A DNA stretch of 64,000 nucleotides, from the NCBI RefSeq assembly GCF_017948455.1, contig NZ_JAFFSU010000001.1, forward strand, positions 682,001-746,000, written 5' to 3'. Position 1 is the first letter of the stretch. Each line of letters opens with the position of its first letter. Shown one piece after another: positions 1-64,000 of the stretch. The notes beneath the pieces are model-generated. The model searched no databases. It was not told the DNA's origin and saw only the letters and a program-made list of their open reading frames with translations. The translations under genes and the position numbers were made by a program. Origin of the DNA: Streptomyces sp. GESEQ-4. Lineage in GTDB: Bacteria; Actinomycetota; Actinomycetes; Streptomycetales; Streptomycetaceae.

Positions 1-711
1 TCCGCCTCCGGAATCGGCCTCGCCGTCGCCCGCCGGCTGGGCCAGAGCGGCGCGGCAGTCGTCATCGCCGACTACAACCTCGAAGGCGCCGAAGAGGCCG
101 CGGAGCAGCTGAAGTCGGAGGGCATCAAGGCGGCCGCCGTACGCGTGGACGTCTCCGACGCCGCCTCGGTCGAGGCCGCCGTACGCTTCACCGTCGACAC
201 CTTCGGCGCCCTGCACCTGGCCGTGAACAACGCGGGTATCGGTGCCGACGGCACCCCCGTCGGCGAGTACGACATCGACGTCTGGAACCGTGTCGTGCGC
301 ACCGACCTCGACGGCGTCTTCTACTCGATGCGCTACGAGATCCCCGCCATGCAGACCGCCGGTGCGGGCGCCATCGTCAACGTCGCGTCCATCCTCGGCT
401 CCGTCGGCTGGGCGGGCTCCTCGGCCTACGTCGCCGCCAAGCACGGCGTCCTCGGCCTGACCAAGGCTGCCGCGCTCGAGTACGCCGACAAGGGCATCCG
501 TATCAACGCCGTCGGCCCCGGCTTCATCGAGACCCCCGCCCTGCAGGCCATGGACCAGGACGCCTACAACGGCCTCACCGCCCTGCACGCCACCGGCCGC
601 CTGGGCCGCCCCGAGGAGGTCGCCGACCTGGTCGCCTTCCTCCTCTCCGACCGCGCGTCCTTCATCCACGGCAGCTACCACCTCGTCGACGGCGGCTACA
701 CCGCCCGCTGA
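1..711 (+). CDS. SDR family NAD(P)-dependent oxidoreductase, 5' end cut off by window
   Basis: The frame is open from base 1 to the TGA at 709-711. The first visible residues, SASGIGLA, are the end of the TGxxxGIG dinucleotide-binding motif, so only about 10-20 residues are missing. Further classical SDR marks are the NNAG motif (VNNAGIG), the catalytic serine region, the YxxxK pair (SAYVAAK), and the C-terminal VDGGYTAR typical of the FabG-like group. It should be a cytoplasmic tetrameric dehydrogenase/reductase; substrate cannot be read. It converges on the DUF72 gene with a 34 bp gap. Confidence 0.93.
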
Positions 712-745
712 ACCGAGCGCTGTGCCGACCACCGGACGTGGGAGG

Positions 746-1615
746 TCAGGGCCCGGGCCGAGGTGTGAGCAATTGGCGCAACGACTGTGCGGCGCGTACG
801 GCGGCGTCCGCGCAGCAGTTGTTGAACAGGACGTGGAGTTCGTCGCAACGGTCGGCCATCGAGTGCAGCCGTGGTAACCACTCCGCCAGTTCGCCGGTCG
901 TGTACGTGTGCCGGAACCGGTCCTCCTTGCTGCCGGTTCCCCACGACTTGCTCCGCCCATGAAAGCGTGCGACCGCCAGCCGTGGTGTGGTGACGGTGGT
1001 GACCGGAGGGACCGCGTCGGGCACCGACTGCGCCATGTCCACAGCCACAGCGCTCATGCCCAGCCGTGCGAGCAACTGTGAGGACGCGTCCCGCCGTTCC
1101 GCCCGCCACCACTCGGGATGCCGGAACTCCACGGCGACCGGCCACCTTTCCGTGCGCTGGGCGCACTGTCGCAGGACTGCTTCGGCGTGGGCACCGGGCG
1201 TGAACCAGGGCGGAAACTGGAACAGTACGGTGCCCAGCCGTCCGGCCCGCCGCAGCGGTTCGAGTGCCGTGGCGAACCGCTGCCACACCTCGTCAAGCAG
1301 CCCCGGATCCGCGGCGTTTCGGGCCTGGGCGTCCCGCAGATCGGCGGGCAGGGCTGCGGCGCGTGTCGGATGCCCCGTGAGTAGCGAGAATGCCTTTACG
1401 TCGAACCGGAAGCCGTTCGGTGTCCGCTCAACCCACAGACCGCTGTTGCGCTCTCTGGGCAGGCCATAGTAAGTAGCGTCCACCTCCACCAGGGGGAACC
1501 GTTCCGCGTAGTACTGCAGCCGCCCCGCCGCGTCCCGCCGCCCGGGTGGGTACCAGCCACTGGACATCAGTGCCGGATCCGTCCAGGAACATGTGCCGAC
1601 CAGAATCCTGCCCAT
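746..1615 (-). CDS. DUF72 domain-containing protein (YecE-like)
   Basis: 289 aa. It opens with ILVGTCSWTDPALMSSGWYP, followed by the PLVEVDATYYGLP segment and the NGFRFDVKAF segment, the hallmarks of the DUF72/YecE family, a TIM-barrel fold of unknown biochemical role. A second conserved block near the C-terminus reads LHVLFNNCCADAA. Family members are usually 240-300 aa, so it is full length. No signal peptide; cytoplasmic. It is convergent with the upstream SDR and separated from the two-component remnant by about 60 bp. Confidence 0.9.
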   Translation of the reverse strand: MGRILVGTCSWTDPALMSSGWYPPGRRDAAGRLQYYAERFPLVEVDATYYGLPRERNSGLWVERTPNGFRFDVKAFSLLTGHPTRAAALPADLRDAQARNAADPGLLDEVWQRFATALEPLRRAGRLGTVLFQFPPWFTPGAHAEAVLRQCAQRTERWPVAVEFRHPEWWRAERRDASSQLLARLGMSAVAVDMAQSVPDAVPPVTTVTTPRLAVARFHGRSKSWGTGSKEDRFRHTYTTGELAEWLPRLHSMADRCDELHVLFNNCCADAAVRAAQSLRQLLTPRPGP

Positions 1616-1673
1616 GCCCGACCGGTAGCCCGGGATCGCCGCCCGACACCTCTGCGAAGCTCGCCCGTGGATG

Positions 1674-2030
1674 TCAGGAGTTGGCGTGGAGCTTGGCCAT
1701 GGCCCGGTTGATATGGGTTTTCGCGGTCATCGGGCTGATCACCATGCGGTCGGCGATCGCACGAGGAATCCGGCGGCGCCGGCGCGCAGCGCGTTGAAGA
1801 CGTATTCGTCCAAGCCGTAGTTGGTCAGGATGACGACGTGCACCTGGGCCAGGGCCGGGTCGGCGGCGATGCGCCGGGTCGCCTCGATGCCGTCGAGGGC
1901 GGTGACGCGTTCACGCATGCCGAGCAGCCCGATGCCGGACATCAGGGGATCCGCATCCCCAACGCCCGCGCCCGCTGCCGGTACCCGGGCGTCAGGGTTC
2001 CGTCGGCGCAAGACCGTATGCAATCCCGCA
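1674..2030 (-). pseudogene. Collapsed two-component system: histidine kinase tail fused to a LuxR response regulator remnant
   Basis: Read on the minus strand, GIGLLGMRERVTALDG matches the last part of a NarL-type sensor kinase ATPase domain. It runs directly into IEATRRIAADPALAQVHVVI and then a receiver tail ending AGAAGFLV, which belongs to a response regulator. The start of the regulator is missing: a DG shared by both genes seems to be the deletion joint. After GFLV the frame shifts and the sequence jumps to IADRMVISPMTAKTHINRAM, the recognition part of a LuxR HTH, ending at a TGA (1676-1674). At least two internal deletions are needed, so no working kinase or regulator can be made. The left boundary is exact; the right boundary is approximate. 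Confidence 0.8.
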
Positions 2031-2049
2031 CCCACACGCGTCACATCCG

Positions 2050-2078
2050 TTGACTTGCACCCCTCGCGGCTCTACTTT
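2050..2078 (+). promoter_or_regulatory. Predicted housekeeping promoter of the alpha-galactosidase gene
   Basis: TTGACT (2050-2055), 17 bp spacer, TACTTT (2073-2078), a good match to the vegetative sigma consensus. It leaves a 5' leader of about 70 nt. The leader region contains the dyad TCGGATAACCGA (2097-2108) and a similar downstream GTTCGATATTTCGG, which could be regulator sites for sugar control; that part is conjecture. Confidence 0.55.
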
Positions 2079-2155
2079 CAGCGCGCGCCGCACTGTTCGG
2101 ATAACCGATCCTCGTTCGATATTTCGGCCATCTCGGCCGTCGGCAAAGGAGCCGC

Positions 2156-4102
2156 ATGTTCCGCACCCTCGTCCTGCGCACCGTCGCCTTACTGGCGGCC
2201 GTGGCAGCCGTACTCCTCGTCGCCAACCCGAGCGCACCGCTCAAAGCGGCCCCGGCCGCCGTGGCGACCCGTCAGATACCGGTCCCCACCCCCCCGATGG
2301 GCTGGGCCTCCTGGAACAGCTTCGCCGCGAAGATCGACTACAACGTGATCAAGCAGCAGGTCGACGCGTTCGTCGCCGCCGGTCTGCCGGCCGCCGGATA
2401 CAAGTACATCAACATCGACGAAGGCTGGTGGCAGGGCACCCGCGACAGCGCCGGCAACATCACCGTCGACGAGGCCGAGTGGCCGGGCGGTATGAAGGCC
2501 ATCGCCGACTACATCCACAGCAAGGGCCTGAAGGCGGGCATCTACACCGACGCGGGCAAGGACGGCTGCGGCTACTACTTCCCGACGGGCCGCCCCGCCG
2601 CGCCGGGTTCGGGCAGTGAGGGCCACTACGAGCAGGACATGCTCCAGTTCTCCAAGTGGGGCTTCGACTTCGTCAAGGTCGACTGGTGCGGCGGCGACGC
2701 CGAAGGGCTCGACGCGAAGTCGACGTACCAGGCCATCAGCGACGCGATCGCCAAGGCCACGGCGACCACGGGCCGTCCGCTCACCCTCTCGATCTGCAAC
2801 TGGGGCAAGCAGAACCCCTGGAACTGGGCCCCGGGCCAGGGCGCGATGTGGCGGACCAACACCGACATCATCTACTGGGGCAACCAGCCCTCCATGTCGA
2901 GCCTGCTCGCCAACTACGACACCAACCTGCACCCCACCGCCCAGCACACCGGCTACTACAACGACCCCGACATGCTGATGGTCGGCATGGACGGCTTCAC
3001 CGCCGCCCAGAACCGCACCCATATGAACCTCTGGGCGATCTCCGGCGCCCCGCTCCTCGCCGGCAACAACCTCGCGACGATGACCGCCGAGACCGCGAAC
3101 ATCCTCAAGAACCCCGAGGTCATCGCCGTGGACCAGGACCCGCGCGGCCTCCAGGGCGTCGAGGTCGCCGAGGACACCACGGGAGCGCAGGTCTACGGCA
3201 AGGTCCTGTCCGGCACCGGCAACCGCGCCGTCGTCCTCCTCAACCGCACCTCGGCCGCGAAGAACATCACCGTCCGCTGGGCCGACCTCGGCCTGACGAA
3301 CGCCTCCGCGACCGTCCGGGACCTGTGGGCGCGGCAGAACGTGGGGTCGCACGCCACCGGCTACACGGCCAATGTTCCGGCGGGCGGCTCGGTGATGCTC
3401 AGGGTCACCGGCGGCACGGAGGCGGCGGGCAGCACGTACACACCCGCTTCCACCGGACGCTTCAACGGCGTGACGGCGGCGAACACGGGCGTGAAGGTCG
3501 TGGACGTCTCCTACACCAACAACACCTCCGCGACCCGCACGGCGACCCTCCAGGTCAACGGCCAGACCAGCACCACGGTCGCCTTCCCGCCGACCGGATC
3601 CGCCGCGGGCACCGTCTCCGTCCAGGTCTCCCTCTCCAAGGGCTCCGCCAACACCCTCACGTTCACCGGCGGCCCCGCCGTCGAGGGCATCGCGGTCCGC
3701 CCCCTGCCCGGCACCAACGGCAACCAGGTCGTCGGCGCCCAGTCGTCCCGCTGCCTGGACGTCCACGACAACACCATCACCAACGGCATCCAGGCCGAGC
3801 TGTGGGACTGCAACGGAGGCCGCAACCAGTCCTGGACGTACACCTCCCGCAAGGAACTCGTGGTGTACGGCAACAAGTGCCTCGACGCCTACAACCTGGG
3901 CACGACCAACGGCACCAAGGTCGTGATCTGGGACTGCAACGGCCAGGCGAACCAGCAGTGGAACGTCAACGGCGACGGGACGATCACCAACGTCCACGCC
4001 GGTCTGTGTCTCGACGCATCCAACGCGGGCACGGCCAACCGCACCCCGCTGGTGCTGTGGTCCTGCGGCACGGGCGCCAACCAGAAGTGGACGCTCACCT
4101 AA
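2156..4102 (+). CDS. Secreted GH27 alpha-galactosidase with C-terminal ricin-type lectin domain
   Basis: 648 aa. A Sec signal peptide covers residues 1 to about 35. The GH27 barrel starts at PPMGWASWNSF (about 47-56). The nucleophile is Asp176 in KVDWCGG and the acid/base, by comparison with human alpha-galactosidase A, is Asp237 in WRTNTDI; NDPDML follows at 269-274. A beta-sandwich CBM-like segment (about 430-530) precedes a ricin B trefoil with three repeats, each a CLD start and a QxW end (QSW, QQW, QKW), so the protein should bind polymeric galactosides such as galactomannan side chains and release galactose. RBS AAAGGAG is 5 bp before ATG. Codon 12 is TTA (2189-2191), so translation should depend on the bldA tRNA. 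Confidence 0.95.
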   Translation: MFRTLVLRTVALLAAVAAVLLVANPSAPLKAAPAAVATRQIPVPTPPMGWASWNSFAAKIDYNVIKQQVDAFVAAGLPAAGYKYINIDEGWWQGTRDSAGNITVDEAEWPGGMKAIADYIHSKGLKAGIYTDAGKDGCGYYFPTGRPAAPGSGSEGHYEQDMLQFSKWGFDFVKVDWCGGDAEGLDAKSTYQAISDAIAKATATTGRPLTLSICNWGKQNPWNWAPGQGAMWRTNTDIIYWGNQPSMSSLLANYDTNLHPTAQHTGYYNDPDMLMVGMDGFTAAQNRTHMNLWAISGAPLLAGNNLATMTAETANILKNPEVIAVDQDPRGLQGVEVAEDTTGAQVYGKVLSGTGNRAVVLLNRTSAAKNITVRWADLGLTNASATVRDLWARQNVGSHATGYTANVPAGGSVMLRVTGGTEAAGSTYTPASTGRFNGVTAANTGVKVVDVSYTNNTSATRTATLQVNGQTSTTVAFPPTGSAAGTVSVQVSLSKGSANTLTFTGGPAVEGIAVRPLPGTNGNQVVGAQSSRCLDVHDNTITNGIQAELWDCNGGRNQSWTYTSRKELVVYGNKCLDAYNLGTTNGTKVVIWDCNGQANQQWNVNGDGTITNVHAGLCLDASNAGTANRTPLVLWSCGTGANQKWTLT

Positions 4103-4116
4103 GCGCTCCGCTGGAG

Positions 4117-4217
4117 GTGCCGCGATGGGCCGTCGTTCCGCTGCGGCGCCGTCGTGGCTGGTCGCGCCCACGCGGCGGAGCCGCATATAGATACAGCCCC
4201 GCGCCCCTTTGGGGCGC
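4117..4217 (+). repeat. Convergent-gene repeat, copy A, with terminator hairpin
   Basis: About 100 bp, ending in the hairpin GCGCCCC-TTT-GGGGCGC (4201-4217). It shares long identical runs with copies at 13154, 25780, 30210 (inverted) and 62129 (inverted), including TGGCTGGTCGCGCCCACG. It lies between the converging alpha-galactosidase and SnoaL-like genes and is likely a bidirectional terminator. Confidence 0.8.
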
Positions 4218-4257
4218 TTCCGACCGCCCCGGCCGTCATGGCCGGGGCGGCGGACGG

Positions 4258-4611
4258 CTACTCGTCCCAGGCCTGGATCATGGTCTGCTCGGCGATCTTG
4301 CCGTCGCGCAGCGACACCATCGACTCGGAGAGGACCCGGACGCCGTCCGAGTACTCGCAGGACTCGCTGAACGCGAGGTCGTCGCCCTGGACGACGCACC
4401 GCTCCAGCTTGTGCGACTTGATGTCGCGGCTGTAGACGTCGGCGAGCATCTCGGCGATCTCGTCCCGGCCGTGCAGGACCTTGGGGTGGCTGGGCTGGGT
4501 GTTGCGGTCCACGATCCGCAGCTCCGCGTCGTCCGCGTAGAGCGAGAGGAGCGGCTGCTCGGAGTGTCCTTCTATGGCCTGGCGCAGTGTGTTGCTGTCG
4601 AACGTGCCCAT
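4258..4611 (-). CDS. SnoaL-like / nuclear transport factor 2-like protein
   Basis: 117 aa. The pattern of an N-terminal helix, then LLSLYADDAELRIVDRNT, HGRDEIAEMLADVY, and alternating strands ending LRDGKIAEQTMIQAWDE is that of the SnoaL/ketosteroid-isomerase-like cone fold. Such proteins bind small hydrophobic ligands or act as isomerases or cyclases; no catalytic residue can be assigned. Two adjacent ATGs exist; the one at 4611 sits 7 bp from a strong GGAGG, the other (4614) only 4 bp. It diverges from the aldehyde dehydrogenase gene over 192 bp. Confidence 0.85.
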   Translation of the reverse strand: MGTFDSNTLRQAIEGHSEQPLLSLYADDAELRIVDRNTQPSHPKVLHGRDEIAEMLADVYSRDIKSHKLERCVVQGDDLAFSESCEYSDGVRVLSESMVSLRDGKIAEQTMIQAWDE

Positions 4612-4724
4612 CATCGACCTCCTTCGAAGGCGGCGGCCCGACGGGGAGCGGGCCATGCGAGCCCTCACCTCCGAGGCTCCTCTGCCCCGCCTGGCCAGGC
4701 AAGCGCAGCCGCGGCCTGAGACCC

Positions 4725-4753
4725 TTGACATAGCCGCACCCGGCTCGCAGCAT
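4725..4753 (+). promoter_or_regulatory. Possible promoter for the aldehyde dehydrogenase gene
   Basis: A perfect -35 TTGACA (4725-4730) is followed after 17 bp by CAGCAT (4748-4753), a weak -10 matching at positions 2, 5 and 6. It lies 50 bp upstream of the ATG at 4804. Confidence 0.4.
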
Positions 4754-4803
4754 GCGCGGTAGAGTGGATCAACTTTCACACGGCGAACACAAAGGTCGGC
4801 GCC

Positions 4804-6264
4804 ATGCCCATCACGCGTGAACTGTTCATCGGCGGCAAGGACGTGCCCGCCGCCTCCGGCCGCACCACGGAGGACGTCAATCCGTATACGGGGGAGGTGT
4901 ACGCGACGGTCGCCGCGGCCGGACCCGAGGACGTGCGCCGGGCCGTGGACGCCGCCGACGCGGCGTTCGAGGAGTGGGCGGCGCTCGCGCCCTTCGCGCG
5001 CCGGGCGATCTTCCTGAAGGCGGCCGACCTGCTGGACGCCCGCGGCGATCAGGTCGCCGAGCTGATGGCGAACGAGGCCGGCGGCACCCGCCCCTGGGCG
5101 TACTTCAACGTGGCCCTCGCGGCGAACATGCTGCGCGAGGCGGCGGCCGCCGTCACCGCGCCGCGCGGTGAGGTGCTCAACGCCCAGGCGCAGGGCGCGC
5201 TGGGGCTGGCGGTGCGTGAACCGCTGGGCGTGGTCGCCGCGTTCGCGCCATGGAACGCGCCGGTCATCCTCGGCGTACGGGCCGTCGCGGCGCCGCTCGC
5301 GGCGGGCAACACCGTGGTGGTCAAGCCGAGCGAGGACGCGCCGATCGCCTGCGGGCTGCTGGTCGCCGACGTGCTGCGCGAGGCGGGACTCCCGGACGGC
5401 GTGCTGAACGTCGTCACCAACGCCCGTGAGGACGCCGCCGAGGTCGCCGAGGCGCTGGTCGCCGACCCGCGGGTGCGAGGCGTGAACTTCACCGGCTCGA
5501 CCCCCGTGGGCCGGATCATCGGCGAGCACGCGGCCCGCCATCTCAAGCCCGCCGTCCTGGAGTTGGGCGGCAAGAACGCGGTGATCGTGCTCGACGACGC
5601 CGACGTGGAATACGCCGTCAACGCGGCCGTCTTCAGCGTGTTCATGAACGCCGGCCAGATCTGCATGTCCGGTGACCGCATCCTCGTCCACGAGTCGCTC
5701 GCCGCGGAGTTCACCGAGCGCTTCACCACGAAGGTCGCCTCCTTGCAGTCCGGTGACCCGGGCGACCCGCACACCGTGGTCGGCCCGCTGGTGGCCGCGT
5801 CGTCCGCGCAGCGCGTGGCCGGACTGGTGCGGGACGCCGTCGCCAAGGGGGCCAAGGTCCTCGTCGGCGGCGGGGAGCCGGAGGGGGCGGTGCACCCCGC
5901 GACCGTCCTCACGGAGGTGCCGAAGGAGGCCGACCTGTACCACGCCGAGGCGTTCGGGCCGGTGTGCGTGGTCGAGTCGTTCGCCGACGACGCCACCGCC
6001 GTCACTCTCGCCAACGACACGGAGAACGGCCTGACCTGCGGCATCATCACCGAGAACGCCACTCACGGGCTGGCCGTCGCCCGCCGGATCCGGACCGGGA
6101 TCGTGCACGTCAACGACCAGTCGGTGGCCGACGAACCGCACGCCCCGTTCGGCGGTGCCAAGGCCTCCGGATACGGGCGGTTCGGCGGTCGCTGGGGCAT
6201 CGAGGCCTTCTCCAACACCCGCTGGGTGACCATCGCCACCCAGCAGGCCCACTACCCCTTCTGA
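4804..6264 (+). CDS. NAD(P)-dependent aldehyde dehydrogenase (aromatic aldehyde type)
   Basis: 486 aa, the normal length for the ALDH superfamily. Catalytic set visible: Asn151 in PWN, Glu253 in LELGGKN, and nucleophile Cys287 in GQICMS. FTGSTPVGR is the cofactor-binding turn. The GQICM active site and the MPITRELFIGG opening resemble the salicylaldehyde/benzaldehyde/vanillin dehydrogenase branch, so an aromatic aldehyde is the likeliest substrate, though that is inference. Start: ATG 4804 with a weak AAAGG upstream. It converges on the ABC exporter with a 9 bp gap. Confidence 0.93.
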   Translation: MPITRELFIGGKDVPAASGRTTEDVNPYTGEVYATVAAAGPEDVRRAVDAADAAFEEWAALAPFARRAIFLKAADLLDARGDQVAELMANEAGGTRPWAYFNVALAANMLREAAAAVTAPRGEVLNAQAQGALGLAVREPLGVVAAFAPWNAPVILGVRAVAAPLAAGNTVVVKPSEDAPIACGLLVADVLREAGLPDGVLNVVTNAREDAAEVAEALVADPRVRGVNFTGSTPVGRIIGEHAARHLKPAVLELGGKNAVIVLDDADVEYAVNAAVFSVFMNAGQICMSGDRILVHESLAAEFTERFTTKVASLQSGDPGDPHTVVGPLVAASSAQRVAGLVRDAVAKGAKVLVGGGEPEGAVHPATVLTEVPKEADLYHAEAFGPVCVVESFADDATAVTLANDTENGLTCGIITENATHGLAVARRIRTGIVHVNDQSVADEPHAPFGGAKASGYGRFGGRWGIEAFSNTRWVTIATQQAHYPF

Positions 6265-6276
6265 CCGGCCCGGTCA
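6261..6276. terminator. Palindrome containing both stop codons of convergent genes
   Basis: CTGACCGG, one base, then CCGGTCAG. The TGA of the aldehyde dehydrogenase (6262-6264) and that of the ABC exporter (6276-6274) are the mirrored outer parts of this dyad. As RNA it would fold on either strand, giving a compact two-way terminator; no U-tract is present. Confidence 0.45.
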
Positions 6277-8028
6277 GCCGGCCGTCGCCAGGAACTGCGT
6301 GGCCGCCAGCTCCGCGTACAGCGGGTCGGCGGCCACGAGTTCGCGGTGCGTGCCCACCGCGCGTACCTTGCCCGCGTCCATGACGACGATCCGGTCGGCC
6401 ATCGTCACCGTCGACAGCCGGTGGGCGACCACGAGCACGGTCGTCGTACGGGCGACATCGGCGACGGTGTCCCGCAGCGCCGCCTCGTTCACCGCGTCCA
6501 GCTGCGACGTGGCCTCGTCCAGGAGCAGCAGCCGGGGGCGGCGCAGCAGGGCACGGGCGATGGCGACCCGTTGACGTTCACCGCCGGACAGCTTGGTGCC
6601 GCGATGCCCGACGAGCGTCTCCAGACCGCCCGGCAGCCTGTCCACCATGCCGTCCAGCCGGGTCGTCTTCAGCACCCGCGCCAGGGCCGCGTCGTCCGCG
6701 TCCGGGTTCCCCAGCAGCAGGTTCTCCCGCAGCGAGCCCGACAGCACCGGCGCGTCCTGCTCGACGTAGCCGATCGCGGACCGCAGCTGGGCCAGCTCCC
6801 AGTCCGCCAGATCCCGGCCGTCGACGGTGATCACGCCGGACTCGGGGTCGTAGAACCGCTCGATGAGCGAGAAGACGGTGGTCTTGCCGGCGCCGGACGG
6901 GCCGACGAACGCCGTCATGCCCTGCGCGGGCACCTCGAACGTCACTCCGTGGTGGACGTACGGCAGGTCGTCGGCGTACCGGAAACGGACGTCGGTGAAG
7001 GCGAGCGCGGCCGGCTGTGCGCCGGGCGAGGGCAGCGGGGCGGGCAGGGCGGCCGGCTCGGCGGGCAGCGCCAGCGCCTCCTGGATACGGGCGAGGGCCG
7101 CGGCGCCCGTCTGGTACTGGGTGATCGCGCCGACGACCTGCTGGATCGGCGACATCAGATAGAAGACGTACAGCAGGAACGCCACCAGGGTGCCGACGTC
7201 GACCGCGCCGGTCGCGACCCGTGCCCCGCCCACCGCGAGGACGGTGATGAACGCGATCTGCATCGCGAGACCGGCCGTATTGCCCGCCGCCGCCGACCAC
7301 TTGGCGGCCCGCACGCTCTGCCGCCAGGACTCCTCGGCCGCCGAGTGCAGCGTCTGCTCCTCGCGGTGCTCCGCGCCGGACGCCTTCACCGTGCGCAGCG
7401 CGCCCAGGATTCGCTCCAGCGAGGCGCCCATCACGCCGACCGCGTCCTGCGCCTGCTTGCTCGCCCGGTTGATGCGCGGCACGATCACGCCGAGGATCGT
7501 GCCCGCGCCGAAGATCACGGCCACGGTGACGCCGAGCAGGACCGGATCGACCAGGCCCATCATCACGATCGTCGCGACGAGCGTGAGCCCGCCCGTGCCG
7601 ATGCCCACCAGCGAGTCGGTGGTGACCTCACGCAGCAAGGTGGTGTCGGAGGTGATCCGGGCCATCAGGTCACCCGGCTCGCTGCGGTCCACGGCCGCGA
7701 TCCGCAGCCGCAGCAGATACGACGACAGCGCGCGCCGCGCGCCGAGCACCACCGACTCGGCCGTGCGCCGCAGCACATACCCGCCCAGCGCGCCCACCGC
7801 CGCGTTGGCGACCACCAGACCCGACATGACGAGGAGCGCGCCGGTGATGGTCCGGTCGTGCGAGAGGTCGTCGATCAACTCCCGTGCCACCAGCGGCAGC
7901 AGCAGCCCGGTGGCGCCGGTGACGAGGGAGAGCACGGCACCCGCCAGCAGGGCCCAGCGGTGGGGTCTGACGTAACCGAGAAGGAGCCGCCACGTGGGCG
8001 TACTGCTCTTCGTCGCTGCGATGCTCAC
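6274..8028 (-). CDS. ABC transporter, fused permease and ATPase (exporter type)
   Basis: 584 aa half-transporter: a six-helix transmembrane domain (about 1-320), then a nucleotide-binding domain with Walker [10 protein letters not shown] (about 376), signature LSGGERQR (about 480), Walker [10 protein letters not shown] (about 500) and the H-loop VVAHRLS. This architecture exports drugs, lipids or peptides and works as a homo- or heterodimer; no partner is adjacent, so a homodimer is likely. GTG start at 8028 behind AAGGAG. Its promoter region is shared with the divergent CsoR/FrmR-family regulator and contains that family's operator-like palindrome, so co-regulation is plausible. Confidence 0.93.
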
Positions 8029-8073
8029 GGCGCTCCTTGGGAGTCGGGCGGAGTCTTCAGGCTACGAGGTAAA

Positions 8074-8392
<319 letters not shown>

Positions 8393-8425
8393 AGGTACCT
8401 GTGACTTGATCCGGCGGGTGACGTT

Positions 8426-8435
8426 ACTGATCAGT
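8426..8435. promoter_or_regulatory. Short perfect palindrome upstream of the mycothiol dehydrogenase gene
   Basis: ACTGATCAGT in the 93 bp gap before the dehydrogenase. It differs from the upstream ATACCC site, so if functional it binds another regulator. Short palindromes arise by chance; weak support. Confidence 0.25.
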
Positions 8436-8485
8436 CGCACGTAGTGTCGACTGGCCAGGACATCGTTGGTGAAAGGGGTCCCACC

Positions 8486-9574
8486 ATGGCGCAGGAAGTA
8501 CGCGGCGTGATCGCACCGGGCAAGGACGAGCCCGTCAGGGTGGAGACGATCCTCGTACCCGACCCGGGGCCGGGAGAGGCCGTCGTCCAGGTCCAGGCCT
8601 GCGGGGTCTGCCACACCGACCTGCACTACAAGCAGGGCGGCATCAACGACGAGTTCCCCTTCCTGCTGGGCCACGAGGCCGCCGGTGTCGTGGAGGCGGT
8701 CGGCGACGGCGTCACGGACGTCGCCCCCGGCGACTTCGTCATCCTCAACTGGCGTGCGGTGTGCGGCCAGTGCCGGGCCTGTCTGCGCGGCCGGCCCTGG
8801 TACTGCTTCGACACGCACAACGCCAAGCAGAAGATGACCCTCGCCTCGACCGGGCAGGAGCTGTCCCCGGCCCTCGGCATCGGCGCCTTCGCCGAGAAGA
8901 CGCTCGTCGCCGCCGGACAGTGCACCAAGGTCGACCCGGCGGTCTCGGCGGCCGTGGCCGGGCTGCTCGGCTGCGGGGTGATGGCGGGCATCGGCGCCGC
9001 CATCAACACCGGCAACGTCGGGCGCGGCGACACGGTCGCGGTCATCGGCTGCGGCGGCGTCGGCGATGCGGCGATCGCCGGGGCGAACCTGGCAGGCGCC
9101 GCGAAGATCATCGCGGTGGACATCGACCAGCGGAAGCTGGAGAAGGCCCGCTCGATGGGCGCCACCCACACGGTCAACTCCAAGGAGACCGACCCCGTCG
9201 AGGCGATCCGCGAGCTGACCGGCGGTTTCGGCGCCGATGTCGTCATCGAGGCGGTCGGCCGCCCGGAGACGTACCAGCAGGCCTTCTACGCCCGCGATCT
9301 CGCCGGCACGGTCGTCCTCGTCGGCGTCCCCACCCCCGAGATGAAGCTCGAACTGCCCCTGCTGGACGTCTTCGGACGGGGCGGCGCGCTCAAGTCCTCC
9401 TGGTACGGCGACTGTCTGCCCTCCCGCGACTTCCCCATGCTGATCGACCTGCATCAGCAGGGCCGCCTGGACCTGGAGGCGTTCGTGACCGAGACGATCC
9501 AACTCGACGAGGTGGAGAAGGCCTTCGAGCGGATGCACCACGGCGACGTCCTGCGCTCGGTGGTGGTGCTCTGA
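8486..9574 (+). CDS. S-(hydroxymethyl)mycothiol dehydrogenase / S-nitrosomycothiol reductase (zinc alcohol dehydrogenase class III)
   Basis: 362 aa. Catalytic zinc ligands Cys39 (ACGVCHTD) and His63-Glu64 (LGHEAAG); structural zinc ligands Cys93, 96, 99 and 107. The Rossmann motif [10 protein letters not shown] follows the zinc half. The [20 protein letters not shown] block and overall length match the mycothiol-dependent formaldehyde dehydrogenases of actinobacteria, which oxidise the formaldehyde-mycothiol adduct to S-formylmycothiol and also reduce S-nitrosomycothiol. Start ATG 8486 with AAAGGGG 6-7 bp upstream. Its stop overlaps the next start (TGATG), so the two are translationally coupled. 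Confidence 0.94.
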
Positions 9575-10203
9575 TGGCCGCCCGCATCGAACGCCTCGTC
9601 ACTTCAGGGCAGTTCACCCTCGACGGCGGCACCTGGGACGTCGACAACAACGTGTGGATCATCGGCGACGACCACGAAGCCATCGTCATCGACGCCGCCC
9701 ATGACGCCGACGCCATCGCCGAGGCCGTCGGCGACCGCCGGCTGACCGCCATCGTGTGCACCCACGCCCACAACGACCACATCGACGCCGCTCCCGCCCT
9801 CGCCGACCGCACCGGCGCCACCATCTGGCTGCACCCCGACGACCTGCCGCTGTGGAAGCTCACCCACCCGGACCGCGACCCCGACGCCCATCTCACCGAC
9901 GGGCAGGTGATCGAGGCCGCGGGCGCCGACCTGACCGTGCTGCACACCCCCGGGCACGCGCCCGGCGCGGTCTGCCTCTACGACCGGGGCCTCGGCACCG
10001 TCTTCACCGGCGACACCCTCTTCCAGGGCGGCCCGGGTGCCACCGGCCGCTCCTACTCCCACTTCCCGACGATCGTCACCTCGATCCGGGACCGCCTGCT
10101 CACCCTGCCGCCGGAGACGAAGGTCCTCACCGGACACGGCGACTCGACGACCATCGGGGCAGAGTCTCCCCACCTGGAGGAATGGATCACCCGTGGCCAC
10201 TGA
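9574..10203 (+). CDS. MBL-fold metallo-hydrolase coupled to the mycothiol dehydrogenase
   Basis: 209 aa. Metal-binding signature THAHNDH (His64, His66, Asp68, His69), then TPGHAPG and FTGDTLF supplying further ligands: the glyoxalase II-like binuclear zinc fold. In actinobacteria this gene regularly follows the mycothiol dehydrogenase and is suspected to hydrolyse S-formylmycothiol to formate and mycothiol; that role is inferred from the 4-base overlap and from glyoxalase II chemistry, not proved by sequence. Cytoplasmic. Confidence 0.9.
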   Translation: MAARIERLVTSGQFTLDGGTWDVDNNVWIIGDDHEAIVIDAAHDADAIAEAVGDRRLTAIVCTHAHNDHIDAAPALADRTGATIWLHPDDLPLWKLTHPDRDPDAHLTDGQVIEAAGADLTVLHTPGHAPGAVCLYDRGLGTVFTGDTLFQGGPGATGRSYSHFPTIVTSIRDRLLTLPPETKVLTGHGDSTTIGAESPHLEEWITRGH

Positions 10204-10591
10204 CGCCGACGTCCTGCCGCCTGCCGACGAGATCGTGACCCTGCACGGCGTCACCCTCCTGCGCTGCGCCCCCGACGGCCCACCGCTCGACGGCGAGCGC
10301 GCGGCACTGGACCTCATCGGCGACGCCGGGTGGCGCGAGGCGGAACTGGTCGCGGTGCCCGCGGAGCGAGTGGCGGACGAGTTCTTCCAGCTGCGCTCGG
10401 GAATCGCGGGCGCGATCGTGCAGAAGTTCGCCCAGTACCGGCTGCGCCTGGCCGTCGTCGGGGACATCTCGCAGCACGTCGCCGACAGCCAGGCCCTGCG
10501 GGACTTCGTGTACGAGAGCAATCAGGGCCACCAGCTCTGGTTCCTGCCCGGCTACGACGATCTGGACGAGCGGCTGCGCCCGACTGGCTGA
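10193..10591 (+). CDS. DUF4180 domain-containing protein
   Basis: 132 aa. EFFQLRSGIAGAIVQKFAQY and RLRLAVVGDISQHVADSQALRDFVYESN are the recognisable DUF4180 blocks; the family has no known function and is found alone or beside regulators. GTG start at 10193 overlaps the end of the MBL gene by 11 bp; the nearest purine stretch (GGAGG, about 12 bp away) is loosely spaced, so translation may depend on coupling. Probably the fourth gene of the operon starting at 8105. Confidence 0.8.
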   Translation: MATDADVLPPADEIVTLHGVTLLRCAPDGPPLDGERAALDLIGDAGWREAELVAVPAERVADEFFQLRSGIAGAIVQKFAQYRLRLAVVGDISQHVADSQALRDFVYESNQGHQLWFLPGYDDLDERLRPTG

Positions 10592-10693
10592 GCGCCTGAC
10601 AACCCGGCCGGATGAGAGCCTGAAAAACACGACAGAAGATGTCCGGCTTACCCGTCACCCTCGTATCAGAGACGGTCACACGGGAGGCAGGAC

Positions 10694-11608
10694 ATGTCAC
10701 AGCCACTGCAGGGCAAGGTCGCGCTGGTCGCCGGGGCGTCACGGGGAGCCGGACGCGGCACCGCCGTGGAACTCGGGGCGGCCGGCGCGACCGTCTACGT
10801 CACCGGCCGCACCACCCGCGAAAAGCGCTCGGAGTACGACCGCCCGGAGACCATCGAGGACACCGCCGACCTGGTCACCGAGGCCGGCGGCCACGGCATC
10901 GCCGTACCCACCGACCACCTCGACCCGGCACAGGTCCGCACCCTCGTGGACCGCGTCGCCGACGAGCAGGGCCGCCTCGACATCCTGGTCAACGACATCT
11001 GGGGCGGCGAGAAGCTCTTCGCGTGGGACAGCCCGCTCTGGGAGCACGACCTCGACAACGGTCTCAGGCTGCTCCGACTCGCCGTCGAGACACACGCGAT
11101 CACCAGCCACCACGCCCTGCCGCTGCTGCTGCGTCACCCCGGCGGCCTGGTGGTCGAGATGACCGACGGCACCGCCGAGTACAACCGCGACAACTACCGC
11201 GTCAGCTTCTTCTACGACCTCGCCAAGTCGTCCGTCCTGCGCATGGCCTTCGCCCTCGGCCACGAACTCGGCCCGCGCGGCGCCACCGCGGTGGCCCTCA
11301 CCCCGGGCTGGCTGCGCTCGGAGATGATGCTCGACCACTACGAGGTACGCGAGGAGAACTGGCGCGACGCCCTGGAGATCGTGCCCCACTTCGCCATCTC
11401 GGAGACCCCGCGCTACGTCGGCCGCGCCGTCGCCGCCCTAGCCGACGACCCCGACGTCGCCCGCTTCAACGGCGAGTCCCTCTCCAGCGGCGGCCTCGCC
11501 CAGGTCTACGGCTTCACCGACCTCGACGGCAGCCGCCCGGACGCGTGGCGGTATCTGGTCGAGGTGCAGGACGCGGGGAAACCGGCGGACGTGACCGGTT
11601 ATCGGTGA
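10694..11608 (+). CDS. SDR family oxidoreductase with atypical active-site motif
   Basis: 304 aa. The glycine motif is GASRGAGRG, within the SDR pattern. The usual NNAG is replaced by NDIWGG, and the YxxxK pair is in FFYDLAK. The catalytic serine position is uncertain because the normal GSIVNxSS strand reads GGLVVEMTDGT. C-terminal extension (GESLSSGGLAQVYGFTDLDG) is longer than in plain FabG-like enzymes. This combination is found in a known actinobacterial SDR subgroup but the substrate is unknown. RBS GGGAGG before ATG. Confidence 0.88.
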   Translation: MSQPLQGKVALVAGASRGAGRGTAVELGAAGATVYVTGRTTREKRSEYDRPETIEDTADLVTEAGGHGIAVPTDHLDPAQVRTLVDRVADEQGRLDILVNDIWGGEKLFAWDSPLWEHDLDNGLRLLRLAVETHAITSHHALPLLLRHPGGLVVEMTDGTAEYNRDNYRVSFFYDLAKSSVLRMAFALGHELGPRGATAVALTPGWLRSEMMLDHYEVREENWRDALEIVPHFAISETPRYVGRAVAALADDPDVARFNGESLSSGGLAQVYGFTDLDGSRPDAWRYLVEVQDAGKPADVTGYR

Positions 11609-11649
11609 GATCAGGCGCTGCTCGCCGCTCGGTACGGTGCTGCGCCCCT

Positions 11650-12282
11650 TCAGGCGGCACGCTTCACGTGGCGGACCAGCCACATCAGCAGGGCGTCCAG
11701 GTCGGCGGCGGCCGAGAGGACCCGGTCGACCGCCTCGGGGGTGTGCAGCCACTCCCCGCAGCCGAGGGGACGGGCGGCGATCAGCGAACGGTGGCGCAGC
11801 AGGTCCGTACGGGCGTGGTCCGTCGGGTAGCCGCGCGGGGGGCGTTTCATCACGTCCCCGGAGATGTCGTAGCCCTTCTTCCGTACGTCCTCGACGATGG
11901 CGGACAGTTCGCGGCCGCTCCTCTCGGAGGCCACGGCCTTGCGGAAGGTGTCCACCTGGCCGGGATCGGGGTACCACCAGGCGCCCTGGATCCGCAGGCC
12001 GTCCAGGGAGAACCGTAGACCGATCTCGATCTTGCGGCCGAGTCGGATCACCGCGACCTGGTTCTGCCACCACCAGGAGTCGGTGCGGTAGTGCCAGACG
12101 GAGAAGTCCTCGTACCGGGGGTCGGCGTCCGCGACCTCGTTGAGCAGGGCGATCATCGGCTGCCGGACCAGGCGCTCGCGGTCCGCGCGGCAGCGCTCGC
12201 GGGTCGCGTGGGCCGGTTCGCCCTGGAGCTGCCACAACACGTCCATGGCCTGCTCCGGCCAGCCGGTGAACTGTCCACGCAT
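11650..12282 (-). CDS. DUF2461 family protein
   Basis: 210 aa. The run FSVWHYRTDSWWWQNQVAVI, with PDPGQVDTFRKAV and KRPPRGYPTDHARTDLLRHR, resembles the DUF2461 (TIGR02453) family, whose members are 200-240 aa cytoplasmic proteins of unknown function. The assignment is from the basic PPRGYPTDHA block and the tryptophan-rich strand. It diverges from the next SDR gene over 74 bp and converges on the previous SDR gene. Confidence 0.7.
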   Translation of the reverse strand: MRGQFTGWPEQAMDVLWQLQGEPAHATRERCRADRERLVRQPMIALLNEVADADPRYEDFSVWHYRTDSWWWQNQVAVIRLGRKIEIGLRFSLDGLRIQGAWWYPDPGQVDTFRKAVASERSGRELSAIVEDVRKKGYDISGDVMKRPPRGYPTDHARTDLLRHRSLIAARPLGCGEWLHTPEAVDRVLSAAADLDALLMWLVRHVKRAA

Positions 12283-12356
12283 GCGGGCAGGTTAGCTCAC
12301 CGCCGGACGCGGTAAATGAGCCGCGCGACTCCACCGGAGCGCCTAGGTTCTGGTTC

Positions 12357-13139
12357 ATGACGCACACGACACGCTTCCAGGGCTACGGAGTCCTCGTCAC
12401 CGGCGCGGCCCGCGGTATCGGCGCGGCCGTCGCCCGGAGGCTCGCCGAGGAGGGCGCCCGCGTCCTCGTCACCGACAGGGACGGGCCGGAGGCGGACAAG
12501 ACGGCGTCGGCGCTGCGTGAAGTGGGCCTGGCCGCCGAGGCGTTGGTGTGCGATGTCGCGGACCGGGCCTCGGTCGAGGCGGCCGTCGCGCACGCCGTCG
12601 AGTCCTTCGGGTCCCTCGATGTCCTGGTCAACAGCGCGGCCTGCTGCACCGCCGACACCCCCCTCTTCGAGGACGGCCCGGACGAGGCGTGGGACCGCGA
12701 CATCGACATCACCCTGACCGGCGCCTACCGCTGCTGCCGCGCCGCCCTGCCTCACCTGGCCGCCTCCGGGCGCGGCGCGATCGTCAGCATCGGCTCGGTC
12801 AACGGCGCCTACGACTTCGGCAACCAGGCCTACAGCGCCGCCAAGGCGGGCCTCGCCTCCCTGACCCGCACGCTCGCCGGGCACGCCGCCCCGCGCGGAG
12901 TCCGCGTCAACCTGGTGATGCCGGGCACGGTGCGTACGTCCGCCTGGGAGGGCCGGGACGACGAACTCGACGCGTTGCGGCCGCTGTATCCGTTGGGCCG
13001 CGTCGGTGAACCGGAGGACATCGCAGCGGCCGTCGCCTTCCTCGCCTCCCGCGACGCGGCGTGGATCACCGGCACGACGCTGGCCGTCGACGGGGGCATC
13101 ACGGCTGTCAACACCGGGTTCCGCACGGTGATTCGGTGA
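12357..13139 (+). CDS. SDR family NAD(P)-dependent oxidoreductase
   Basis: 260 aa classical SDR: TGAARGIGAAV at the N-terminus, the cofactor-specificity acid Asp after strand 2 (VTDRDG, favouring NAD), VNSAA in place of NNAG, IVSIGSVNG catalytic serine strand, QAYSAAK active-site Tyr and Lys, and PGTVRTSAW. C-terminal VDGGITAVN is typical of FabG/glucose dehydrogenase-like enzymes. Substrate not readable. It is followed by repeat copy B and converges on the decarboxylase gene. Confidence 0.93.
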   Translation: MTHTTRFQGYGVLVTGAARGIGAAVARRLAEEGARVLVTDRDGPEADKTASALREVGLAAEALVCDVADRASVEAAVAHAVESFGSLDVLVNSAACCTADTPLFEDGPDEAWDRDIDITLTGAYRCCRAALPHLAASGRGAIVSIGSVNGAYDFGNQAYSAAKAGLASLTRTLAGHAAPRGVRVNLVMPGTVRTSAWEGRDDELDALRPLYPLGRVGEPEDIAAAVAFLASRDAAWITGTTLAVDGGITAVNTGFRTVIR

Positions 13140-13153
13140 CCCGGAGACGTGTG

Positions 13154-13234
13154 TCGTCTGCGGCGCCGTCGTGGCTGGTCGCGCCCACGCGGCGGAGCCG
13201 CATATCGATACAGCCCCGCGCCCCTTCGGGGCGC
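13154..13234 (+). repeat. Convergent-gene repeat, copy B, with terminator hairpin
   Basis: Shares the central block with copy A. The hairpin GCGCCCC-TTC-GGGGCGC (13218-13234) overlaps by one base the stop codon of the decarboxylase gene, so it serves both converging transcripts. Confidence 0.8.
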
Positions 13235-14622
13235 TACCGGACCGCCGAGCTGATCGCGCCCACGATCCTGTCCACATCCGCCTCGGATGTACGCCAGTTG
13301 GAGAACGCGGCCCGCAGGCCGGGAGTGCCCCTGTACACGGTCGGCGTCAGGTACGCCTCGCCCGACTCGGCCACCGCCTGCGCCAGCGCGTCCACCCGCT
13401 CGCGGGTCGGCTCGTCGGTCAGGGTGAAGCAGACGACGTTGAGGCGGACGGGTGCGAGGAGTTGGAGGCCGTCCAGCTCGGTGAGGCGGTCACCGAGGTC
13501 GCGGGCGAGTGCGACGGTGCGCTCGACGATCTCGCGGTGCCCCTCACGGCCGTATGCCATCAGGGAGAACCACGCAGGCAGGGCGCGCAGTCGGCGTGAG
13601 CTCTCCGGGGTGAGATGGAGGAAGTCGGGGTCTTCGGTGGGCAGTCCGATGTACGGGGACGCGTTGTGGAAGACCCTGACCTGGAGGTCCTGGCGGCGGG
13701 TGAACTGGACGGCCGCGTCGTAGGGCACGTTGAGCCACTTGTGCAGGTCGACGCAGACCGAGTCCGCGACGTCGAGACCGTCGACGAGATGGGCGTACGC
13801 GGGGGAGAGGGCAGCGAAACCGCCGAACGCGGCATCGACGTGGAGCCAGAAGTCGTACCGCTCCTTGAGCGCGGCGACGGCCCGCAGGTCGTCGAAGTCG
13901 ACGGTGTTCACGGTCCCCGCGTTGGCCACCACGATGGCTGGACGGCCGTCCAGTGCTTCGAGGGCGTCGGCGAGCCGGTCGACGTCCACGGCCTCGCGGT
14001 TGCCGGGCAGGAGCGGCACCGGACGCAGCCGGTCCCGGCCGATGCCGAGGACGGACAGCGCCTTGAGGACGGTGGAGTGCGCGCTGCCGGACAGCACCTC
14101 GACCGGGCCGAGCGCCCCGATGCCGTCCCGGGCCACGGAGACACCGGCGCGCTCGCCGAGCCATTCCCTCGCGACGGCGAGCCCCACCAGGTTGGACGCG
14201 GTCGCACCGGTCACGAACGCGCCGCTGTGCGCCTGGCTCAGCCCGAACAGCTCGCGAAGCCAGCTCACCGTCTCCCGTTCCAGAGCGGTCGCCCACGAGT
14301 CGGCGGCATTGATCGCGTTCTGGTCGTACGTGCTCGTCAGCCAGTCCCCGGCGAGCGCGGCCGGCGTCGCCCCGCCCGTCACGAACCCGAGATAGCGCGG
14401 GCCCGCCGAACCGGACATACCCGGCGCCCACCGCTCGGCGAACCGCGTAAGAGCCGCCTCGGCGCCGACCCCGTCGGCCGGGAGGTGCGCGCGGTCGGGT
14501 GCCTTGTCCAGGCGTACGACCGGACGCTCGGCCATCCCCGCGAGCTCCCGGGCGGCCAGGTCGCGGACGGACTGCAGGAGTTCGGGAAGCCGGGCGAGGT
14601 CCTCGGCGAGTGAGCGCTGCAT
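13234..14622 (-). CDS. PLP-dependent group II amino acid decarboxylase family protein
   Basis: 462 aa, the usual size. PLP site: Lys295 in VDLHKWLNVPYD, Asp263 in HVDAAFGGF, and TGATASNLVGL phosphate binding. The family decarboxylates aromatic amino acids, glutamate or diaminobutyrate and includes related lyases; the fold is cytoplasmic and dimeric. The DLHKWLNVPYD form and the Phe-rich C-terminus (LRAAFSNWRTSEADVD) fit a tyrosine/tryptophan decarboxylase-like branch, but specificity is not decided by motifs. ATG at 14622; a monocistronic transcript ending at repeat B is likely. Confidence 0.92.
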   Translation of the reverse strand: MQRSLAEDLARLPELLQSVRDLAARELAGMAERPVVRLDKAPDRAHLPADGVGAEAALTRFAERWAPGMSGSAGPRYLGFVTGGATPAALAGDWLTSTYDQNAINAADSWATALERETVSWLRELFGLSQAHSGAFVTGATASNLVGLAVAREWLGERAGVSVARDGIGALGPVEVLSGSAHSTVLKALSVLGIGRDRLRPVPLLPGNREAVDVDRLADALEALDGRPAIVVANAGTVNTVDFDDLRAVAALKERYDFWLHVDAAFGGFAALSPAYAHLVDGLDVADSVCVDLHKWLNVPYDAAVQFTRRQDLQVRVFHNASPYIGLPTEDPDFLHLTPESSRRLRALPAWFSLMAYGREGHREIVERTVALARDLGDRLTELDGLQLLAPVRLNVVCFTLTDEPTRERVDALAQAVAESGEAYLTPTVYRGTPGLRAAFSNWRTSEADVDRIVGAISSAVR

Positions 14623-14805
14623 GAACGGCAGCGTAGGCGGGGCCGGCCGGCAGGACGCGGTCCAATCCGGGATGACTGGCCCCGAATCCCCCTCACGCGG
14701 AATGTCACCGTTTCGTCGCGGTGCGTGGCCCACCACAACCGAATCCGCCCGACGCCGGTCTAGCTGGTGGCAAACGACACGCACATTCGTATGAAGGGCC
14801 AGGCC

Positions 14806-15501
14806 ATGGGGGACATACGCAGACGGGGAGCCGTCGCACTCGGGATCACCGGACTGGTGGCACCGCTCACGATCGCGCTGGGCGCCACGCCCGCGCAGGC
14901 CGCGAGCTGCACCACACAGACCGGCCCGTATCAGAAGCAGGTGGAGAAGTTCCTCGGCCGCCCGGTCGACGGCAAGCAGTCCGCCGCCGACTGCAAGGCC
15001 ATCCAGGGCTTCCAGACCAAGCACGGCATCACGCCGAACATCGGCTACGCGGGTCCGGTCACCTGGGGCGTGATGGACCTGATGAACAAGCAGAAGGCCG
15101 TCGGGAACAACCCCAACAAGGCCGGCAAGTGCCCGGTGAACAAGGGCCGTATCGCCTGCGTGAACCTCTCCCTCCAGCTGAGCTGGATCCAGGACGGCAA
15201 GAAGCTCGTCTACGGTCCTGTGCCGGTCCGCACCGGCCGCAACGGCTACGAGACCCGGACCGGTCTGAAGAAGATCTACTGGCGGAACATCGACCACTGG
15301 TCGACCATCTACGACGTCCCCATGCCCTACGCCCAGTTCTTCGACGGCGGCCAGGCCTTCCACTCCGCCGGCGTCAGCATGTGGAACCCCCCCGGCTCGC
15401 GCGGCTGCGTCAACATGACCAAGACCGTGGCCAAGAAGTACTGGTCGCTGCTGAAGAAGGGCGACGACGTCTTCGTGTACGGCCGCAAGCCGGGCACCTG
15501 A
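14806..15501 (+). CDS. Secreted L,D-transpeptidase (YkuD domain)
   Basis: 231 aa. Signal peptide 1-32 ends ATPAQA/A. A peptidoglycan-binding-like helix region with cysteines (about 35-110) is followed by the YkuD catalytic domain with His186 (AFHSAG) and nucleophile Cys201 in SRGCVNM. These enzymes form 3-3 cross-links in peptidoglycan or attach proteins to it. ATG 14806 is chosen because AAGGG lies 8 bp upstream and the signal peptide then starts properly; ATGs further upstream add an unlikely extension. Confidence 0.92.
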   Translation: MGDIRRRGAVALGITGLVAPLTIALGATPAQAASCTTQTGPYQKQVEKFLGRPVDGKQSAADCKAIQGFQTKHGITPNIGYAGPVTWGVMDLMNKQKAVGNNPNKAGKCPVNKGRIACVNLSLQLSWIQDGKKLVYGPVPVRTGRNGYETRTGLKKIYWRNIDHWSTIYDVPMPYAQFFDGGQAFHSAGVSMWNPPGSRGCVNMTKTVAKKYWSLLKKGDDVFVYGRKPGT

Positions 15502-15515
15502 CGCACGGTGCCCGG
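15490..15515. terminator. Hairpin around the stop codon of the L,D-transpeptidase gene
   Basis: CCGGGCACC (15490-15498), loop TGACGCAC holding the TGA stop, GGTGCCCGG (15507-15515): perfect 9 bp stem. It lies just before the end of the converging oxidoreductase gene and probably terminates at least the + strand transcript. Confidence 0.6.
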
Positions 15516-15529
15516 CCCGTCGGGACGCG

Positions 15530-16732
15530 TCACTGAGCCGGCGCGTCCCCGAAGTCCGGGATCTCCAGCCTGACCCCACCCTGCCGCGCCGACTCGTGCG
15601 CGACGATGCCCGGCAGGGTGTAGCGGGCGGCGACCCACGCGTTCACCGACGGCAGGCTCCGCGTGTTGACCGCGGTCACGAAGTCGTCGACCAGGAAGTG
15701 GTGGCTGCCCTCATGGCCGTTGTGCAGATGGTCGAACTCCCGGGGCAGCCGGGACCGGTCGTGCACCGGAGCCGAACCCGAGGTGAAGGCGGCCCGCAGA
15801 TCCGGCGCGATGTGCTGCAGTGACGGGTCGTCAGGAGACAGGGTGGGCTTGGGTTCCAGCAGCTCGCTGATGTCCTTGACGCCCTTCTTGTCCTGCCAGA
15901 AGGCCACCGTCGCCAGCTGCTCCATGCTCGCGTCCGTCCCGAAGAACCGGAAACGCGACTCCCGGATGTGGGACGGATAACCGACCCGCCGGAACTCGTT
16001 CGTACGGAACGAACCGCCGCCCGCCACCTCGAACAGCGCGGTCGCGTTGGAGACGTCGTTGCCGAACTGGCTGACCTGCTGGTCGAAGACACCGTCCCCG
16101 CGCTCGTCACGCACCCCGATCGCCGACACGCTCACCGCATGCGTCTGCCAGGCACCCAGCACCCCGCCCACCGAGTGCGTCGGGTACAGCAGCGGGGGAT
16201 AGGACGCGGTCGACTTCCACTTCTCGCCGCCGCTGTACTGGTACGCCTCGTAGAACCCCAGATCCATGTCGTGGACGTAGTCGCCCTCGGCGTAGAAGAT
16301 CCGCCCGAAGGCGCCCTCGGCGATCTGGTTGCGGGCGTGGACCGTGGCCGGGTTGTACTGGCTGGTCTCACCCATCATGTACGTCAGTCCGGTCGCCTTG
16401 ACCGCGTCGATGATGGCCGCTATCTCCTCCGTGGTGATCGCCATGGGGACGGCGGAGTAGACATGCTTGCCGGCGTTCAGGCCCTGGAGCACCAGCGGGC
16501 CGTGGGTCCAGCGCTGGGTGAAGATCGCGACCGCGTCGACCGCCGTCGACTCGAGCATGGCTTCGTACGAGGGGAAGGTCCCGGCCAGTCCCTGCGCGGC
16601 GGCGAGCTGCTCGGCCCGCTCGGGCAGCAGATCGGTGACGTAGACGTCGCCGACACCGGGGTGGGCGTGGAACAGCGTGGCGAACTGGCCGGAGAACTGG
16701 CCGGCGCCGACGATGCCGAGGGAGAACGTCAT
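15530..16732 (-). CDS. Gfo/Idh/MocA family oxidoreductase, last gene of a sugar ABC operon
   Basis: 400 aa. The Rossmann opening is SLGIVGAGQFSGQFATLF. The conserved EKP lysine motif of most Gfo/Idh/MocA dehydrogenases is replaced by AVPM in HVYSAVPMAITT, whereas the paralogue at 28835 keeps EKPM. Later blocks (YPPLLYPTHSVGGVLG, RFRFFGTD) fit the family's sugar-binding sheet. Members oxidise or epimerise sugars and inositols with NAD(P). The position, 14 bp after the binding protein, suggests it acts on the sugar imported by this transporter. Confidence 0.9.
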   Translation of the reverse strand: MTFSLGIVGAGQFSGQFATLFHAHPGVGDVYVTDLLPERAEQLAAAQGLAGTFPSYEAMLESTAVDAVAIFTQRWTHGPLVLQGLNAGKHVYSAVPMAITTEEIAAIIDAVKATGLTYMMGETSQYNPATVHARNQIAEGAFGRIFYAEGDYVHDMDLGFYEAYQYSGGEKWKSTASYPPLLYPTHSVGGVLGAWQTHAVSVSAIGVRDERGDGVFDQQVSQFGNDVSNATALFEVAGGGSFRTNEFRRVGYPSHIRESRFRFFGTDASMEQLATVAFWQDKKGVKDISELLEPKPTLSPDDPSLQHIAPDLRAAFTSGSAPVHDRSRLPREFDHLHNGHEGSHHFLVDDFVTAVNTRSLPSVNAWVAARYTLPGIVAHESARQGGVRLEIPDFGDAPAQ

Positions 16733-16746
16733 GAAATGCGTGCCCT

Positions 16747-18096
16747 TCACTGGGAGAGGATCAGGTTGATCTGGTCGTTGGTCTTGTCGAGGCTGCTCAC
16801 GGGCTTGCCGTTGCCGTAGATGTCCTCCATCGCGGGCTCCATCAGCGCCTGTACGTCCGCCGCATAGCCGGTGATCGGGTAGGAGAAGGTGGCGAAGTCC
16901 TTCTTGTCGGCCACCGGTTCGGTGAACGCCGAGACGTCGATGCCCTTCTTCTCGTACGCCGCCACCGCGGCGTCCGTGCCGTCGGGCGTGGCCGGGAAGA
17001 CGATGCCGGAACGGCCCACCGTCGTCTGGCACTCGTTCGACGCCAGGTACTTCACCCACTTCTTGGCGCCAGCCTTGTTGCGGGCGTTCTTGGTGATGGA
17101 GTCGGCGAGGCCGTTCATCATCGTGGCGCGCTTGCCGGTGGGACCCTCGGGCGTGAGGGCGGTGCGGATCTTCATGCCCTTGAAGCCGGTGTACGTCGAG
17201 ATCATCCACGCCCCGTCCAGCGAGGACGCCGCCTTGCCCGCGGCCACCTGGACGTTGCCCTCGTTGGACTGGGAGTTGTAGTCGGAGAGCGGTGCCATGT
17301 AGCCCTTCTTCGCCAGGCCGAAGTACCACTTGATGACCGACTGGAAGGTCTTGTCGTCGTACTGGTACTCGGTGCCCCACCGCTTCTTGTCGGTGTAGTT
17401 CCAGCCCGCGGAGGCGGCGAAGCTGCTCCACTGGGTCTGGCCGTCGGCGTAGCCACCGCCCTTGGACGCCAGGCCGTACACCTTGACGTTGTTCTTGTCG
17501 AAGCCGGGCTCGTCGCCGCGCTTGCCGTTCTTGTCGACCGTGAGGTGGGCGATGGCCTTCTCGAAGGAACCGCCGTCCTTCGGGTTCCAGGAGAGGTCGC
17601 CCAGCTGCTCGCTGGTGAGGCCCGCGTCCTTCGCCATTTCCTCGTTGTAGAAGAGGGCGACGGTGTCCCAGTCCTTCGGCGCGCCGTAACGGTGGCCGTC
17701 CTGGCCGATCCAGTTGGCGGCCAGACCCGGCTGGTAGTCGGAGTCCTTGATGCCGAGGTCGTCGAGCGGTTCCAGCACCTGCAGGTCGGCGAACTGGCCG
17801 AACTTCTGGATGTGGTCGGTGAAGACGTCGGGCTGGGTGCCCGCGATGAAGCTCGCGGTGAGCTTGGTCCAGTAGTCGTCCCAGCCCATCTGGGTGATCT
17901 GGACGTTCAGACCCGGGTTCTGCTTCTCGAAGTCCTTGGCGCAGGCCTCGTAGGCGGGCAGCTGGTTGGCGTCCCACAGCCAGTACGTCACCGTCTTCGC
18001 GGACGAGCCGGTGCCGCCGTCCTGGGCGCACCCGGCCGTCAGGGACAGCGCCAGGGCTCCGGCCAGCGCCCCGACCGTACGGAATCGAAATCGCAT
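16747..18096 (-). CDS. Sugar ABC transporter extracellular substrate-binding lipoprotein
   Basis: 449 aa. Lipoprotein signal with lipobox LTAGC; Cys23 becomes the lipidated N-terminus. The body shows the cluster B sugar-binding protein pattern (TYWLWDANQLPAYEACAKDF near the start, AAGKAASSLDGAWMISTY mid-way). It captures an oligosaccharide outside the membrane for the two permeases encoded upstream. The ATG at 18096 is preferred over 18102 since GAGGGA has proper spacing only to it. No ATPase gene lies nearby, so the shared MsiK-type ATPase is expected to energise it. Confidence 0.92.
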   Translation of the reverse strand: MRFRFRTVGALAGALALSLTAGCAQDGGTGSSAKTVTYWLWDANQLPAYEACAKDFEKQNPGLNVQITQMGWDDYWTKLTASFIAGTQPDVFTDHIQKFGQFADLQVLEPLDDLGIKDSDYQPGLAANWIGQDGHRYGAPKDWDTVALFYNEEMAKDAGLTSEQLGDLSWNPKDGGSFEKAIAHLTVDKNGKRGDEPGFDKNNVKVYGLASKGGGYADGQTQWSSFAASAGWNYTDKKRWGTEYQYDDKTFQSVIKWYFGLAKKGYMAPLSDYNSQSNEGNVQVAAGKAASSLDGAWMISTYTGFKGMKIRTALTPEGPTGKRATMMNGLADSITKNARNKAGAKKWVKYLASNECQTTVGRSGIVFPATPDGTDAAVAAYEKKGIDVSAFTEPVADKKDFATFSYPITGYAADVQALMEPAMEDIYGNGKPVSSLDKTNDQINLILSQ

Positions 18097-18106
18097 GACC
18101 ATTCCC

Positions 18107-19027
18107 TCACTTGAGCCCGGTGAAGCTGATGGAGCTGACGATGCGGCGTGCGAAGAAGCCGAACAGCACGAGCATCGGCAGGGCCGCGATGAGCGTCGCC
18201 GCCATGAGCCCCGACCAGTCGATGCCGGACTGCGGGGTCTGCGCCCGGAACATGGCCAGCGCCACGGTCAGCACGCGCGAACTGTCGCTGTAGGAGACCA
18301 TCAGCGGCCAGAAGTAGTCGTTCCACGAGGTGATGTACGTCAGCACGGCCAGGGTCATGACGGGTGTGGACGCCATCGGCAGCAGTACCCGGAAGAAGAT
18401 GCGCACCTTGCCGGCACCGTCGAGGAGTGCCGCCTCCTCGACCTCCTTGGGGACGTTCATGAAGAACTGGCGCAGGAAGAACACCGCGAAGGGCGTCATG
18501 AACATCGTCGGCAGCGCGATGCCCAACAGGTTGTCCACCAGGCCGAGTTCCTTGATGAGCACGAAGTTCGGCAGCAGCGTGAAGATGGTCGGCACCATCA
18601 GTCCGGCCAGGAACAGGGCGAAGACCGTGTCCCGGCCCCGCCAGCGCAGCCGGGCGAAGGCGTAGGCGGCCATCGCGGAGAAGAAGATCTGGCAGGTGGT
18701 GATCAGCGTCGAGACCAGCACCGAGTTGAGCAGGTAGCGCCAGAACTTCAGCCCGCCGCCCGCGCCGCCCTGCGCGACCGCCTCCTCGGTGGACTGCAGG
18801 CCGAGCGCCCGCTCGAAACCGCCGAGGGTCAGGTCGACCGGCAGCGGATCGGCCGGCTGGGCGTTCAGCCCCGGGTTGGAGGAGAGCGCGGTGCGCAGGA
18901 TCCAGTAGAACGGCACCAGGGTGATGAGCACGATCGCGACCATCACCGTCCAGGCCATGACCCGCCCGAAGGAGGGCCTGCGCCGTTCGGGCCGTACGGT
19001 CGTCGTCGTTTCTGCCACGGCAGCCAT
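18107..19027 (-). CDS. Carbohydrate ABC transporter permease (MalG type)
   Basis: 306 aa, six predicted membrane helices. The EAA loop reads EEAALLDGAGKVRIFFRVLL, the contact site for the ATPase subunit. The N-terminal arm before the first helix is cytoplasmic. Its stop codon overlaps the RBS region of the binding protein gene (11 bp to that start), so the cistrons are tightly packed. Confidence 0.92.
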   Translation of the reverse strand: MAAVAETTTTVRPERRRPSFGRVMAWTVMVAIVLITLVPFYWILRTALSSNPGLNAQPADPLPVDLTLGGFERALGLQSTEEAVAQGGAGGGLKFWRYLLNSVLVSTLITTCQIFFSAMAAYAFARLRWRGRDTVFALFLAGLMVPTIFTLLPNFVLIKELGLVDNLLGIALPTMFMTPFAVFFLRQFFMNVPKEVEEAALLDGAGKVRIFFRVLLPMASTPVMTLAVLTYITSWNDYFWPLMVSYSDSSRVLTVALAMFRAQTPQSGIDWSGLMAATLIAALPMLVLFGFFARRIVSSISFTGLK

Positions 19028-19045
19028 GTCGGCGTCTCCCTTCCG

Positions 19046-20011
19046 TCAGCCGAGGTCGGTCTGGCCGGCCCGGGTGAGCCGGTACTGGAGGATGGTGATC
19101 GCGCTCAGCACGACGAGCAGGGCTACGGACATCGCGGAGGCGTAGCCGAACTGGAAGCGGCCGAAGGCGGAGTCGTAGATGTAGAGCTGGAGCACGTTGG
19201 TGGCGTTGGCCGGTCCGCCGTCGGTCGTCACGGCGACCGTGTCGAACACCTGGAACGAACCGATCACCGTCATGATCAGCACGACCGCCAGCACCGGACG
19301 CAGCAGCGGCATGGTGATCCGCCAGAACATCCGCCACTCGCTCGCGCCGTCCACCTTCGCGGCCTCGTACATGTCGTTCGGGATGGCCATGAGCCCCGCG
19401 AACAGCAGCAGCGCGGTGTAGCCGACGTGCCGCCAGACGTTGATCATGGCGATCGTCGGGATCGCCCAGGTCTCGTCCGCCAGGAACGGGATGCGATCGG
19501 CGCCGAGCCCCGCGATGATCTCGTTGCCGATGCCGAGCTGGGTGTCCAGGATCCAGAGCCAGACGATGCCCGCGACGACGTTCGACATCAGATACGGCGC
19601 CAGCACGATCCCGCGCAGCACCGACGACTGCGTCAGCCGCTGGAGCAGCACGGCGATGGCGAGCGCCGCCACCGTCTGCACGCCGATGTTGAGGATCACG
19701 TACTCGACGGTGACCCAGAGCGAGTTCCAGAAGATCGGGTCGTTGACCATCCGGACGTAATTGTCCAGGCCCACCCACTCCGCCGGTGTCAGCAGGTTGA
19801 AGTCGGTGAAGCTCAGGTAGATACCGCGCAAGGTGGGCCAGAGCAGGAAGACCAGGAAACCCAGCATGGCCGGGGCGAGGAACACCGCGGCGAGTCGTCC
19901 GTCACCTGGTTTCTCACCGGCTTTCGCCCGGTTCGTGCTCGGCCTGGTCCGTGCCCCCTCCGCGGCGCCCGGTGGCAGACGCGACGGTGGGCTGCTGGAG
20001 GCGATGGTCAT
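19046..20011 (-). CDS. Carbohydrate ABC transporter permease (MalF type), first gene of operon
   Basis: 321 aa with about six membrane helices, first helix at LAAVFLAPAMLGFLVFLLWP. The EAA loop is MYEAAKVDGASEWRMFWRIT. ATG 20011 is chosen because GAGGGAG lies 6 bp before it. Order permease-permease-binding protein-oxidoreductase is unusual in that the binding protein comes third rather than first. Divergent from the ROK regulator. Confidence 0.92.
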   Translation of the reverse strand: MTIASSSPPSRLPPGAAEGARTRPSTNRAKAGEKPGDGRLAAVFLAPAMLGFLVFLLWPTLRGIYLSFTDFNLLTPAEWVGLDNYVRMVNDPIFWNSLWVTVEYVILNIGVQTVAALAIAVLLQRLTQSSVLRGIVLAPYLMSNVVAGIVWLWILDTQLGIGNEIIAGLGADRIPFLADETWAIPTIAMINVWRHVGYTALLLFAGLMAIPNDMYEAAKVDGASEWRMFWRITMPLLRPVLAVVLIMTVIGSFQVFDTVAVTTDGGPANATNVLQLYIYDSAFGRFQFGYASAMSVALLVVLSAITILQYRLTRAGQTDLG

Positions 20012-20050
20012 CGGAGACTCCCTCGTCTGCGGCTCGTCCTCGGCCACTTA

Positions 20051-20150
20051 CTTTTGTGGCGGAAGAATCCTGGCGTCAAGGGGCGTGCGAACATCTTTTC
20101 CAGGGCGGCGCAACGTCATAGAGTTGGCCATGTTGATTTCGCTGCAAAAG
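20051..20150. promoter_or_regulatory. Candidate ROK operator sites between ABC operon and regulator
   Basis: CTTTTGTGGCG (20051-20061) and its near inverse CGCTGCAAAAG (20140-20150) match at 9 of 11 positions and face each other 80 bp apart, one close to each divergent gene. The second is itself a dyad (TTTCGC-T-GCAAAA, 20137-20149). Both are followed by AGAATC-like bases. Such paired sites suit a ROK repressor acting on both promoters. Confidence 0.4.
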
Positions 20151-20170
20151 AATCTCTGGGGGGCGACCTC

Positions 20171-21331
20171 ATGACCGCAGCAGCCGCCAGCTGGCTTCCG
20201 CTGAGTCCGGGCGAGCGCTCGGTGGCGATCGAGGTGCTCGTCCACGGCCCGCTGTCGCGCACCGAACTCGCCCGGCGGCTGGACCTGTCGGCGGGCAGCC
20301 TCACCCGGCTTACCAAGCCGCTGCTGGAGTCCGGCCTGCTGATCGAGGCCCCCGAGACGCCCGCCCTGCCCGAGGTCCGCCAGGGGCGCCCCTCGCAGCC
20401 CCTCGATGTCGTCGCCGAGTCCCGCTCCTTCATCGGCTTCAAGATCACCGAAGACATGGTCTACGGCGTCGTCACCACCCTCAGAAGTGAGATCGTCGCC
20501 CGTCACGACCGCCCGCTCACCACCCATGACCCCGCCGGGGTCGCCGACCTGCTGCGGGAGATGACCGGGGAACTGGCCCGCACTCACCCCCGGCTCGCCG
20601 GGATCGGCATCGGTGTCGGCGGGCTCGTCCAGGACCGGACCATGGTGGGGGAGTCGCCGTTCCTGCAGTGGCGGGACGTGCCCCTGGCCGAGCTCGTCGA
20701 GGAGCGCACCGGGCTGCCGGTCGTCGTCGAGAACGACGTCGCCGCCCTCGTCGAGGCCGAGACCTGGTTCGGCGCCGGCCGCGGACTGGACCGGTTCGTC
20801 GTCCTCACCATCGGGGCCGGCATCGGCTACGGGCTCGTCCTGGGCGGCAAGCGGGTGCCCTACGCCGAGGAGGACCGCGGCTTCGGCCGCCACTGGATCA
20901 TCAACCCCAACGGGCCGCTCACCCCCGACGGCGCACGCGGCAGCGCGGTCTCGCTGCTCACCATCCCCAACATCCGCTACCAGGTGCGGGCCGCCACGGG
21001 TGAGGACCGGACGTACGAGGAGATCCTCGCCCTCGCGGCCGCCGGCGAACCCATGCCCGCCCGCGTCATCGACGAGGCCGCGCGCGCCCTCGGCACGATC
21101 GTCGCCCAGATCTCCAACTTCGCGATGCCGCAGAAGATCGTGCTCGCAGGGGAGGGGGTCGGCCTGATGGACGTCGCCGGGAAGACCGTCGACGAGGCGA
21201 TCAGGGCCAACCGGCATCCGCTGGCCGCACCCGTCGACCTGGAGACCAAGGTGTCCGACTTTCACGACTGGGCGCGCGGGGCCGCCGTACTGGCGATCCA
21301 GGTGCTGGTTCTAGGGGCGGTTGAAAGATGA
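20171..21331 (+). CDS. ROK family transcriptional regulator of the adjacent sugar operon
   Basis: 386 aa. An N-terminal winged HTH (LSRTELARRLDLSAGSLTRL, about 28-60) is followed by the ROK kinase-like fold with GIGIGVGGL and VENDVAALVEAETWFGAG. The Cys-rich zinc motif of many ROK proteins is not present: after GIGYGLVLGG the sequence is VPYAEEDRGFGRHW. It probably senses the imported sugar and represses the operon at 15530-20011. ATG 20171 follows a G-rich RBS in a divergent 159 bp region. Confidence 0.9.
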   Translation: MTAAAASWLPLSPGERSVAIEVLVHGPLSRTELARRLDLSAGSLTRLTKPLLESGLLIEAPETPALPEVRQGRPSQPLDVVAESRSFIGFKITEDMVYGVVTTLRSEIVARHDRPLTTHDPAGVADLLREMTGELARTHPRLAGIGIGVGGLVQDRTMVGESPFLQWRDVPLAELVEERTGLPVVVENDVAALVEAETWFGAGRGLDRFVVLTIGAGIGYGLVLGGKRVPYAEEDRGFGRHWIINPNGPLTPDGARGSAVSLLTIPNIRYQVRAATGEDRTYEEILALAAAGEPMPARVIDEAARALGTIVAQISNFAMPQKIVLAGEGVGLMDVAGKTVDEAIRANRHPLAAPVDLETKVSDFHDWARGAAVLAIQVLVLGAVER

Positions 21332-21404
21332 CGTGATCAGCAACACGGTCCGGTATGTCCGGAATGCTCGTGATGACTCACGGGGCCTTCACCTCTGGAG
21401 CCGT

Positions 21405-21590
21405 ATGCTTCACAGCATGTCCACCACTGTTGAACCCGCCTCCGCTCGGACGGCTGACGAGGTCAACGAGGAGATCCGGGCCCTGTGGCGCCGGTCGGGC
21501 GGGACACTGAGCGGCGAGCAGCGCGAGAAGTACCAGTTGCTCGTCCTGGAGTGGGCCGCCGCGGCCCCGCAGCCGGCGAGGGCGGCCTGA
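21405..21590 (+). CDS. Small conserved hypothetical protein
   Basis: 61 aa from ATG 21405, or 57 aa from ATG 21417. The sequence is helical and acidic-to-neutral (TADEVNEEIRALWRR, then GEQREKYQLLVLEWAAA) without cysteines or membrane segments. GGAG sits 4 bp before 21405 and 16 bp before 21417, so 21405 is favoured. Not recognised beyond being typical of small cytoplasmic Streptomyces proteins. It ends before a strong hairpin shared with the convergent protease gene. Confidence 0.7.
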   Translation: MLHSMSTTVEPASARTADEVNEEIRALWRRSGGTLSGEQREKYQLLVLEWAAAAPQPARAA

Positions 21591-21608
21591 GCATCCCGAT
21601 CCGATGAA

Positions 21609-21632
21609 GGCCGCCGCGCGTCATCGGCGGCC
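21609..21632. terminator. Bidirectional hairpin terminator
   Basis: GGCCGCCG, 8-base loop, CGGCGGCC: perfect stem in the 57 bp between converging genes 21590 and 21648. No U-run, as usual in this group of bacteria. Confidence 0.6.
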
Positions 21633-21647
21633 CGGATTCCCCCCTCG

Positions 21648-23033
21648 TCAGCTCCACGTAGCCGAGTAATAGCGCTGGTATGCCTTGCGGTCCTGTTCCG
21701 CGCGGATGTACCGCGTGGCCACCAGCGCGATCAGGCTGCCGCCCATGACCAGCAGACCCGGGCCGATGTTCCGGGGATTCGCGAGCCGTGACAGCAGCGT
21801 CGACGCGTCCACGATGCCCTCCACCGGAGCCGACGACCCGGGCGACGCATCGCCGGGAGCGGCCGCGCCCTGCGTGCCACCGGCACCGGCGGACGGCTCC
21901 GCCGACGGCGAGGCGCCCTGCCCGCCGCCCGCCGGAGCGGCCACCAGCAGCTTCAGACCGAGCTCGCCCAGCGCCTTCGTCACCGGCTGGAAGAACGTCG
22001 TACCGCCCGACGTGCAGTCGCCGCTGCCGCCCGAGGTCACGCCCAGGGCGACCCCCTCGGAGAACATCGGCCCGCCGCTGTCACCGGCTTCGGCGCACAC
22101 GTTCGTCTCGATCAGGCCGCTGACCGTGCCCTCCGGGTAGTTGACGGTGGCGTTGACCGCCGTCACCTCACCGTCCTGGAGCCCGGTCGTACTGCCGCTG
22201 CGGAACACCTTCTGCCCGACGGACGCCTCGCCCAGGCCCGTGATCCGCACGCCCCGCCCCTCGCCGATGGAGACGACGTCGGCGCCGTCGCCCGCGCGGC
22301 CGTTCGCGTACTGCACCAGCGAGTAGTCGTCGCCGGGGAAGCTCTGCGTGGTCGTCCTGCCCACCTGCTCCCTGCCCCCGTTGTCGGAGAACCAGACGGA
22401 ACCGGTGGGCCCGCAGTGCCCGGCGGTGAGGATGAAGTCGCGCTGCCCGTCGGTCACGTTGAAGCCCGCGGAGCAGCGGCCCGCGGTGGACAGGATCGGC
22501 TGCGCCCCGTTGATGCGGGTCGTGAAGGTGCCCTCGGTGCGCTCCATGCGCACCGAGCCGCCGATGGCGTCGGCGATCTCGTTCAGCTCGTTCCACTCGG
22601 CGGTGGAGACGGTGCGGTCGGCGCGCACCACGACCTCGTTGGACCGGTAGTCCACTGCCCATGCCGTGCCGGGCACCTTGGGCGTCGAACCCAGCGTCGA
22701 CGTGGCCGACTTGAGGTCGCGCATGCTGTAGCGCACCATCTTGGCCTCGGCCCCCGCCCGCTTCACCTCGGCGGCGGCCTCCTCGTCGGTGACCGCGACG
22801 ACCGACCGGCCCTGGGCATCCACCCAGCTGCCCGCCGTACGGGACGTACCGAGCCGGGACACCAGCCCAGCACCCGTGTCGCCCGCGGCCTGCGCCAACG
22901 TACGTGGCAGTTCGGCGCCGTCGGACGGCTCACTCGCCACCGCCCGCGTCACCATCGTGCCTCCCAGGAGGAGTCCGCCGACCGCCGCCAGACGTGCCAC
23001 TCGCCGGACGACCCGTCGTCGTGCGTGCCTCAT
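21648..23033 (-). CDS. S1 (trypsin-like, streptogrisin-type) serine protease with C-terminal membrane anchor
   Basis: 461 aa. Signal peptide 1 to about 34, an alpha-lytic-protease-like prosegment (about 40-180), then a chymotrypsin fold with His206 (TAGHCG), Asp236 (GDDYSLV) and Ser319 (GDSGGPM). A Pro/Ser/Ala-rich linker (about 365-405) leads to a single membrane helix (about 424-442) and a basic tail (RAEQDRKAYQRYYSATWS). So unlike secreted streptogrisins it should stay tethered to the cell surface. RBS GGGAG before ATG 23033. Confidence 0.93.
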   Translation of the reverse strand: MRHARRRVVRRVARLAAVGGLLLGGTMVTRAVASEPSDGAELPRTLAQAAGDTGAGLVSRLGTSRTAGSWVDAQGRSVVAVTDEEAAAEVKRAGAEAKMVRYSMRDLKSATSTLGSTPKVPGTAWAVDYRSNEVVVRADRTVSTAEWNELNEIADAIGGSVRMERTEGTFTTRINGAQPILSTAGRCSAGFNVTDGQRDFILTAGHCGPTGSVWFSDNGGREQVGRTTTQSFPGDDYSLVQYANGRAGDGADVVSIGEGRGVRITGLGEASVGQKVFRSGSTTGLQDGEVTAVNATVNYPEGTVSGLIETNVCAEAGDSGGPMFSEGVALGVTSGGSGDCTSGGTTFFQPVTKALGELGLKLLVAAPAGGGQGASPSAEPSAGAGGTQGAAAPGDASPGSSAPVEGIVDASTLLSRLANPRNIGPGLLVMGGSLIALVATRYIRAEQDRKAYQRYYSATWS

Positions 23034-23129
23034 GCATGGCTCCCGAACCAGAACAACGCGGTGTCAACACCACGGGACACTCCGTCAGTTGAGCACCCTC
23101 CCTAGGTACGTGGCTCGGCCCCGGGGCGT

Positions 23130-24161
23130 TCAGAGGATCGGTGATCCTTTCAGGGCGCGCGGCTCGTCCATGCTGTCGTCCACCGGTCCCAGCCGCTCCC
23201 AGCTGCGCTCGTCGCCCCAGATGGACGCCGCGTCCACGTACGGGCGAACCAGCGCCGTGAGGACCGGGTCTCCGTGTCCGTTCAGCTCGTCGGAGGCGAT
23301 CTTGCGGGCGATCCCGGCGAGGAAGTCGGCCAGCTGCACGCGCGGATCCAGCCCCGCCTGGACGAGCCGCAGCCCGCCGAGCCCGAACCCGGCCTGCCTC
23401 GCGGACTCCTCGATCCAGGCGATGCGGTCCGGCGTGAGCATGTTCTGCCGGTCGTGGACCAGCCGCACCGGCCGGCCATCCGCGCTCCAGTAGGCGGCGG
23501 TGTGGACGATCGCGGGCAGCAGCGGATTGAGAAGGGGAATCAGGGTCGGACCGTTCAGGATTCCCGCCCGATAGGCATCCGCCCGGGAGCGTGCCGCCGC
23601 GAGCCGTTCCAGGGTGCCCGCCAGTTCCGTACCGGAATGTGCTCGCAGCAGTCCGTGGACCGTTCGGAAGAACGTCTCGACCGGCAGCTGTGGCTCTCCG
23701 TCGTTCCTGACCCGCAGCAATTGGTTCGCCGCCTCGAGGAATTCCCGCCAGCCGGCCTCCCCGAAAGTCCGCGGCCCCTGCCGGAACAGCACGACGGCCG
23801 CGGAGCTGTCGCCGAGCAGCAGGTCGACGGCCCGGTCCACCACGAAGAACGCCTTCTCGGTGAGATGCACATGGGCGTGCCCATGGATCGGGCCCGAGGG
23901 CGCGAGCAGCCATTCCAGTACCGCGCGGTGTTTCTCCCGCAGGAGATGGTTCGCCTTGTACTCCTCCGCGGGCGAACGGATCCGGTCTCTTATCTCCTGC
24001 ACGAATCCGGCCGCGGAATCCATGGGCAGCAGCACACTGCCGTGTGCGAAGACATCGGTGTTCCCGCCGGTGAGATTCTCCCCGTCCGAGCCCGATTCGT
24101 CGCAGGCCACCTCGGGAATGCCGTCGACCGCCACTGTCCGTCCCCCGTGATTCCACGTCAC
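23130..24161 (-). CDS. DUF3800-like protein
   Basis: 343 aa from GTG 24161. Two hallmarks of DUF3800 are present: an N-terminal Asp-Glu-Ser-Gly motif ([11 protein letters not shown]), and the late [13 protein letters not shown] motif. The family is thought to have an RNase H-like fold and is often near mobile or defence genes, but its activity is unknown. GTG 24161 has GGGGG at 7 bp; a longer version from ATG 24188 would overlap the start of the divergent aminotransferase gene. Central [20 protein letters not shown] is not typical of the shortest members. Confidence 0.75.
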
Positions 24162-24173
24162 GCCACAGCCCCC

Positions 24174-24179
24174 TATCTT
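24174..24179 (+). promoter_or_regulatory. Possible -10 element of a leaderless transcript
   Basis: TATCTT ends 7 nt before the ATG at 24187, which lacks a Shine-Dalgarno sequence. That spacing would start transcription at the initiation codon. The -35 region (TTCCAC, 24151-24156) is weak. Confidence 0.35.
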
Positions 24180-24186
24180 GTGCTTC

Positions 24187-25365
24187 ATGACCAGGATCCC
24201 GCACGAAGCGTCCGGTGAACCGAATCCGCTGCAAGCCCTTACTCTCGACCGTCTCCGCCGCCGTACGAGCATGAAATGGCGGACCTACCCCGACGACGTG
24301 CTGCCGCTGTGGGTGGCCGAGATGGACGTGCCGCTCGCCGAACCCGTCGTCCGCGCGATCACCGACGCGCTCGCGCTGGGGGACACCGGCTATGCCGCGG
24401 GCACCGCCTACGCCGAGGCGCTCGCCGACTTCGCCGGCAAGCGGTGGGGCTGGGACGGGCTCGCGGTGGAGCGCACCGCGATCGTGCCCGATGTGATGCT
24501 GGGCGTCGTCGAGATGATCAAACTGGTCACCGGCCCCGGGGATCCGGTGGTGGTGAATTCACCCGTGTATCCGCCGTTCTTCCAGTTCGTGGAGCACATG
24601 GAACGGCGGGTGCTTCAGGCCCCGCTGGGTGCGGACCTGCGGATCGACCTCGGGACGCTGGAGGAGGTCTTCCGGCAGGCGGTCACGGACGGTCGACGCG
24701 CCGCCTACCTGCTGTGCAGCCCGCACAACCCGACGGGCACGGTGCACACCGCCGGCGAGCTGGCCGCGGTCGCCCATCTCGCCGACCGGTACGGCGTCCG
24801 TGTCGTCGCCGACGAGATCCACGCGCCGCTCGTCGCCGGCGGCGTCGACTACGTGCCGTATCTCAGCGTGCCGGGCGGCGAGCACGGCCTGTCGGTGATG
24901 TCGGCCTCGAAGGCGTGGAACCTGGCCGGGCTCAAGGCCGCGCTCGCGATCGCGGGCCCCGCTGCCGCCGCCGTCCTCGACCGGCTTCCCGAGGAGGTCA
25001 GCCACGGCCCGAGCCACCTCGGCGTCATCGCCCACACCGCCGCCCTGCGCGACGGCACCGCCTGGCTGGACGCGCTGCTCGCCGGCCTCGACGACAACCG
25101 GCGCCTGCTCGCCGACCTGCTGGCCGAGCACCTCCCCGCGATCCGCTACCGCCCGGGCGAGGCCACCTACCTCGCCTGGCTCGACTGCCGCCCGCTCGGC
25201 CTCGGGGACGACCCGGCGCAGGTCTTCCTGGAGCGCGGGCGCGTGGCGCTGAACTCGGGGATCCCGTTCGGCGCGGGCGGAGCGGGACACGTACGCCTGA
25301 ATCTGGCGACGTCGCCGGAGGCGCTGGGGGAGGCGATACGACGGATCGCGGCGGCGTCGGGGTGA
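24187..25365 (+). CDS. MalY/PatB-type PLP aminotransferase / C-S beta-lyase
   Basis: 392 aa. Fold-type I PLP enzyme: [19 protein letters not shown] is the MalY/PatB signature N-terminus; PLP lysine in [12 protein letters not shown]; cofactor aspartate in [18 protein letters not shown] binds phosphate. Members cleave cystathionine or cysteine conjugates, giving homocysteine or thiols, ammonia and pyruvate. C-terminal Arg in HVRLNLA binds the substrate carboxylate. No RBS is seen, and a -10-like TATCTT just upstream hints at a leaderless mRNA. Likely followed in the same transcript by the F420/PPOX gene. Confidence 0.92.
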
Positions 25366-25389
25366 GGTGACCGGCCTAGACTCGCCGTC

Positions 25390-25776
25390 ATGGACGACAC
25401 TGCGTTGGAGCGGCTCGGTGCGGGCAAGTACCTGCTGATCACCAGCTATCGCAGGAACGGCACTCCGGTCGCCACCCCGGTGTGGGTGGTGCGCGACGGG
25501 GACACGCTCGGCGTCTGGTCCGTCGCCGACTCCTGGAAGGTCAAGCGGATCCGGGCGCGCGGCGATGTCCTCGTCGGCCCCTGCGACGCTCGCGGCAACC
25601 CGACCGGCGACCAGGTTCCGGCCACCGCCGAGATCTGCGACGAGGCCACCACGGCGCGCTACCGCGCCCTCCTCGCCCGCAAGTACCCCATCGTCGGACG
25701 CCTCACCCTGCTCGGCAGCAGGGTGAGGCGCGGCCTGAAAGGGACTGTCGGCATCCGTGTGACGCCTACGCCTTGA
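25390..25776 (+). CDS. PPOX-class F420-dependent oxidoreductase family protein
   Basis: 128 aa split-barrel protein. YLLITSYRRNGTPVATPVWV and the closing LKGTVGIRVTP are typical of the actinobacterial F420/flavin split-barrel enzymes (TIGR03666-like), which reduce or oxidise small organics with deazaflavin F420 or bind it without catalysis. 25 bp after the lyase gene, so probably cotranscribed. No signal peptide. Confidence 0.88.
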   Translation: MDDTALERLGAGKYLLITSYRRNGTPVATPVWVVRDGDTLGVWSVADSWKVKRIRARGDVLVGPCDARGNPTGDQVPATAEICDEATTARYRALLARKYPIVGRLTLLGSRVRRGLKGTVGIRVTPTP

Positions 25777-25779
25777 GAA

Positions 25780-25880
25780 GTGCCGCGATGGGCTGTCGGT
25801 TGTCTGCGGCGCCATCGTGGCTGGTCGCGCCCACGCGGCGGAGCCGCAAATAGATACAGCTCCGCGCCCCTTCGGGGCGC
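25780..25880 (+). repeat. Convergent-gene repeat, copy C, with terminator hairpin
   Basis: Nearly identical over about 100 bp to copy A, including the 5' part TGCCGCGATGGGC. Hairpin GCGCCCC-TTC-GGGGCGC at 25864-25880. It lies between two converging genes. Confidence 0.8.
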
Positions 25881-25886
25881 TCTTGC

Positions 25887-28661
25887 TTAGGACGCGTCCA
25901 GTACCGTTCCGCTGATCACCGCCCCGTCGGGCTGCGGCTCGCCGTCGTCGGCGGCCTGGCGGAAGCGGACCGACTCCTCGGGCTCGGTTGCCGTGTCCTT
26001 GAGTGTGGGCAGGGACACGTCGACGGAGGTCTGGCCCGCCGGGACACTGATCCACAAGTACAGGCCCTCCAGCTGGGAGAGCGGGCGCTCCGGGTCGGGC
26101 GACTCACCCGAGTACTCCTCCAGCCACCCCGGGTCGACGTCCTTCGTGGACAGCTCGGCGCCACCGGTCACCGGCTCCACGCGGAACAGCGGCGAGATCT
26201 CCGTGTCGGCCGGCTCGGACAGGGTCACCCGCCACGTCAGCGGCCGGCCCTCGGTCACCCGGTCGGCGACCGGCGTGACACTGATCGTCGGCACGGGGTC
26301 GTCGTTCACCGCGGTCACACCGCCGACGTACGAGCCGATCACCGAGTTCCGGACCGCCTTCACCAGCACGTCGTGCGTCATGTCGTACGAGAAGCGGGTG
26401 TTCCCCTCGACCTTCACCGGTACGTCGATGTCGTTGCCGCCGGGCCGTACCGTGACGAGCCGTTCCTCGCTGTTCCCGGTGTCCGGGTTCAGGACGTACA
26501 CCCGGACCTGGCCGCTGCCCTGTCCGGACACCCGCACGGGCACCCGGTAGGTCCGCACGCCCGAGTCGCCCTCGTCGACGGTGAGGCGGCCGATGTCGAC
26601 GCGCGGCAGGGCGGCCTCGCGGACCGCGGGTGTGCCGGGGCGCCAGCCCCAGGCGTCCATCAGCCAGGCCTTCCCGGACCCGGAACGCGGCGTGAGCTGC
26701 AGGGAGTTGATGTGCCGCAGATCGAGACCGGCGCGGCCGGCCGCCGCCAGGGACACGCGGACCTCGCGGGCCCAGTACGAGGCGGTCCGCTCACTGCCGG
26801 GCAGCCCGTCCACGCGGACCCGGCCCAGAGTGGCCCGCCGCCCTGAGGTGTCGGCGATGGCCACGTCCAGCTGGGTGCCGGTGGTGTTCGGCGGCACGAT
26901 CACGCGCAGCGTCAGCCCCTTCGCCCCGCCGAGGGACAGCGGCTTGTCGGTCCGCACCCGGGCCGCGGACCCCGGCTCGGACCAGCGCAGCGCCACCGCA
27001 CGGCGCCCGGACTCCGGTCCCGCCCCCCACCAGGGCACGAAGTGCGGGGAGGAGCCCGGGGTTTCACGGTCCAGGCAGGCCACGGCCGGGTCGGGATCGG
27101 TGACGGAGCACAGCTTCGCGCCCGTGACGGAGACCTTGCCGCTGTCCGGCAGGAACCCGGCACGGCGGTTCGCGCCGACCGCGTGCGTGAGGACGCGCGC
27201 GGGGTCCGCCGAGGGTGCCCGCTTGCCCGAGCCGTCCAGCAGCGGCCGTACCCGGTCGTCACCGACGACGAACAGCCTGGCCGCCGCCGCGATGTACGTG
27301 GCGCCCGCCTTGTGCTGCTGGTCGGCCGTCAGCCGGGTCCGGGTGCCCGTCGAGCACACCGGGTCCGGCCGCTCCTCGTCCTCGTAGAAGTCGTCGTCCG
27401 CGGGCGCCTGGGCCTGGCCCGGCGTCCACTCGCTGTTGAAGAAGTTGTGGTTGGCGCCGACCATGTAGACGGCGCTGTGCAGGGCGCTGCCCCGGCTGAC
27501 GCCGCGGGTGCCGTCGACGTACAACTCGCCCTGGAGATCGGAGACATCGCCGTCACAGCCCGGCAGGATCGTCAGGGACGGCACATCGGGGACCGGGTTC
27601 TGGCCGAAGATCGTCGGGCCGATGAGCACGGTGCCGCGGATGTGCCAGCGCACCCGGCCGTGGTACCCGTCCTGCTGGGCGGGCGGCGGGTAGAGACTGT
27701 CCGTCGCGGCCCGGTTGACGCCCTCGCCGCCGCGTGAGTGGCCGACCAGCAGGACCCGCGAGAGGTCCGTCTTCGGCGCCTTGCGTACGATCGCCGGGGC
27801 CGCGGCCGGGTGCCCGGCCCAGTCGGCCCAGCGGGCGAGATGCTGCCGCACCAGCGACGAACGGGCCTGCGCGCCGCCGTCCTCGGCCGCGAAGTCCTGG
27901 CCGTTGACGCCGTTGGCCGAGATCGACACCGTCACATAGCCCTGCGAGGCCAGCAGCTTCTGGTCGCGCAGATAGCCGCGATGGCTCGGGATCGACTTCA
28001 TGCCGGCCGGGCAGGGCCAGTCGCCGGTCACGTCCTCGTTGCCCTTGTAGCAGGTGCCATGACGGCCGTGCAGGAAGAGCGCGAGCGGGCGCTTGCCGGT
28101 GGCGCCGGTCGGTGCCACCACGACGGCCTGCATCTCCACGGGGTGCGGGAAGTCGGGCAGCTTCACGGAGTCGAGCTTGTACTCGCCGGAGACCGTCCGG
28201 TACGAGCCCGGCTTGCCCGGGTCGACGGAGTTGGCCGGCAGTGCGGCCGACGGGTTCGCCACCGCCGGGGAACGCCGGTCCTGCCGCTCCTCCTCGGCGA
28301 CCCCGACCGCGTCCAACCGCCGCCCGCCGGACAGGACTTGAAGGTCCTTCGCGGAGTTCAGCGGTGCGGCGTCGAGGTCCAGCCGGAACGTACGGCCGTC
28401 CCTGCCGGGCACCGGTCTGCCCAGCAGCCGGTCGCCGTCGTAGAACTCGACCCGCGCGTCACCCATGGGCACCGGCTCTGCCGACCGCCACACCAACTGC
28501 CGGTCCTGGCCCTCACCGGTGACCTGCCAGCCCGGTGGAAGGTCCGCCGACACCGAGAGCGGGGCCGGTCCGGCCGGCTGCGCCTGCGCCAGTCCTGGTG
28601 TTGCCCCCACCACCGCGAGCACCGCCGCAGCGGTCACCCATATTCGCCCGGCACGTAACAC
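25887..28661 (-). CDS. Large secreted alpha/beta-hydrolase with Calx-beta-like C-terminal repeats
   Basis: 924 aa. Signal peptide VLRAGRIWVTAAAVLAVVGA ends near AQAQ. An N-terminal strand-rich region (about 35-150) precedes an alpha/beta-hydrolase domain with nucleophile elbow GHSRGGEG and the oxyanion-side FLHGRHGTC. After a beta-sandwich region there are two tandem Calx-beta-like units, starting near VDIGRLTVDEGDSG and ISVTPVADRVTEGRPLTW. Probably an esterase or peptidase that acts outside the cell; substrate unknown. GTG 28661 follows GGAGGAGG; codon 2 is TTA (28658-28656), so bldA should gate it. Confidence 0.87.
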   Translation of the reverse strand: MLRAGRIWVTAAAVLAVVGATPGLAQAQPAGPAPLSVSADLPPGWQVTGEGQDRQLVWRSAEPVPMGDARVEFYDGDRLLGRPVPGRDGRTFRLDLDAAPLNSAKDLQVLSGGRRLDAVGVAEEERQDRRSPAVANPSAALPANSVDPGKPGSYRTVSGEYKLDSVKLPDFPHPVEMQAVVVAPTGATGKRPLALFLHGRHGTCYKGNEDVTGDWPCPAGMKSIPSHRGYLRDQKLLASQGYVTVSISANGVNGQDFAAEDGGAQARSSLVRQHLARWADWAGHPAAAPAIVRKAPKTDLSRVLLVGHSRGGEGVNRAATDSLYPPPAQQDGYHGRVRWHIRGTVLIGPTIFGQNPVPDVPSLTILPGCDGDVSDLQGELYVDGTRGVSRGSALHSAVYMVGANHNFFNSEWTPGQAQAPADDDFYEDEERPDPVCSTGTRTRLTADQQHKAGATYIAAAARLFVVGDDRVRPLLDGSGKRAPSADPARVLTHAVGANRRAGFLPDSGKVSVTGAKLCSVTDPDPAVACLDRETPGSSPHFVPWWGAGPESGRRAVALRWSEPGSAARVRTDKPLSLGGAKGLTLRVIVPPNTTGTQLDVAIADTSGRRATLGRVRVDGLPGSERTASYWAREVRVSLAAAGRAGLDLRHINSLQLTPRSGSGKAWLMDAWGWRPGTPAVREAALPRVDIGRLTVDEGDSGVRTYRVPVRVSGQGSGQVRVYVLNPDTGNSEERLVTVRPGGNDIDVPVKVEGNTRFSYDMTHDVLVKAVRNSVIGSYVGGVTAVNDDPVPTISVTPVADRVTEGRPLTWRVTLSEPADTEISPLFRVEPVTGGAELSTKDVDPGWLEEYSGESPDPERPLSQLEGLYLWISVPAGQTSVDVSLPTLKDTATEPEESVRFRQAADDGEPQPDGAVISGTVLDAS

Positions 28662-28834
28662 CGTTGTCCTCCTCCGCACTGGGCTCGGGCCCTCCGGCTG
28701 CTCCGGACGGCCCTCACGCCACGGAGGACGGCGTGCGGGGTCTGTGGGTTGCCTGTGAAGAGGGGACAAGCGGGGGTGGGGGAGCAGGAGTTGACCCAGG
28801 ACTGGCCGGGACGGTCAGCGGGAAGGGCTTGATC

Positions 28835-30187
28835 ATGAGCCGATCAACTCCCCTGCGCGCGGCCGTCGTCGGTACCGGCCACCGCGCCCAGACCTTCACC
28901 CGCGCCCTCGCCGAACGCCCCGGCCACCGGGTCGTCGCCCTGTGCGACCCCAACCCGACCCGGATGGCCTTCCACGACCGGCTGCTGACCGCCGCCGGCG
29001 AACCGCCCGCCACCCAGTGGGAACCCGAGCAGTTCACCGACCTGCTCACCAAGGAAGACATCGACGAGGTCGTCGTCACCACCGTCGACGCCGAGCACGA
29101 CCGCTACATCGTCCCCGCGCTGAGGGCGGGCTGCCGGGTCGTCACCGAGAAGCCGATGACCGTCGACGCCCAGCGCTGTGCCCGCATCCTGGACACCGTC
29201 CGGGATGCGGGCAACTCCCTCACCGTCGCCTTCAACTACCGCTTCAACCCCGTCCACGAGAAGGTGCGCACCCTGCTCGCCGACGGCGCGATCGGCGAGA
29301 TCCTGTCCGTCCACTTCGAGTGGCTGCTCGACGTACGCCACGGCGCCGACTACTTCCGCCGCTGGCACCGGGAGAAGCGGCACAGCGGCGGACTCATGGT
29401 GCACAAGTCCTCGCACCACTTCGACCTGGTCAACTGGTGGCTCGCCGACGAGCCCGCCGAGGTCTTCGGCTACGGCAGGCTCGGCTTCTACGGCCATGAG
29501 GCGGGCGCCCGTCACGGACTGCGCCGGGAGTACGAGCGCGCCCACGGCGCCACGGCAGCCGCCGACGACCCCTTCGCCCTGGACCTCGCGGCCAACGACA
29601 CCCTGCGAGCGCTCTATCTCGACGCGGAACACGACGACGGCTACCTCCGCGACCGCAACGTCTTCGGCGGGCCGATCACCATCGAGGACGACATGGCCGT
29701 CCTCGTCCGCTACCTGCGGGGCGCCACGATGACGTACCACCTGACGGCCTACTCCCCGTGGGAGGGCTACCGGGTCATGTTCAACGGCAGCGCCGGCCGC
29801 CTGGAACTCGAGGTCGAGGAGAGCAACTGGCAGCCGCCGGTGACCCGGATCGCCTCCCACACCGGCGCCCTGCACGGGGACACGGCCGCCGAACACGCGG
29901 GCGGGGTACGCCTCACCCTGCGTCCCCTGTGGCAGCCGCCGAAGGAGATCGACGTGGAGACCGCGCACGAGGCCCACGGTGGGGGAGACCCGCGCATGCT
30001 GGCCGCGCTCTTCGGGCCGGTCCGCCCCGGGGATCCGGTGACCGGCGGCGTGGCGGCGGCTCGGCCGGCCACGGAACGGGACGGGGCGCTGGCTCTGGCG
30101 GTCGGACTCGCCGCCAACTCATGCTTCGAGACAGGGCAACCGGTGCTCGTGCGGGACCTGATACCCGGTCTGTACGGCGAGCCCTGA
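28835..30187 (+). CDS. Gfo/Idh/MocA family oxidoreductase
   Basis: 450 aa. Rossmann start AAVVGTGHRAQTFTRAL; the conserved lysine motif VVTEKPMTVD; FNYRFNP after it; active-site histidines in VHKSSHHFDLVNWW. Length and the inserted region (residues about 220-290, with GARHGLRREYERAH) mark it as one of the long members, related to sugar-acid or glycosidase-type oxidoreductases. RBS AAGGG before ATG 28835. Its promoter is shared with the divergent TTA-containing hydrolase. Substrate unknown. Confidence 0.92.
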   Translation: MSRSTPLRAAVVGTGHRAQTFTRALAERPGHRVVALCDPNPTRMAFHDRLLTAAGEPPATQWEPEQFTDLLTKEDIDEVVVTTVDAEHDRYIVPALRAGCRVVTEKPMTVDAQRCARILDTVRDAGNSLTVAFNYRFNPVHEKVRTLLADGAIGEILSVHFEWLLDVRHGADYFRRWHREKRHSGGLMVHKSSHHFDLVNWWLADEPAEVFGYGRLGFYGHEAGARHGLRREYERAHGATAAADDPFALDLAANDTLRALYLDAEHDDGYLRDRNVFGGPITIEDDMAVLVRYLRGATMTYHLTAYSPWEGYRVMFNGSAGRLELEVEESNWQPPVTRIASHTGALHGDTAAEHAGGVRLTLRPLWQPPKEIDVETAHEAHGGGDPRMLAALFGPVRPGDPVTGGVAAARPATERDGALALAVGLAANSCFETGQPVLVRDLIPGLYGEP

Positions 30188-30209
30188 GCGGGTCCGGCGC
30201 GGTTCGGCA

Positions 30210-30330
30210 GCGCCCCAAAGGGGCGCGGGGCTGCATCAATTTGCGGCTCCGCCGCGATGGGGGTCCCCCCGCTCGAGCGGATTCGAGAGTGGGGGAGCGA
30301 CCAGCCACAACGGACCCGCAGCCGACACAC
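30210..30330 (-). repeat. Convergent-gene repeat, copy D (inverted), with an inserted secondary repeat
   Basis: Hairpin GCGCCCC-AAA-GGGGCGC at 30210-30226, then the common block in inverse orientation. Between its two halves is an extra segment with GGGGGTCCCCCCGCTCGAGC and AGAGTGGGGGAGC, a different short repeat commonly seen in Streptomyces intergenic DNA. So a repeat appears nested in a repeat, between converging genes. Confidence 0.75.
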
Positions 30331-30349
30331 CGGCCTTCCCGCGGAGCGC

Positions 30350-30763
30350 TCAGCTCCAGGCCCGGTACGGCTCGTCGACCAGCTGGAACACCGGCTCGCC
30401 GCGGACGGGGTCCTTGGCCGTCGACAGCCGGACCCGGTCGCCGCTGTGGATGCCGATCGGCGGGCCGATGACCCGGCCGCGCACGACGAACCCCTCGGCC
30501 ATCTCGACCAGCGACACATTGCGCGCGGCGGGGGAGTTGCGGTGCACCACCGACGAGTGGCGGACCGTACCGACCCCCTCGCTGCGCTCTGTGCGCAGGT
30601 CGCTGCCCTGGCAGACCGGACAGAGCAGACGGTGGTACATGGCGGTGCCGCACCAGGTGCAGCGCTGGTAGAGGAGGGCATCCGCGTCCCGGGGCGCGGG
30701 GTCGAGTACGCCGGCCGCGGAGCCGGCTGTCGGACGGGCAACGCTTCCTGAGTGGTGGTACAC
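30350..30763 (-). CDS. Zn-ribbon and OB-fold domain protein (DUF35 type)
   Basis: 137 aa. A rubredoxin-like zinc ribbon (CTWCG and CPVC, four Cys) is followed by an OB-fold with VVHRNSPAARNVSLVEMAEG and GDRVRL. Proteins of this type partner thiolases or acyl-CoA hydratases (ChsH2-like) or help acyl transfer; here no thiolase is adjacent, which is unusual. GTG 30763 has GGGAG 8 bp upstream. The promoter about 90 nt upstream contains a perfect TetR-type palindrome, so it is very likely repressed by the TetR protein encoded just upstream. Confidence 0.85.
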   Translation of the reverse strand: MYHHSGSVARPTAGSAAGVLDPAPRDADALLYQRCTWCGTAMYHRLLCPVCQGSDLRTERSEGVGTVRHSSVVHRNSPAARNVSLVEMAEGFVVRGRVIGPPIGIHSGDRVRLSTAKDPVRGEPVFQLVDEPYRAWS

Positions 30764-30856
30764 GCTGTCAACTCCCTGCACTCGGCCGGAATCCCGCGTG
30801 CGCGGGTCGCCCGTGCACGCACGTGCCCGGTTCACCGTGCCACCGTGCACAGCATC

Positions 30857-30898
30857 AGCGTATGGCACTCAGTGCCACTCGTAAAGGTACTGAGTGCC
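30857..30898 (-). promoter_or_regulatory. Promoter of Zn-ribbon gene with two TetR operators (sites 1 and 2)
   Basis: On the minus strand, -35 TTTACG (30885-30880), a 17 bp spacer, and -10 TACGCT (30862-30857). Site 1, TGGCACT-C-AGTGCCA (30863-30877), is a perfect 15 bp palindrome that fills nearly the whole spacer. Site 2, GGTACT-G-AGTGCC (30886-30898), has one mismatch; centres are 22 bp apart, two helical turns. Confidence 0.75.
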
Positions 30899-30923
30899 CT
30901 TGGATGTGGAAGGGCTGTGGGGA

Positions 30924-31625
30924 TCAGTCGCGTCCGAGCGTGGACTCGATCTCCTGGACGACCCGCCACAGGGGCGCTCCCCGGCGGGAGACGACGACCA
31001 CGACGTCCTCCGGCTGCTCACCCGCGAGCGGGGCGGAGGGGGCCAGGGACGCGCCGAAGGCGGACTGTACGTACCCGAGGGCATGGTCCACGGCCGAGTC
31101 CGCGTCGTCCTGTCCGTCCGAACGCAGCCAGGAGCGCAGCGCGTTGTTGTGCGCCGCGACCACGGCCGCCGCGATCACGTCGGCCTGCAGCGTTCCGTCC
31201 GGCCGGCCGGCGAACCGTCCGCGCAGATACGCGGCGAGGGCGCGCTCGTAGCGCCACACCACGGACAGCTCGTACGCCCTCAGCCCCGGCACCTTCTTGG
31301 TGAGGCGGTAGCGCTGCACCGAGAAGGTCGGGTTCTCGGCGTACATACGCAGTACCAGCCGGGCCGCGTCGCAGACCCGGCGCACCGGCTCGTCGTCCTC
31401 GGCGCTGGCGGCGAGGAAGGCCGTCATGTCCGCCAGGCACCGTTCGTGGTCCGGGAAGACCACGTCCTCCTTCGAGGGGAAGTAACGGAAGAACGAGCGC
31501 CGCCCCACCCCCGCCAGCGCCACGATGTCGTCGACGGTGGTCTGCTCATAGCCCCGCTCCAGGAACAGCTGGAAGGCCGCCGCGACCAGGGCGTCCCGCA
31601 TGGGCGGTTTCACGGTGGAGCTCAT
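30924..31625 (-). CDS. TetR family transcriptional repressor
   Basis: 233 aa. N-terminal HTH: ALVAAAFQLFLERGYEQTTV, DDIVALAGVGRRSFFRYFPS, KEDVVF, the standard TetR order. The C-terminal ligand domain is helical and has no recognised pocket signature. No Shine-Dalgarno is seen; a -10 TACGTT (minus strand, 31638-31633) ends 7 nt before the ATG, so the mRNA is probably leaderless. The operator site 3 overlaps the expected -35, implying self-repression. The same operators face the divergent MoxR operon. Confidence 0.93.
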   Translation of the reverse strand: MSSTVKPPMRDALVAAAFQLFLERGYEQTTVDDIVALAGVGRRSFFRYFPSKEDVVFPDHERCLADMTAFLAASAEDDEPVRRVCDAARLVLRMYAENPTFSVQRYRLTKKVPGLRAYELSVVWRYERALAAYLRGRFAGRPDGTLQADVIAAAVVAAHNNALRSWLRSDGQDDADSAVDHALGYVQSAFGASLAPSAPLAGEQPEDVVVVVSRRGAPLWRVVQEIESTLGRD

Positions 31626-31656
31626 GGTCGGGAACGTAGCACCCGACCCCGGGACG

Positions 31657-31693
31657 TGGCACTCAGTGCGCTGTGGAGGGGGAACTGAGTGCG
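31657..31693. promoter_or_regulatory. Two TetR operators between tetR-type gene and MoxR operon (sites 3 and 4)
   Basis: Site 3, GGCACT-C-AGTGCG (31658-31670), and site 4, GGAACT-G-AGTGCG (31681-31693), are variants of the palindrome found at 30863. Centres are 23 bp apart. Site 3 covers the -35 region of the repressor gene; site 4 ends 15 bp upstream of the -35 of the divergent operon. Confidence 0.7.
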
Positions 31694-31707
31694 CTGGAAA
31701 AACGTGG

Positions 31708-31737
31708 CTGACAGATCGACGTCGCGGCGGTTACGGT
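31708..31737 (+). promoter_or_regulatory. Predicted promoter of the MoxR/DUF2201 operon
   Basis: CTGACA (31708-31713), 18 bp spacer, TACGGT (31732-31737). The expected start point is 31744-31745, exactly the ATG of the 18-codon ORF, implying a leaderless transcript. Confidence 0.5.
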
Positions 31738-31744
31738 GTCGGGG

Positions 31745-31801
31745 ATGAAGACCTTCTCCTCGTACGGATTGGGGGAATCATTCGCGCAAGGTGAGTGCTG
31801 A
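31745..31801 (+). CDS. Putative leaderless 18-aa leader peptide
   Basis: ATG 31745 to TGA 31801, encoding MKTFSSYGLGESFAQGEC. The predicted -10 lies 7 nt upstream, so translation could start at the 5' end of the mRNA. Its stop codon overlaps the next start (TGATG), the classic arrangement for translational coupling. The peptide ends in Cys. It could be a coupling leader, a tiny functional peptide or chance; no known precursor class is recognised. Confidence 0.4.
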   Translation: MKTFSSYGLGESFAQGEC

Positions 31802-33357
31802 TGGCACATCACTTCGCGAATGAGATTCCGTCCCGCCTGTTGATGTGGCAGCGCGTGCGTGAGTACGCCGTGCCACCGTCCATGATCGAGACCGCGACCG
31901 CACGGCGTGCCGTCGGCGACTGGGCGGGGGCCTGTGCCGCCGTCCGTATCGACGTCGATCTCGATCTGCACGCCGTGCGCGCCCGCCACGGCATCGATCT
32001 CGTCACCCGTCTCCGAGCGGATCTGCGCCGACTGGCACCGGATCTGCTCCGCTGGCACATGCCCCGGATCGCCCCCGACGGACGGCTCCGGCCCGGCCTC
32101 ACCATCTGTCTGGCGCGTTACCGGAGTTCGGGCGCCACGCCGGTGCAACTGGTGGTGCGTACACCGCCGGCCTGGGCGGACGCCGGACAGCGGATGTCGC
32201 TGGCCGTGTGGGAAGGGTCCGGGACCGGCAGCCCTGGGCCTCATCCCCATCCCCATCCCCATCCGCATCCCGACCGGCGTTTCCGGCTCGACCTGCACCG
32301 GCATCTCTGGGACGCCGGAGTGAGCGGCGAACTGACGCGTCGGTGCGGTGCGGGTGGCGCGTCTTTCACGGTGCTGCCGGACCGACGGAATCCTGCCGGC
32401 CGGGCAGAGCTACCGGACCGGCTGCACCTACCCGGCCGGGCAGAGCCGCCGGACCGGCTGCACCCACCCGGCTGGGCAGAGCTGCCGGACCGGTCCGCCG
32501 TTCACGAGGGCCCGTGGGCGGTGGCACGCTGGGCTGCCGAGGCGGAGTCGCTGTTGCGGGCCGATGGGCTTCCACGCGGGGCCTTCACCGTGCGGCTCGG
32601 TGCGCGCAGACATGCCGTGTTCGAACTCGTCGCCCCCGACGACAGCCATGCTCCGACGCTCCGGCCGCTGCGTGAGGCGGTGACGCCGCAGGAGGTCGCG
32701 GCGCTTCCGGTGCTGCCGGAGGTCGCGGCACGGGTCCTGCCGGATCTGGAACTGCTGCGGGCAGGGCTGGTCACCGCCGAGCGGCTGCACCCGCTCGTCG
32801 CCTCGGCGCTGGAGGCGTCCGGCTCGGTGCCGGTGCCAGGCCCGGCGCCGGGACCCGACCCTCGCGATCCGCACCGGGTGCGGTGCCGGGGCGAGGTCCA
32901 CCGGATCGCGCTGCGGGACGGGGTGCTGACGGCGATCGATCACGACCCGGCTCAACTACGCCGGGAAGAGCTGCTGGTGGCCCTCGGCGGACCGCCGCTG
33001 CCCTGCTTGCGCGCGATCGACGCGGTGCACCGCGACCCGGAGGCACTGCCCGCGGTCCGGGAGCGGCTCGGCCACGGTGACGTCGCCGGGGCGCTGGCCG
33101 TGGTCGAGGGACTGCTCGGGCCCGCCGCGGTCCTGCGCGACGGACCGCTCCGGGAGGCACTGGAGTCGGCCGCGGCACGCCGCATCGACCACGGGCTCTT
33201 CCGCTCGGGACTGGCCGGTGCGGGCGCCGCCGGAGAAGAGACCGCCCCGGACGTGCGGCACGCGCGCCACCGCCCCCGGATCGACCGCCGCACGCCACCC
33301 GCGACGCGCCGCAAGCGGAGCACCCGCTCCCGTCCCCGCACCGGCCTGACTTGCTGA
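31801..33357 (+). CDS. Unrecognised His/Pro-rich protein heading the MoxR/DUF2201 operon
   Basis: 518 aa; I do not recognise a family. It starts with a helical, Arg-rich segment (SRLLMWQRVREYAVPPSMIE, then RAVGDWAGACAAVRID), resembling helical-repeat proteins. A (His-Pro)5 stretch near residue 150 and three 12-residue repeats (PGRAEPPDRLHP type, about 199-232) interrupt it. The C-terminal half is rich in Leu and Ala helices and the tail is strongly basic (RRKRSTRSRPR), suited to nucleic acid or acidic surface binding. No signal peptide. RBS AAGGTGAG before ATG 31801. It might be a substrate or adaptor for the AAA+ and metallopeptidase pair downstream; that is inference. Confidence 0.8.
   Translation: MAHHFANEIPSRLLMWQRVREYAVPPSMIETATARRAVGDWAGACAAVRIDVDLDLHAVRARHGIDLVTRLRADLRRLAPDLLRWHMPRIAPDGRLRPGLTICLARYRSSGATPVQLVVRTPPAWADAGQRMSLAVWEGSGTGSPGPHPHPHPHPHPDRRFRLDLHRHLWDAGVSGELTRRCGAGGASFTVLPDRRNPAGRAELPDRLHLPGRAEPPDRLHPPGWAELPDRSAVHEGPWAVARWAAEAESLLRADGLPRGAFTVRLGARRHAVFELVAPDDSHAPTLRPLREAVTPQEVAALPVLPEVAARVLPDLELLRAGLVTAERLHPLVASALEASGSVPVPGPAPGPDPRDPHRVRCRGEVHRIALRDGVLTAIDHDPAQLRREELLVALGGPPLPCLRAIDAVHRDPEALPAVRERLGHGDVAGALAVVEGLLGPAAVLRDGPLREALESAAARRIDHGLFRSGLAGAGAAGEETAPDVRHARHRPRIDRRTPPATRRKRSTRSRPRTGLTC
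32242..32271 (+). repeat. CATCCC microsatellite inside a gene
   Basis: Five CAT-CCN hexamers coding for (His-Pro)5. Repeat number changes keep the frame, so the tract can lengthen or shorten the His-Pro run, a potential metal-binding element. Confidence 0.85.
32395..32495 (+). repeat. Three tandem 36-bp repeats inside a gene
   Basis: Units start at 32395, 32431 and 32467 (last one partial), each with GGGCAGAGC and CCGGACCGG. They encode 12-residue repeats of the form PGRAExPDRLHx. The period is a multiple of three, so copy number is free to vary without frameshift. Confidence 0.85.
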
Positions 33358-33547
33358 CGGGCCGCCCTGACCGAAGTCCCTTTCCCGCACTGCGCGTTCT
33401 GCGCCGCACGCCCTCGCCATCCCGGACGGGTCGTCCCGTCCCTGCATCGGCCTGACTTGCTGACGGGCCGCCCTGACCGAAGTCCCTTACCCGCACTGCG
33501 CGTTCTGCGCCGCACGCCCTCGCCATCCCGGACGGGTCGTCCCGTCC
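33329..33547 (+). repeat. Tandem duplication, 106-bp unit, spanning a gene end and intergenic DNA
   Basis: Copy 1 (about 33329-33434) contains the last codons and TGA stop of the 518-aa gene; copy 2 (about 33435-33540) repeats them with only a few differences (for example CTTTCCC against CTTACCC). Each unit contains the hairpin GGACGGG-TCGT-CCCGTCC (33424-33441 and 33530-33547). The duplication separates the first gene from the MoxR gene and doubles a terminator-like or mRNA-stabilising hairpin. Confidence 0.85.
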
Positions 33548-33571
33548 CCCGACCCACCCCAGGTGATGCCC

Positions 33572-34867
33572 ATGACCTTCAGTACCGTCCTGCCCGCCCC
33601 CGTTCTGGCCGCCGGCACGTCCGCACCCGCACCCGCCCGCGCCTCCGCGACCGGCACCCATCTCGCCCTGGCCGACGACCTCCTGAGCCTCCTGCGGACG
33701 ACGACCACCGAACCGCGCCCCGACGAGCAGCTCGAAGCGCTCACCCTGGCTGTCGCGGCCGATCTGCCCGTGCTGCTCTGGGGCGAGCCGGGCATCGGGA
33801 AGACGGCGGCCCTCACTCAGCTCGCCACCTCTCTCGACCTGCCGCTGACGACCGTGATCGCCAGCGTCCACGAGCCGTCCGACTTCTCCGGGCTGCCCAT
33901 CGTGGGCGACGATCCGGCGGTGCGGGGGGTGCCGATGGCGCCGCCGCAGTGGGCCGTGGAGCTCGTGCGGGCCGGACGGGGGCTGCTGTTCCTGGACGAA
34001 CTCTCCACCGCCACCCCGGCCGTCCAGGCCGCGCTGCTCCGGGTCGTCCTGGAGCGGAGGGTCGGTGCGCTGCAACTGCCACCGGGGGTGCGGATCGTGG
34101 CCGCCGCCAATCCGCGCGCGTCGGCGGCGGACGGGTGGGAGCTGAGCCCGCCACTGGCCAATCGGTTCGTTCATCTGAACTGGGTGCACGACCGGGAGGT
34201 GGTGGTGCGCGGGCTCGGCGGGGTCTGGCCCCGGGCCGAACTGCCCCGGCTGGTGCCGGAGCGGCTGCCGGAGGCGGTGGCCTTCGCCCGGCGCGCCGTC
34301 TGCGGCTTCCTGGAAGCGAGGCCGACGCTGATCCATCGGCTGCCGAGCACCGAGACGCGGCGCGGCGGCGCCTGGCCGTCCCCCCGCAGCTGGGAGGCCG
34401 CGTTGACGCTGCTGGCCTTCGGCACGGCTGCCTCCGTCTCCCGGGAGGTGCTGGCGCTGCTGGTTCGGGGTGCGGTGGGGGACGGGCCGGGGCTCGAACT
34501 CCTCGCCCATCTGGACCGGATGGACCTGCCGGACCCGGAGTCGCTGCTGGCCGATCCGGCCGCCGCCGAGCTGCCGGTGCGGGGAGATCTGCGTCAGGCG
34601 GCCCTGGAGGCTGTGGTGGCCGCGGTCGGGGCGCGGCCGGAGCGGGAGCGGTGGGAGGCGGGCTGGGCGGTGCTGGTCAGGGCGCTGGAGACCGGCGCCC
34701 CGGACCTGCTGGTCGCCCCGGCGACGGCGCTGGCCGCGCTGCGGCGCGACGACTGGGAGGTGCCGGAGGCGATGGAACGGCTGACCGGGGTGATCGGTCT
34801 CGCCCGGCGGGCGGACCGGTCGGTGGGGCGGATCACGGCTGGGCGTGAGCAGGGGGTGCGCCGATGA
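33572..34867 (+). CDS. MoxR-type AAA+ ATPase
   Basis: 431 aa. Walker A GEPGIGKT (71-78) and Walker B LLFLDE (138-143), with sensor 1 in RIVAAANPRAS and the arginine-rich lid. The MoxR group are chaperone-like ATPases that assemble or activate protein complexes and nearly always pair with a VWA protein, as here. The C-terminal third is longer than in minimal MoxR proteins. ATG 33572 is used because AGGTGA precedes it at 5 bp; upstream in-frame GTG/ATG (33563, 33566) lie inside that RBS. It overlaps the next gene by 4 bases. Confidence 0.9.
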   Translation: MTFSTVLPAPVLAAGTSAPAPARASATGTHLALADDLLSLLRTTTTEPRPDEQLEALTLAVAADLPVLLWGEPGIGKTAALTQLATSLDLPLTTVIASVHEPSDFSGLPIVGDDPAVRGVPMAPPQWAVELVRAGRGLLFLDELSTATPAVQAALLRVVLERRVGALQLPPGVRIVAAANPRASAADGWELSPPLANRFVHLNWVHDREVVVRGLGGVWPRAELPRLVPERLPEAVAFARRAVCGFLEARPTLIHRLPSTETRRGGAWPSPRSWEAALTLLAFGTAASVSREVLALLVRGAVGDGPGLELLAHLDRMDLPDPESLLADPAAAELPVRGDLRQAALEAVVAAVGARPERERWEAGWAVLVRALETGAPDLLVAPATALAALRRDDWEVPEAMERLTGVIGLARRADRSVGRITAGREQGVRR

Positions 34868-36201
34868 CCGGGGCCGTGCGGCGCCCGGTGCCGCGCCCGA
34901 TGTCTCCGCCCCCGCCACCGCGCCCCGTGCGGGCCACCGTGCCGAATCCGCCGGCCGGTTCCGGCGGACCGGACGGGCCCGAACTCCCGCTGGACCTGGA
35001 GAAGTTGCTGGCGGCCAGGCTGCACGCCGTGAAGGTCCGCCCTTACCTTGCCGCCGCACTCTTCGCGCTGCACGTGGTGGAGGACCGGTCGGTGCCGACG
35101 ATGGCGGTGGACGCGCACTGGCGCGTGTACGTCTCGCCCGGCTTCGTGGCGCGCACCCCGGTGGAGGAACTGGCGGGCGTGTGGGTGCACGAGGTCTCCC
35201 ATCTGCTCCGGGACCACCACGGGCGGGGCGAGCGGTATGCGCGGGAGCACGAGGAGCACGGATCGGGCGAGAGGCTGCGGCGGAACATCGCCGCCGACTT
35301 CGAGATCAACGACGACATCTACGGCGACGGTCTGCCCCTGCCGGTCGGGGCGGTCCTGCCGTCGCTGCTGCGGCTGCCCGACGGGCTGCTGATGGAGGAG
35401 TACCTGCGCACGGCGTCGATGACCGGGCTCACCGCGGACCTGGCATGGCTGGACTGCGGCAGTGGCGCCGACGGGCAGCAGCGGCCGTGGGAGCTGGGGC
35501 CGGACGGGGCACACGGGCTGAGCAGGCAGCAGCGGGACGCGGTCCGCTTCCGGGTCGCCGAGGGGATCAAGGGCCGGCCGGGCGAGACACCGGACGGGTG
35601 GCGGCGGTGGGCGGACGAGGCGTTCCATCCGCCGCAGCCGTGGCGGCAGTTGCTCGGGGCGGCGGTCCGTTCGGCGGCGGGTGCGCCGGGGGTGGGCGAG
35701 AACCACAGCTACCGTCGTCCGTCCCGGCGGTCGGCCGGTGTCCCCGGGGTGCTGCTGCCCAGCCTGCGCCGCACGCCGCCCCGGGTCTGTGTCGTGATCG
35801 ACACCTCCGGGTCGGTGAGCGACGCCGAGTTGGGCAGCGCGCTGCTGGAGGTGGCGGCGATCTCGCGGGCGGTGGGCGGGCGGCGCGACCTGGTCTCGGT
35901 GATCTCCTGCGACGCGGCCGCCGGGGTCGCCGTCCCGCTCTGCCGCGCCGAGAGCATCGCCCTGATCGGCGGCGGGGGAACGGATCTGCGCTCCGGTTTC
36001 GCCCGGGCACTCCGCTCGCGACACCGTCCGGACGTCATCGTCGCCCTGACGGACGGTCAGACGCCATGGCCCTCGGCGCAGCCTCCCTGCCGCACCGTCG
36101 TCGGTCTCTTCCCCCGCCCCGCCCACGCCGTGAACGAGAGGAATCCCGACTACACCCCGGAATCCCCGCCGCCCTGGGCGCATGTCGTCACCATCGGCTG
36201 A
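34864..36201 (+). CDS. DUF2201 putative metallopeptidase with VWA-like domain
   Basis: 445 aa. A zinc-peptidase motif VWVHEVSHLL gives His109, Glu110, His113; NIAADFEINDDIYGDG nearby fits DUF2201's N-terminal domain. The C-terminal VWA-like domain has the metal-ion adhesion motif DTSGS (Asp313, Ser315, Ser317) and ALTDGQTPWP. So it is a possible HExxH protease controlled by the MoxR ATPase, whose stop codon overlaps its ATG. Proline-rich first 30 residues, no signal peptide: cytoplasmic. Paired MoxR-DUF2201 genes are widespread but their role is not established. Confidence 0.92.
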   Translation: MTGAVRRPVPRPMSPPPPPRPVRATVPNPPAGSGGPDGPELPLDLEKLLAARLHAVKVRPYLAAALFALHVVEDRSVPTMAVDAHWRVYVSPGFVARTPVEELAGVWVHEVSHLLRDHHGRGERYAREHEEHGSGERLRRNIAADFEINDDIYGDGLPLPVGAVLPSLLRLPDGLLMEEYLRTASMTGLTADLAWLDCGSGADGQQRPWELGPDGAHGLSRQQRDAVRFRVAEGIKGRPGETPDGWRRWADEAFHPPQPWRQLLGAAVRSAAGAPGVGENHSYRRPSRRSAGVPGVLLPSLRRTPPRVCVVIDTSGSVSDAELGSALLEVAAISRAVGGRRDLVSVISCDAAAGVAVPLCRAESIALIGGGGTDLRSGFARALRSRHRPDVIVALTDGQTPWPSAQPPCRTVVGLFPRPAHAVNERNPDYTPESPPPWAHVVTIG

Positions 36202-36434
36202 GAAGGCGCCGCGGGTGGACAGCCGTCGCCCCACAGCAACTGCCGCCACGACTTCACACGACTTCAGCGGATGGATCGCCTCGTCCACCCATCGCCGCCA
36301 CCCCTTGGCACACCACTGCCGCGGGCCGGCCGTGCCAGGTCTGCGGAGTCCCGCTGAACTCCCGGTGCGGCTGCCACGTATCACTCCACGGGGACCGCCC
36401 GGACCCCAGCGCACGGGACGGAAGGAGAAGAGCG
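36202..36434 (+). pseudogene. Zinc-ribbon-like N-terminal remnant before the peptidoglycan-binding gene
   Basis: In the same frame as the following gene, and uninterrupted by stops, is RPCQVCGVPLNSRCGCHV, with a CxxC...CxC pattern like the zinc-ribbon start of many Streptomyces peptidoglycan-binding proteins. No ATG, GTG or TTG precedes it in that frame after the VWA stop; an ATG at 36271 is in another frame and meets a stop. Either a frameshift has cut off this N-terminus, or translation starts at CTG or within the previous gene. Confidence 0.4.
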
Positions 36435-37112
36435 GTGCCGACACCGTCCGAACCCCGGCAGCCGTACGACGACCGGCCACCCCTGGAACCGGTACGCGTC
36501 GTGCGCCCCCGCCGCACCGACGCCCTCGCCGAACTGCTCAAGGATCTGCCGCCGAGAACCGGCGCCTACGAGACCGTGCCCATGCCGGCGCCGCTGCCCG
36601 GATCCGAGGACTGGACGCAGGAACTTCCACCCGTCCGCGCCGACGAGGAGGACCGCCCCACGGGCTCCGGCCGTCGCGGCGTGGGTCGACGCCATGCCGC
36701 CATGGCGGTCGCCGTGGCCGCTGCCGCCGTCATCGGTTTCGGCTGCGCCTTCCTGCTCCCCGACCGGAACGACGCCGACACGGCCGCCCCCGCACCCGAC
36801 GCCCCTCCCGCGTCCGCCGCGCCTCCCACGTCCGCCGCCCCGCCCGCCGCGGGCGGCGGTGCGGCGGTCGACCCCGACGGTGCCGGCACCCTCCGCCAAG
36901 GAGCGTCAGGCCCTGAGGTGACCGACCTCCAGGAGCGGCTGCTGCGTATCCCGGACGTCTACCAGGACGGGTCCACCAGCGGTCAGTACGACGCCGTCCT
37001 CACCGAGGCGGTGGCCCGCTTCCAGCTCTGGTACGGCATCCGCGGCGACGAGACCGGCGTCTACGGCGACGACACCCGCCGGGACCTGGAATCTCGTACC
37101 GGCACCGGCTGA
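36435..37112 (+). CDS. Membrane-anchored peptidoglycan-binding protein
   Basis: 225 aa from GTG 36435, which has AAGGAG 7 bp upstream. A cytoplasmic proline-rich part (1 to about 92) is followed by one membrane helix (MAVAVAAAAVIGFGCAFLLP), a Pro/Ala linker outside, and a PG_binding_1 domain (GASGPEVTDLQERLLRI, VARFQLWYGI, TGVYGDDTRRDL). It should bind cell-wall peptidoglycan from the outer face. Last gene of the TetR-MoxR block, 233 bp after the DUF2201 gene, so membership in the operon is probable but not certain. A possible lost zinc ribbon lies just upstream. Confidence 0.85.
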   Translation: MPTPSEPRQPYDDRPPLEPVRVVRPRRTDALAELLKDLPPRTGAYETVPMPAPLPGSEDWTQELPPVRADEEDRPTGSGRRGVGRRHAAMAVAVAAAAVIGFGCAFLLPDRNDADTAAPAPDAPPASAAPPTSAAPPAAGGGAAVDPDGAGTLRQGASGPEVTDLQERLLRIPDVYQDGSTSGQYDAVLTEAVARFQLWYGIRGDETGVYGDDTRRDLESRTGTG

Positions 37113-37134
37113 ACCCGCCCTTGCCGTGCGGCGG

Positions 37135-37506
37135 TCAGCGCGCGGAGGTGTCCACCAGGGCATGGGTGACCGCCCGCACGCTGCGCGCGATGTGCTGCAG
37201 TTGGAGGACCTCCGCCGCGTACAGCTTGATCGTGTGCTCGATGACCGACTCCGGCAGACCGAGGGCGGGCAGATCGGCGCGCGCGGTCTGCAGGGCGGTG
37301 CGGGCGACGCGTATCTCGTGCTGGACCTGGATCTGCGCATGGCGGGCGAGCAGCACGGGGTGGCGGATCAGGGCCGGGTAGCTGGCGTAGCGGGCCGGCA
37401 CCAGTTCGCGCAGCCACTTGGCCGCCGAGCGCTCCCAGTCGTAGCTGCCGGGGGTCTTGACCTGGCAGGGCCAGTCCGGGCTGATGCGCGTGGTCGTCAA
37501 GGGCAT
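37135..37506 (-). CDS. Conserved hypothetical protein, helical
   Basis: 123 aa. Starts TTTRISPDWPCQVKTPGSYD then a long helical stretch (ALIRHPVLLARHAQIQVQHE, LPESVIEHTIKLYAAEVLQL). I recognise it only as the sort of small protein conserved in streptomycetes; no catalytic motif, no membrane segment, one cysteine. ATG 37506 is favoured (GGAAG at 8 bp); an ATG at 37512 lies 2 bp from it. Upstream by about 200 bp is a strong palindrome that may regulate it. Confidence 0.72.
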   Translation of the reverse strand: MPLTTTRISPDWPCQVKTPGSYDWERSAAKWLRELVPARYASYPALIRHPVLLARHAQIQVQHEIRVARTALQTARADLPALGLPESVIEHTIKLYAAEVLQLQHIARSVRAVTHALVDTSAR

Positions 37507-37707
37507 GATCATCGCTTCCGGGTGTGCGGCGTCGTGAGGGGTGGTCCGACGGTTTGTGGCGGCCCCGGCCTAGGGGATGGCCGGAGCCGCCGCGGGCGCT
37601 CGCGCAGGCGATGCCCGTTCGAACACCCTCGGCGCCGACGCGGGTGGGTGACGGCGGCTCCGGGCGTCCGGGTGTGAAGTATTTATATATACCGTCCGGT
37701 TTGCAAG

Positions 37708-37729
37708 ACGCATGAAAACATTCATGCGT
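37708..37729. promoter_or_regulatory. Perfect 9-bp-arm palindrome in an AT-rich island
   Basis: ACGCATGAA-AACA-TTCATGCGT sits beside TTGCAA (37701-37706) and an AT-rich run, TATTTATATATA (37679-37690), in otherwise GC-rich DNA. It looks like an operator next to a minus-strand promoter. The gene controlled could be the small protein ending at 37135 (start 37506), with a long leader, since the RpiR gene ends at 37791 and reads toward it. Regulator unknown. Confidence 0.55.
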
Positions 37730-37790
37730 AGTTTGAGGTGATTGGTGCCCTTGTAGCCCTCCGTGGGACGTGGTGTGGGCGCGCTGCTCG

Positions 37791-38714
37791 TCAGTCCCTG
37801 AGGAAGAACTGGTGCTGGTCGGAGATCTGCTCGTACTCCTCGAGCCGCGCCTGGGTGCGCTCGGGGTCGGCGTCGGTCATGGCCTGCAGCAGCGCCGCCG
37901 CGATCACGCCGGGCGCGGCGTAGGAGTCGAAGACCAGCCGGGAGCCGGTGCCGGTGGCGAAGGTGACGTCGGCCTCGTCGGCCACCGGTCCGAGCGCCAG
38001 GTCGGTGATCAGCGCGACCTTCAGTCCCGCGTTGCGCGCGACCTGTACGGCGTTGAGGGTCTCCTGCGCGTGCCGGGGCATGGAGAACGCCAGCACCCAT
38101 GTGCCGCCCGCCTCACGGGACTGGAGCAGTGCGTCGTAGGCGACGCTGCCGCCCCGCGTGACCAGCCGTACGTCCGGGTGGACCCGGCGGGCCGCATACG
38201 CGAAGTACTCGGCCAGGGACACCGAGATGCGCAGGCCCAGGACGGTCAGCGGTGTCGACTCCGACAGCTTGCGGCCGGTGTCGATCACCCGGCCGGGGTC
38301 GGCGAAGTCCCGGCGCAGGTTCTCCAGGTTCTCGATCTCGGCGTCGACGGCCGCCTGCAGCTCGTTGCCCTGGTTCTCCTCGGCCGCCGGGGGGCCGCCG
38401 GCGAGCGTGCCGAGCGCGATCGACTGGAGCTTCTCCCGTAGCGCGGGGTAACCGCTGAAGCCGACCGCCGCGGCGAACCGTGTCACCGAAGGCTGGCTGA
38501 CGCCCACCCGCTCGGCGAGATCGGTGATCGAGAGGAACGCCGCTTCGGTGATGTGCTCGATCAGGTACTGGGCGATACGCCGCTGTCCCGGCGACAGCCG
38601 CGGCCGGTCGAAAAGCGTCCTGAGCTGGGAACTCGGAGCGGCCTCCGCCTCCGGAGCCGACTTGCCCGAGGTGATCGCGGACGCCTGTGCACGTGCCTGC
38701 TGCGGCGATGGCAC
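37791..38714 (-). CDS. MurR/RpiR family transcriptional regulator (HTH plus SIS domain)
   Basis: 307 aa from GTG 38714, which has AAAGGAGG 7 bp upstream; a longer version from 38738 would waste this RBS. HTH_6: ITDLAERVGVSQPSVTRFAA, then a SIS sugar-phosphate isomerase fold with LRISVSLAEYFAYAARR, LAFSMPRHAQETLNAV and ALITDLALGPVADEAD. Members sense phosphorylated sugars or amino sugars and control their catabolism. No obvious sugar catabolic gene is adjacent, so its targets may lie elsewhere, or include the N-acetylglucosamine kinase-like gene at 42621. Confidence 0.92.
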   Translation of the reverse strand: MPSPQQARAQASAITSGKSAPEAEAAPSSQLRTLFDRPRLSPGQRRIAQYLIEHITEAAFLSITDLAERVGVSQPSVTRFAAAVGFSGYPALREKLQSIALGTLAGGPPAAEENQGNELQAAVDAEIENLENLRRDFADPGRVIDTGRKLSESTPLTVLGLRISVSLAEYFAYAARRVHPDVRLVTRGGSVAYDALLQSREAGGTWVLAFSMPRHAQETLNAVQVARNAGLKVALITDLALGPVADEADVTFATGTGSRLVFDSYAAPGVIAAALLQAMTDADPERTQARLEEYEQISDQHQFFLRD

Positions 38715-38772
38715 CGGTGCGCCTCCTTTGTCTCCCACAGTCGTTCAACATAGCTCAGACACCCCAAAACGA

Positions 38773-40482
38773 TCACCGTCGGTAGATCGTGATCGAATGA
38801 CCGACCGTGTCGATGGGACGACTGCTGTCGATCAACTCGGCCAGCCGCCCTTTCGCCTTGGCGACGCTGGAGTCCGACACGACCAGCAACCCGCGCACCT
38901 CACGGGCGGGCACCGTACGCGGGTCGGTCGCGTCGATGCCGTAGTACGACGGCACCCCGCTGCCCTTGTACACCAGCCAGATCCGCTCACCCGGATAGCG
39001 CTCCCGCAGCCGGTCCGCGAGCCGGCCCAGATCCTGGCCCCAGTCCACATTGGAGTCGTGCAGCCGCAGATGCGTCTTCGCGGGCCCGCCGAACGCCTCG
39101 TTGGAATACGGCAGATAGTAGGGAAACGTCCGCAGCGAGCTGACCGCCACGAACAGCACCAGCGCGCCCGTCGCCACGAAGCGCCACCGCCACCGCAGCG
39201 CCAGGACACCGGCCGCCGCCACCGCGAGGAACATCGGCACGAAGACGGCGTACCGCGTGCCGAAGTCCCGCGCCCCGTTCATGGCCACGGCCGACAGGAC
39301 GGCGGGGGCGAGCAGCAGATACGGCGCCGCGGGCCGCAGCCGCCGGACCGCGAGCAGTGCGACGGCGCCGGCCGCCCACAGCACGAGCATGCCGAGCGGC
39401 GTCTTCACCAGCAGCGCCGACGGAAGGTAGTACCACAGCGACCCCGTGTACACCCGCCCGAACAGGAAGCTCTGCCAGGGCCGGGTCTCCATCCCGAACT
39501 GGATGCGCATCCCGTCCCGGTACGCCTCCGGCAGCGGCAGCAGATCGACCAGCAGCCCTCGCAGCCCTGCCACCGCCGGCACAGGCTGCTGCGGCGTCCA
39601 GCGCAGCCGCGGGTCGACGGCCAGATAGGTGGCCCATACGACGGCGACCGCGGCCAGCACCAGCACGCCCGCACCCGCGGCGGCGCGCAGCAGCGCCCTG
39701 CGACGGTCTTTCCACGCGCCCGCCCGGCGCCCGTTCGCTTCGGCCGTCCACACCGACACCCCGGCGAGCACCACCAGCACCGGAACCGCCGCCAGCGCGC
39801 TCATCCGCGTCGCCAGGGCCGCACCCAACGCCACCCCGGCGAGCGGCAGATACAGCCGTGGCCGGACCCGCACCCGCCACAGCAGCCACACCGAGGTCAG
39901 CAGGAAACCGGCCGCCGGTACGTCGAGTGTGGCGAGGGAGCCATGGGCGATGACGTCGGGGGAGAAGGCGTACAGCGCGAGCGCGGTCAAACTGCCCGCC
40001 GTGCCCACGAGTTCACGGGCGAACGCGAACACGACCAGCCCGAACAGCAGCGTCAGCACGATCACCGGGAGGCGGGCCCAGAACATCAGCTGCCACGGGT
40101 CGTTGCCGGACTTGTACAGCAGATCCCGCCCCATCGCGCCCTGATTGCTCGGCAGTGGCCGGTCGACGTGCGGATCGGCGAGCGCCACCCCGACGCCGAT
40201 CACCAGCTTCCCCAGCGGCGGATGCTCGGGGTTGTACCGCAGGCTGTGGTCGTGCAGATAGACGGCGGCCGTGCCGACGTACACGGGCTCGTCGATGGTC
40301 GGCGTCTGCTGCACCGCGGTGGTCACCATCGCCACGGCCATCTGGGCGAGCAGTACGACCACGAACAGCGGCACCAGCAGGCGCCTGCGCGACGGGCGTG
40401 GCGGGGCCACCGCCGTCACGGGCGGCGGAGGGTGTCCCTCCGTCCCGGGATCGAGGACCAGTTCCCGTTGTTCGCGCGCCAT
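38773..40482 (-). CDS. GT-C family glycosyltransferase (mannosyltransferase-like membrane protein)
   Basis: 569 aa from ATG 40482 (the ATG at 40485 is equally usable), with about 11 hydrophobic helices beginning LLVPLFVVVLLAQMAVAMVT. The first extracellular loop has the acidic Asp-Glu pair of GT-C enzymes (TPTIDEPVYV) and YNPEHPPLGK, seen in protein O-mannosyltransferase-like and ArnT-like enzymes. It should transfer a sugar from a polyprenyl phosphate donor on the outer side of the membrane. C-terminal soluble domain (about 450-569) contains VDWGQDLGRL. The acceptor is unknown. Confidence 0.9.
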   Translation of the reverse strand: MAREQRELVLDPGTEGHPPPPVTAVAPPRPSRRRLLVPLFVVVLLAQMAVAMVTTAVQQTPTIDEPVYVGTAAVYLHDHSLRYNPEHPPLGKLVIGVGVALADPHVDRPLPSNQGAMGRDLLYKSGNDPWQLMFWARLPVIVLTLLFGLVVFAFARELVGTAGSLTALALYAFSPDVIAHGSLATLDVPAAGFLLTSVWLLWRVRVRPRLYLPLAGVALGAALATRMSALAAVPVLVVLAGVSVWTAEANGRRAGAWKDRRRALLRAAAGAGVLVLAAVAVVWATYLAVDPRLRWTPQQPVPAVAGLRGLLVDLLPLPEAYRDGMRIQFGMETRPWQSFLFGRVYTGSLWYYLPSALLVKTPLGMLVLWAAGAVALLAVRRLRPAAPYLLLAPAVLSAVAMNGARDFGTRYAVFVPMFLAVAAAGVLALRWRWRFVATGALVLFVAVSSLRTFPYYLPYSNEAFGGPAKTHLRLHDSNVDWGQDLGRLADRLRERYPGERIWLVYKGSGVPSYYGIDATDPRTVPAREVRGLLVVSDSSVAKAKGRLAELIDSSRPIDTVGHSITIYRR

Positions 40483-40578
40483 CATCCACCCCGCGGTGAC
40501 ACCGGCCGCGCGGTGACGGGAGTGATCCAGAGCCGCCTCATGGGGCCACTCTGCATCAGCTCCCGCCACGCCGGGGCG

Positions 40579-42519
40579 TTACCGCTTCAGGAGTCGTACC
40601 GACAGACCATCCGCCGTGTAGACGGGTACGGCCCGCAGCGTGTCCGAGTTCAGCTCGATACGGTCGAATTGGCCACGAAGCACCGGGGCGCCGATCACAC
40701 GCACCGTGCTCCCCGCGGCCGGCGGCTTGTCGGCGTCGAGCCGCAGCGACAGCGAGCTGCCCTTGCCGAGCACCGCCCGCCGCGTGACCTCCAGGGCGGG
40801 GCCGCGACCCGAACGCAGCGTCACCTCGAGCGCGGCCGACTCCTGCGCGTACGTGCCGTGGATCTTCACCGTCGACCTGGTGGCCACCCGCAGGGCGCCG
40901 CCGGTGACCCGCACCGCGCCGTGGCCCAGGGCGTGCGCCGAGGCGGCGACGAGGACACCGTCCGCCAGTACGGTCCCGCCGGTGTACCGGTTGTGGCCGG
41001 TCAGGGTCAGCGTTCCCGTGCCGTGCTTGGTGAGGCCGCCGTCGCCGTCGATGTCGTTGCGCCAGCTGTCGGCCGCGCCGAAGCCGCCGGCCGAGGCGTC
41101 CAGCGTGACGGTCACGTCCGAGTCGAAGGCGCCGTAACCGTCCGCCGCCGCGAACAGATTGAGCCGGCCCCACTGCTCCCAGCCGTCCAGCAGGACGTAG
41201 CCCGAGGGCAGCGCGGTCGTCCGCAGCACCTCGCGCCGCTGCGCCGCGTCCAGATACGACAGCCGCGTCTCCAGCAGCACCTCCGCGCCCTTCGGGACGG
41301 TGAACGGCCGGTTGCCGCCGCGCCGGGTCAGCACGTACGTCAACTTCGGCTTGACCGTGCGGGCGTTCGCGGCACGGTCCGCATACGGGTCGGTGTCCGT
41401 GCCCGCTGAATGCGCGTAGGTGTACAGCGTGTCGGCCGTCGTGCCGGTCTGCTCCTGGAAGTACGCCAGGGCCTGCGCCCGCGCTGCCTTCTTCAGGGGC
41501 GCGTTCGCCGGGTCGGCGAGGGCTGCGGCGGCCAGGGCGGTGGCCATGACGCGGCCGCCGATGACGTCGACCGTGGAGTGCATGCCCGACACGATGCGGG
41601 TGTGGCTGAGCTCGAAGGCGCGGGTCACCATCTCCTGGAAGCGCTCGGGGACGGCGTACGCGAAGGCCAGGGCCGCCAGGTGGATGGCGTTGGTGTGGCC
41701 GCTGGGGAAGCCGCCGTCCTCGGCCGGCGTCTCGCCGCGCTGCCGCAGCAGCTGCGGGGCGACGATCACGTCCGACTCGTAGACGGGGAAGCCGAACGCG
41801 TCCTTCTTCCCGGTGTCGACGACCTCGCTGTCCTCGTTCATGCGCCACGGACGCGGGTACTGGAAGGCGAACTTGGCCGGGTTGCTGGAGGCGAAGGGGC
41901 CACGCACCGTGTCGACCAGCTTGGCCACCTGACCGAGTGCCGAGTCGTACGACCCGGCGCCGAGCGCGGATCCGGCCGGGGCGTCGGCGGGCAGGGTGTC
42001 GCTGATCTTCGCGTCCGGGATGCCGTCGGGCGCGCTGGTGATCGACGTGACCGCCTTGGCACCCGACTTGTACAACTCGGCCAGCGGGCCGAGGCCCCCG
42101 ATCACCGAGTAGCTCTGGTGCTGGCGGTCGTAGATGAACGCGTCCTTCGCCTGGGCGTCGGTGCGCGTGGCCGTGACGCGGGCGCAGTAGCGCATGTTGG
42201 CGCGCAGCACCTCGGGCAGCAGCGGTATGCCCGTGTTCCAGGCGCCGCCGGTCTTCCAGACCTTCGCGAAGCCGCCGAGGGCGCGGACCACCGCGTTGGT
42301 CTCGGGCGTCAGGTTCGCCGTGACGTTGGTCTTGTAGTCGTCGACGAACGCGGCGGCGGCCGTGGCGGCCTTCGCGTCCGCGGCGCCGAGCCATGCCGCG
42401 AAGGTGGGCGCGGCCAGGACGCCGGCCGAGACACCGAGGGAGGTCCGGAGGAACCCCCTTCTGTTCACGGCGAGTTCACTGACCGGCGCGGTGGACCGGG
42501 GCCCGGCGGATGACGGCAT
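40579..42519 (-). CDS. Tat-exported PAP2 phosphatase with C-terminal beta-strand repeat domain
   Basis: 646 aa. Twin-arginine signal NRRGFLRTSLGVSAG (Arg20-Arg21). PAP2 motifs: PSGHTNAIHL and SHTRIVSGMHSTVDVIGG, with the catalytic His pair. C-terminal part from about 480 has GTLTLTGHNRYTGGT, the autotransporter-associated beta-strand repeat usually seen in Gram-negative passenger domains, then more parallel-beta strands. So it is a secreted acid phosphatase fused to a beta-helix-like tail. RBS GAGAGGC before ATG 42519. Confidence 0.9.
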   Translation of the reverse strand: MPSSAGPRSTAPVSELAVNRRGFLRTSLGVSAGVLAAPTFAAWLGAADAKAATAAAAFVDDYKTNVTANLTPETNAVVRALGGFAKVWKTGGAWNTGIPLLPEVLRANMRYCARVTATRTDAQAKDAFIYDRQHQSYSVIGGLGPLAELYKSGAKAVTSITSAPDGIPDAKISDTLPADAPAGSALGAGSYDSALGQVAKLVDTVRGPFASSNPAKFAFQYPRPWRMNEDSEVVDTGKKDAFGFPVYESDVIVAPQLLRQRGETPAEDGGFPSGHTNAIHLAALAFAYAVPERFQEMVTRAFELSHTRIVSGMHSTVDVIGGRVMATALAAAALADPANAPLKKAARAQALAYFQEQTGTTADTLYTYAHSAGTDTDPYADRAANARTVKPKLTYVLTRRGGNRPFTVPKGAEVLLETRLSYLDAAQRREVLRTTALPSGYVLLDGWEQWGRLNLFAAADGYGAFDSDVTVTLDASAGGFGAADSWRNDIDGDGGLTKHGTGTLTLTGHNRYTGGTVLADGVLVAASAHALGHGAVRVTGGALRVATRSTVKIHGTYAQESAALEVTLRSGRGPALEVTRRAVLGKGSSLSLRLDADKPPAAGSTVRVIGAPVLRGQFDRIELNSDTLRAVPVYTADGLSVRLLKR

Positions 42520-42620
42520 GCTGCTGCCTCTCTGGAGTTCTTCGGCCGTTCGGCCGGGGACGAGCGAAGATCTACGGGCGGGTCGTGTCGGACGAGGATG
42601 GGCCCGGCGTCCGGCAGGCG

Positions 42621-43529
42621 TCACAGAAGTGAACGCGCCAGCGCCACCGCCCCCTCGGCCGGCGGCACCCGCAGCGGCTGTGGCCTGGCTGTGGGCACGC
42701 TGTCCGTGAGGGCGGAGGTGAAGGCGTCGTACAGGGCGGGCTGGGCGAGGACCGTGCTGCCCGCCACCACCACGTCGTCCACCACGACCCCACGTGCGGC
42801 GAGCCGTTCGACGAGCGCGGCCAGCGACCGGCCGCCGTCGGCGATCACCGCACGGGCGAGCGGCGAGCCCGCCTCGGCGGCGGCGAACACGGCCGGTGCG
42901 TGCCGGCCCCACTCGGCGGAGATGTCCTTGGCGGCTTCCAACGCCGCTCCGAGCGCCGGGACTTCGGCGACGTCGAAGGAGGCGAGGAGACCGAGTGCGA
43001 GGGCGTCGGGCTCCTCCCCGCGGTCATGGGCCGCCCATACGGCGCGTGCGGCCTCGCGGACGAGACCGGCGGCGCCGCCCTCGTCGCCGAGGACCGCGCC
43101 CCAGCCGCCGACCTGGACGGGACGGCCGTCGGCGAAGCGCCCCACCGCGACCGAACCGGTGCCGGCCACCAGGCCGACGCCCTTGTCCAGGCCCGCCGCG
43201 GGGACGAGGAGTTCGGCGTCGCCCACGACCAGTGCGGGCGCGTCGAAGTGGAGTTCCAGCGCGGTACGGATCTGGGCGCACTGACGGACGGTCTCGCAGG
43301 CGTGACCGCCCACGGCCAGAGCGGACGGGCGCGAGCCCGTGGGCAGGGCCTCGGCGGCCAGCACGGCCAGCCAGCCGGCGGCGGCCACGGGGTCGTGCGG
43401 CCGCCAGCCACTGCTGGAGCGGACGTGATCGGCGACCGGGGTGTCGCCCGCGAAGGCGCGCAGATGCGTCTTGGTGCCGCCCACGTCGATACCGACCACG
43501 AGAGGGCCAGAAGGTGAAGCGTCCTGCAC
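42621..43529 (-). CDS. BadF/BadG-type ATPase family sugar kinase (N-acetylglucosamine kinase-like)
   Basis: 302 aa. ASKHA-fold kinase: VVGIDVGGTKTHLRAF phosphate-1 motif, VAGTGSVAVGR phosphate-2, and VVVAGSTVLAQ adenosine motif. This subgroup phosphorylates N-acetylglucosamine or other sugars. GTG 43529 behind AAAGAGG. It is divergent from a ROK regulator with a strong palindrome between, and near an ABC sugar importer, so it likely phosphorylates the imported sugar or its breakdown product. Confidence 0.88.
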   Translation of the reverse strand: MQDASPSGPLVVGIDVGGTKTHLRAFAGDTPVADHVRSSSGWRPHDPVAAAGWLAVLAAEALPTGSRPSALAVGGHACETVRQCAQIRTALELHFDAPALVVGDAELLVPAAGLDKGVGLVAGTGSVAVGRFADGRPVQVGGWGAVLGDEGGAAGLVREAARAVWAAHDRGEEPDALALGLLASFDVAEVPALGAALEAAKDISAEWGRHAPAVFAAAEAGSPLARAVIADGGRSLAALVERLAARGVVVDDVVVAGSTVLAQPALYDAFTSALTDSVPTARPQPLRVPPAEGAVALARSLL

Positions 43530-43656
43530 GGATCCTCTTTCGTCGTTGCACTGTGCTGCGACGGCGGGCGAGACCGTGTGGGGAGGAAGGGCAGTTGAAG
43601 AACCTAGGGAAGCCCCGGGACGGGCCTCTGACGGACCACGGCAGGCGAGTACCGTG

Positions 43657-43684
43657 ACTTCGTTAGGAAGTTAACTAACGAAGT
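43657..43684. promoter_or_regulatory. Long perfect palindrome, probable ROK operator
   Basis: ACTTCGTTAG-GAAGTTAA-CTAACGAAGT: 10 bp arms, 8 bp spacer with an inner GTTAAC. It lies in the region between the divergent kinase (start 43529) and ROK (start 43780) genes, the normal place for a ROK regulator to control both. Confidence 0.7.
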
Positions 43685-43779
43685 ACAGTGCGTCAAGAGA
43701 AATCGCATGGCATCCCATCGCCGCATCCCCTGGAGAGGCACGACCCGGAGCGCGGCGCTCGACCTCGCGTGGGAGAACT

Positions 43780-44922
43780 GTGGAACACGACGTGGCGGAA
43801 CCACCCCGCCTGACCGAGAGCGCGAGCGCGGTGTTCGCCGTGCTGGCCCGGGCGGGCACGGCGACCCGTCCGCAGCTCGCGAGCCTGGCGGGCCTGTCCA
43901 AGCCGACGGTGTCCTCCGCCGTCGCGGAACTGGAGAGCGCCCGTCTCGCCGCACACTCAGGCACCGCCTCCGGCGCCACCGGACGCTCCGCCGCCGTCTA
44001 CGGACTCGGACCGGCCGCCGGTGCGGTGCTCGCCGTCGACCTCGGCCCCGCCCTCACCCGGGTACGCGGCTGCGCTCTGGACGGCACCCTGCTCGCCCAG
44101 GCCACCGGCTCCCGGGACGAGGCCGCCGACGTCGTGCGCGAGGCGGTCTTCGCGCTGCCCGACGGTGCCCCGCTGCGCTCCATCGTCGTCGCCGTCGGCG
44201 ATGTCCCGGCGGGGGAGGGGGGCGTGGGCCAGCGCCCCGCGACCGCCAAGGCCGGCCCCCTCTTCGACGCCATGGCCGTCGCCCTGCCCCGGGGCGTGCC
44301 GGTCCACCTCGAGAACAACGTCAACTGCGCCGCGCTCGCCGAGCTCCACGAGGGCGCCGCCCGCGGCCGGAACACCTTCGGCTATCTGCGGATCGGCGTC
44401 GGTATCGGCCTCGGCATCGTTGTCGGCGGCCAGGTGCTGCGCGGGGCGAACGGCGCCGCCGGTGAGCTCGCCCGGCTGCCCTACCCCTGGGACGAGGGCC
44501 GGGAGCCACACCAGGACGCCCTGGAGGAGTACATCGGCGCCCGCTCCCTGCTGCGCCGGGCCGCCGAGGCCTGGCCGGACGCCGACGGGTCCTGCCCCCG
44601 CACCGCCGAGCAGCTCTTCGCCCTCGCCCAGGAGGGCCGTGCCACCGCCCGTACGGTCGTGGACAGCCATGCCGCCGACATCGGCCGGCTGGCCGCCGCC
44701 GTGACCGCCGTACTGGACCCCGGACTGATCGTCCTGGGCGGCAGTACCGGCGCGGATCCGCAGCTGCTGCCGGGGGTGCGGGCCGAGATGGCGCGTCTGA
44801 GCTGGCCCACCGAGGTGGTGAGCAGCACGGTCGGTGATCTCGGCACCGTGGTGGGTGCTTCCCGGCTCGCGGTCGCCCAAGGAGTCCAAACCGTGACCGA
44901 CGCCGAGGGGGCCAAGGATTGA
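43780..44922 (+). CDS. ROK family transcriptional regulator of the second sugar locus
   Basis: 380 aa. HTH at about 26-60 (ATRPQLASLAGLSKPTVSSA), then a ROK fold with VHLENNVNCAALAELHEGAA and GVGIGLGIVVGGQVLRGANG. As in the ROK at 20171, the zinc-binding Cys cluster is absent (AAGELARLPYPWDEGREPHQ). GTG 43780 has GGGAG upstream. It ends 276 bp before the ABC importer operon and probably regulates it and the divergent kinase. Confidence 0.92.
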   Translation: MEHDVAEPPRLTESASAVFAVLARAGTATRPQLASLAGLSKPTVSSAVAELESARLAAHSGTASGATGRSAAVYGLGPAAGAVLAVDLGPALTRVRGCALDGTLLAQATGSRDEAADVVREAVFALPDGAPLRSIVVAVGDVPAGEGGVGQRPATAKAGPLFDAMAVALPRGVPVHLENNVNCAALAELHEGAARGRNTFGYLRIGVGIGLGIVVGGQVLRGANGAAGELARLPYPWDEGREPHQDALEEYIGARSLLRRAAEAWPDADGSCPRTAEQLFALAQEGRATARTVVDSHAADIGRLAAAVTAVLDPGLIVLGGSTGADPQLLPGVRAEMARLSWPTEVVSSTVGDLGTVVGASRLAVAQGVQTVTDAEGAKD

Positions 44923-44965
44923 CGGGTTCCGGCTCGGTCTGCCAATGTCCGGACAAGCGCTTTCT
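44919..44965 (+). promoter_or_regulatory. Candidate promoter and LacI-type operator before the second sugar operon
   Basis: TTGACG (44919-44924) and CAATGT (44944-44949) with a 19 bp spacer; just downstream is ACAAGCGCTTTC (44954-44965), centred on AGCGCT, the core of LacI-family operators. A site there would block the promoter. No LacI gene is in the window, so a remote regulator would be needed. Confidence 0.45.
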
Positions 44966-45112
44966 AGGTCGGCCGGGACGCCGGCTTGGAGCGAGCGTCC
45001 CGCCGGTACTCGATGTACGGCAACCGCACGAGGGCGTGCCCGTGCGGTGACGGCCATGACGGCCGGGGACCTCGCCCGTGAGGATGACGCGGCCGGGCGA
45101 GGCCGCGCCCCC

Positions 45113-45128
45113 GGAAAGCGACGTTTCC
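45113..45128. promoter_or_regulatory. Second LacI-like dyad near the binding-protein gene
   Basis: GGAAA-GCGACG-TTTCC, followed directly by TGCAAAATGCA (45129-45139), another short palindrome. They lie 60-85 bp before the ATG at 45199, in the probable leader or a second promoter. Confidence 0.4.
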
Positions 45129-45198
45129 TGCAAAATGCATCCGTGCCGCCTCGGTCGGCGCCGTGCTCCGTCCCCTGCGACGAAAAAAGGGATCGAAG

Positions 45199-46527
45199 AT
45201 GACCAATGTAGGTGCGCGGCGCTCCCGCCGACTCGGCCACGGCGGCATACGCCGCCTGGTCCCCCTCGCTGCCGTGGCCACGGCAGGTGCCCTGCTGCTC
45301 TCCGCCTGCGGAGGGGAGTCCGGCTCGGGCGGAACCTCCAAGTCGCTGACGTTCTGGATCTCCACGGTTCCGGGGCAGGACGCGGGCTGGAAGAAGATGG
45401 TGGCGCAGTACAAGAAGGAAGCCGGCGTCGACGTCAAGCTCGTCAACATCCCTTACGAGGGCTATACGGCGAAGCTGCACAACGCCGCGCAGGCGAACTC
45501 CCTGCCCGACGTGGCGGCCGTCCCGGCGCTGGACCCGATCTGGTCGAACAAGCTGATCGACCTCAAGTCCATCGCCAACAACAAGAGCAACAAGATCAAC
45601 GCCAACTTCATCGCCAAGGACTCGTCCGGGAAGGTGCTGTCCATCCCCTCGGACGTCACCGCGTCCGGCATGTTCATCAACGAGACGCTGTTCAAGAAGG
45701 CCGGCGTCTCCTTCCCGACCTCGCCCCAGAAGACCTGGACTTGGACCGACTTCATCAAGGCGGCGAACGAGGTCCGCGAGAAGACCGGCGCCAAGTACTC
45801 CCTGACCTTCGACCAGTCCCCGTCCAGGCTTCGCGCCATGGTGTACGAGATGGGCGGCAAGTACGTCCACGCCGACGACTCCGGCGAGTTCTCGGTGGAC
45901 GCGGCGACCAAGAAGGCCGTGAACACCTTCGTCGGATGGAACGACGACAAGACCATGCCGAAGTCGGTGTGGACCAGCGGCGCCGACCCGTCGGCCATGT
46001 TCCAGAGCGGTGATGTGGTCGCCTACTGGTCCGGCGTGTGGCAGGTTCCCGCCTTCGCGGAGAGCGTCAAGAAGTTCGACTGGGCGAGCGTGCCGACTCC
46101 CGCCCAGCCGGTGCAGGCCAGCGACGTCAACGCCGGCGGCATGATGGTGGGGTTCAACAACAACGGCGCCGCGGCCACCGCCACGGAGAAGTTCATGTCC
46201 TGGCTGTACGAGCCGGCCCACTACCAGGCGCTGTGCGAGGCGTCCGGGTTCCTGCCGGTCGAGAGCGGTCTGAACCCGAAGTACCCCTTCAAGTCCGAGG
46301 CGGCGCAGGCGGCGTTCAAGCTGTACAACGAGTCGATCCCGCTCTACGACCCGATCTCCGGCTACTTCAACACCGCTCAGACGGACTGGGTGCTCAGGGG
46401 CAAGAGCATCACCGAGGACCCGACCAAGACGGAACTCGGCAAGGCGATCAACGGCCAGCAGTCGGCCGACAAGGCCCTGGAGAACATCGTGGCCGGCTAC
46501 AACCAGCAGGTCGGCGGCGGATCGTAA
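45199..46527 (+). CDS. Sugar ABC transporter substrate-binding lipoprotein (second locus)
   Basis: 442 aa. Lipobox LLLSACGG with Cys37. Mature sequence starts LTFWISTVPGQDAGWKKMVA, then NIPYEGYTAKLHNAAQ and DVAAVPALDPIWSNKLIDL, the MalE-like fold. Unusually rich in Lys and Asn (SIANNKSNKINANFIAKDSS), unlike its neighbours. ATG 45199 follows AAAAGGG. A 17 bp-stem hairpin directly follows the stop and separates it from the permease genes, which should make the binding protein more abundant than the membrane parts. Confidence 0.93.
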   Translation: MTNVGARRSRRLGHGGIRRLVPLAAVATAGALLLSACGGESGSGGTSKSLTFWISTVPGQDAGWKKMVAQYKKEAGVDVKLVNIPYEGYTAKLHNAAQANSLPDVAAVPALDPIWSNKLIDLKSIANNKSNKINANFIAKDSSGKVLSIPSDVTASGMFINETLFKKAGVSFPTSPQKTWTWTDFIKAANEVREKTGAKYSLTFDQSPSRLRAMVYEMGGKYVHADDSGEFSVDAATKKAVNTFVGWNDDKTMPKSVWTSGADPSAMFQSGDVVAYWSGVWQVPAFAESVKKFDWASVPTPAQPVQASDVNAGGMMVGFNNNGAAATATEKFMSWLYEPAHYQALCEASGFLPVESGLNPKYPFKSEAAQAAFKLYNESIPLYDPISGYFNTAQTDWVLRGKSITEDPTKTELGKAINGQQSADKALENIVAGYNQQVGGGS

Positions 46528-46530
46528 GCC

Positions 46531-46574
46531 ACAGGGCCGGGCGGCGGGGTCGACACACCGCCGCCCGGCCCTGT
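46531..46574 (+). terminator. 17-bp-stem hairpin between binding protein and permease genes
   Basis: Left arm 46531-46547 (starts ACAGGGCCGGG), 10-base loop, right arm 46558-46574 (ends CCCGGCCCTGT), no mismatch. No U-run. In this position it may terminate part of the transcripts or protect the 3' end of the upstream cistron, as in the malE-malF gap of other bacteria. Confidence 0.7.
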
Positions 46575-46644
46575 CGCCCAGGTGATGCCGGGCTCATGGC
46601 GTGAGCCCACCGGGAATCCATTCCACCAGCACGGAGTCGGGAAG

Positions 46645-47556
46645 ATGACAAAACGCGCCTCGGACGTGTCCGTGAGCCCGCGCAGGAGACGCAACACCTA
46701 CACCATCGCGCCGCTCGTCCTCATCGCGGCCAATGTCGTGCTCTTCGCGCTGTTCTTCGTCTGGCCGGCGGTGATCGGGCTCGTCTACTCCTTCACGAAC
46801 TACACAGGTGTAGGGGCGTTCCAGTTCATCGGACTGGACAACTACGACAACCTGTTCGGGGACTCCACCTTCTACGGCGCGCTGACCCGGACGCTGCTGT
46901 ACACCGTGCTGTTCGTTCCGCTGAACTTCGGGCTCTCGCTGTTCGCCGCAAACTTGGTGGTGAACAAGCACGCCAAGGGCGCGTCGGTCGCCCGCGTCCT
47001 CTTCTTCATCCCATGGCTTCTGTCGCCCATCGTCGTGGGCGTCCTGTGGCGGTGGCTGTTCGGTGAGAACTTCGGACTGGTCAACTACGTCATCGAGAAG
47101 CTCGGCGGAAGTGCCGTTCCGTGGCAGTCGAACGCGGATCTGTCGTTGATCGTGGTCGTGATGGCGGCATCCTGGGCCTGGACGGGCTTCTCGATGCTGC
47201 TGTTCATCGCGGCGATCAAGAACGTACCCGTGTCGTACTACGAGGCGGCCTCGCTCGACGGCGCGGGCCCCTGGCGCCAGTTCATCAGCATCACACTGCC
47301 GAGCATCGCGCCCACCTCGTTCATCGTCATCCTGCTCAACACGATCAACTCGATGAAGGAATACCCGGTGTTCGTCGCCCTCAACAACGGCGGACCCGGA
47401 ACGTCGAACAACCTGCTTGTCCAGTACATCTATGAGACCGGCTTCAAACGAGGCCAGATCGGCTACGCGAGCGCCGCGTCATTCGTGCTCATGCTCATCC
47501 TGATGGCCGTCGCGATCATCCAGCTGATCGTCAACCGGCGGGTGGAGAACCGATGA
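46645..47556 (+). CDS. Sugar ABC transporter permease (MalF type), second locus
   Basis: 303 aa, six membrane helices starting IAPLVLIAANVVLFALFFVW. EAA loop YYEAASLDGAGPWRQFISIT. ATG 46645 with GGAG/GGGAAG upstream. Its last four bases overlap the next start, so both permeases are made in equal amounts. Confidence 0.93.
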   Translation: MTKRASDVSVSPRRRRNTYTIAPLVLIAANVVLFALFFVWPAVIGLVYSFTNYTGVGAFQFIGLDNYDNLFGDSTFYGALTRTLLYTVLFVPLNFGLSLFAANLVVNKHAKGASVARVLFFIPWLLSPIVVGVLWRWLFGENFGLVNYVIEKLGGSAVPWQSNADLSLIVVVMAASWAWTGFSMLLFIAAIKNVPVSYYEAASLDGAGPWRQFISITLPSIAPTSFIVILLNTINSMKEYPVFVALNNGGPGTSNNLLVQYIYETGFKRGQIGYASAASFVLMLILMAVAIIQLIVNRRVENR

Positions 47557-48455
47557 CAACCACAGACTTGCCACGCCCGGTCGACGCCGCTCCCGGACGG
47601 GCCGTCTCCAAGAAGCGGCCCCGCAAGGCGGGTAGCGGTGGGCTCCGGCGGGCGGTGCCCGCGACGACACTGCTGTGGATCATGGCGTGCCTGTACGGGG
47701 TGCCGGTGCTGTGGTTCATCCTCAGCTCCCTCAAGCCGGCCAGCGACCTGTTCTCCTATCCGCTGACGCTGGTTCCCGACGACGTCACCCTGTCGGGTTA
47801 CCTGACGGCATGGCGCAGCGCCAACTTCTCCCAGTACTTCATCAACACGGCCATCGTGTGCGTGATCACGACGATCCTCACGGTGGGAGTCAGCTGCTGC
47901 ACGGGGTACGCGCTGGCCAAGTACGACAACAAATGGCTCAAGGCGTTCTTCATCTGCATCCTGGCCACCACGATGCTGCCGGGCGAGGTCATGCTCGCCC
48001 CGTCGTTCCTGGTGGTCCGCGACCTCGGCCTCTACAACTCGTTCGCCGGCATCATCCTCCCGGCAGTGCTCACCGCGACCGGATGCTTCATGTTCCGTCA
48101 GTTCTTCCTGACGGTCCCCGACGAGCTCGTGGAGGCCGCCCGCATCGACGGTGCTCGCGAACTGTCGATCTTCCTGAGGATCATGGTGCCGATCTCCCGG
48201 CCCATCATGCTGACGCTCGCCATCCTGTCGTTCCAGTGGCGCTGGAACGACTACATCTGGCCGCTTCTGATGCTGAACGACCCCAACAAGTTCACCGTGC
48301 AGATCGGCATCCAGAGCCTTGTCGGGGCGCAGAACATCAACTGGTCGGTGCTGCTCGGCGGATCGGTCATCTCCATGATCCCGCTGATCGTCGTCTTCCT
48401 GGTGTTCCAGCGTTACGTCATGAACGCCGACATCAACGCCGGACTGAAGGACTGA
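47553..48455 (+). CDS. Carbohydrate ABC transporter permease (MalG type), second locus
   Basis: 300 aa with six helices; EAA loop VEAARIDGARELSIFLRIMV. N-terminal 40 residues are basic and cytoplasmic. Followed after only 2 bp by the first lyase-like gene, whose RBS lies within this gene's end. No ATPase gene in the operon; the general sugar-importer ATPase MsiK is the likely motor. Confidence 0.93.
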   Translation: MTTTDLPRPVDAAPGRAVSKKRPRKAGSGGLRRAVPATTLLWIMACLYGVPVLWFILSSLKPASDLFSYPLTLVPDDVTLSGYLTAWRSANFSQYFINTAIVCVITTILTVGVSCCTGYALAKYDNKWLKAFFICILATTMLPGEVMLAPSFLVVRDLGLYNSFAGIILPAVLTATGCFMFRQFFLTVPDELVEAARIDGARELSIFLRIMVPISRPIMLTLAILSFQWRWNDYIWPLLMLNDPNKFTVQIGIQSLVGAQNINWSVLLGGSVISMIPLIVVFLVFQRYVMNADINAGLKD

Positions 48456-48457
48456 CC

Positions 48458-50176
48458 GTGCCCACCCCGCTCGACCACGAGTTCGTCCGGTCGGCGGCCC
48501 GCGCCGCCGACCGGCTGGCCGCCCCGCTGGCGGCCGGCCCCGACGAGGAACTCGCCGGCGTGCCCCACCGCGCGCTGGCTCGCCGCGTGAAGACCCTGAT
48601 CGCGGCGTACCGTTCCCCGGACTCGGCACTGCACGGCAGCAGACAGGCCGTGACCGCCACGATGGCCCACCTCCGTGCCCTGCTGGCCGTGCAGACAGCC
48701 TCCGGCCTCTTCGCGGGCGGCGACAACGTGCAGTCACCGCCGGACTCCGCGTTCACCGTCAACGACGTGTGCGACGCGCACGTCCTCGCTGCCGGCGCCG
48801 GGCCCGAACTGCGCGAGGTCACGGCCGCGCTCGCCGAGATCGCCGGCGCCGCCACCGGCAGCCTCCTGACCGGCGGGGTGCACACCCCGAACCACCGCTG
48901 GGAGCTGAGCGCGGCGCTGGCCCGGCTGCACCGGTCCTTCCCGGACGACCGGCTGCTCGGCCGCATCGAGGAGTGGCTCGCCGAGGGCATCGACATCGAC
49001 GCGGAGGGCCTGTACTCGGAACGCAGCCCCAACTACGCGGCCCACGTGTCCAACCCGGCGCTGCTCCTGCTCGCCGAGGTCCTCGGCCGCGCCGACCTGC
49101 TGTACGCCGTCGAACGCAATCTCGCCACGACCCTGGACCTCATCAGGCCGGACGGCACGGTGGAGACCGTTCACTCGCGGCGGCAGGACCAGCACCAACC
49201 GTTCCCGCTGGCGCCCTACCTGCCGCACTACCGGCTGCTCGCGATCCGCACCGGCCGGGGCGACTTCGCCCGGGTGGCGCGGCTCGCGGCCGCCGACGGT
49301 ATCGACGACCCCGACCTGCTCGCCGAGACCCTCCTCACCCCGGACCTGTGCCGCGCCCTGCCGGCCCCGACCGCGGAGCCCCTTCCGCGCGACCGGTACC
49401 TCACCACCGCACGCCTCGCCGCACGCGCCTCGGCCACCGCGCACACGGTGGTGTACGGCGGCTCCGACGTGCCCGAGCACCGGCGCATCCGCTCGGGCCT
49501 CGCCTGCAACCCCACCTTCCTGCGCCTGTTCGCGGGCGATGCCGTCCTGGACGCGGTCCGCCTCTCGCGGGGGTTCTTCGACCTGGGCCCGTTCCGCGCC
49601 GCCGACATGCGACAACTCACCGACAACCACTACCGGCTCACCGAAACCCTCACGGCCGCCTACTACCAGCCGCTCCCGCCGGACCAGAGGCGGGACGACG
49701 GCGGCTACCGGCTCGTGGACGAGGGACGCTTCTCCGCCGCGATGGCCTTCCCCGACCGGCCCCGGGACGAGGTCTCCCACACGACCCGCGTCGAAGTGGA
49801 CCTGAAGGAAGACGGCGCCGACCTGCGGATCGACATCAGCGGACCACGGGTGCCCTGGGCCCTCGAACTGACCTTCCGCCCGGGCGGCGTGACAGAGGGC
49901 GCCGTACCGATCGGCGACGGACGCTGGTGCCTGACGACCGAACCGATGACCTACCGGGTCGGCGACGACGAGATCCGGATCGAGGCCGCCGTCGAGGAGG
50001 GCGAACCGCTCGCCGGGCCGGACCGGAGCGACGTACTGCGGTACGACCCGGGGCAGGACTACACCGTGGTGGGCGGCACCGACGCGACGACCGGCAACCG
50101 TGTCTACCTCGGTGGACTCGGCCCGCACACACTGACCGTCGCACTGCGCGCCCGCCGGTCCGCACCTGTCTCATGA
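48458..50176 (+). CDS. Alpha-toroid polysaccharide lyase-like protein, probably cytoplasmic
   Basis: 572 aa, no signal peptide. Helical first half with NHRWELSAALARLHR, GLYSERSPNYAAHVSNPALL and DNHYRLTETL, second half beta-rich with VSHTTRVEVDLKEDGADLRI: the alpha/alpha-toroid plus beta-sheet plan of heparinase II/III and alginate-lyase-type families. Conserved Asn-His-Arg and Ser-Pro-Asn-Tyr are candidate active-site parts. It could cleave an imported uronic acid-containing oligosaccharide. GTG 48458 is 2 bp after the permease stop with AAGGA inside that gene. Family number not assigned. Confidence 0.7.
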   Translation: MPTPLDHEFVRSAARAADRLAAPLAAGPDEELAGVPHRALARRVKTLIAAYRSPDSALHGSRQAVTATMAHLRALLAVQTASGLFAGGDNVQSPPDSAFTVNDVCDAHVLAAGAGPELREVTAALAEIAGAATGSLLTGGVHTPNHRWELSAALARLHRSFPDDRLLGRIEEWLAEGIDIDAEGLYSERSPNYAAHVSNPALLLLAEVLGRADLLYAVERNLATTLDLIRPDGTVETVHSRRQDQHQPFPLAPYLPHYRLLAIRTGRGDFARVARLAAADGIDDPDLLAETLLTPDLCRALPAPTAEPLPRDRYLTTARLAARASATAHTVVYGGSDVPEHRRIRSGLACNPTFLRLFAGDAVLDAVRLSRGFFDLGPFRAADMRQLTDNHYRLTETLTAAYYQPLPPDQRRDDGGYRLVDEGRFSAAMAFPDRPRDEVSHTTRVEVDLKEDGADLRIDISGPRVPWALELTFRPGGVTEGAVPIGDGRWCLTTEPMTYRVGDDEIRIEAAVEEGEPLAGPDRSDVLRYDPGQDYTVVGGTDATTGNRVYLGGLGPHTLTVALRARRSAPVS

Positions 50177-50200
50177 CCCCCACGGCGGAGGACAGTTCAG

Positions 50201-52030
50201 ATGCATCTCCCGCACCAGCGCGGCCCGTTGCACGATCTGCCGGACACCCCCGAGGCATACGACGCCGTCCTCGCCGACGTCACCGAGCAGGCCCTGGCCC
50301 GCATCACACCGGACGGCAATCTCGAGCACCCCGACGCGGTCGACGACATCGGCGACACCTCGCTCGGCGTGACGTCGCTGCTGGCGTTCGCCTGGCAGCG
50401 CACGCAGGATCCCCGGCTGCCGGAGGCGGTGCGCCGCAGTCTCGCCTTCCATCTGCGGGAGCGGGTGTACACCGAGGACAACCCCGGCTACCCGAACCTG
50501 AATGTACGCAACTCCGGTCTGCCGTACGCCCGTTACACCCTCGCGGCGGGCGCGCACCCCATCGGGGACTGGCCCAGCACGGTGTGGGCGCTGCTCCAGA
50601 CGGTCAACCTGCTGGACACGACGGACGGCCTGGTCGACGACGAACAGCGCACCGAGTTGCTCGAGTTGGCGCACGGCTACTGGCGATGGCTGACCGAGGC
50701 GACCTTCTTCAACCCGCAGGAGGCGGGCAACCAGGCCATCGGCTGTGTGGTCGGCGGCCTGATGCTGGCCCGTCATCTGCGGCGGGGTTACGGGGAGTTG
50801 GTCAGCGCCCGGGCGCTGCGGCTGTACACCGACGAGATCCGTGCCCACCGGGTGCGCGACCGGGCAGCCCTGCTGCCCCCCGAGCACGGCGGCGCCTACG
50901 ACAACAACTACGGCCCGATCTCCCTGTCCTTCCTCGCCCAGGCCCACCGGGTCAGCCACGAGGAGATCTTCGCCGAGGACGGCGACACGCTCGCCCGCTA
51001 CATCGACGCCCGCCTGACGAACGGCGGCTTCGACATCGGCGGCCCCCGCTACAGCGAACAGCACTCCGGCTTCGAATCGGTCCTGGGCCTGCGCTACTTC
51101 AGTCGCCGTATCGGCTCCGACCTCGGCCGCTACCGGGGTGACACCCGCTGGGGCCGGCACGCGGCGCAGGCGGACGGCGGGATCGACGGCCACTTCGCGT
51201 GGATGCTGATCTGGCAGATCCAGGACGGCACACGCTGGCACCGGGAGCCGGCCATGGCGGCGGCCCGGCACCAACTGCGCTCGGGCACGGTCTCGGTGGC
51301 CTTCGACGACCGGATGACCCCGGCGGTGGTCGAGGCGGGCGGCACCTACTACCTGCCCGCCGCCGTCAACCGCCAGCACGGCTTCGGCCCGGTCACGGAC
51401 GGCTTCCTGCACTGCCGCCCCATGGGCGAGGTCCGCGTCCGCGACCTGCGCGCCGACGGTCTGACCGCCAAGCTGGTCACCAAGCCGGTCGTCGGCCGCG
51501 ACCACGTCCTGCGCCATGTCCGGTCCCTGTACGTCACCGACGGCACGCGGCTGTGGATGACGGTGGCCGTCGAGCGGCTGCCGGGGTCGCCGTATCTGCT
51601 CGCCGGACTGCCGTACGCCGCCGACGACGGCGACCGTGTGCGCAGGGTCGCGACCGGCGAGGTGACGGCGGCGGGCGAACTCCGTCCGACCCACCCGGAG
51701 CCGGGGCGCACGGACCACTTCGACGCCCGCTCGGAGACGACGCAGGAGCTGGCGGCCTTCGCCCTGGCCGCCGATCCGCGCGGCTACGGCAACCCGGACG
51801 AGGGCTGGCGTCACCTGGTCGCGTCCACGGCGCTGGAGGCCGGACCGGCGCCGGGCGCGCCCGGTGACCTGCATGTCTTCGCCTTGCGCTACGGCGCCGA
51901 GGGCCCGTTCGCCCCGGAGTTCGAGCTCGGGGAGCAGGGGCTGACGGTACGGACCGAGGCCTTCACCGCCGTGATCGGGGAACCGGCCGGCGACGAGCGA
52001 GGGGAACCGCTGCTCACGCTGCGCGGCTGA
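50201..52030 (+). CDS. Second alpha-toroid lyase-like protein, unrecognised family
   Basis: 609 aa, no signal peptide. Helical region with GLPYARYTLAAGAHPIGDWP, FFNPQEAGNQAIGCVVGGLM, AYDNNYGPISLSFLAQAHRV and FDIGGPRYSEQHSGFESVLG, then a beta region (LRDLRADGLTAKLVTKPVVG). The layout resembles the preceding protein, but identical motifs are few; I infer a related toroid enzyme acting on the same imported glycan. ATG 50201 has GGAGGA 9 bp upstream and lies 24 bp after the previous stop. The last 17 bp overlap the converging kinase gene. Confidence 0.65.
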   Translation: MHLPHQRGPLHDLPDTPEAYDAVLADVTEQALARITPDGNLEHPDAVDDIGDTSLGVTSLLAFAWQRTQDPRLPEAVRRSLAFHLRERVYTEDNPGYPNLNVRNSGLPYARYTLAAGAHPIGDWPSTVWALLQTVNLLDTTDGLVDDEQRTELLELAHGYWRWLTEATFFNPQEAGNQAIGCVVGGLMLARHLRRGYGELVSARALRLYTDEIRAHRVRDRAALLPPEHGGAYDNNYGPISLSFLAQAHRVSHEEIFAEDGDTLARYIDARLTNGGFDIGGPRYSEQHSGFESVLGLRYFSRRIGSDLGRYRGDTRWGRHAAQADGGIDGHFAWMLIWQIQDGTRWHREPAMAAARHQLRSGTVSVAFDDRMTPAVVEAGGTYYLPAAVNRQHGFGPVTDGFLHCRPMGEVRVRDLRADGLTAKLVTKPVVGRDHVLRHVRSLYVTDGTRLWMTVAVERLPGSPYLLAGLPYAADDGDRVRRVATGEVTAAGELRPTHPEPGRTDHFDARSETTQELAAFALAADPRGYGNPDEGWRHLVASTALEAGPAPGAPGDLHVFALRYGAEGPFAPEFELGEQGLTVRTEAFTAVIGEPAGDERGEPLLTLRG

Positions 52031-52667
52031 GCCGCAGGGACGTCGGGACGATCAGGTCGGCTCGGTCCCGGGTCGCGGCAACGAGGTCGGCGTTGCGCTG
52101 GTCCGTGCCCAGCACCCACGCCACCGCCTCCGCGTGACCCTTGCCGAACTCCTCGTGCCGGGCGATCAGCCGCCGGATCCGCTCGTCCTCGTCCGGTTCG
52201 CAGAACCACACCTCGTCCAACTGCGCCCGGACACGCGCCCACGCCCCCGTCCCCAGCAACAGGTAGTTGCCCTCGGTCACCACCAGCCGGGCCGTCGGCG
52301 GCACCGGAATCGCGCCCGCGATCGGCTGCTCCAGCACCCGCTCGAAGCCCGGCGCGTACACCGTGCCGTCGACCTCCTCCCGCAGCCGCCGCAGCAGCGC
52401 CGCGTACCCCGCCGCGTCGAAGGTGTCGGGCGCGCCCTTGCGCTCCCGCAGACCCAGCCGGTCCAACTCGACGTCGGCCAGATGAAAGCCGTCCATGGGG
52501 ACATGCGCGACCCACTCCTCCCCGGACGCGTTCAGCTCCCGTACGAGGGTCTCGGCGAGCGTCGTCTTGCCCGCGCCGGGGCTGCCCGCGATCCCGAGGA
52601 CGCAACGGCGGCGGCCCTCGGCGAGGCCGCGGGCGCGGGTGAGGAGGTCGTCGAAGGTCACAGGCAC
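52014..52667 (-). CDS. Nucleoside/nucleotide kinase family protein (uridine kinase/PRK-like P-loop)
   Basis: 217 aa. P-loop GIAGSPGAGKTT (Walker A), VPMDGFHLADVELDRLGLRE (the DGFH motif of the pantothenate/uridine kinase group), VVTEGNYLLLG (Walker B-like), and DERIRRLIARHEEFGK lid. The group phosphorylates sugars or nucleosides; fructose-type and ribosyl substrates are known among relatives. GTG 52667. It overlaps by 17 bp, tail to tail, the lyase-like gene. Confidence 0.88.
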   Translation of the reverse strand: MPVTFDDLLTRARGLAEGRRRCVLGIAGSPGAGKTTLAETLVRELNASGEEWVAHVPMDGFHLADVELDRLGLRERKGAPDTFDAAGYAALLRRLREEVDGTVYAPGFERVLEQPIAGAIPVPPTARLVVTEGNYLLLGTGAWARVRAQLDEVWFCEPDEDERIRRLIARHEEFGKGHAEAVAWVLGTDQRNADLVAATRDRADLIVPTSLRLSRAA

Positions 52668-52904
52668 ACAGCAGAGTGTGGCACCCTGCCCGGCGATGAG
52701 GTGCGCCGATGCGGGGAGTCGGTAGAGGACAAGGTCACGCCCTGCTGCGCTGCGGCATGGAGGGCGTCACGCTCCTGGGCGCACACAGAGGGGTGACCAT
52801 GCCCTGCCCGGGATACTTTGTCCATGTTTCCGGGGCTCCCGCCCGCAGCCCCTCCGGCTGGCGGGCAGAGGAAGCCCACCACATACAGGGGTGAGGGGTG
52901 GACG

Positions 52905-54383
52905 ATGGCGCGCGGGTCGAACACCATGCTCGTCGGCAGGGGCGGACGCGACGAGGCGACAGTGCCCGGTGCGTTCGGCCGGGCCCAGGGCAGGGGCCCG
53001 CTCGCGGTGGTCGCCGGTGCCTTCACCCTCGCCCAGCTCGCGCTCGTCCACCCCTCCATGGGCCTCGGCTGGGACGAGACCGTGTACGTGAGCCAGGTCG
53101 GCACCCAGGCACCGGCCGCCTTCTTCAGCGCCCCGCGGGCCCGTGGCGTCTCCGTGCTGGTGGCGCCCATCGCCTCCTGGTCGACGTCGACCACGCTGCT
53201 GCGCGTCTACCTCGCGCTGCTCGCCGGAGCCGGTCTGTACCTCGCCCTGCGCGCCTGGCGCGGACTGTTCCCGGCCGGCGTCCTCGCCACCGCCGGCGCC
53301 CTGTTCGCCACGTTGTGGGTGACCCTCTTCTACGCCCCGCAGGCCATGCCCAACTACTGGGTCGCGATCGGCGCCCTGGTCTGCGTCGGCTGCTTCCTGC
53401 GCGCCCGCTCCGACCGACAGGACCGGCGGGCCCTGTGGGGCGTCGCGGCGGGCGCCGCGCTCATGGCGTTGATGCGGCCCACGGACGCCGCCTGGGGCGC
53501 GTTGCCCCTGCTGGTCCTGGCGATACGTCAATGGAGGCTCGCCCTCGTCCTGGTAGCGGGGCTCGCCTCCGGTGCCGTCGCGTGGGTGATCGAGGCGTTC
53601 GTCAGCCACGGCGGCCTGTTCGAGCGGCTGTCGGAGGCCTCCCGGATCCAGGGCGGACTCGGCTGGCACAACGCCGTCGACGACCAGCTGCGCAGCCTCG
53701 TCGGACGCACCCTCTGCCGCCCCTGCACCATGGAGATGCCCAACCCGGCGGTGACCCTGTGGTGGTTCGTGCTCCCGCTGCTCGCCGCCCTCGGCCTCGC
53801 GGTCGCCGTGCGCGCCGGACGCACCGCGCGGACCCTCGTACCGCTCCTGTGCGCCACGACAGCCGCCGTTCCCTACCTGTTCCTGATCGAATACGCCGCC
53901 CCCCGCTTCCTGCTGCCCGCCTACGCGCTGCTCGCCGTCCCCGTCGCCGACGCGCTGCGCCACCTCGTCACCGCGCCGGACGGGCGATGGCGGCCGGTCG
54001 GCGCGACACTGGTCGCCGTCGGGCTGGCGGGACATCTGGCCGTGCAGTACGTCGTCCTGGATAGCGTCGTGGAGCGCACGACCGCCGACCGCCGCGACTG
54101 GACCCGCAACGCCGCCGAACTGCACCGCCTGGGCGTGCGCCCGCCCTGTCTGCTCACCGGGCACGAGGCCATCCCCGTCGCCTACTACACCGGCTGCTCC
54201 TCCGGCGCGATTCGCGGCCACAACGCCAACACCACGAAGGCGGACATCCTGCGCACCGCCCGCACCATCCCGGTCGCCACCCTCACGCCTCCGGGCGGCA
54301 CCCCACCCGAATTCGCCAGTACCTGGCGGACCCACCGCCTCGACGGCCTGGACGTCCACATCGCGCCGGGGCCCGCAGCATGA
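52905..54383 (+). CDS. GT-C family glycosyltransferase-like membrane protein
   Basis: 492 aa with about 9-11 hydrophobic helices. The first outside loop has Asp-Glu in GLGWDETVYVSQV, as expected for polyprenyl phosphate-sugar-dependent GT-C enzymes. A C-terminal soluble tail (about 390-492) has LTGHEAIPVAYYTGCSSGAI. ATG 52905 behind GAGGGGTGG. Its stop overlaps the ATG of a broken gene, suggesting that it once belonged to an envelope polysaccharide operon. Confidence 0.87.
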   Translation: MARGSNTMLVGRGGRDEATVPGAFGRAQGRGPLAVVAGAFTLAQLALVHPSMGLGWDETVYVSQVGTQAPAAFFSAPRARGVSVLVAPIASWSTSTTLLRVYLALLAGAGLYLALRAWRGLFPAGVLATAGALFATLWVTLFYAPQAMPNYWVAIGALVCVGCFLRARSDRQDRRALWGVAAGAALMALMRPTDAAWGALPLLVLAIRQWRLALVLVAGLASGAVAWVIEAFVSHGGLFERLSEASRIQGGLGWHNAVDDQLRSLVGRTLCRPCTMEMPNPAVTLWWFVLPLLAALGLAVAVRAGRTARTLVPLLCATTAAVPYLFLIEYAAPRFLLPAYALLAVPVADALRHLVTAPDGRWRPVGATLVAVGLAGHLAVQYVVLDSVVERTTADRRDWTRNAAELHRLGVRPPCLLTGHEAIPVAYYTGCSSGAIRGHNANTTKADILRTARTIPVATLTPPGGTPPEFASTWRTHRLDGLDVHIAPGPAA

Positions 54384-54501
54384 CGTCCGAGCAGGTCCTC
54401 GCCCCGCCCGACCGCAGACGCGCGTACGGGCACAGCGCCCTCACCCTCGCCGACCAGGGCTGCGGGTGCTCGGGTCGCTGATCCGGCGCAAGGCAATGTG
54501 A
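54380..54501 (+). pseudogene. Remnant of a membrane-protein gene coupled to the glycosyltransferase
   Basis: ATG 54380 overlaps the previous stop (ATGA). It reads MTSEQVLAPPDRRRAYGHSA-LTLADQG, then loses frame and stops at 54481. In another frame from 54460 the sequence reads LRVLGSLIRRKAM and stops at 54501, like the basic tail of a membrane protein. The start resembles those of polysaccharide flippases; an internal deletion of most of the gene is inferred, not proven. Confidence 0.45.
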
Positions 54502-54568
54502 GGAGTTTCCGGCGGGCCGGGTTCAGGTAGGAGTCGTCCATCGGGGTTCCGGCGTGAGGGGGAGTGCG

Positions 54569-55423
54569 ATGGCGGGCGAGGAGACCGGTGGCCGGCTGGG
54601 GGAGGAGTTCTTCACTCCGGGAGGCTCGTCCTTCACGGCGTTCCTGGCGGCGCACCGCCCCGAGTTGCTGAGCACCCGCAGCCCGCTCCCGGACGGCCTC
54701 CGGGCCGACCCCGACCGCGTTCCGCACGGCACCACGGTCCTCGCCCTCACCTACCGCGACGGCGTGCTGATCGCAGGAGACCGCAGGGCCACCATGGGCA
54801 ACCTCATCGCCCAGCGCGACCTGGAGAAGGTGCACCCGGCCGACGACTACACGGCCGTCGCCATCGCCGGCACGGTCGGCCTCGCGCTGGACATGGTGAA
54901 GCTGTACCAGGTCGAGCTGGCGCACTTCGAGAAGATCGAGGGCACGGCGATGAGCCTCAACGCGAAGGCACGCCGCCTCGCCGGCATGATCCGCGACAAC
55001 CTCGGCCAGGCCATGCAGGGCCTCGCCGTCGTCCCGCTCCTCACCGGCTACGACCCGTCCGCCCCCGAGGGCGAGCGAGGCCGTATCTTCAGCTTCGACG
55101 TCGCCGGCGGCCTGTACGAGAAGACCGACTTCCACGCCGAGGGCTCCGGATCCCCGTACGCCCGCGGCGCGTTGAAGAAGCTCTTCCACCAGGGCATGTC
55201 CCGGCGCGACGCGGCCCTGGCGGCGCTCCAGGCGCTCTACGACGCCGCGGACGACGACTCCGCGACCGGCGGCCCCGACATCAACCGCCGGATCTTCCCC
55301 GTCGTCTCGGTCATCACCGAGGACGGTTTCGAGCGGCTGTCCGAACCGGAGACGGAGGAACTGAGCCGCGAGATGGTCGAGCAGCGCCGCGGCAACCCGG
55401 ACGGACCGACCGCGACGGTCTGA
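54569..55423 (+). CDS. Proteasome beta subunit, orphan PrcB paralogue
   Basis: 284 aa. Propeptide of 54 residues, then the self-processing site HG/TTVLAL with Thr55 as mature Thr1. Active-site partners are at the right spacing: Asp17 and Lys33 of mature numbering (Asp71 in AGDRRATMGN; Lys87 in DLEKVHPAD), and the SGSPYARGALKKLF and ALYDAADDDSATGGPD blocks of actinobacterial PrcB. So it appears catalytically complete. Unusually, no prcA, pup, mpa or dop genes adjoin it. ATG 54569 has GAGGGGGAG 5 bp upstream. Confidence 0.92.
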   Translation: MAGEETGGRLGEEFFTPGGSSFTAFLAAHRPELLSTRSPLPDGLRADPDRVPHGTTVLALTYRDGVLIAGDRRATMGNLIAQRDLEKVHPADDYTAVAIAGTVGLALDMVKLYQVELAHFEKIEGTAMSLNAKARRLAGMIRDNLGQAMQGLAVVPLLTGYDPSAPEGERGRIFSFDVAGGLYEKTDFHAEGSGSPYARGALKKLFHQGMSRRDAALAALQALYDAADDDSATGGPDINRRIFPVVSVITEDGFERLSEPETEELSREMVEQRRGNPDGPTATV

Positions 55424-55554
55424 CGAGGGACCGCGTCCTTGCCGAGGGTGCCCCGCGCGACCCCGCGCTTCGGTGGCCTGCCCTGACGACACACCGCCGC
55501 GGCCCCTGACATCGGCCTTTCCCCGGCCATGGTGAAGACCTGCCACGGGCTTTA

Positions 55555-55571
55555 CTGCACATCCATTGCAA
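55555..55571. promoter_or_regulatory. Nur-like box upstream of nickel/cobalt transporter gene
   Basis: CTGCAC-N5-TTGCAA, matching the TTGCAA-N5-TTGCAA pattern reported for the nickel-dependent repressor Nur of Streptomyces at 10 of 12 positions. It lies 59 bp upstream of the ATG at 55630. Confidence 0.5.
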
Positions 55572-55629
55572 GTACCGCAGGATGGCGGAAGGCTGCACAG
55601 TGCGGCCGTTCACCGACAGAAAGCCCCTG

Positions 55630-56760
55630 ATGACGGCCGCCCCTGACTCCGCTCCACACCTCCCCGCCACGCCTTCCGCGAACGGCTCGGCCTGGCACCG
55701 CGTCCGCACTTCCATGACGCGGCAGGAGTGGATCAGGGTCGGGGGCATGGCCGCCTTCATCCTGGCCCTGCATGTGATCGGCTGGTTCACCCTCGTCGCC
55801 TTGGTCGCGCCCGAGCACTACAGCATCGGCGAGCGGTCCTTCGGCATCGGGATCGGCGTGACCGCGTACACGCTCGGCATGCGGCACGCCTTCGACGCCG
55901 ACCACATCGCGGCCATCGACAACACCACCCGCAAGCTGATGGGCGACGGGCAGCGCCCGCTGTCCGCGGGATTCTGGTTCTCGCTGGGCCACTCCAGCGT
56001 GGTCTTCGCGCTGGCGTTCCTGCTCTCCCTCGGCGTGAAGACCCTCGTCGGACCGGTCCGCGACGACGACTCCCACCTCCACGAGGTGACCGGCCTGATC
56101 GGTACGGCCGTCTCCGGGGCGTTCCTCTACGTCATCGCCGCGCTCAACCTGGTCGTGCTGGCCGGCATCTGGAAGGTGTTCCGCCGGATGCGCTCGGGCC
56201 ACTTCGACGAAGCCGCGCTGGAGGAGCAGCTCGACAACCGCGGCTTCATGAACCGCCTCCTGGGCCGCCTCATGAAGTCCATCACCAAGCCGTGGCAGCT
56301 GTACCCGCTGGGCCTGCTCTTCGGCCTGGGCTTCGACACCGCGACGGAGGTCGCCCTGCTCGTCCTGGCCGGTTCGGGTGCCGCGTCCGGGCTGCCCTGG
56401 TACGCGATCCTGTGCCTGCCCGTCCTCTTCGCCGCCGGTATGTCCCTGCTCGACACGGTCGACGGCACCTTCATGAACTTCGCCTACGGCTGGGCCGTCT
56501 CCCGGCCCGTCCGCAAGGTCTACTACAACCTCACCGTCACCGGCCTGTCCGTGGCCGTCGCCCTCCTCATCGGCACGGTCGAACTCCTCGGCCTCCTCGC
56601 CGACGACTTCCACCTCCACGGCCCCTTCTGGGCCTGGATCGGCACTCTCGACCTCAACACTCTCGGCTTCGCCATCGTCGGCCTCTTCATCGCCACCTGG
56701 ATCATCGCCCTGCTGGTGTGGAGATTCGCCCGCATCGAGGAGAAGTGGACGGCGGACTGA
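55630..56760 (+). CDS. Nickel/cobalt transporter, HoxN/NixA (NiCoT) family
   Basis: 376 aa, eight predicted helices. The metal-binding helix II signature RHAFDADHIAAIDN is intact, with the further family blocks FSLGHSSVVF and LGFDTATEVALL. A His-containing acidic loop (DDDSHLHEVTG) faces the cytoplasm. It imports Ni2+ or Co2+ with high affinity for nickel superoxide dismutase, urease or cobalamin. ATG 55630 gives the usual N-terminus; an ATG at 55582 is possible. A Nur-like box upstream suggests nickel repression. Confidence 0.92.
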   Translation: MTAAPDSAPHLPATPSANGSAWHRVRTSMTRQEWIRVGGMAAFILALHVIGWFTLVALVAPEHYSIGERSFGIGIGVTAYTLGMRHAFDADHIAAIDNTTRKLMGDGQRPLSAGFWFSLGHSSVVFALAFLLSLGVKTLVGPVRDDDSHLHEVTGLIGTAVSGAFLYVIAALNLVVLAGIWKVFRRMRSGHFDEAALEEQLDNRGFMNRLLGRLMKSITKPWQLYPLGLLFGLGFDTATEVALLVLAGSGAASGLPWYAILCLPVLFAAGMSLLDTVDGTFMNFAYGWAVSRPVRKVYYNLTVTGLSVAVALLIGTVELLGLLADDFHLHGPFWAWIGTLDLNTLGFAIVGLFIATWIIALLVWRFARIEEKWTAD

Positions 56761-56775
56761 CTCCCTGCTCCCGCT

Positions 56776-57735
56776 TCACGCGCGCAGACCCAGCTCTGCC
56801 CGCCACTTGGGGATCTGCTGCTCGGGATCCCCGGTGAAGGACCAGGGCGTGCGGGTGGCGCGTCGGCCGACCAGCTGCAGCAGCGGGGCGGCGAGGTCCG
56901 GGAGGCCCGCGAGGCAGGCCGCGTGGGCCAGGTAGTGGAGGTCGCGCAGCTCGCCGGGGACGACGGCGCCCTCCGCGCGGCCCGTGATCCAGCGCTGCCA
57001 GGTGCGGCGTACGTCGCTGAGGGCGCCGTCGTGGTTCCAGTGCTGGCTGAGCATCACGGCGGCGTGCCGGCCCTTCGCGGCGTCGAGGGCGTAGCGGAAC
57101 TCCTCGACCCGGGCGTACTGCACCAGCACCGGCAACGCGCAGCCGTGCGGTGCCGCGCCGGCCGCGTCGCGGGCGAAGTCGTACATGAGGCCGTGCGTGC
57201 CGTGCCAGCGGGAGGAGTAGTAGTGCAGCACCTGAAGATGGCCCTCCACGCTGTACGGGTCCCGCCGGTGCAGTTCATCCCACCAGCGGGCCAGCTCCTG
57301 CCGCCGTACGCCCGACGGATACAGCCGGGCGACGGAGATCAGGGAGATCCACGGCGTGGGATCCTCCGGGTACGCCTCGGCGGCGTGCAGGCACGCGGTC
57401 ACCGCGGCGTCGATGCGGCGCTGGTCGATCGGCACGCCCCGGCCTGCCGCGATGGCCAGGTTGAACGCCCGGGTGATCTCCGTCGCCGCCCGCAGCACCA
57501 GCGCGTCGGCGCTGCGCGGCTCGGCGGCCAGCCACGACTCGACCGTGGAACTGCTCGCGCACGCCTGTGCCAGCGCCCGCACGCGGTGGCCGCGCGCCAG
57601 CCAGTCGGCGCCGGTGGTCCGCAGCAGGTCCCGGACGCCCTGCCAGCGGCCGATGACGATGTCCTGGCGGGCGGCGGTCAGCGGCGCGTCCCCGCAGTCG
57701 GGGTCGAAGTCGGGGGTGAAGTGGTCTCGCGCCAT
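56776..57735 (-). CDS. Hypothetical protein, TPR-like helical
   Basis: 319 aa, no signal peptide. Helical repeats such as RSADALVLRAATEITRAFNL, ACLHAAEAYPEDPTPWISLI and LARWWDELHRRDPYSVEGHL look like degenerate tetratricopeptide repeats. Not recognised as a named family. ATG 57735 behind GAGAGAG. The stop of the APC permease lies on the same strand 11 bp upstream, so both are probably one transcript; a role linked to amino acid or amine uptake is only a guess. Confidence 0.72.
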   Translation of the reverse strand: MARDHFTPDFDPDCGDAPLTAARQDIVIGRWQGVRDLLRTTGADWLARGHRVRALAQACASSSTVESWLAAEPRSADALVLRAATEITRAFNLAIAAGRGVPIDQRRIDAAVTACLHAAEAYPEDPTPWISLISVARLYPSGVRRQELARWWDELHRRDPYSVEGHLQVLHYYSSRWHGTHGLMYDFARDAAGAAPHGCALPVLVQYARVEEFRYALDAAKGRHAAVMLSQHWNHDGALSDVRRTWQRWITGRAEGAVVPGELRDLHYLAHAACLAGLPDLAAPLLQLVGRRATRTPWSFTGDPEQQIPKWRAELGLRA

Positions 57736-57746
57736 CGGGATCTCTC

Positions 57747-59219
57747 TCAGAAGTCGGTGGGGAGACCCTCGTGGACACGCGCGTGCTCGTCCGCGCGGCT
57801 GTCGGGCACATAGTCCACGGTGACGGTACGGCTGGCGTCGAGTTTCGCGGGGTGGTAGTAGTCGCTGCCCTGCCGCCAGTACCAGAGCATCGGGATCAGC
57901 CCGACGGCGAGTCCGCCGATGCCGATCACGATCGCCGGAGTGCTCAGCTCGCCCAGCGACTCGATGAAGATCCAGAACATGAAGAGCGCGCCGAGCAGCG
58001 GCCACACTCCGCCGAGGAGGAAGTTCGCGGGGGACTTCAGGAGCATCTTGCGGTAGGCGACGACCACGGCGAGCCCCGCGAGACCGTAGTACACGGCGAT
58101 CTGCAGACCGATCGCCGAGATGGCGTGGCCGAGGATGTCACCGACCGTCCCGAGCGCGTTCGAGGCGATGATCATCAGCAGCGCCACCGCGCCCACCACC
58201 GCGATCGCCACCCACGGCGTGTTCCAGGTGCGGTGCACCCGGCCCAGCGCGGACGGCAGCGTACGGTCGCGGCCCATCGCGAACAGCGAACGCGTCACCT
58301 GGATCAGCGTCGTCTCCAACGTGGCGATGGTGGACAGCATCACCGCCACGATCAGCAGCTTGCCGCCCCAGCCGGGCCAGATCTCCTCGCCCAGCACGGC
58401 AAGGACGTTGGAGTCGTTCTCCTGGATCTGCCGCGTGGACAGCAGGACGTTCACCGCGATGGTGAACGCCTCGAAGAGCAGGAAGACGATGCCGACCCCG
58501 ATGAGCCCGGCGATTCCCGTCGTACGACGGCTGTTGCGGGTCTCCTCGCTGAGGTTGCTGGTGACGTCCCAGCCCCAGTAGTAGAACGCGGCGATCAGCG
58601 CGCCCGACGCGAACCCCGACACGCCGTCGAAATGGCTGAAGCCGAGCCACGACCAGTCGAAGGCTCGCGCATTACCGGAGTGAAATACGGCGAGCACCAC
58701 GAAGAGCGCCAGGATGACGAGTTCGATGCCGGACATCACCAACTGCGCGCGGACGGTGAGCCGGGCGCCGCCGAGGACGACGAACAGCATGAGCAGGAAC
58801 CAGGCCGCCCCGACGAGCGTGGACAGCAGGGTGTTGTCGGCGAGTTGCTCGTCGAAGAGCGCCAGCGTCAGCGACCCGGCGGGCAGCGAACCGGCCACCA
58901 TGAAGATGGTCGCCGAGATCACCAGCGCCCAGCCGCTGATGAATCCCAGAAAGGGATGCAGCGTCCGCCCCACCCAGGAGTAGCTGGCGCCCGCGTTCAC
59001 ATCGATCCGGCCGAGATAGCTGAACGCCAGCGCGATGCCCAGCATGGGTATCGCGCAGTACAGCAGGGCCGCGGGACTCGCCACCCCCACCGAACCCACC
59101 AGGACCGCCGTGGTCGCCGCGATCGAGTACGCCGGCGCGCTTCCCGCGACCGCCATCACCACGGTGTCGAACGTGCTGAGGGCATTGGCCTGAAGCCCTC
59201 TGCCCCTGCTGTTGCTCAT
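57747..59219 (-). CDS. APC superfamily amino acid permease
   Basis: 490 aa with 12 predicted helices. First helix TVVMAVAGSAPAYSIAATTA carries the GSAPAYS substrate-carboxylate loop; NAGASYSWVGRTLHPFLGFI and the helix VI region FYYWGWDVTSNLSEETRN fit the amino acid/polyamine antiporter family. It takes up amino acids or amines at the cytoplasmic membrane. ATG 59219; a weak GAAAG RBS. A 235 bp untranscribed stretch lies behind it, in which I see no clear operator. Confidence 0.92.
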   Translation of the reverse strand: MSNSRGRGLQANALSTFDTVVMAVAGSAPAYSIAATTAVLVGSVGVASPAALLYCAIPMLGIALAFSYLGRIDVNAGASYSWVGRTLHPFLGFISGWALVISATIFMVAGSLPAGSLTLALFDEQLADNTLLSTLVGAAWFLLMLFVVLGGARLTVRAQLVMSGIELVILALFVVLAVFHSGNARAFDWSWLGFSHFDGVSGFASGALIAAFYYWGWDVTSNLSEETRNSRRTTGIAGLIGVGIVFLLFEAFTIAVNVLLSTRQIQENDSNVLAVLGEEIWPGWGGKLLIVAVMLSTIATLETTLIQVTRSLFAMGRDRTLPSALGRVHRTWNTPWVAIAVVGAVALLMIIASNALGTVGDILGHAISAIGLQIAVYYGLAGLAVVVAYRKMLLKSPANFLLGGVWPLLGALFMFWIFIESLGELSTPAIVIGIGGLAVGLIPMLWYWRQGSDYYHPAKLDASRTVTVDYVPDSRADEHARVHEGLPTDF

Positions 59220-59454
59220 GCGTGTGCTGCTTTCGGTCGTGCACGCCGCCCCGGGCATGCCGCGGCGGCGTAAAGGTGGGGGGTGAACCCGCCGCGCACC
59301 GGCGAGGGTTGACTCACCGGCACGGACGGCACAAGGGGGGCGGCGGATACCGGCAGCGTTGTGTCGGCAGATGGTCACGCCTTGTGTGCACGTGATGATA
59401 GCCCTACCCGACGACCACTCAAGTCGCGTGTCTGAATCGGTATTCGGGCCGGTG

Positions 59455-60858
59455 TCAGTCCCCGATCCGGTCGATCTGCCGCAGCTTGTTGGTGGCGTCC
59501 AGGGCGGCGACCTTGTACGACTCCGCGAGCGTCGGATAGTTGAACACCGCGTCGACCAGATAGTCCACGGTGCCGCCGCAGCCCATCACGGACTGCCCGA
59601 TGTGAATCAGTTCGGTGGCCCCGGCGCCGAAGCAGTGCACTCCCAGCAGGGAGCGGTCCTCGGGGGACACCAGCAGTTTCAGCATGCCGTGCGAGTCGCC
59701 GACGATCTGCCCGCGGGCCAGCTCCCGGTAACGGGCGACACCGACCTCGAACGGCACGGAGTCCTCGGTGAGTTGGTCCTCGGTCCGCCCGACGAAGCTG
59801 ATCTCCGGGATGGTGTAGATGCCGATCGGCTGAAGGTTGTGCATCCGGCCCACCGGCTCCCCGCACGCGTGATACGCCGCCGCGCGCCCCTGCTCCATCG
59901 ACGTGGCGGCCAGCGCCGGAAAGCCGATGACGTCGCCGACGGCGTAGATGTGCGGAACCTCCGTGCGGTAGTGCTCGTCGACCTTGATCCGGCCGCGCGG
60001 ATCGGCGGTCAGGCCCGCCTTGTCGAGGTCGAGTTCATCGGTGAGGCCCTGCCGGCCGGCCGAGTACATCACCGTGTCGGCGGGGATCTTCTTGCCGCTC
60101 TCCAGAATGGTCAGCGTGCCGCGCGGATGACGCTCCACGGCTGCGACGGTCTCGCCGAAGCGGAACGTGACCGCGAGGTCCCGCAGGTGGTACTTGAGCG
60201 ACTCGATGATCTCGACGTCGCACATGTCAAGCATCGCGGCACGCTTCTCGACGACGGTGACCTTGCTGCCGAGCGCGGCGAACATGGAGGCGTACTCCAT
60301 GCCGATGACTCCGGCGCCGACGATGACCATGGAGCGCGGTACGCGTTCGAGGGTGAGGACGTTGTCCGAGTCCATGATCGTCCGGCCGTCGAACTCGACG
60401 CTGTCCGGCCGCGCGGGCCGGGTGCCGGTCGCGATCACGATGTGCTCCGCGCTGATCAGCCGCTCATGGCCGGTGACCTCGCGCAGGGCCACGGTGTGGT
60501 CGTCGATGAAGTGGCCGGTGCCGGCGTACAGGGCGATGTGGTTGCGGGAGAGCTGGTTGCGGATGACGTCGACCTCGCGGCTGACCACGTGCTGGGTGCG
60601 GGCGGTCAGGTCGGCGACGGTGATGTCCTCCTTCAGCCGGTAGCTCTGCCCGTACAGATCGCGCTGGGTGAGCCCGGTGAGATAAAGCACCGCCTCGCGC
60701 AGCGTCTTGGAGGGGATGGTGCCGGTATGGATGGAGACCCCACCGACCATGTCGGGGCGGTCGACTACGGCGACCCGGCGGCCGAGCTTGGCCGCGGCGA
60801 TCGCGGCCTTCTGGCCACCCGGACCGGATCCGATGACAAGCATGTCGAAGTCTGGCAC
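59455..60858 (-). CDS. sthA: Soluble (Si-specific) NAD(P)+ transhydrogenase
   Basis: 467 aa flavoprotein of the disulfide oxidoreductase fold: FAD motif [17 protein letters not shown](P) motif [20 protein letters not shown] and the second FAD motif [13 protein letters not shown]. The redox Cys pair of lipoamide dehydrogenases is missing: the site reads [17 protein letters not shown], as in SthA. It equilibrates NADPH and NAD+ in the cytoplasm. GTG 60858 gives the conserved start [16 protein letters not shown] abuts it, which is odd, and ATG 60843 would be too short. Confidence 0.93.
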
Positions 60859-60992
60859 CTCCGGAGTCTGTCAGCCGGGCGACCTCCCGCGAAAGAGTGA
60901 ACCGGCAACCACCTGGTCGGGAGGGGCCACCGCAAGTCCCCGAGGCCGATGGGAAGTTGCGCCCGCCGCTGCGCCATCCGACCTCCCGGCGC

Positions 60993-60998
60993 GATAAT
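60993..60998 (+). promoter_or_regulatory. -10 element of a probably leaderless gene
   Basis: GATAAT ends 6 nt before the ATG at 61005 and no Shine-Dalgarno is present, so transcription should begin at or within 1 nt of the start codon. The -35 region is not convincing. Confidence 0.45.
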
Positions 60999-61004
60999 GC
61001 CCCC

Positions 61005-62129
61005 ATGGGCCATCGACTCGACGACGCGAGCGCACCCGCCCGGCTGGCCGGCCCCGACGAGGGCATCGGCCAGGACGAGCTGGCCCTCGCCACCCGCAAC
61101 CACGGACTGCCGCTCGAGGCGCTGCGCTACGACATCACGCCGCCGGGCCTGCACTACGTCCTCACGCACTACGACATCCCGTACGTCCCCCAGGACGAGC
61201 CCTGGACCCTGACCATCGGCGGCCTGGTCGACCGCCCGCTCCGTCTCGACCTCGCCCACCTCCGGTCGTTTCCCCCGGTCACCACCCGCGTCACGCTGGA
61301 GTGCGCGGGCAACGGCCGCGCCCTGCTGACCCCCCGGCCGGTGAGCCAGCCCTGGCTCGTCGAGGCGGTCGGCACCGCCGACTGGACCGGCGTACCGCTG
61401 CGGCTGCTGCTCGCGGAGGCGGGCCTCGCCTCCGACGCGGTCGACGTGGTCTTCACCGGCGCCGACCACGGCGTGGAGCGCGGCGTCGAGCAGGACTACC
61501 GGCGCGCGCTGCCCGTGGACGTGGCGACGGGCGCCGAGCCCGAGGTGCTGGTGGCGTACGCGATGAACGGCGCACCGCTGCCACCGCAGCACGGCAGCCC
61601 GCTGCGCCTCGTCGTGCCCGGCTGGTACGGGATGGCGCACGTGAAGTGGCTGCGCGAGATCACCGCCATCGACACACCGTTCACCGGCTTCCAGCAGGCC
61701 GTCGCCTACCGGCTCAGGCAGCACCCCGGGGACGAGGGCGAGCCGGTCACCCGCATCGCACCCCGCGCCCTGCTGGTCCCGCCCGGCTTCCCGGACTTCA
61801 TGTCCAGGACCCGCATCGTCCGGCCGGGCCCGGTCACCATCGAGGGCCGCGCATGGTCCGGCCAGGCCCCGGTCACCCGCGCCGAGGTCAGCACCGACGC
61901 CGGACACACCTGGCACCCGGCCGAGCTGACACCGGACGACGGACACCGCTGGGCCTGGCGCCGCTGGCACTTCACCTGGACGGCAACCCCCGGCGAGCAC
62001 GTCCTCAGCGCCCGAGCCACCGACATCGAGGGCCACACCCAGCCGCTCGAGACCCCCTGGAACCGCGGCGGCTTCGCCAACAACCTGGTCCAGCGGGTAC
62101 CGGTGCTGTGCGTATCGGCGGATGCGTAG
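61005..62129 (+). CDS. Sulfite oxidase-like molybdopterin enzyme
   Basis: 374 aa. Oxidoreductase molybdopterin-binding domain: the molybdenum ligand cysteine lies in VTLECAGNGR; VDVVFTGADHGVERGVEQDY and HGSPLRLVVPGWYGMAHVKW are family blocks. A C-terminal Mo-co dimerisation domain (VTIEGRAWSGQAPVTRAEVS, then HVLSARATDIEGHTQP) completes a sulfite oxidase plan without heme domain. No signal peptide, so the enzyme is cytoplasmic, electron acceptor unknown. ATG 61005, leaderless in appearance. Confidence 0.92.
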   Translation: MGHRLDDASAPARLAGPDEGIGQDELALATRNHGLPLEALRYDITPPGLHYVLTHYDIPYVPQDEPWTLTIGGLVDRPLRLDLAHLRSFPPVTTRVTLECAGNGRALLTPRPVSQPWLVEAVGTADWTGVPLRLLLAEAGLASDAVDVVFTGADHGVERGVEQDYRRALPVDVATGAEPEVLVAYAMNGAPLPPQHGSPLRLVVPGWYGMAHVKWLREITAIDTPFTGFQQAVAYRLRQHPGDEGEPVTRIAPRALLVPPGFPDFMSRTRIVRPGPVTIEGRAWSGQAPVTRAEVSTDAGHTWHPAELTPDDGHRWAWRRWHFTWTATPGEHVLSARATDIEGHTQPLETPWNRGGFANNLVQRVPVLCVSADA

Positions 62130-62190
62130 CGCCCCCATAGGGGCGCGGGGAACTGCGCGACCAGCCACGACGGACCCGCAGATAACCTAC
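62129..62190 (-). repeat. Convergent-gene repeat, copy E (inverted, short)
   Basis: Hairpin GCGCCCC-CATA-GGGGCGC (62129-62146) starts at the last base of the sulfite oxidase stop codon; then GCGCGACCAGCCACGACGG, the inverse of the common block. Shortest copy. It lies before the converging small gene. Confidence 0.75.
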
Positions 62191-62205
62191 GGCCGCCGCG
62201 GAGCG

Positions 62206-62409
62206 CTACGGCAACATCTTGTCCAGCGCGGCCGGCCCCTCCTCCGCCAGCTTCCGCTTGGCCCACTCCATATTGCGCGGCGTGATGTCCTTGCCGGAGG
62301 CAAGCACCAGGTCCTCCGGCGACACATCCGTGCCGGTGCGGGCGTGGAGCAGGTCGTCCGGGGTGGCGCGGTCCTCGGACGGCCCCGACGCTGACTGTGA
62401 CGTCGTCAT
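62206..62409 (-). CDS. Small conserved hypothetical protein
   Basis: 67 aa. Disordered start (MTTSQSASGPSEDRATPDD), then VSPEDLVLASGKDITPRNME and WAKRKLAEEGPAALDKMLP, a helix-turn-helix-sized segment with no membrane part and no cysteine. Not recognised. ATG 62409 has GGAG 8 bp upstream. Converges on the sulfite oxidase gene over repeat E. Confidence 0.75.
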   Translation of the reverse strand: MTTSQSASGPSEDRATPDDLLHARTGTDVSPEDLVLASGKDITPRNMEWAKRKLAEEGPAALDKMLP

Positions 62410-62566
62410 GATCTCGCTCCTCGGGTCCGGGTCGCTGCTTCGGCCCCGCTGCGTTCATCGGGTCCACTATCACCATCGATCGCGGAGGCCCGCCCTGCAT
62501 CCGGAAGCGCCGACGGATGTGACCCGAGGGCCCGGAGAAGCGCATGTGACGCCCGGTGCGCCGCCC

Positions 62567-63757
62567 CTAGAACGGCGTCAGCGTCAGCCGCACACCCGTG
62601 GGCGCCGTGTCCTGGATGTACGACGCGAAGTCGGCGACGTCGTCGAAGGCGAAGCCGTACGCCTTGCCGTCCTCGGTGGCCGCGTGCATCGCCTTGGCGT
62701 AGTGGTTGGTGAGGCCGGTCGTGTAGAAGGCCGCGGGATCGGTGACCGGCTGGGCCGCGGTGGAGACCAACGTCGAGCGGTTGAAGCCGGCGCCGAGGAC
62801 GGCGGCGACGGGACCGGTCGTGCCGTCGTTGGGCGCGGCGAGGCTGCCGTCGCAGAAGAGCACGTCCCGGGTCGACGGCTTGGCGAAGGAGACGGCCGCG
62901 GGCCCCTCGAAGGTGAGCTGGTCGCCGCGGACCCGCCCGGTGAAGGTGCCCGCGTTGGTGGTGACCTTGAGGTCCCGCCCGGCGTACGTGCTCCACACCT
63001 CGTCGATGTACGGGGCGAGGTAGTCGTCCGCGAACAGGCCCGCGTCCAGACCATGACCGGGCGCGATGACGCGCGTGTCGTCCACGACGAGGGAGCCGAA
63101 GCCCTCGGTCTCCCGGACGGCGGCGAAGGCGGCCGCACGGCCTCCGTCGCGCAGCGTGCCGGTCGTCTGGTCCTTGGCGCCGGTCAGTTGGATGCTCAGC
63201 GGGACGCTGAACATGTCGACCATGGTCGTGTTGCAGAACATGCCGGCCGCGTTGTACGTGAACTCGGCACAGTCGTGCAGCACCGGGTAGTTGGGGTCCG
63301 ACTCGACCCAGCCCGCCGGGTACTGCAGCGCGGCGTTGCCGTTGCCGTCCGTGACCGCCTTGAGCTTGAGCTTCTCACCCAGGGACACATAGATACGGCC
63401 CGACATGTACGGCAGGTTGAGCCGGGTCTCGCCGCTGCCGGCCAGGCTGATCGCGTAGTCGGTGAAACCGTCGGCGCCGTTGTCCGAGGCGGCGATCGGT
63501 GCGAGCGTGCCGTCGGGCGTGACGCGGACCTGCTTGCCGTCCTGGTTTCCGACGATGTAGACGTGGACGGAGGCGTTGTCGAAGGAACCGCTGTTGTTGA
63601 CGAGCGTCAGCGGAAGGGCGCCGTCCGCCGCCTTCGTGGTGTTTCCGGCGAGGGCGTGGGGGGCGATCGCGGCGACGCCGGGCGCGGCCACCGCCGCTCC
63701 CGCGAGAGCGACAAGGAACCTGCGACGGCCGAGGGTGCGCTGGTGACGGGGTGTCAT
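62567..63757 (-). CDS. Secreted GH64 beta-1,3-glucanase
   Basis: 396 aa. Twin-arginine signal GRRRFLVALAG (residues 10-20). Mature part starts LPLTLVNNSGSFDNASVHVY and contains ISLAGSGETRLNLPYMSGRI, the thaumatin-like/GH64 barrel, plus VLHDCAEFTYNAAGMFCNTT. GH64 enzymes cut long-chain laminarin into pentasaccharides with inversion; catalytic Glu and Asp are expected in this central region but I cannot fix them. RBS GGGAGA before ATG 63757. A CebR-like palindrome lies 32 bp upstream, predicting glucan-oligosaccharide control. Confidence 0.9.
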   Translation of the reverse strand: MTPRHQRTLGRRRFLVALAGAAVAAPGVAAIAPHALAGNTTKAADGALPLTLVNNSGSFDNASVHVYIVGNQDGKQVRVTPDGTLAPIAASDNGADGFTDYAISLAGSGETRLNLPYMSGRIYVSLGEKLKLKAVTDGNGNAALQYPAGWVESDPNYPVLHDCAEFTYNAAGMFCNTTMVDMFSVPLSIQLTGAKDQTTGTLRDGGRAAAFAAVRETEGFGSLVVDDTRVIAPGHGLDAGLFADDYLAPYIDEVWSTYAGRDLKVTTNAGTFTGRVRGDQLTFEGPAAVSFAKPSTRDVLFCDGSLAAPNDGTTGPVAAVLGAGFNRSTLVSTAAQPVTDPAAFYTTGLTNHYAKAMHAATEDGKAYGFAFDDVADFASYIQDTAPTGVRLTLTPF

Positions 63758-63789
63758 GTGGGGCTGTCTCCCGTGTAGTTGACGAAGAT

Positions 63790-63805
63790 CTGAGAGCGCT
63801 CTCAG
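63790..63805. promoter_or_regulatory. CebR/LacI-type operator before the glucanase gene
   Basis: CTGAGAGCGCTCTCAG, a perfect 16 bp palindrome. The inner TGAGAGCGCTCTCA matches the Streptomyces CebR box TGGGAGCGCTCCCA at 12 of 14 positions. Confidence 0.7.
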
Positions 63806-63994
63806 TCGCATCCCTTTTACCTCTGGGCACTTGGGAAGTCGATGGGCGGCACGATCGTTTAACCCATGGATAAGGCGCGCTTAAGTGATCTCGCAGGGGG
63901 AGCCGGTCGTGCGAAAAGGCGATGGACAGGGGCAGTTGGGCTCCCGTACCGTGTGACGCCCACGCCCCGAGTTGGCCGGAAGGAGGCGAGTGCC

Positions 63995-64000
63995 GTGCAG
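63995..64000 (+). CDS. First two codons of a gene running out of the window
   Basis: AAGGAGG (63980-63986) is followed 8 bp later by GTG-CAG. A GTG at 63990 is too close to the RBS. Product unknown. Confidence 0.4.

What the first reader, a model, noticed from the sequence alone, without database searches (positions are those of the whole stretch)
30857..31737. One TetR repressor with four matching operators at three promoters
The palindrome GGCACT-n-AGTGCC occurs at 30863-30877 (perfect, 15 bp), 30886-30898, 31658-31670 and 31681-31693, in pairs 22 and 23 bp apart. Site 1 fills the 17 bp spacer of the Zn-ribbon gene promoter, site 3 covers the -35 of the repressor gene, and site 4 lies just before the divergent MoxR operon promoter. 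The positions predict self-repression and joint control of a Zn-ribbon/OB protein and a MoxR/DUF2201 operon. I know of no described regulon that links these.
Basis: partly seen in the sequence, partly recalled or inferred. Interest (0 to 1): 0.85.

Follow-up and report, generated by a model that had tools for sequence, protein, structure and literature searches.

The report
TetR operators shared with carbon regulon
Four copies of one palindrome flank a Streptomyces TetR-family gene, and related Streptomyces keep them as close pairs over the gene's likely own promoter and that of a neighbouring Zn-ribbon protein gene, which the regulator is therefore predicted to repress; the same palindrome stands before citrate synthase, pyruvate phosphate dikinase and the ethylmalonyl-CoA genes, which suggests one shared control circuit, while the MoxR operon next door is an insertion not seen there in the relatives examined and probably not a target.

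Summary
The four palindromes are real and are not chance. In 80 of 80 named Streptomyces loci the TetR gene has a palindrome pair on each side and the Zn-ribbon/OB (DUF35) gene next to it. The pair before DUF35 is 22 bp apart in 80 of 80; it brackets a -35 kept in 79 of 80, and site 1 fills the promoter spacer. This supports autorepression and repression of DUF35. The MoxR half of the idea fails: the operon adjoins the TetR gene in 0 of those 80 loci (10 have short flanks), the window's junction is unbroken only in the window's own genome among the rows listed for 392 genomes, and relatives carry the operon elsewhere without upstream palindromes (0 of 18). It is a 4.65-kb insertion whose edge touches site 4. 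What is new: the closest paralogue (47%) sits beside ccr, with a 22-bp-spaced variant pair before ccr in 38 of 38 loci where ccr was in reach. The same palindrome precedes gltA (30 of 30), ppdk (30 of 30) and a second citrate synthase (23 of 30). Half-site and spacing match the published MftR operator. Acyl-CoA as ligand is inferred. Nothing was tested at the bench.

The parts
30350..30763 (-). Zn-ribbon/OB (DUF35, ChsH2-like) gene, 137 aa from GTG 30763; an in-frame GTG at 30850 lies 6 nt after the -10 and could be a leaderless start
   Evidence: PF12172 above cut-off (30.6 vs 23.2), PF01796 below cut-off (24.3 vs 27.1); Cys pairs 35/38 and 48/51 invariant in 11 sequences; ChsH2 chain 6ok1 E=1e-9
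30857..30885 (-). predicted promoter of the DUF35 gene: -35 TTTACG, 17-bp spacer, -10 TACGCT
   Evidence: cTTTAC kept in 79 of 80 loci; -10 TACGCT, TACTCT or TACCCT in 71 of 80
30863..30877 (.). site 1, perfect 15-bp palindrome inside the promoter spacer
   Evidence: counterpart kept in 80 of 80 loci
30886..30898 (.). site 2, 22 bp from site 1, abutting the -35
   Evidence: 22-bp spacing 80 of 80
30924..31625 (-). TetR-family regulator, 233 aa
   Evidence: PF00440 and PF17754 (MftR C-terminal domain) above cut-off; all-helical AF2 model, mean pLDDT 80.6
31633..31638 (-). predicted -10 of the TetR gene; 7 nt to ATG, so a leaderless mRNA is likely
   Evidence: TGCTA-type -10 followed closely by ATG in 72 of 80 loci
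31658..31670 (.). site 3, over the predicted -35 region of the TetR gene
   Evidence: upstream pair kept in 80 of 80 loci
31681..31693 (.). site 4, 23 bp from site 3; homology to relatives ends at 31692
   Evidence: spacing 23 bp in 67, 22 bp in 10, 32-33 bp in 3 of 80 loci
31693..36349 (+). inserted block: leader ORF, orf520, MoxR-type ATPase, DUF2201; NOT part of the conserved regulatory unit
   Evidence: blastn breakpoints 31692 and 36350 against loci from two related genomes; about 31701-36198 matches MoxR operons at other loci; junction unbroken only here among the rows listed for 392 genomes

Best explanation
A TetR-family regulator likely represses its own gene and the adjacent DUF35 Zn-ribbon gene by binding, as two dimers side by side, paired GGCACT-S-AGTGCC palindromes that lie over both predicted promoters, and its presumed operator is a close variant of the palindrome found before ccr, gltA and ppdk. 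Shown by sequence: the four sites, their conservation, the 22/23-bp (about two helical turns) spacing, their place on conserved promoter-like elements, the DUF35 linkage, the MoxR insertion, and the paralogue beside ccr with its own 22-bp-spaced pairs. Inferred: that this protein binds these sites; that it represses, since sites 1 and 3 sit where RNA polymerase would bind; that an acyl-CoA releases it; and that the regulator of the ccr/gltA/ppdk set is the ccr-linked paralogue. In other Streptomyces the same TetR gene, and in two loci outside the genus a related one, adjoins acyl-CoA dehydrogenase, ETF or 3-hydroxyacyl-CoA dehydrogenase genes, so the module most likely belongs to acyl-CoA catabolism and the window holds a cut-down form (TetR + DUF35).
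For: Pairs on both sides of the TetR gene in 80 of 80 named loci (the best 80 of 473 candidates), with pair scores of at most 5 mismatches. In the upstream 300 bp 68 of 68 full-length loci reach that score, against 0 of 2040 random stretches of the same loci and 2 of 2720 tests with permuted palindromes. In the 61-genome sample, 30 loci of the 34 TetR-positive genomes were fetched; 26 of 30 have two or more sites on each side at the threshold. DUF35 lies beside the TetR gene in 32 of the 34 genomes that have it. The two genomes with DUF35 but without this TetR gene keep a 22-bp site pair before DUF35 (L103, L104), and both hold the ccr-linked paralogue. ccr-linked paralogue in 59 of 61 genomes; 22-bp pairs before ccr in 38 of 38 loci where ccr was in reach, of 48 examined. 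Palindrome with at most 2 mismatches before gltA 30 of 30, ppdk 30 of 30, citA-like 23 of 30. In G015 the acyl-CoA dehydrogenase copy in the TetR cluster has a pair just before its start; its 99% identical second copy and the single copies in the 11 other genomes have no site with 2 or fewer mismatches. Four of four loci fetched outside the genus have at least one such site beside the related TetR gene. The MftR operator is T-N2-GGCA-N5-TGCC-N2-A with acyl-CoA effectors (PMC8728441, abstract and passages).
Against: No binding or expression data. Loci share ancestry, so counts are not independent events. G008 has neither TetR gene at the thresholds used yet keeps GGCACTGCGTGCC before gltA, so another protein may use that site. 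Of the 10 paralogue loci where ccr was not in reach, 7 show no site with 2 or fewer mismatches in the stretch fetched. The residue that I align with MftR His68, needed there for oleoyl-CoA binding, is Cys63 here (alignment to MftR-like chains, numbering inferred), so the ligand cannot be carried over. Seven of 30 citA-like loci lack a site. L030, L032, L034 and L036 have only one site on one side at the threshold. I did not test whether the gltA, ppdk and citA promoters are less conserved outside the palindrome.
Confidence: 0.82

Rival explanations
1. One reading: the regulator jointly controls the DUF35 gene and the MoxR/DUF2201 operon, as an evolved link between the two.
For: Site 4 lies 14 bp before the MoxR-operon -35 in the window; in this one strain the bound repressor could still affect that promoter.
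Against: Adjacent only in the window's genome. Of 20 MoxR-operon loci fetched from the 33 other genomes with a match, 18 are readable upstream of orf520 and none has a site with 2 or fewer mismatches within 400 bp; the only such hit in the 20 loci lies inside one operon (L088). Both sites lie upstream of the MoxR -35, not in it.
Confidence: 0.08
2. The four sites are bound mainly by the ccr-linked paralogue, and the local TetR protein has another role or only competes with it.
For: Half-sites overlap: window type GG(C/T/A)ACT, ccr type G(G/A)CAC(G/T/C); two genomes that lack the local gene keep the DUF35 site pair; recognition-helix region nearly identical, GVGRRSFFRYF vs GVARRTFFRHF.
Against: The upstream pair sits over the local gene's own predicted promoter in the loci examined; sites 2 and 4 carry T or A at half-site position 3, not seen in 152 ccr-type half-sites.
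Confidence: 0.12
3. The palindromes are terminators or chance inverted repeats, not operators.
For: Short inverted repeats are common in GC-rich DNA.
Against: Expectation 0.006 perfect sites per 64 kb; 22-bp spacing and promoter place on the DUF35 side in 80 of 80 loci; a one-base centre cannot form a hairpin loop.
Confidence: 0.01

Closest known systems
MftR of Mycobacterium smegmatis (mycofactocin regulator; PMC8728441, abstract and passages)
   Same: TetR; the window protein has the MftR C-terminal domain PF17754; operator core GGCA-N5-TGCC, as in GGCA-CTSAG-TGCC
   Different: Window protein scores 104.7 against the NCBIfam MftR cut-off of 224.9, and the six other window proteins scanned matched no mycofactocin model; MftR's 27-bp operator is described as one palindrome; the residue that I align with His68 is Cys63
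SCO6474-type TetR beside ccr in Streptomyces (the window genome's closest paralogue)
   Same: 46-47% identity over nearly the full length; pairs of the same palindrome class 22 bp apart
   Different: Half-site rules differ; sits in the ethylmalonyl-CoA gene cluster and in 59 of 61 genomes. Its identity with SCO6474 rests on gene order as given in passages of PMC7324645 and PMC3087709
SCO3201 of S. coelicolor, binding site TGGCAGATTCTGCCA (PMC7324645, passages)
   Same: TetR; same outer half-sites TGGCA-N5-TGCCA
   Different: Inner bases differ; the targets named in the passages are other genes; that paper found no SCO3201 site before sco6475 or sco6474
CcrR of Methylobacterium extorquens (Hu and Lidstrom 2012; only its title was seen, in a reference list)
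   Same: TetR-family regulator of an ethylmalonyl-CoA pathway gene, by its title
   Different: Title says activator; operator not seen by me; paper not held

Membership tests
TetR family (PF00440) | N-terminal HTH above the Pfam cut-off and all-helical fold | tested here: met
   58.4 bits vs 24; helices only in the AF2 model
TetR family (PF00440) | palindromic operators over own promoter | tested here: met
   by sequence and conservation only, binding untested
MftR (TIGR03968) | score above the equivalog cut-off | tested here: not met
   104.7 vs 224.9 bits
MftR (TIGR03968) | MftR C-terminal domain PF17754 | tested here: met
   39.1 vs 22.7 bits
MftR (TIGR03968) | GGCA-N5-TGCC operator core | tested here: met
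   site 1 is TGGCA-CTCAG-TGCCA; MftR palindrome from PMC8728441
MftR (TIGR03968) | His68, needed for oleoyl-CoA binding | tested here: not met
   aligned residue is Cys63 (alignment to chains 2rae and 8x0a, numbering inferred)
MftR (TIGR03968) | binds long-chain acyl-CoA | not testable with these tools
   needs protein
ChsH2/DUF35 (PF12172 + PF01796) | rubredoxin-like Zn ribbon | tested here: met
   30.6 vs 23.2 bits; two invariant CxxC pairs
ChsH2/DUF35 (PF12172 + PF01796) | OB-fold domain above cut-off | tested here: inconclusive
   24.3 vs 27.1 bits; strands predicted, mean pLDDT 77; fold search not open
ChsH2/DUF35 (PF12172 + PF01796) | thiolase or MaoC partner encoded beside it | tested here: inconclusive
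   only seven window proteins were scanned, none of them such an enzyme; neighbours in other genomes were not all scanned

The most novel reading that the evidence does not exclude
Streptomyces run a two-tier acyl-CoA-sensing network written in one operator alphabet. A core TetR beside ccr sets citrate synthase (gltA and a second one), pyruvate phosphate dikinase and the ethylmalonyl-CoA pathway. A second, patchily distributed paralogue with a slightly shifted half-site code (GG[C/T/A]ACT) rides with acyl-CoA dehydrogenase/ETF/DUF35 modules, and because the perfect palindrome satisfies both proteins, each such module plugs into the central acetyl-CoA regulon.
Probability: 0.35. Interest if true: 0.72.

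Novelty: new member of a known kind. Interest (0 to 1): 0.55.

Why it matters
If the palindrome is the operator of one paralogous regulator pair, it gives a direct handle on how Streptomyces split acetyl-CoA between the TCA cycle (gltA), PEP synthesis (ppdk) and the ethylmalonyl-CoA pathway (ccr), which also supplies polyketide extender units (the last two roles from general knowledge). I found no report of this set in searches: only the listed rows were looked at, in a library of open-licence PubMed Central papers that lacks most subscription journals. One search covered the letters themselves: among its 20 listed papers (of 274) the full 13-mer occurs in one, on a human gene. The MoxR case is a useful caution: a block of DNA landing against an operator can look like a regulon member in one genome.

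Tried and rejected
One search searched GGCACT-NNN-AGTGCC, the wrong centre length, and is uninformative. The MoxR/DUF2201 operon as a conserved target was tested and rejected. A GTG 6-7 nt after the DUF35 -10 was considered as the true start: it is present in 80 of 80 loci but opens a frame reaching the Zn ribbon in only 36 of 80, so I leave the start open. Imperfect palindromes on contigs C3 (two), C10, C45 and C75 were not followed; C10 and C75 lie inside predicted genes. A plasmid search gave five records and nothing decisive. One search read some loci in the wrong orientation (up and down swapped); one search corrected it. A first random-stretch control was leaky, because in short loci it could include real sites (47 of 2492 stretches scored 1-4); one search replaced it, using 68 full-length loci of 80. 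My notebook says 39 ccr pairs and 20 MoxR loci without palindromes; the checked numbers are 38 and 18 readable.

Spread beyond Streptomyces was only sampled: 43 of 197 genomes of the class, same-genus ones included, matched at 1e-38; four loci outside the genus were fetched and read (L321, L323, L324, L325). Their TetR genes are relatives, not proven orthologues.

Full report
Observation. The expectation per 64 kb is 0.006 perfect, 0.24 with at most one and 4.2 with at most two mismatches; the window holds 1, 3 and 9, and the 1 and the 3 all lie in this locus. A genome-wide scan for GGNACTSAGTGCS gave 18 strand hits at 13 places, against 2 for the reversed control.

Genes. The regulator (30924-31625, minus) is TetR with an MftR-type C-terminal domain. 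The gene downstream (30350-30763, minus) is a Zn-ribbon DUF35 protein whose OB domain scores just below the Pfam cut-off. On the other side lie orf520 (no Pfam hit), a MoxR-like AAA ATPase and a DUF2201 protein.

Conservation. In 61 Streptomyces genomes the TetR gene is in 34 (61% identity or more) and the DUF35 gene in 34, adjacent in 32. Thirty loci were fetched; each has a best palindrome pair of 5 or fewer mismatches on each side. At the per-site threshold, 26 of 30 have two or more sites on both sides; L030, L032, L034 and L036 have a single one on one side. Of 473 named candidates the best 80 were kept. All 80 have DUF35 next to the TetR gene and pairs on both sides; ten of the 80 have under 4 kb of upstream DNA. 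Spacing is 22 bp in 80 of 80 on the DUF35 side; on the TetR side it is 23 bp in 67, 22 bp in 10 and 32-33 bp in 3. Control: in the upstream 300 bp 68 of 68 full-length loci score 5 or less, while 0 of 2040 random stretches and 2 of 2720 permuted-palindrome tests do.

Promoters. On the DUF35 side the -35 element cTTTAC is kept in 79 of 80 loci and the -10 is TACGCT, TACTCT or TACCCT in 71 of 80. Site 1 fills the spacer and site 2 abuts the -35. The TetR gene has a TGCTA-type -10 just before ATG in 72 of 80 loci. These positions fit a repressor that blocks polymerase; this is inference.

MoxR operon. Of 21 sampled genomes that hold both the TetR gene and a DUF2201 match, only the window's has them adjacent. 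None of the 80 named loci has the operon beside the TetR gene. Against loci from two related genomes (L136; L110 and L137 are the same place) homology runs from about 30349 to 31692 and resumes at 36350; most of the block between, 31701 to 36198, matches MoxR operons at other places in other genomes. With 271 bases across the junction, 267 of 392 genomes matched, but in the listed rows only the window's genome matched across it; further rows were not listed. Twenty MoxR loci were fetched, of 33 other genomes with a match. One hit of two or fewer mismatches was found, inside an operon (L088). Eighteen of the 20 could be read upstream of orf520: the best palindrome there has 3 mismatches in 1, 4 in 12 and 5 in 5, and all 18 have a short leader ORF like the window's. 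L096 is cut short and L097 gave no orf520 match. A promoter-like stretch before the leader is visible in the printed sequences but was not counted.

Paralogue and regulon. The next best TetR listed for the genome (47%) lies between ccr and a 3-hydroxyacyl-CoA dehydrogenase gene, which matches the order of sco6473, sco6474 and sco6475 in passages of two papers. It is in 59 of 61 genomes. Of 48 of its loci ccr could be placed in 38, and all 38 have a 22-bp-spaced pair before ccr; of the other 10, three show a site of two or fewer mismatches and seven none. Half-site rules differ: window type GG(C/T/A)ACT, 880 half-sites; ccr type G(G/A)CAC(G/T/C), 152 half-sites. Perfect sites also precede gltA, a citA-like citrate synthase gene and ppdk in the window's genome. 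Across 30 fetched loci each (of 61, 59 and 60 genomes with a match), a site of two or fewer mismatches is present in 30 of 30 for gltA (29 perfect, 111-115 bp before the start), 30 of 30 for ppdk (18 perfect) and 23 of 30 for citA. Six of the gltA loci come from genomes without the window TetR gene and keep a site. One of these, G008, also lacks the ccr-linked gene at the threshold used, which my reading does not explain.

Context. In G015 the TetR gene lies with SDR, DUF35, ETF and acyl-CoA dehydrogenase genes, and the dehydrogenase gene has its own pair; its 99% identical second copy and the single copies in the 11 other genomes have no site of two or fewer mismatches. In G055, G058, G030 and G045 the neighbour is an acyl-CoA dehydrogenase gene. 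In G019, G023, G052 and G059 it is an ETF gene, Pfam-scanned in the first two, the others by like sequence. In further genomes the neighbour is something else, so the divergent partner varies. Outside the genus, L324 has an acyl-CoA dehydrogenase gene and L321 a 3-hydroxyacyl-CoA dehydrogenase gene beside a related TetR gene with sites. Two genomes without the TetR gene keep DUF35 with a pair (L103, L104).

Known relatives. The MftR operator is T-N2-GGCA-N5-TGCC-N2-A and its effectors are long-chain acyl-CoAs; single-base changes in that palindrome did not stop MftR binding (PMC8728441, abstract and passages). SCO3201 binds TGGCAGATTCTGCCA (PMC7324645, passages). The window protein is not an MftR by the curated cut-off. 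The part of an operator table of PMC3511530 that was shown (passage) does not hold this palindrome.

Verdict. The regulator-operator unit is real and ordinary in kind. The MoxR link looks like a private accident. The shared palindrome at central carbon genes is the interesting part and is open to test.

Noticed in passing
window 31745-31801: Leader ORF MKTFSSYGLGESFAQGEC-stop, 7 nt after a -10-like element, its stop overlapping the orf520 ATG; a similar leader ending in GEC or GER stands before orf520 in 18 of 18 readable relatives. Looks like a conserved leader peptide of the MoxR operon.
   Followed up: partly
window 30848-30850: GTG 6-7 nt after the DUF35 -10 in 80 of 80 loci, opening a frame that reaches the Zn ribbon in 36 and does not in 44.
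   Followed up: partly
L237 (G008): A genome without either TetR gene at the thresholds used still has GGCACTGCGTGCC before gltA.
   Followed up: no
L050 5777-5789: GGCACTCAGTTCC at the start of a urocanase gene (Pfam), 31 bp before the called start; the Pfam match begins inside the model, so the site may lie within the gene.
   Followed up: partly
L049 3413-3435: GGTACTCAGC followed 10 bp on by GGTACTCAGTGCC, between an adenosylhomocysteinase gene and a hypothetical gene.
   Followed up: partly
window 32300-33560: Repetitive coding in orf520 (HP repeats, LPDRLHLPGRA-like units) and a repeated stretch before the MoxR gene.
   Followed up: no
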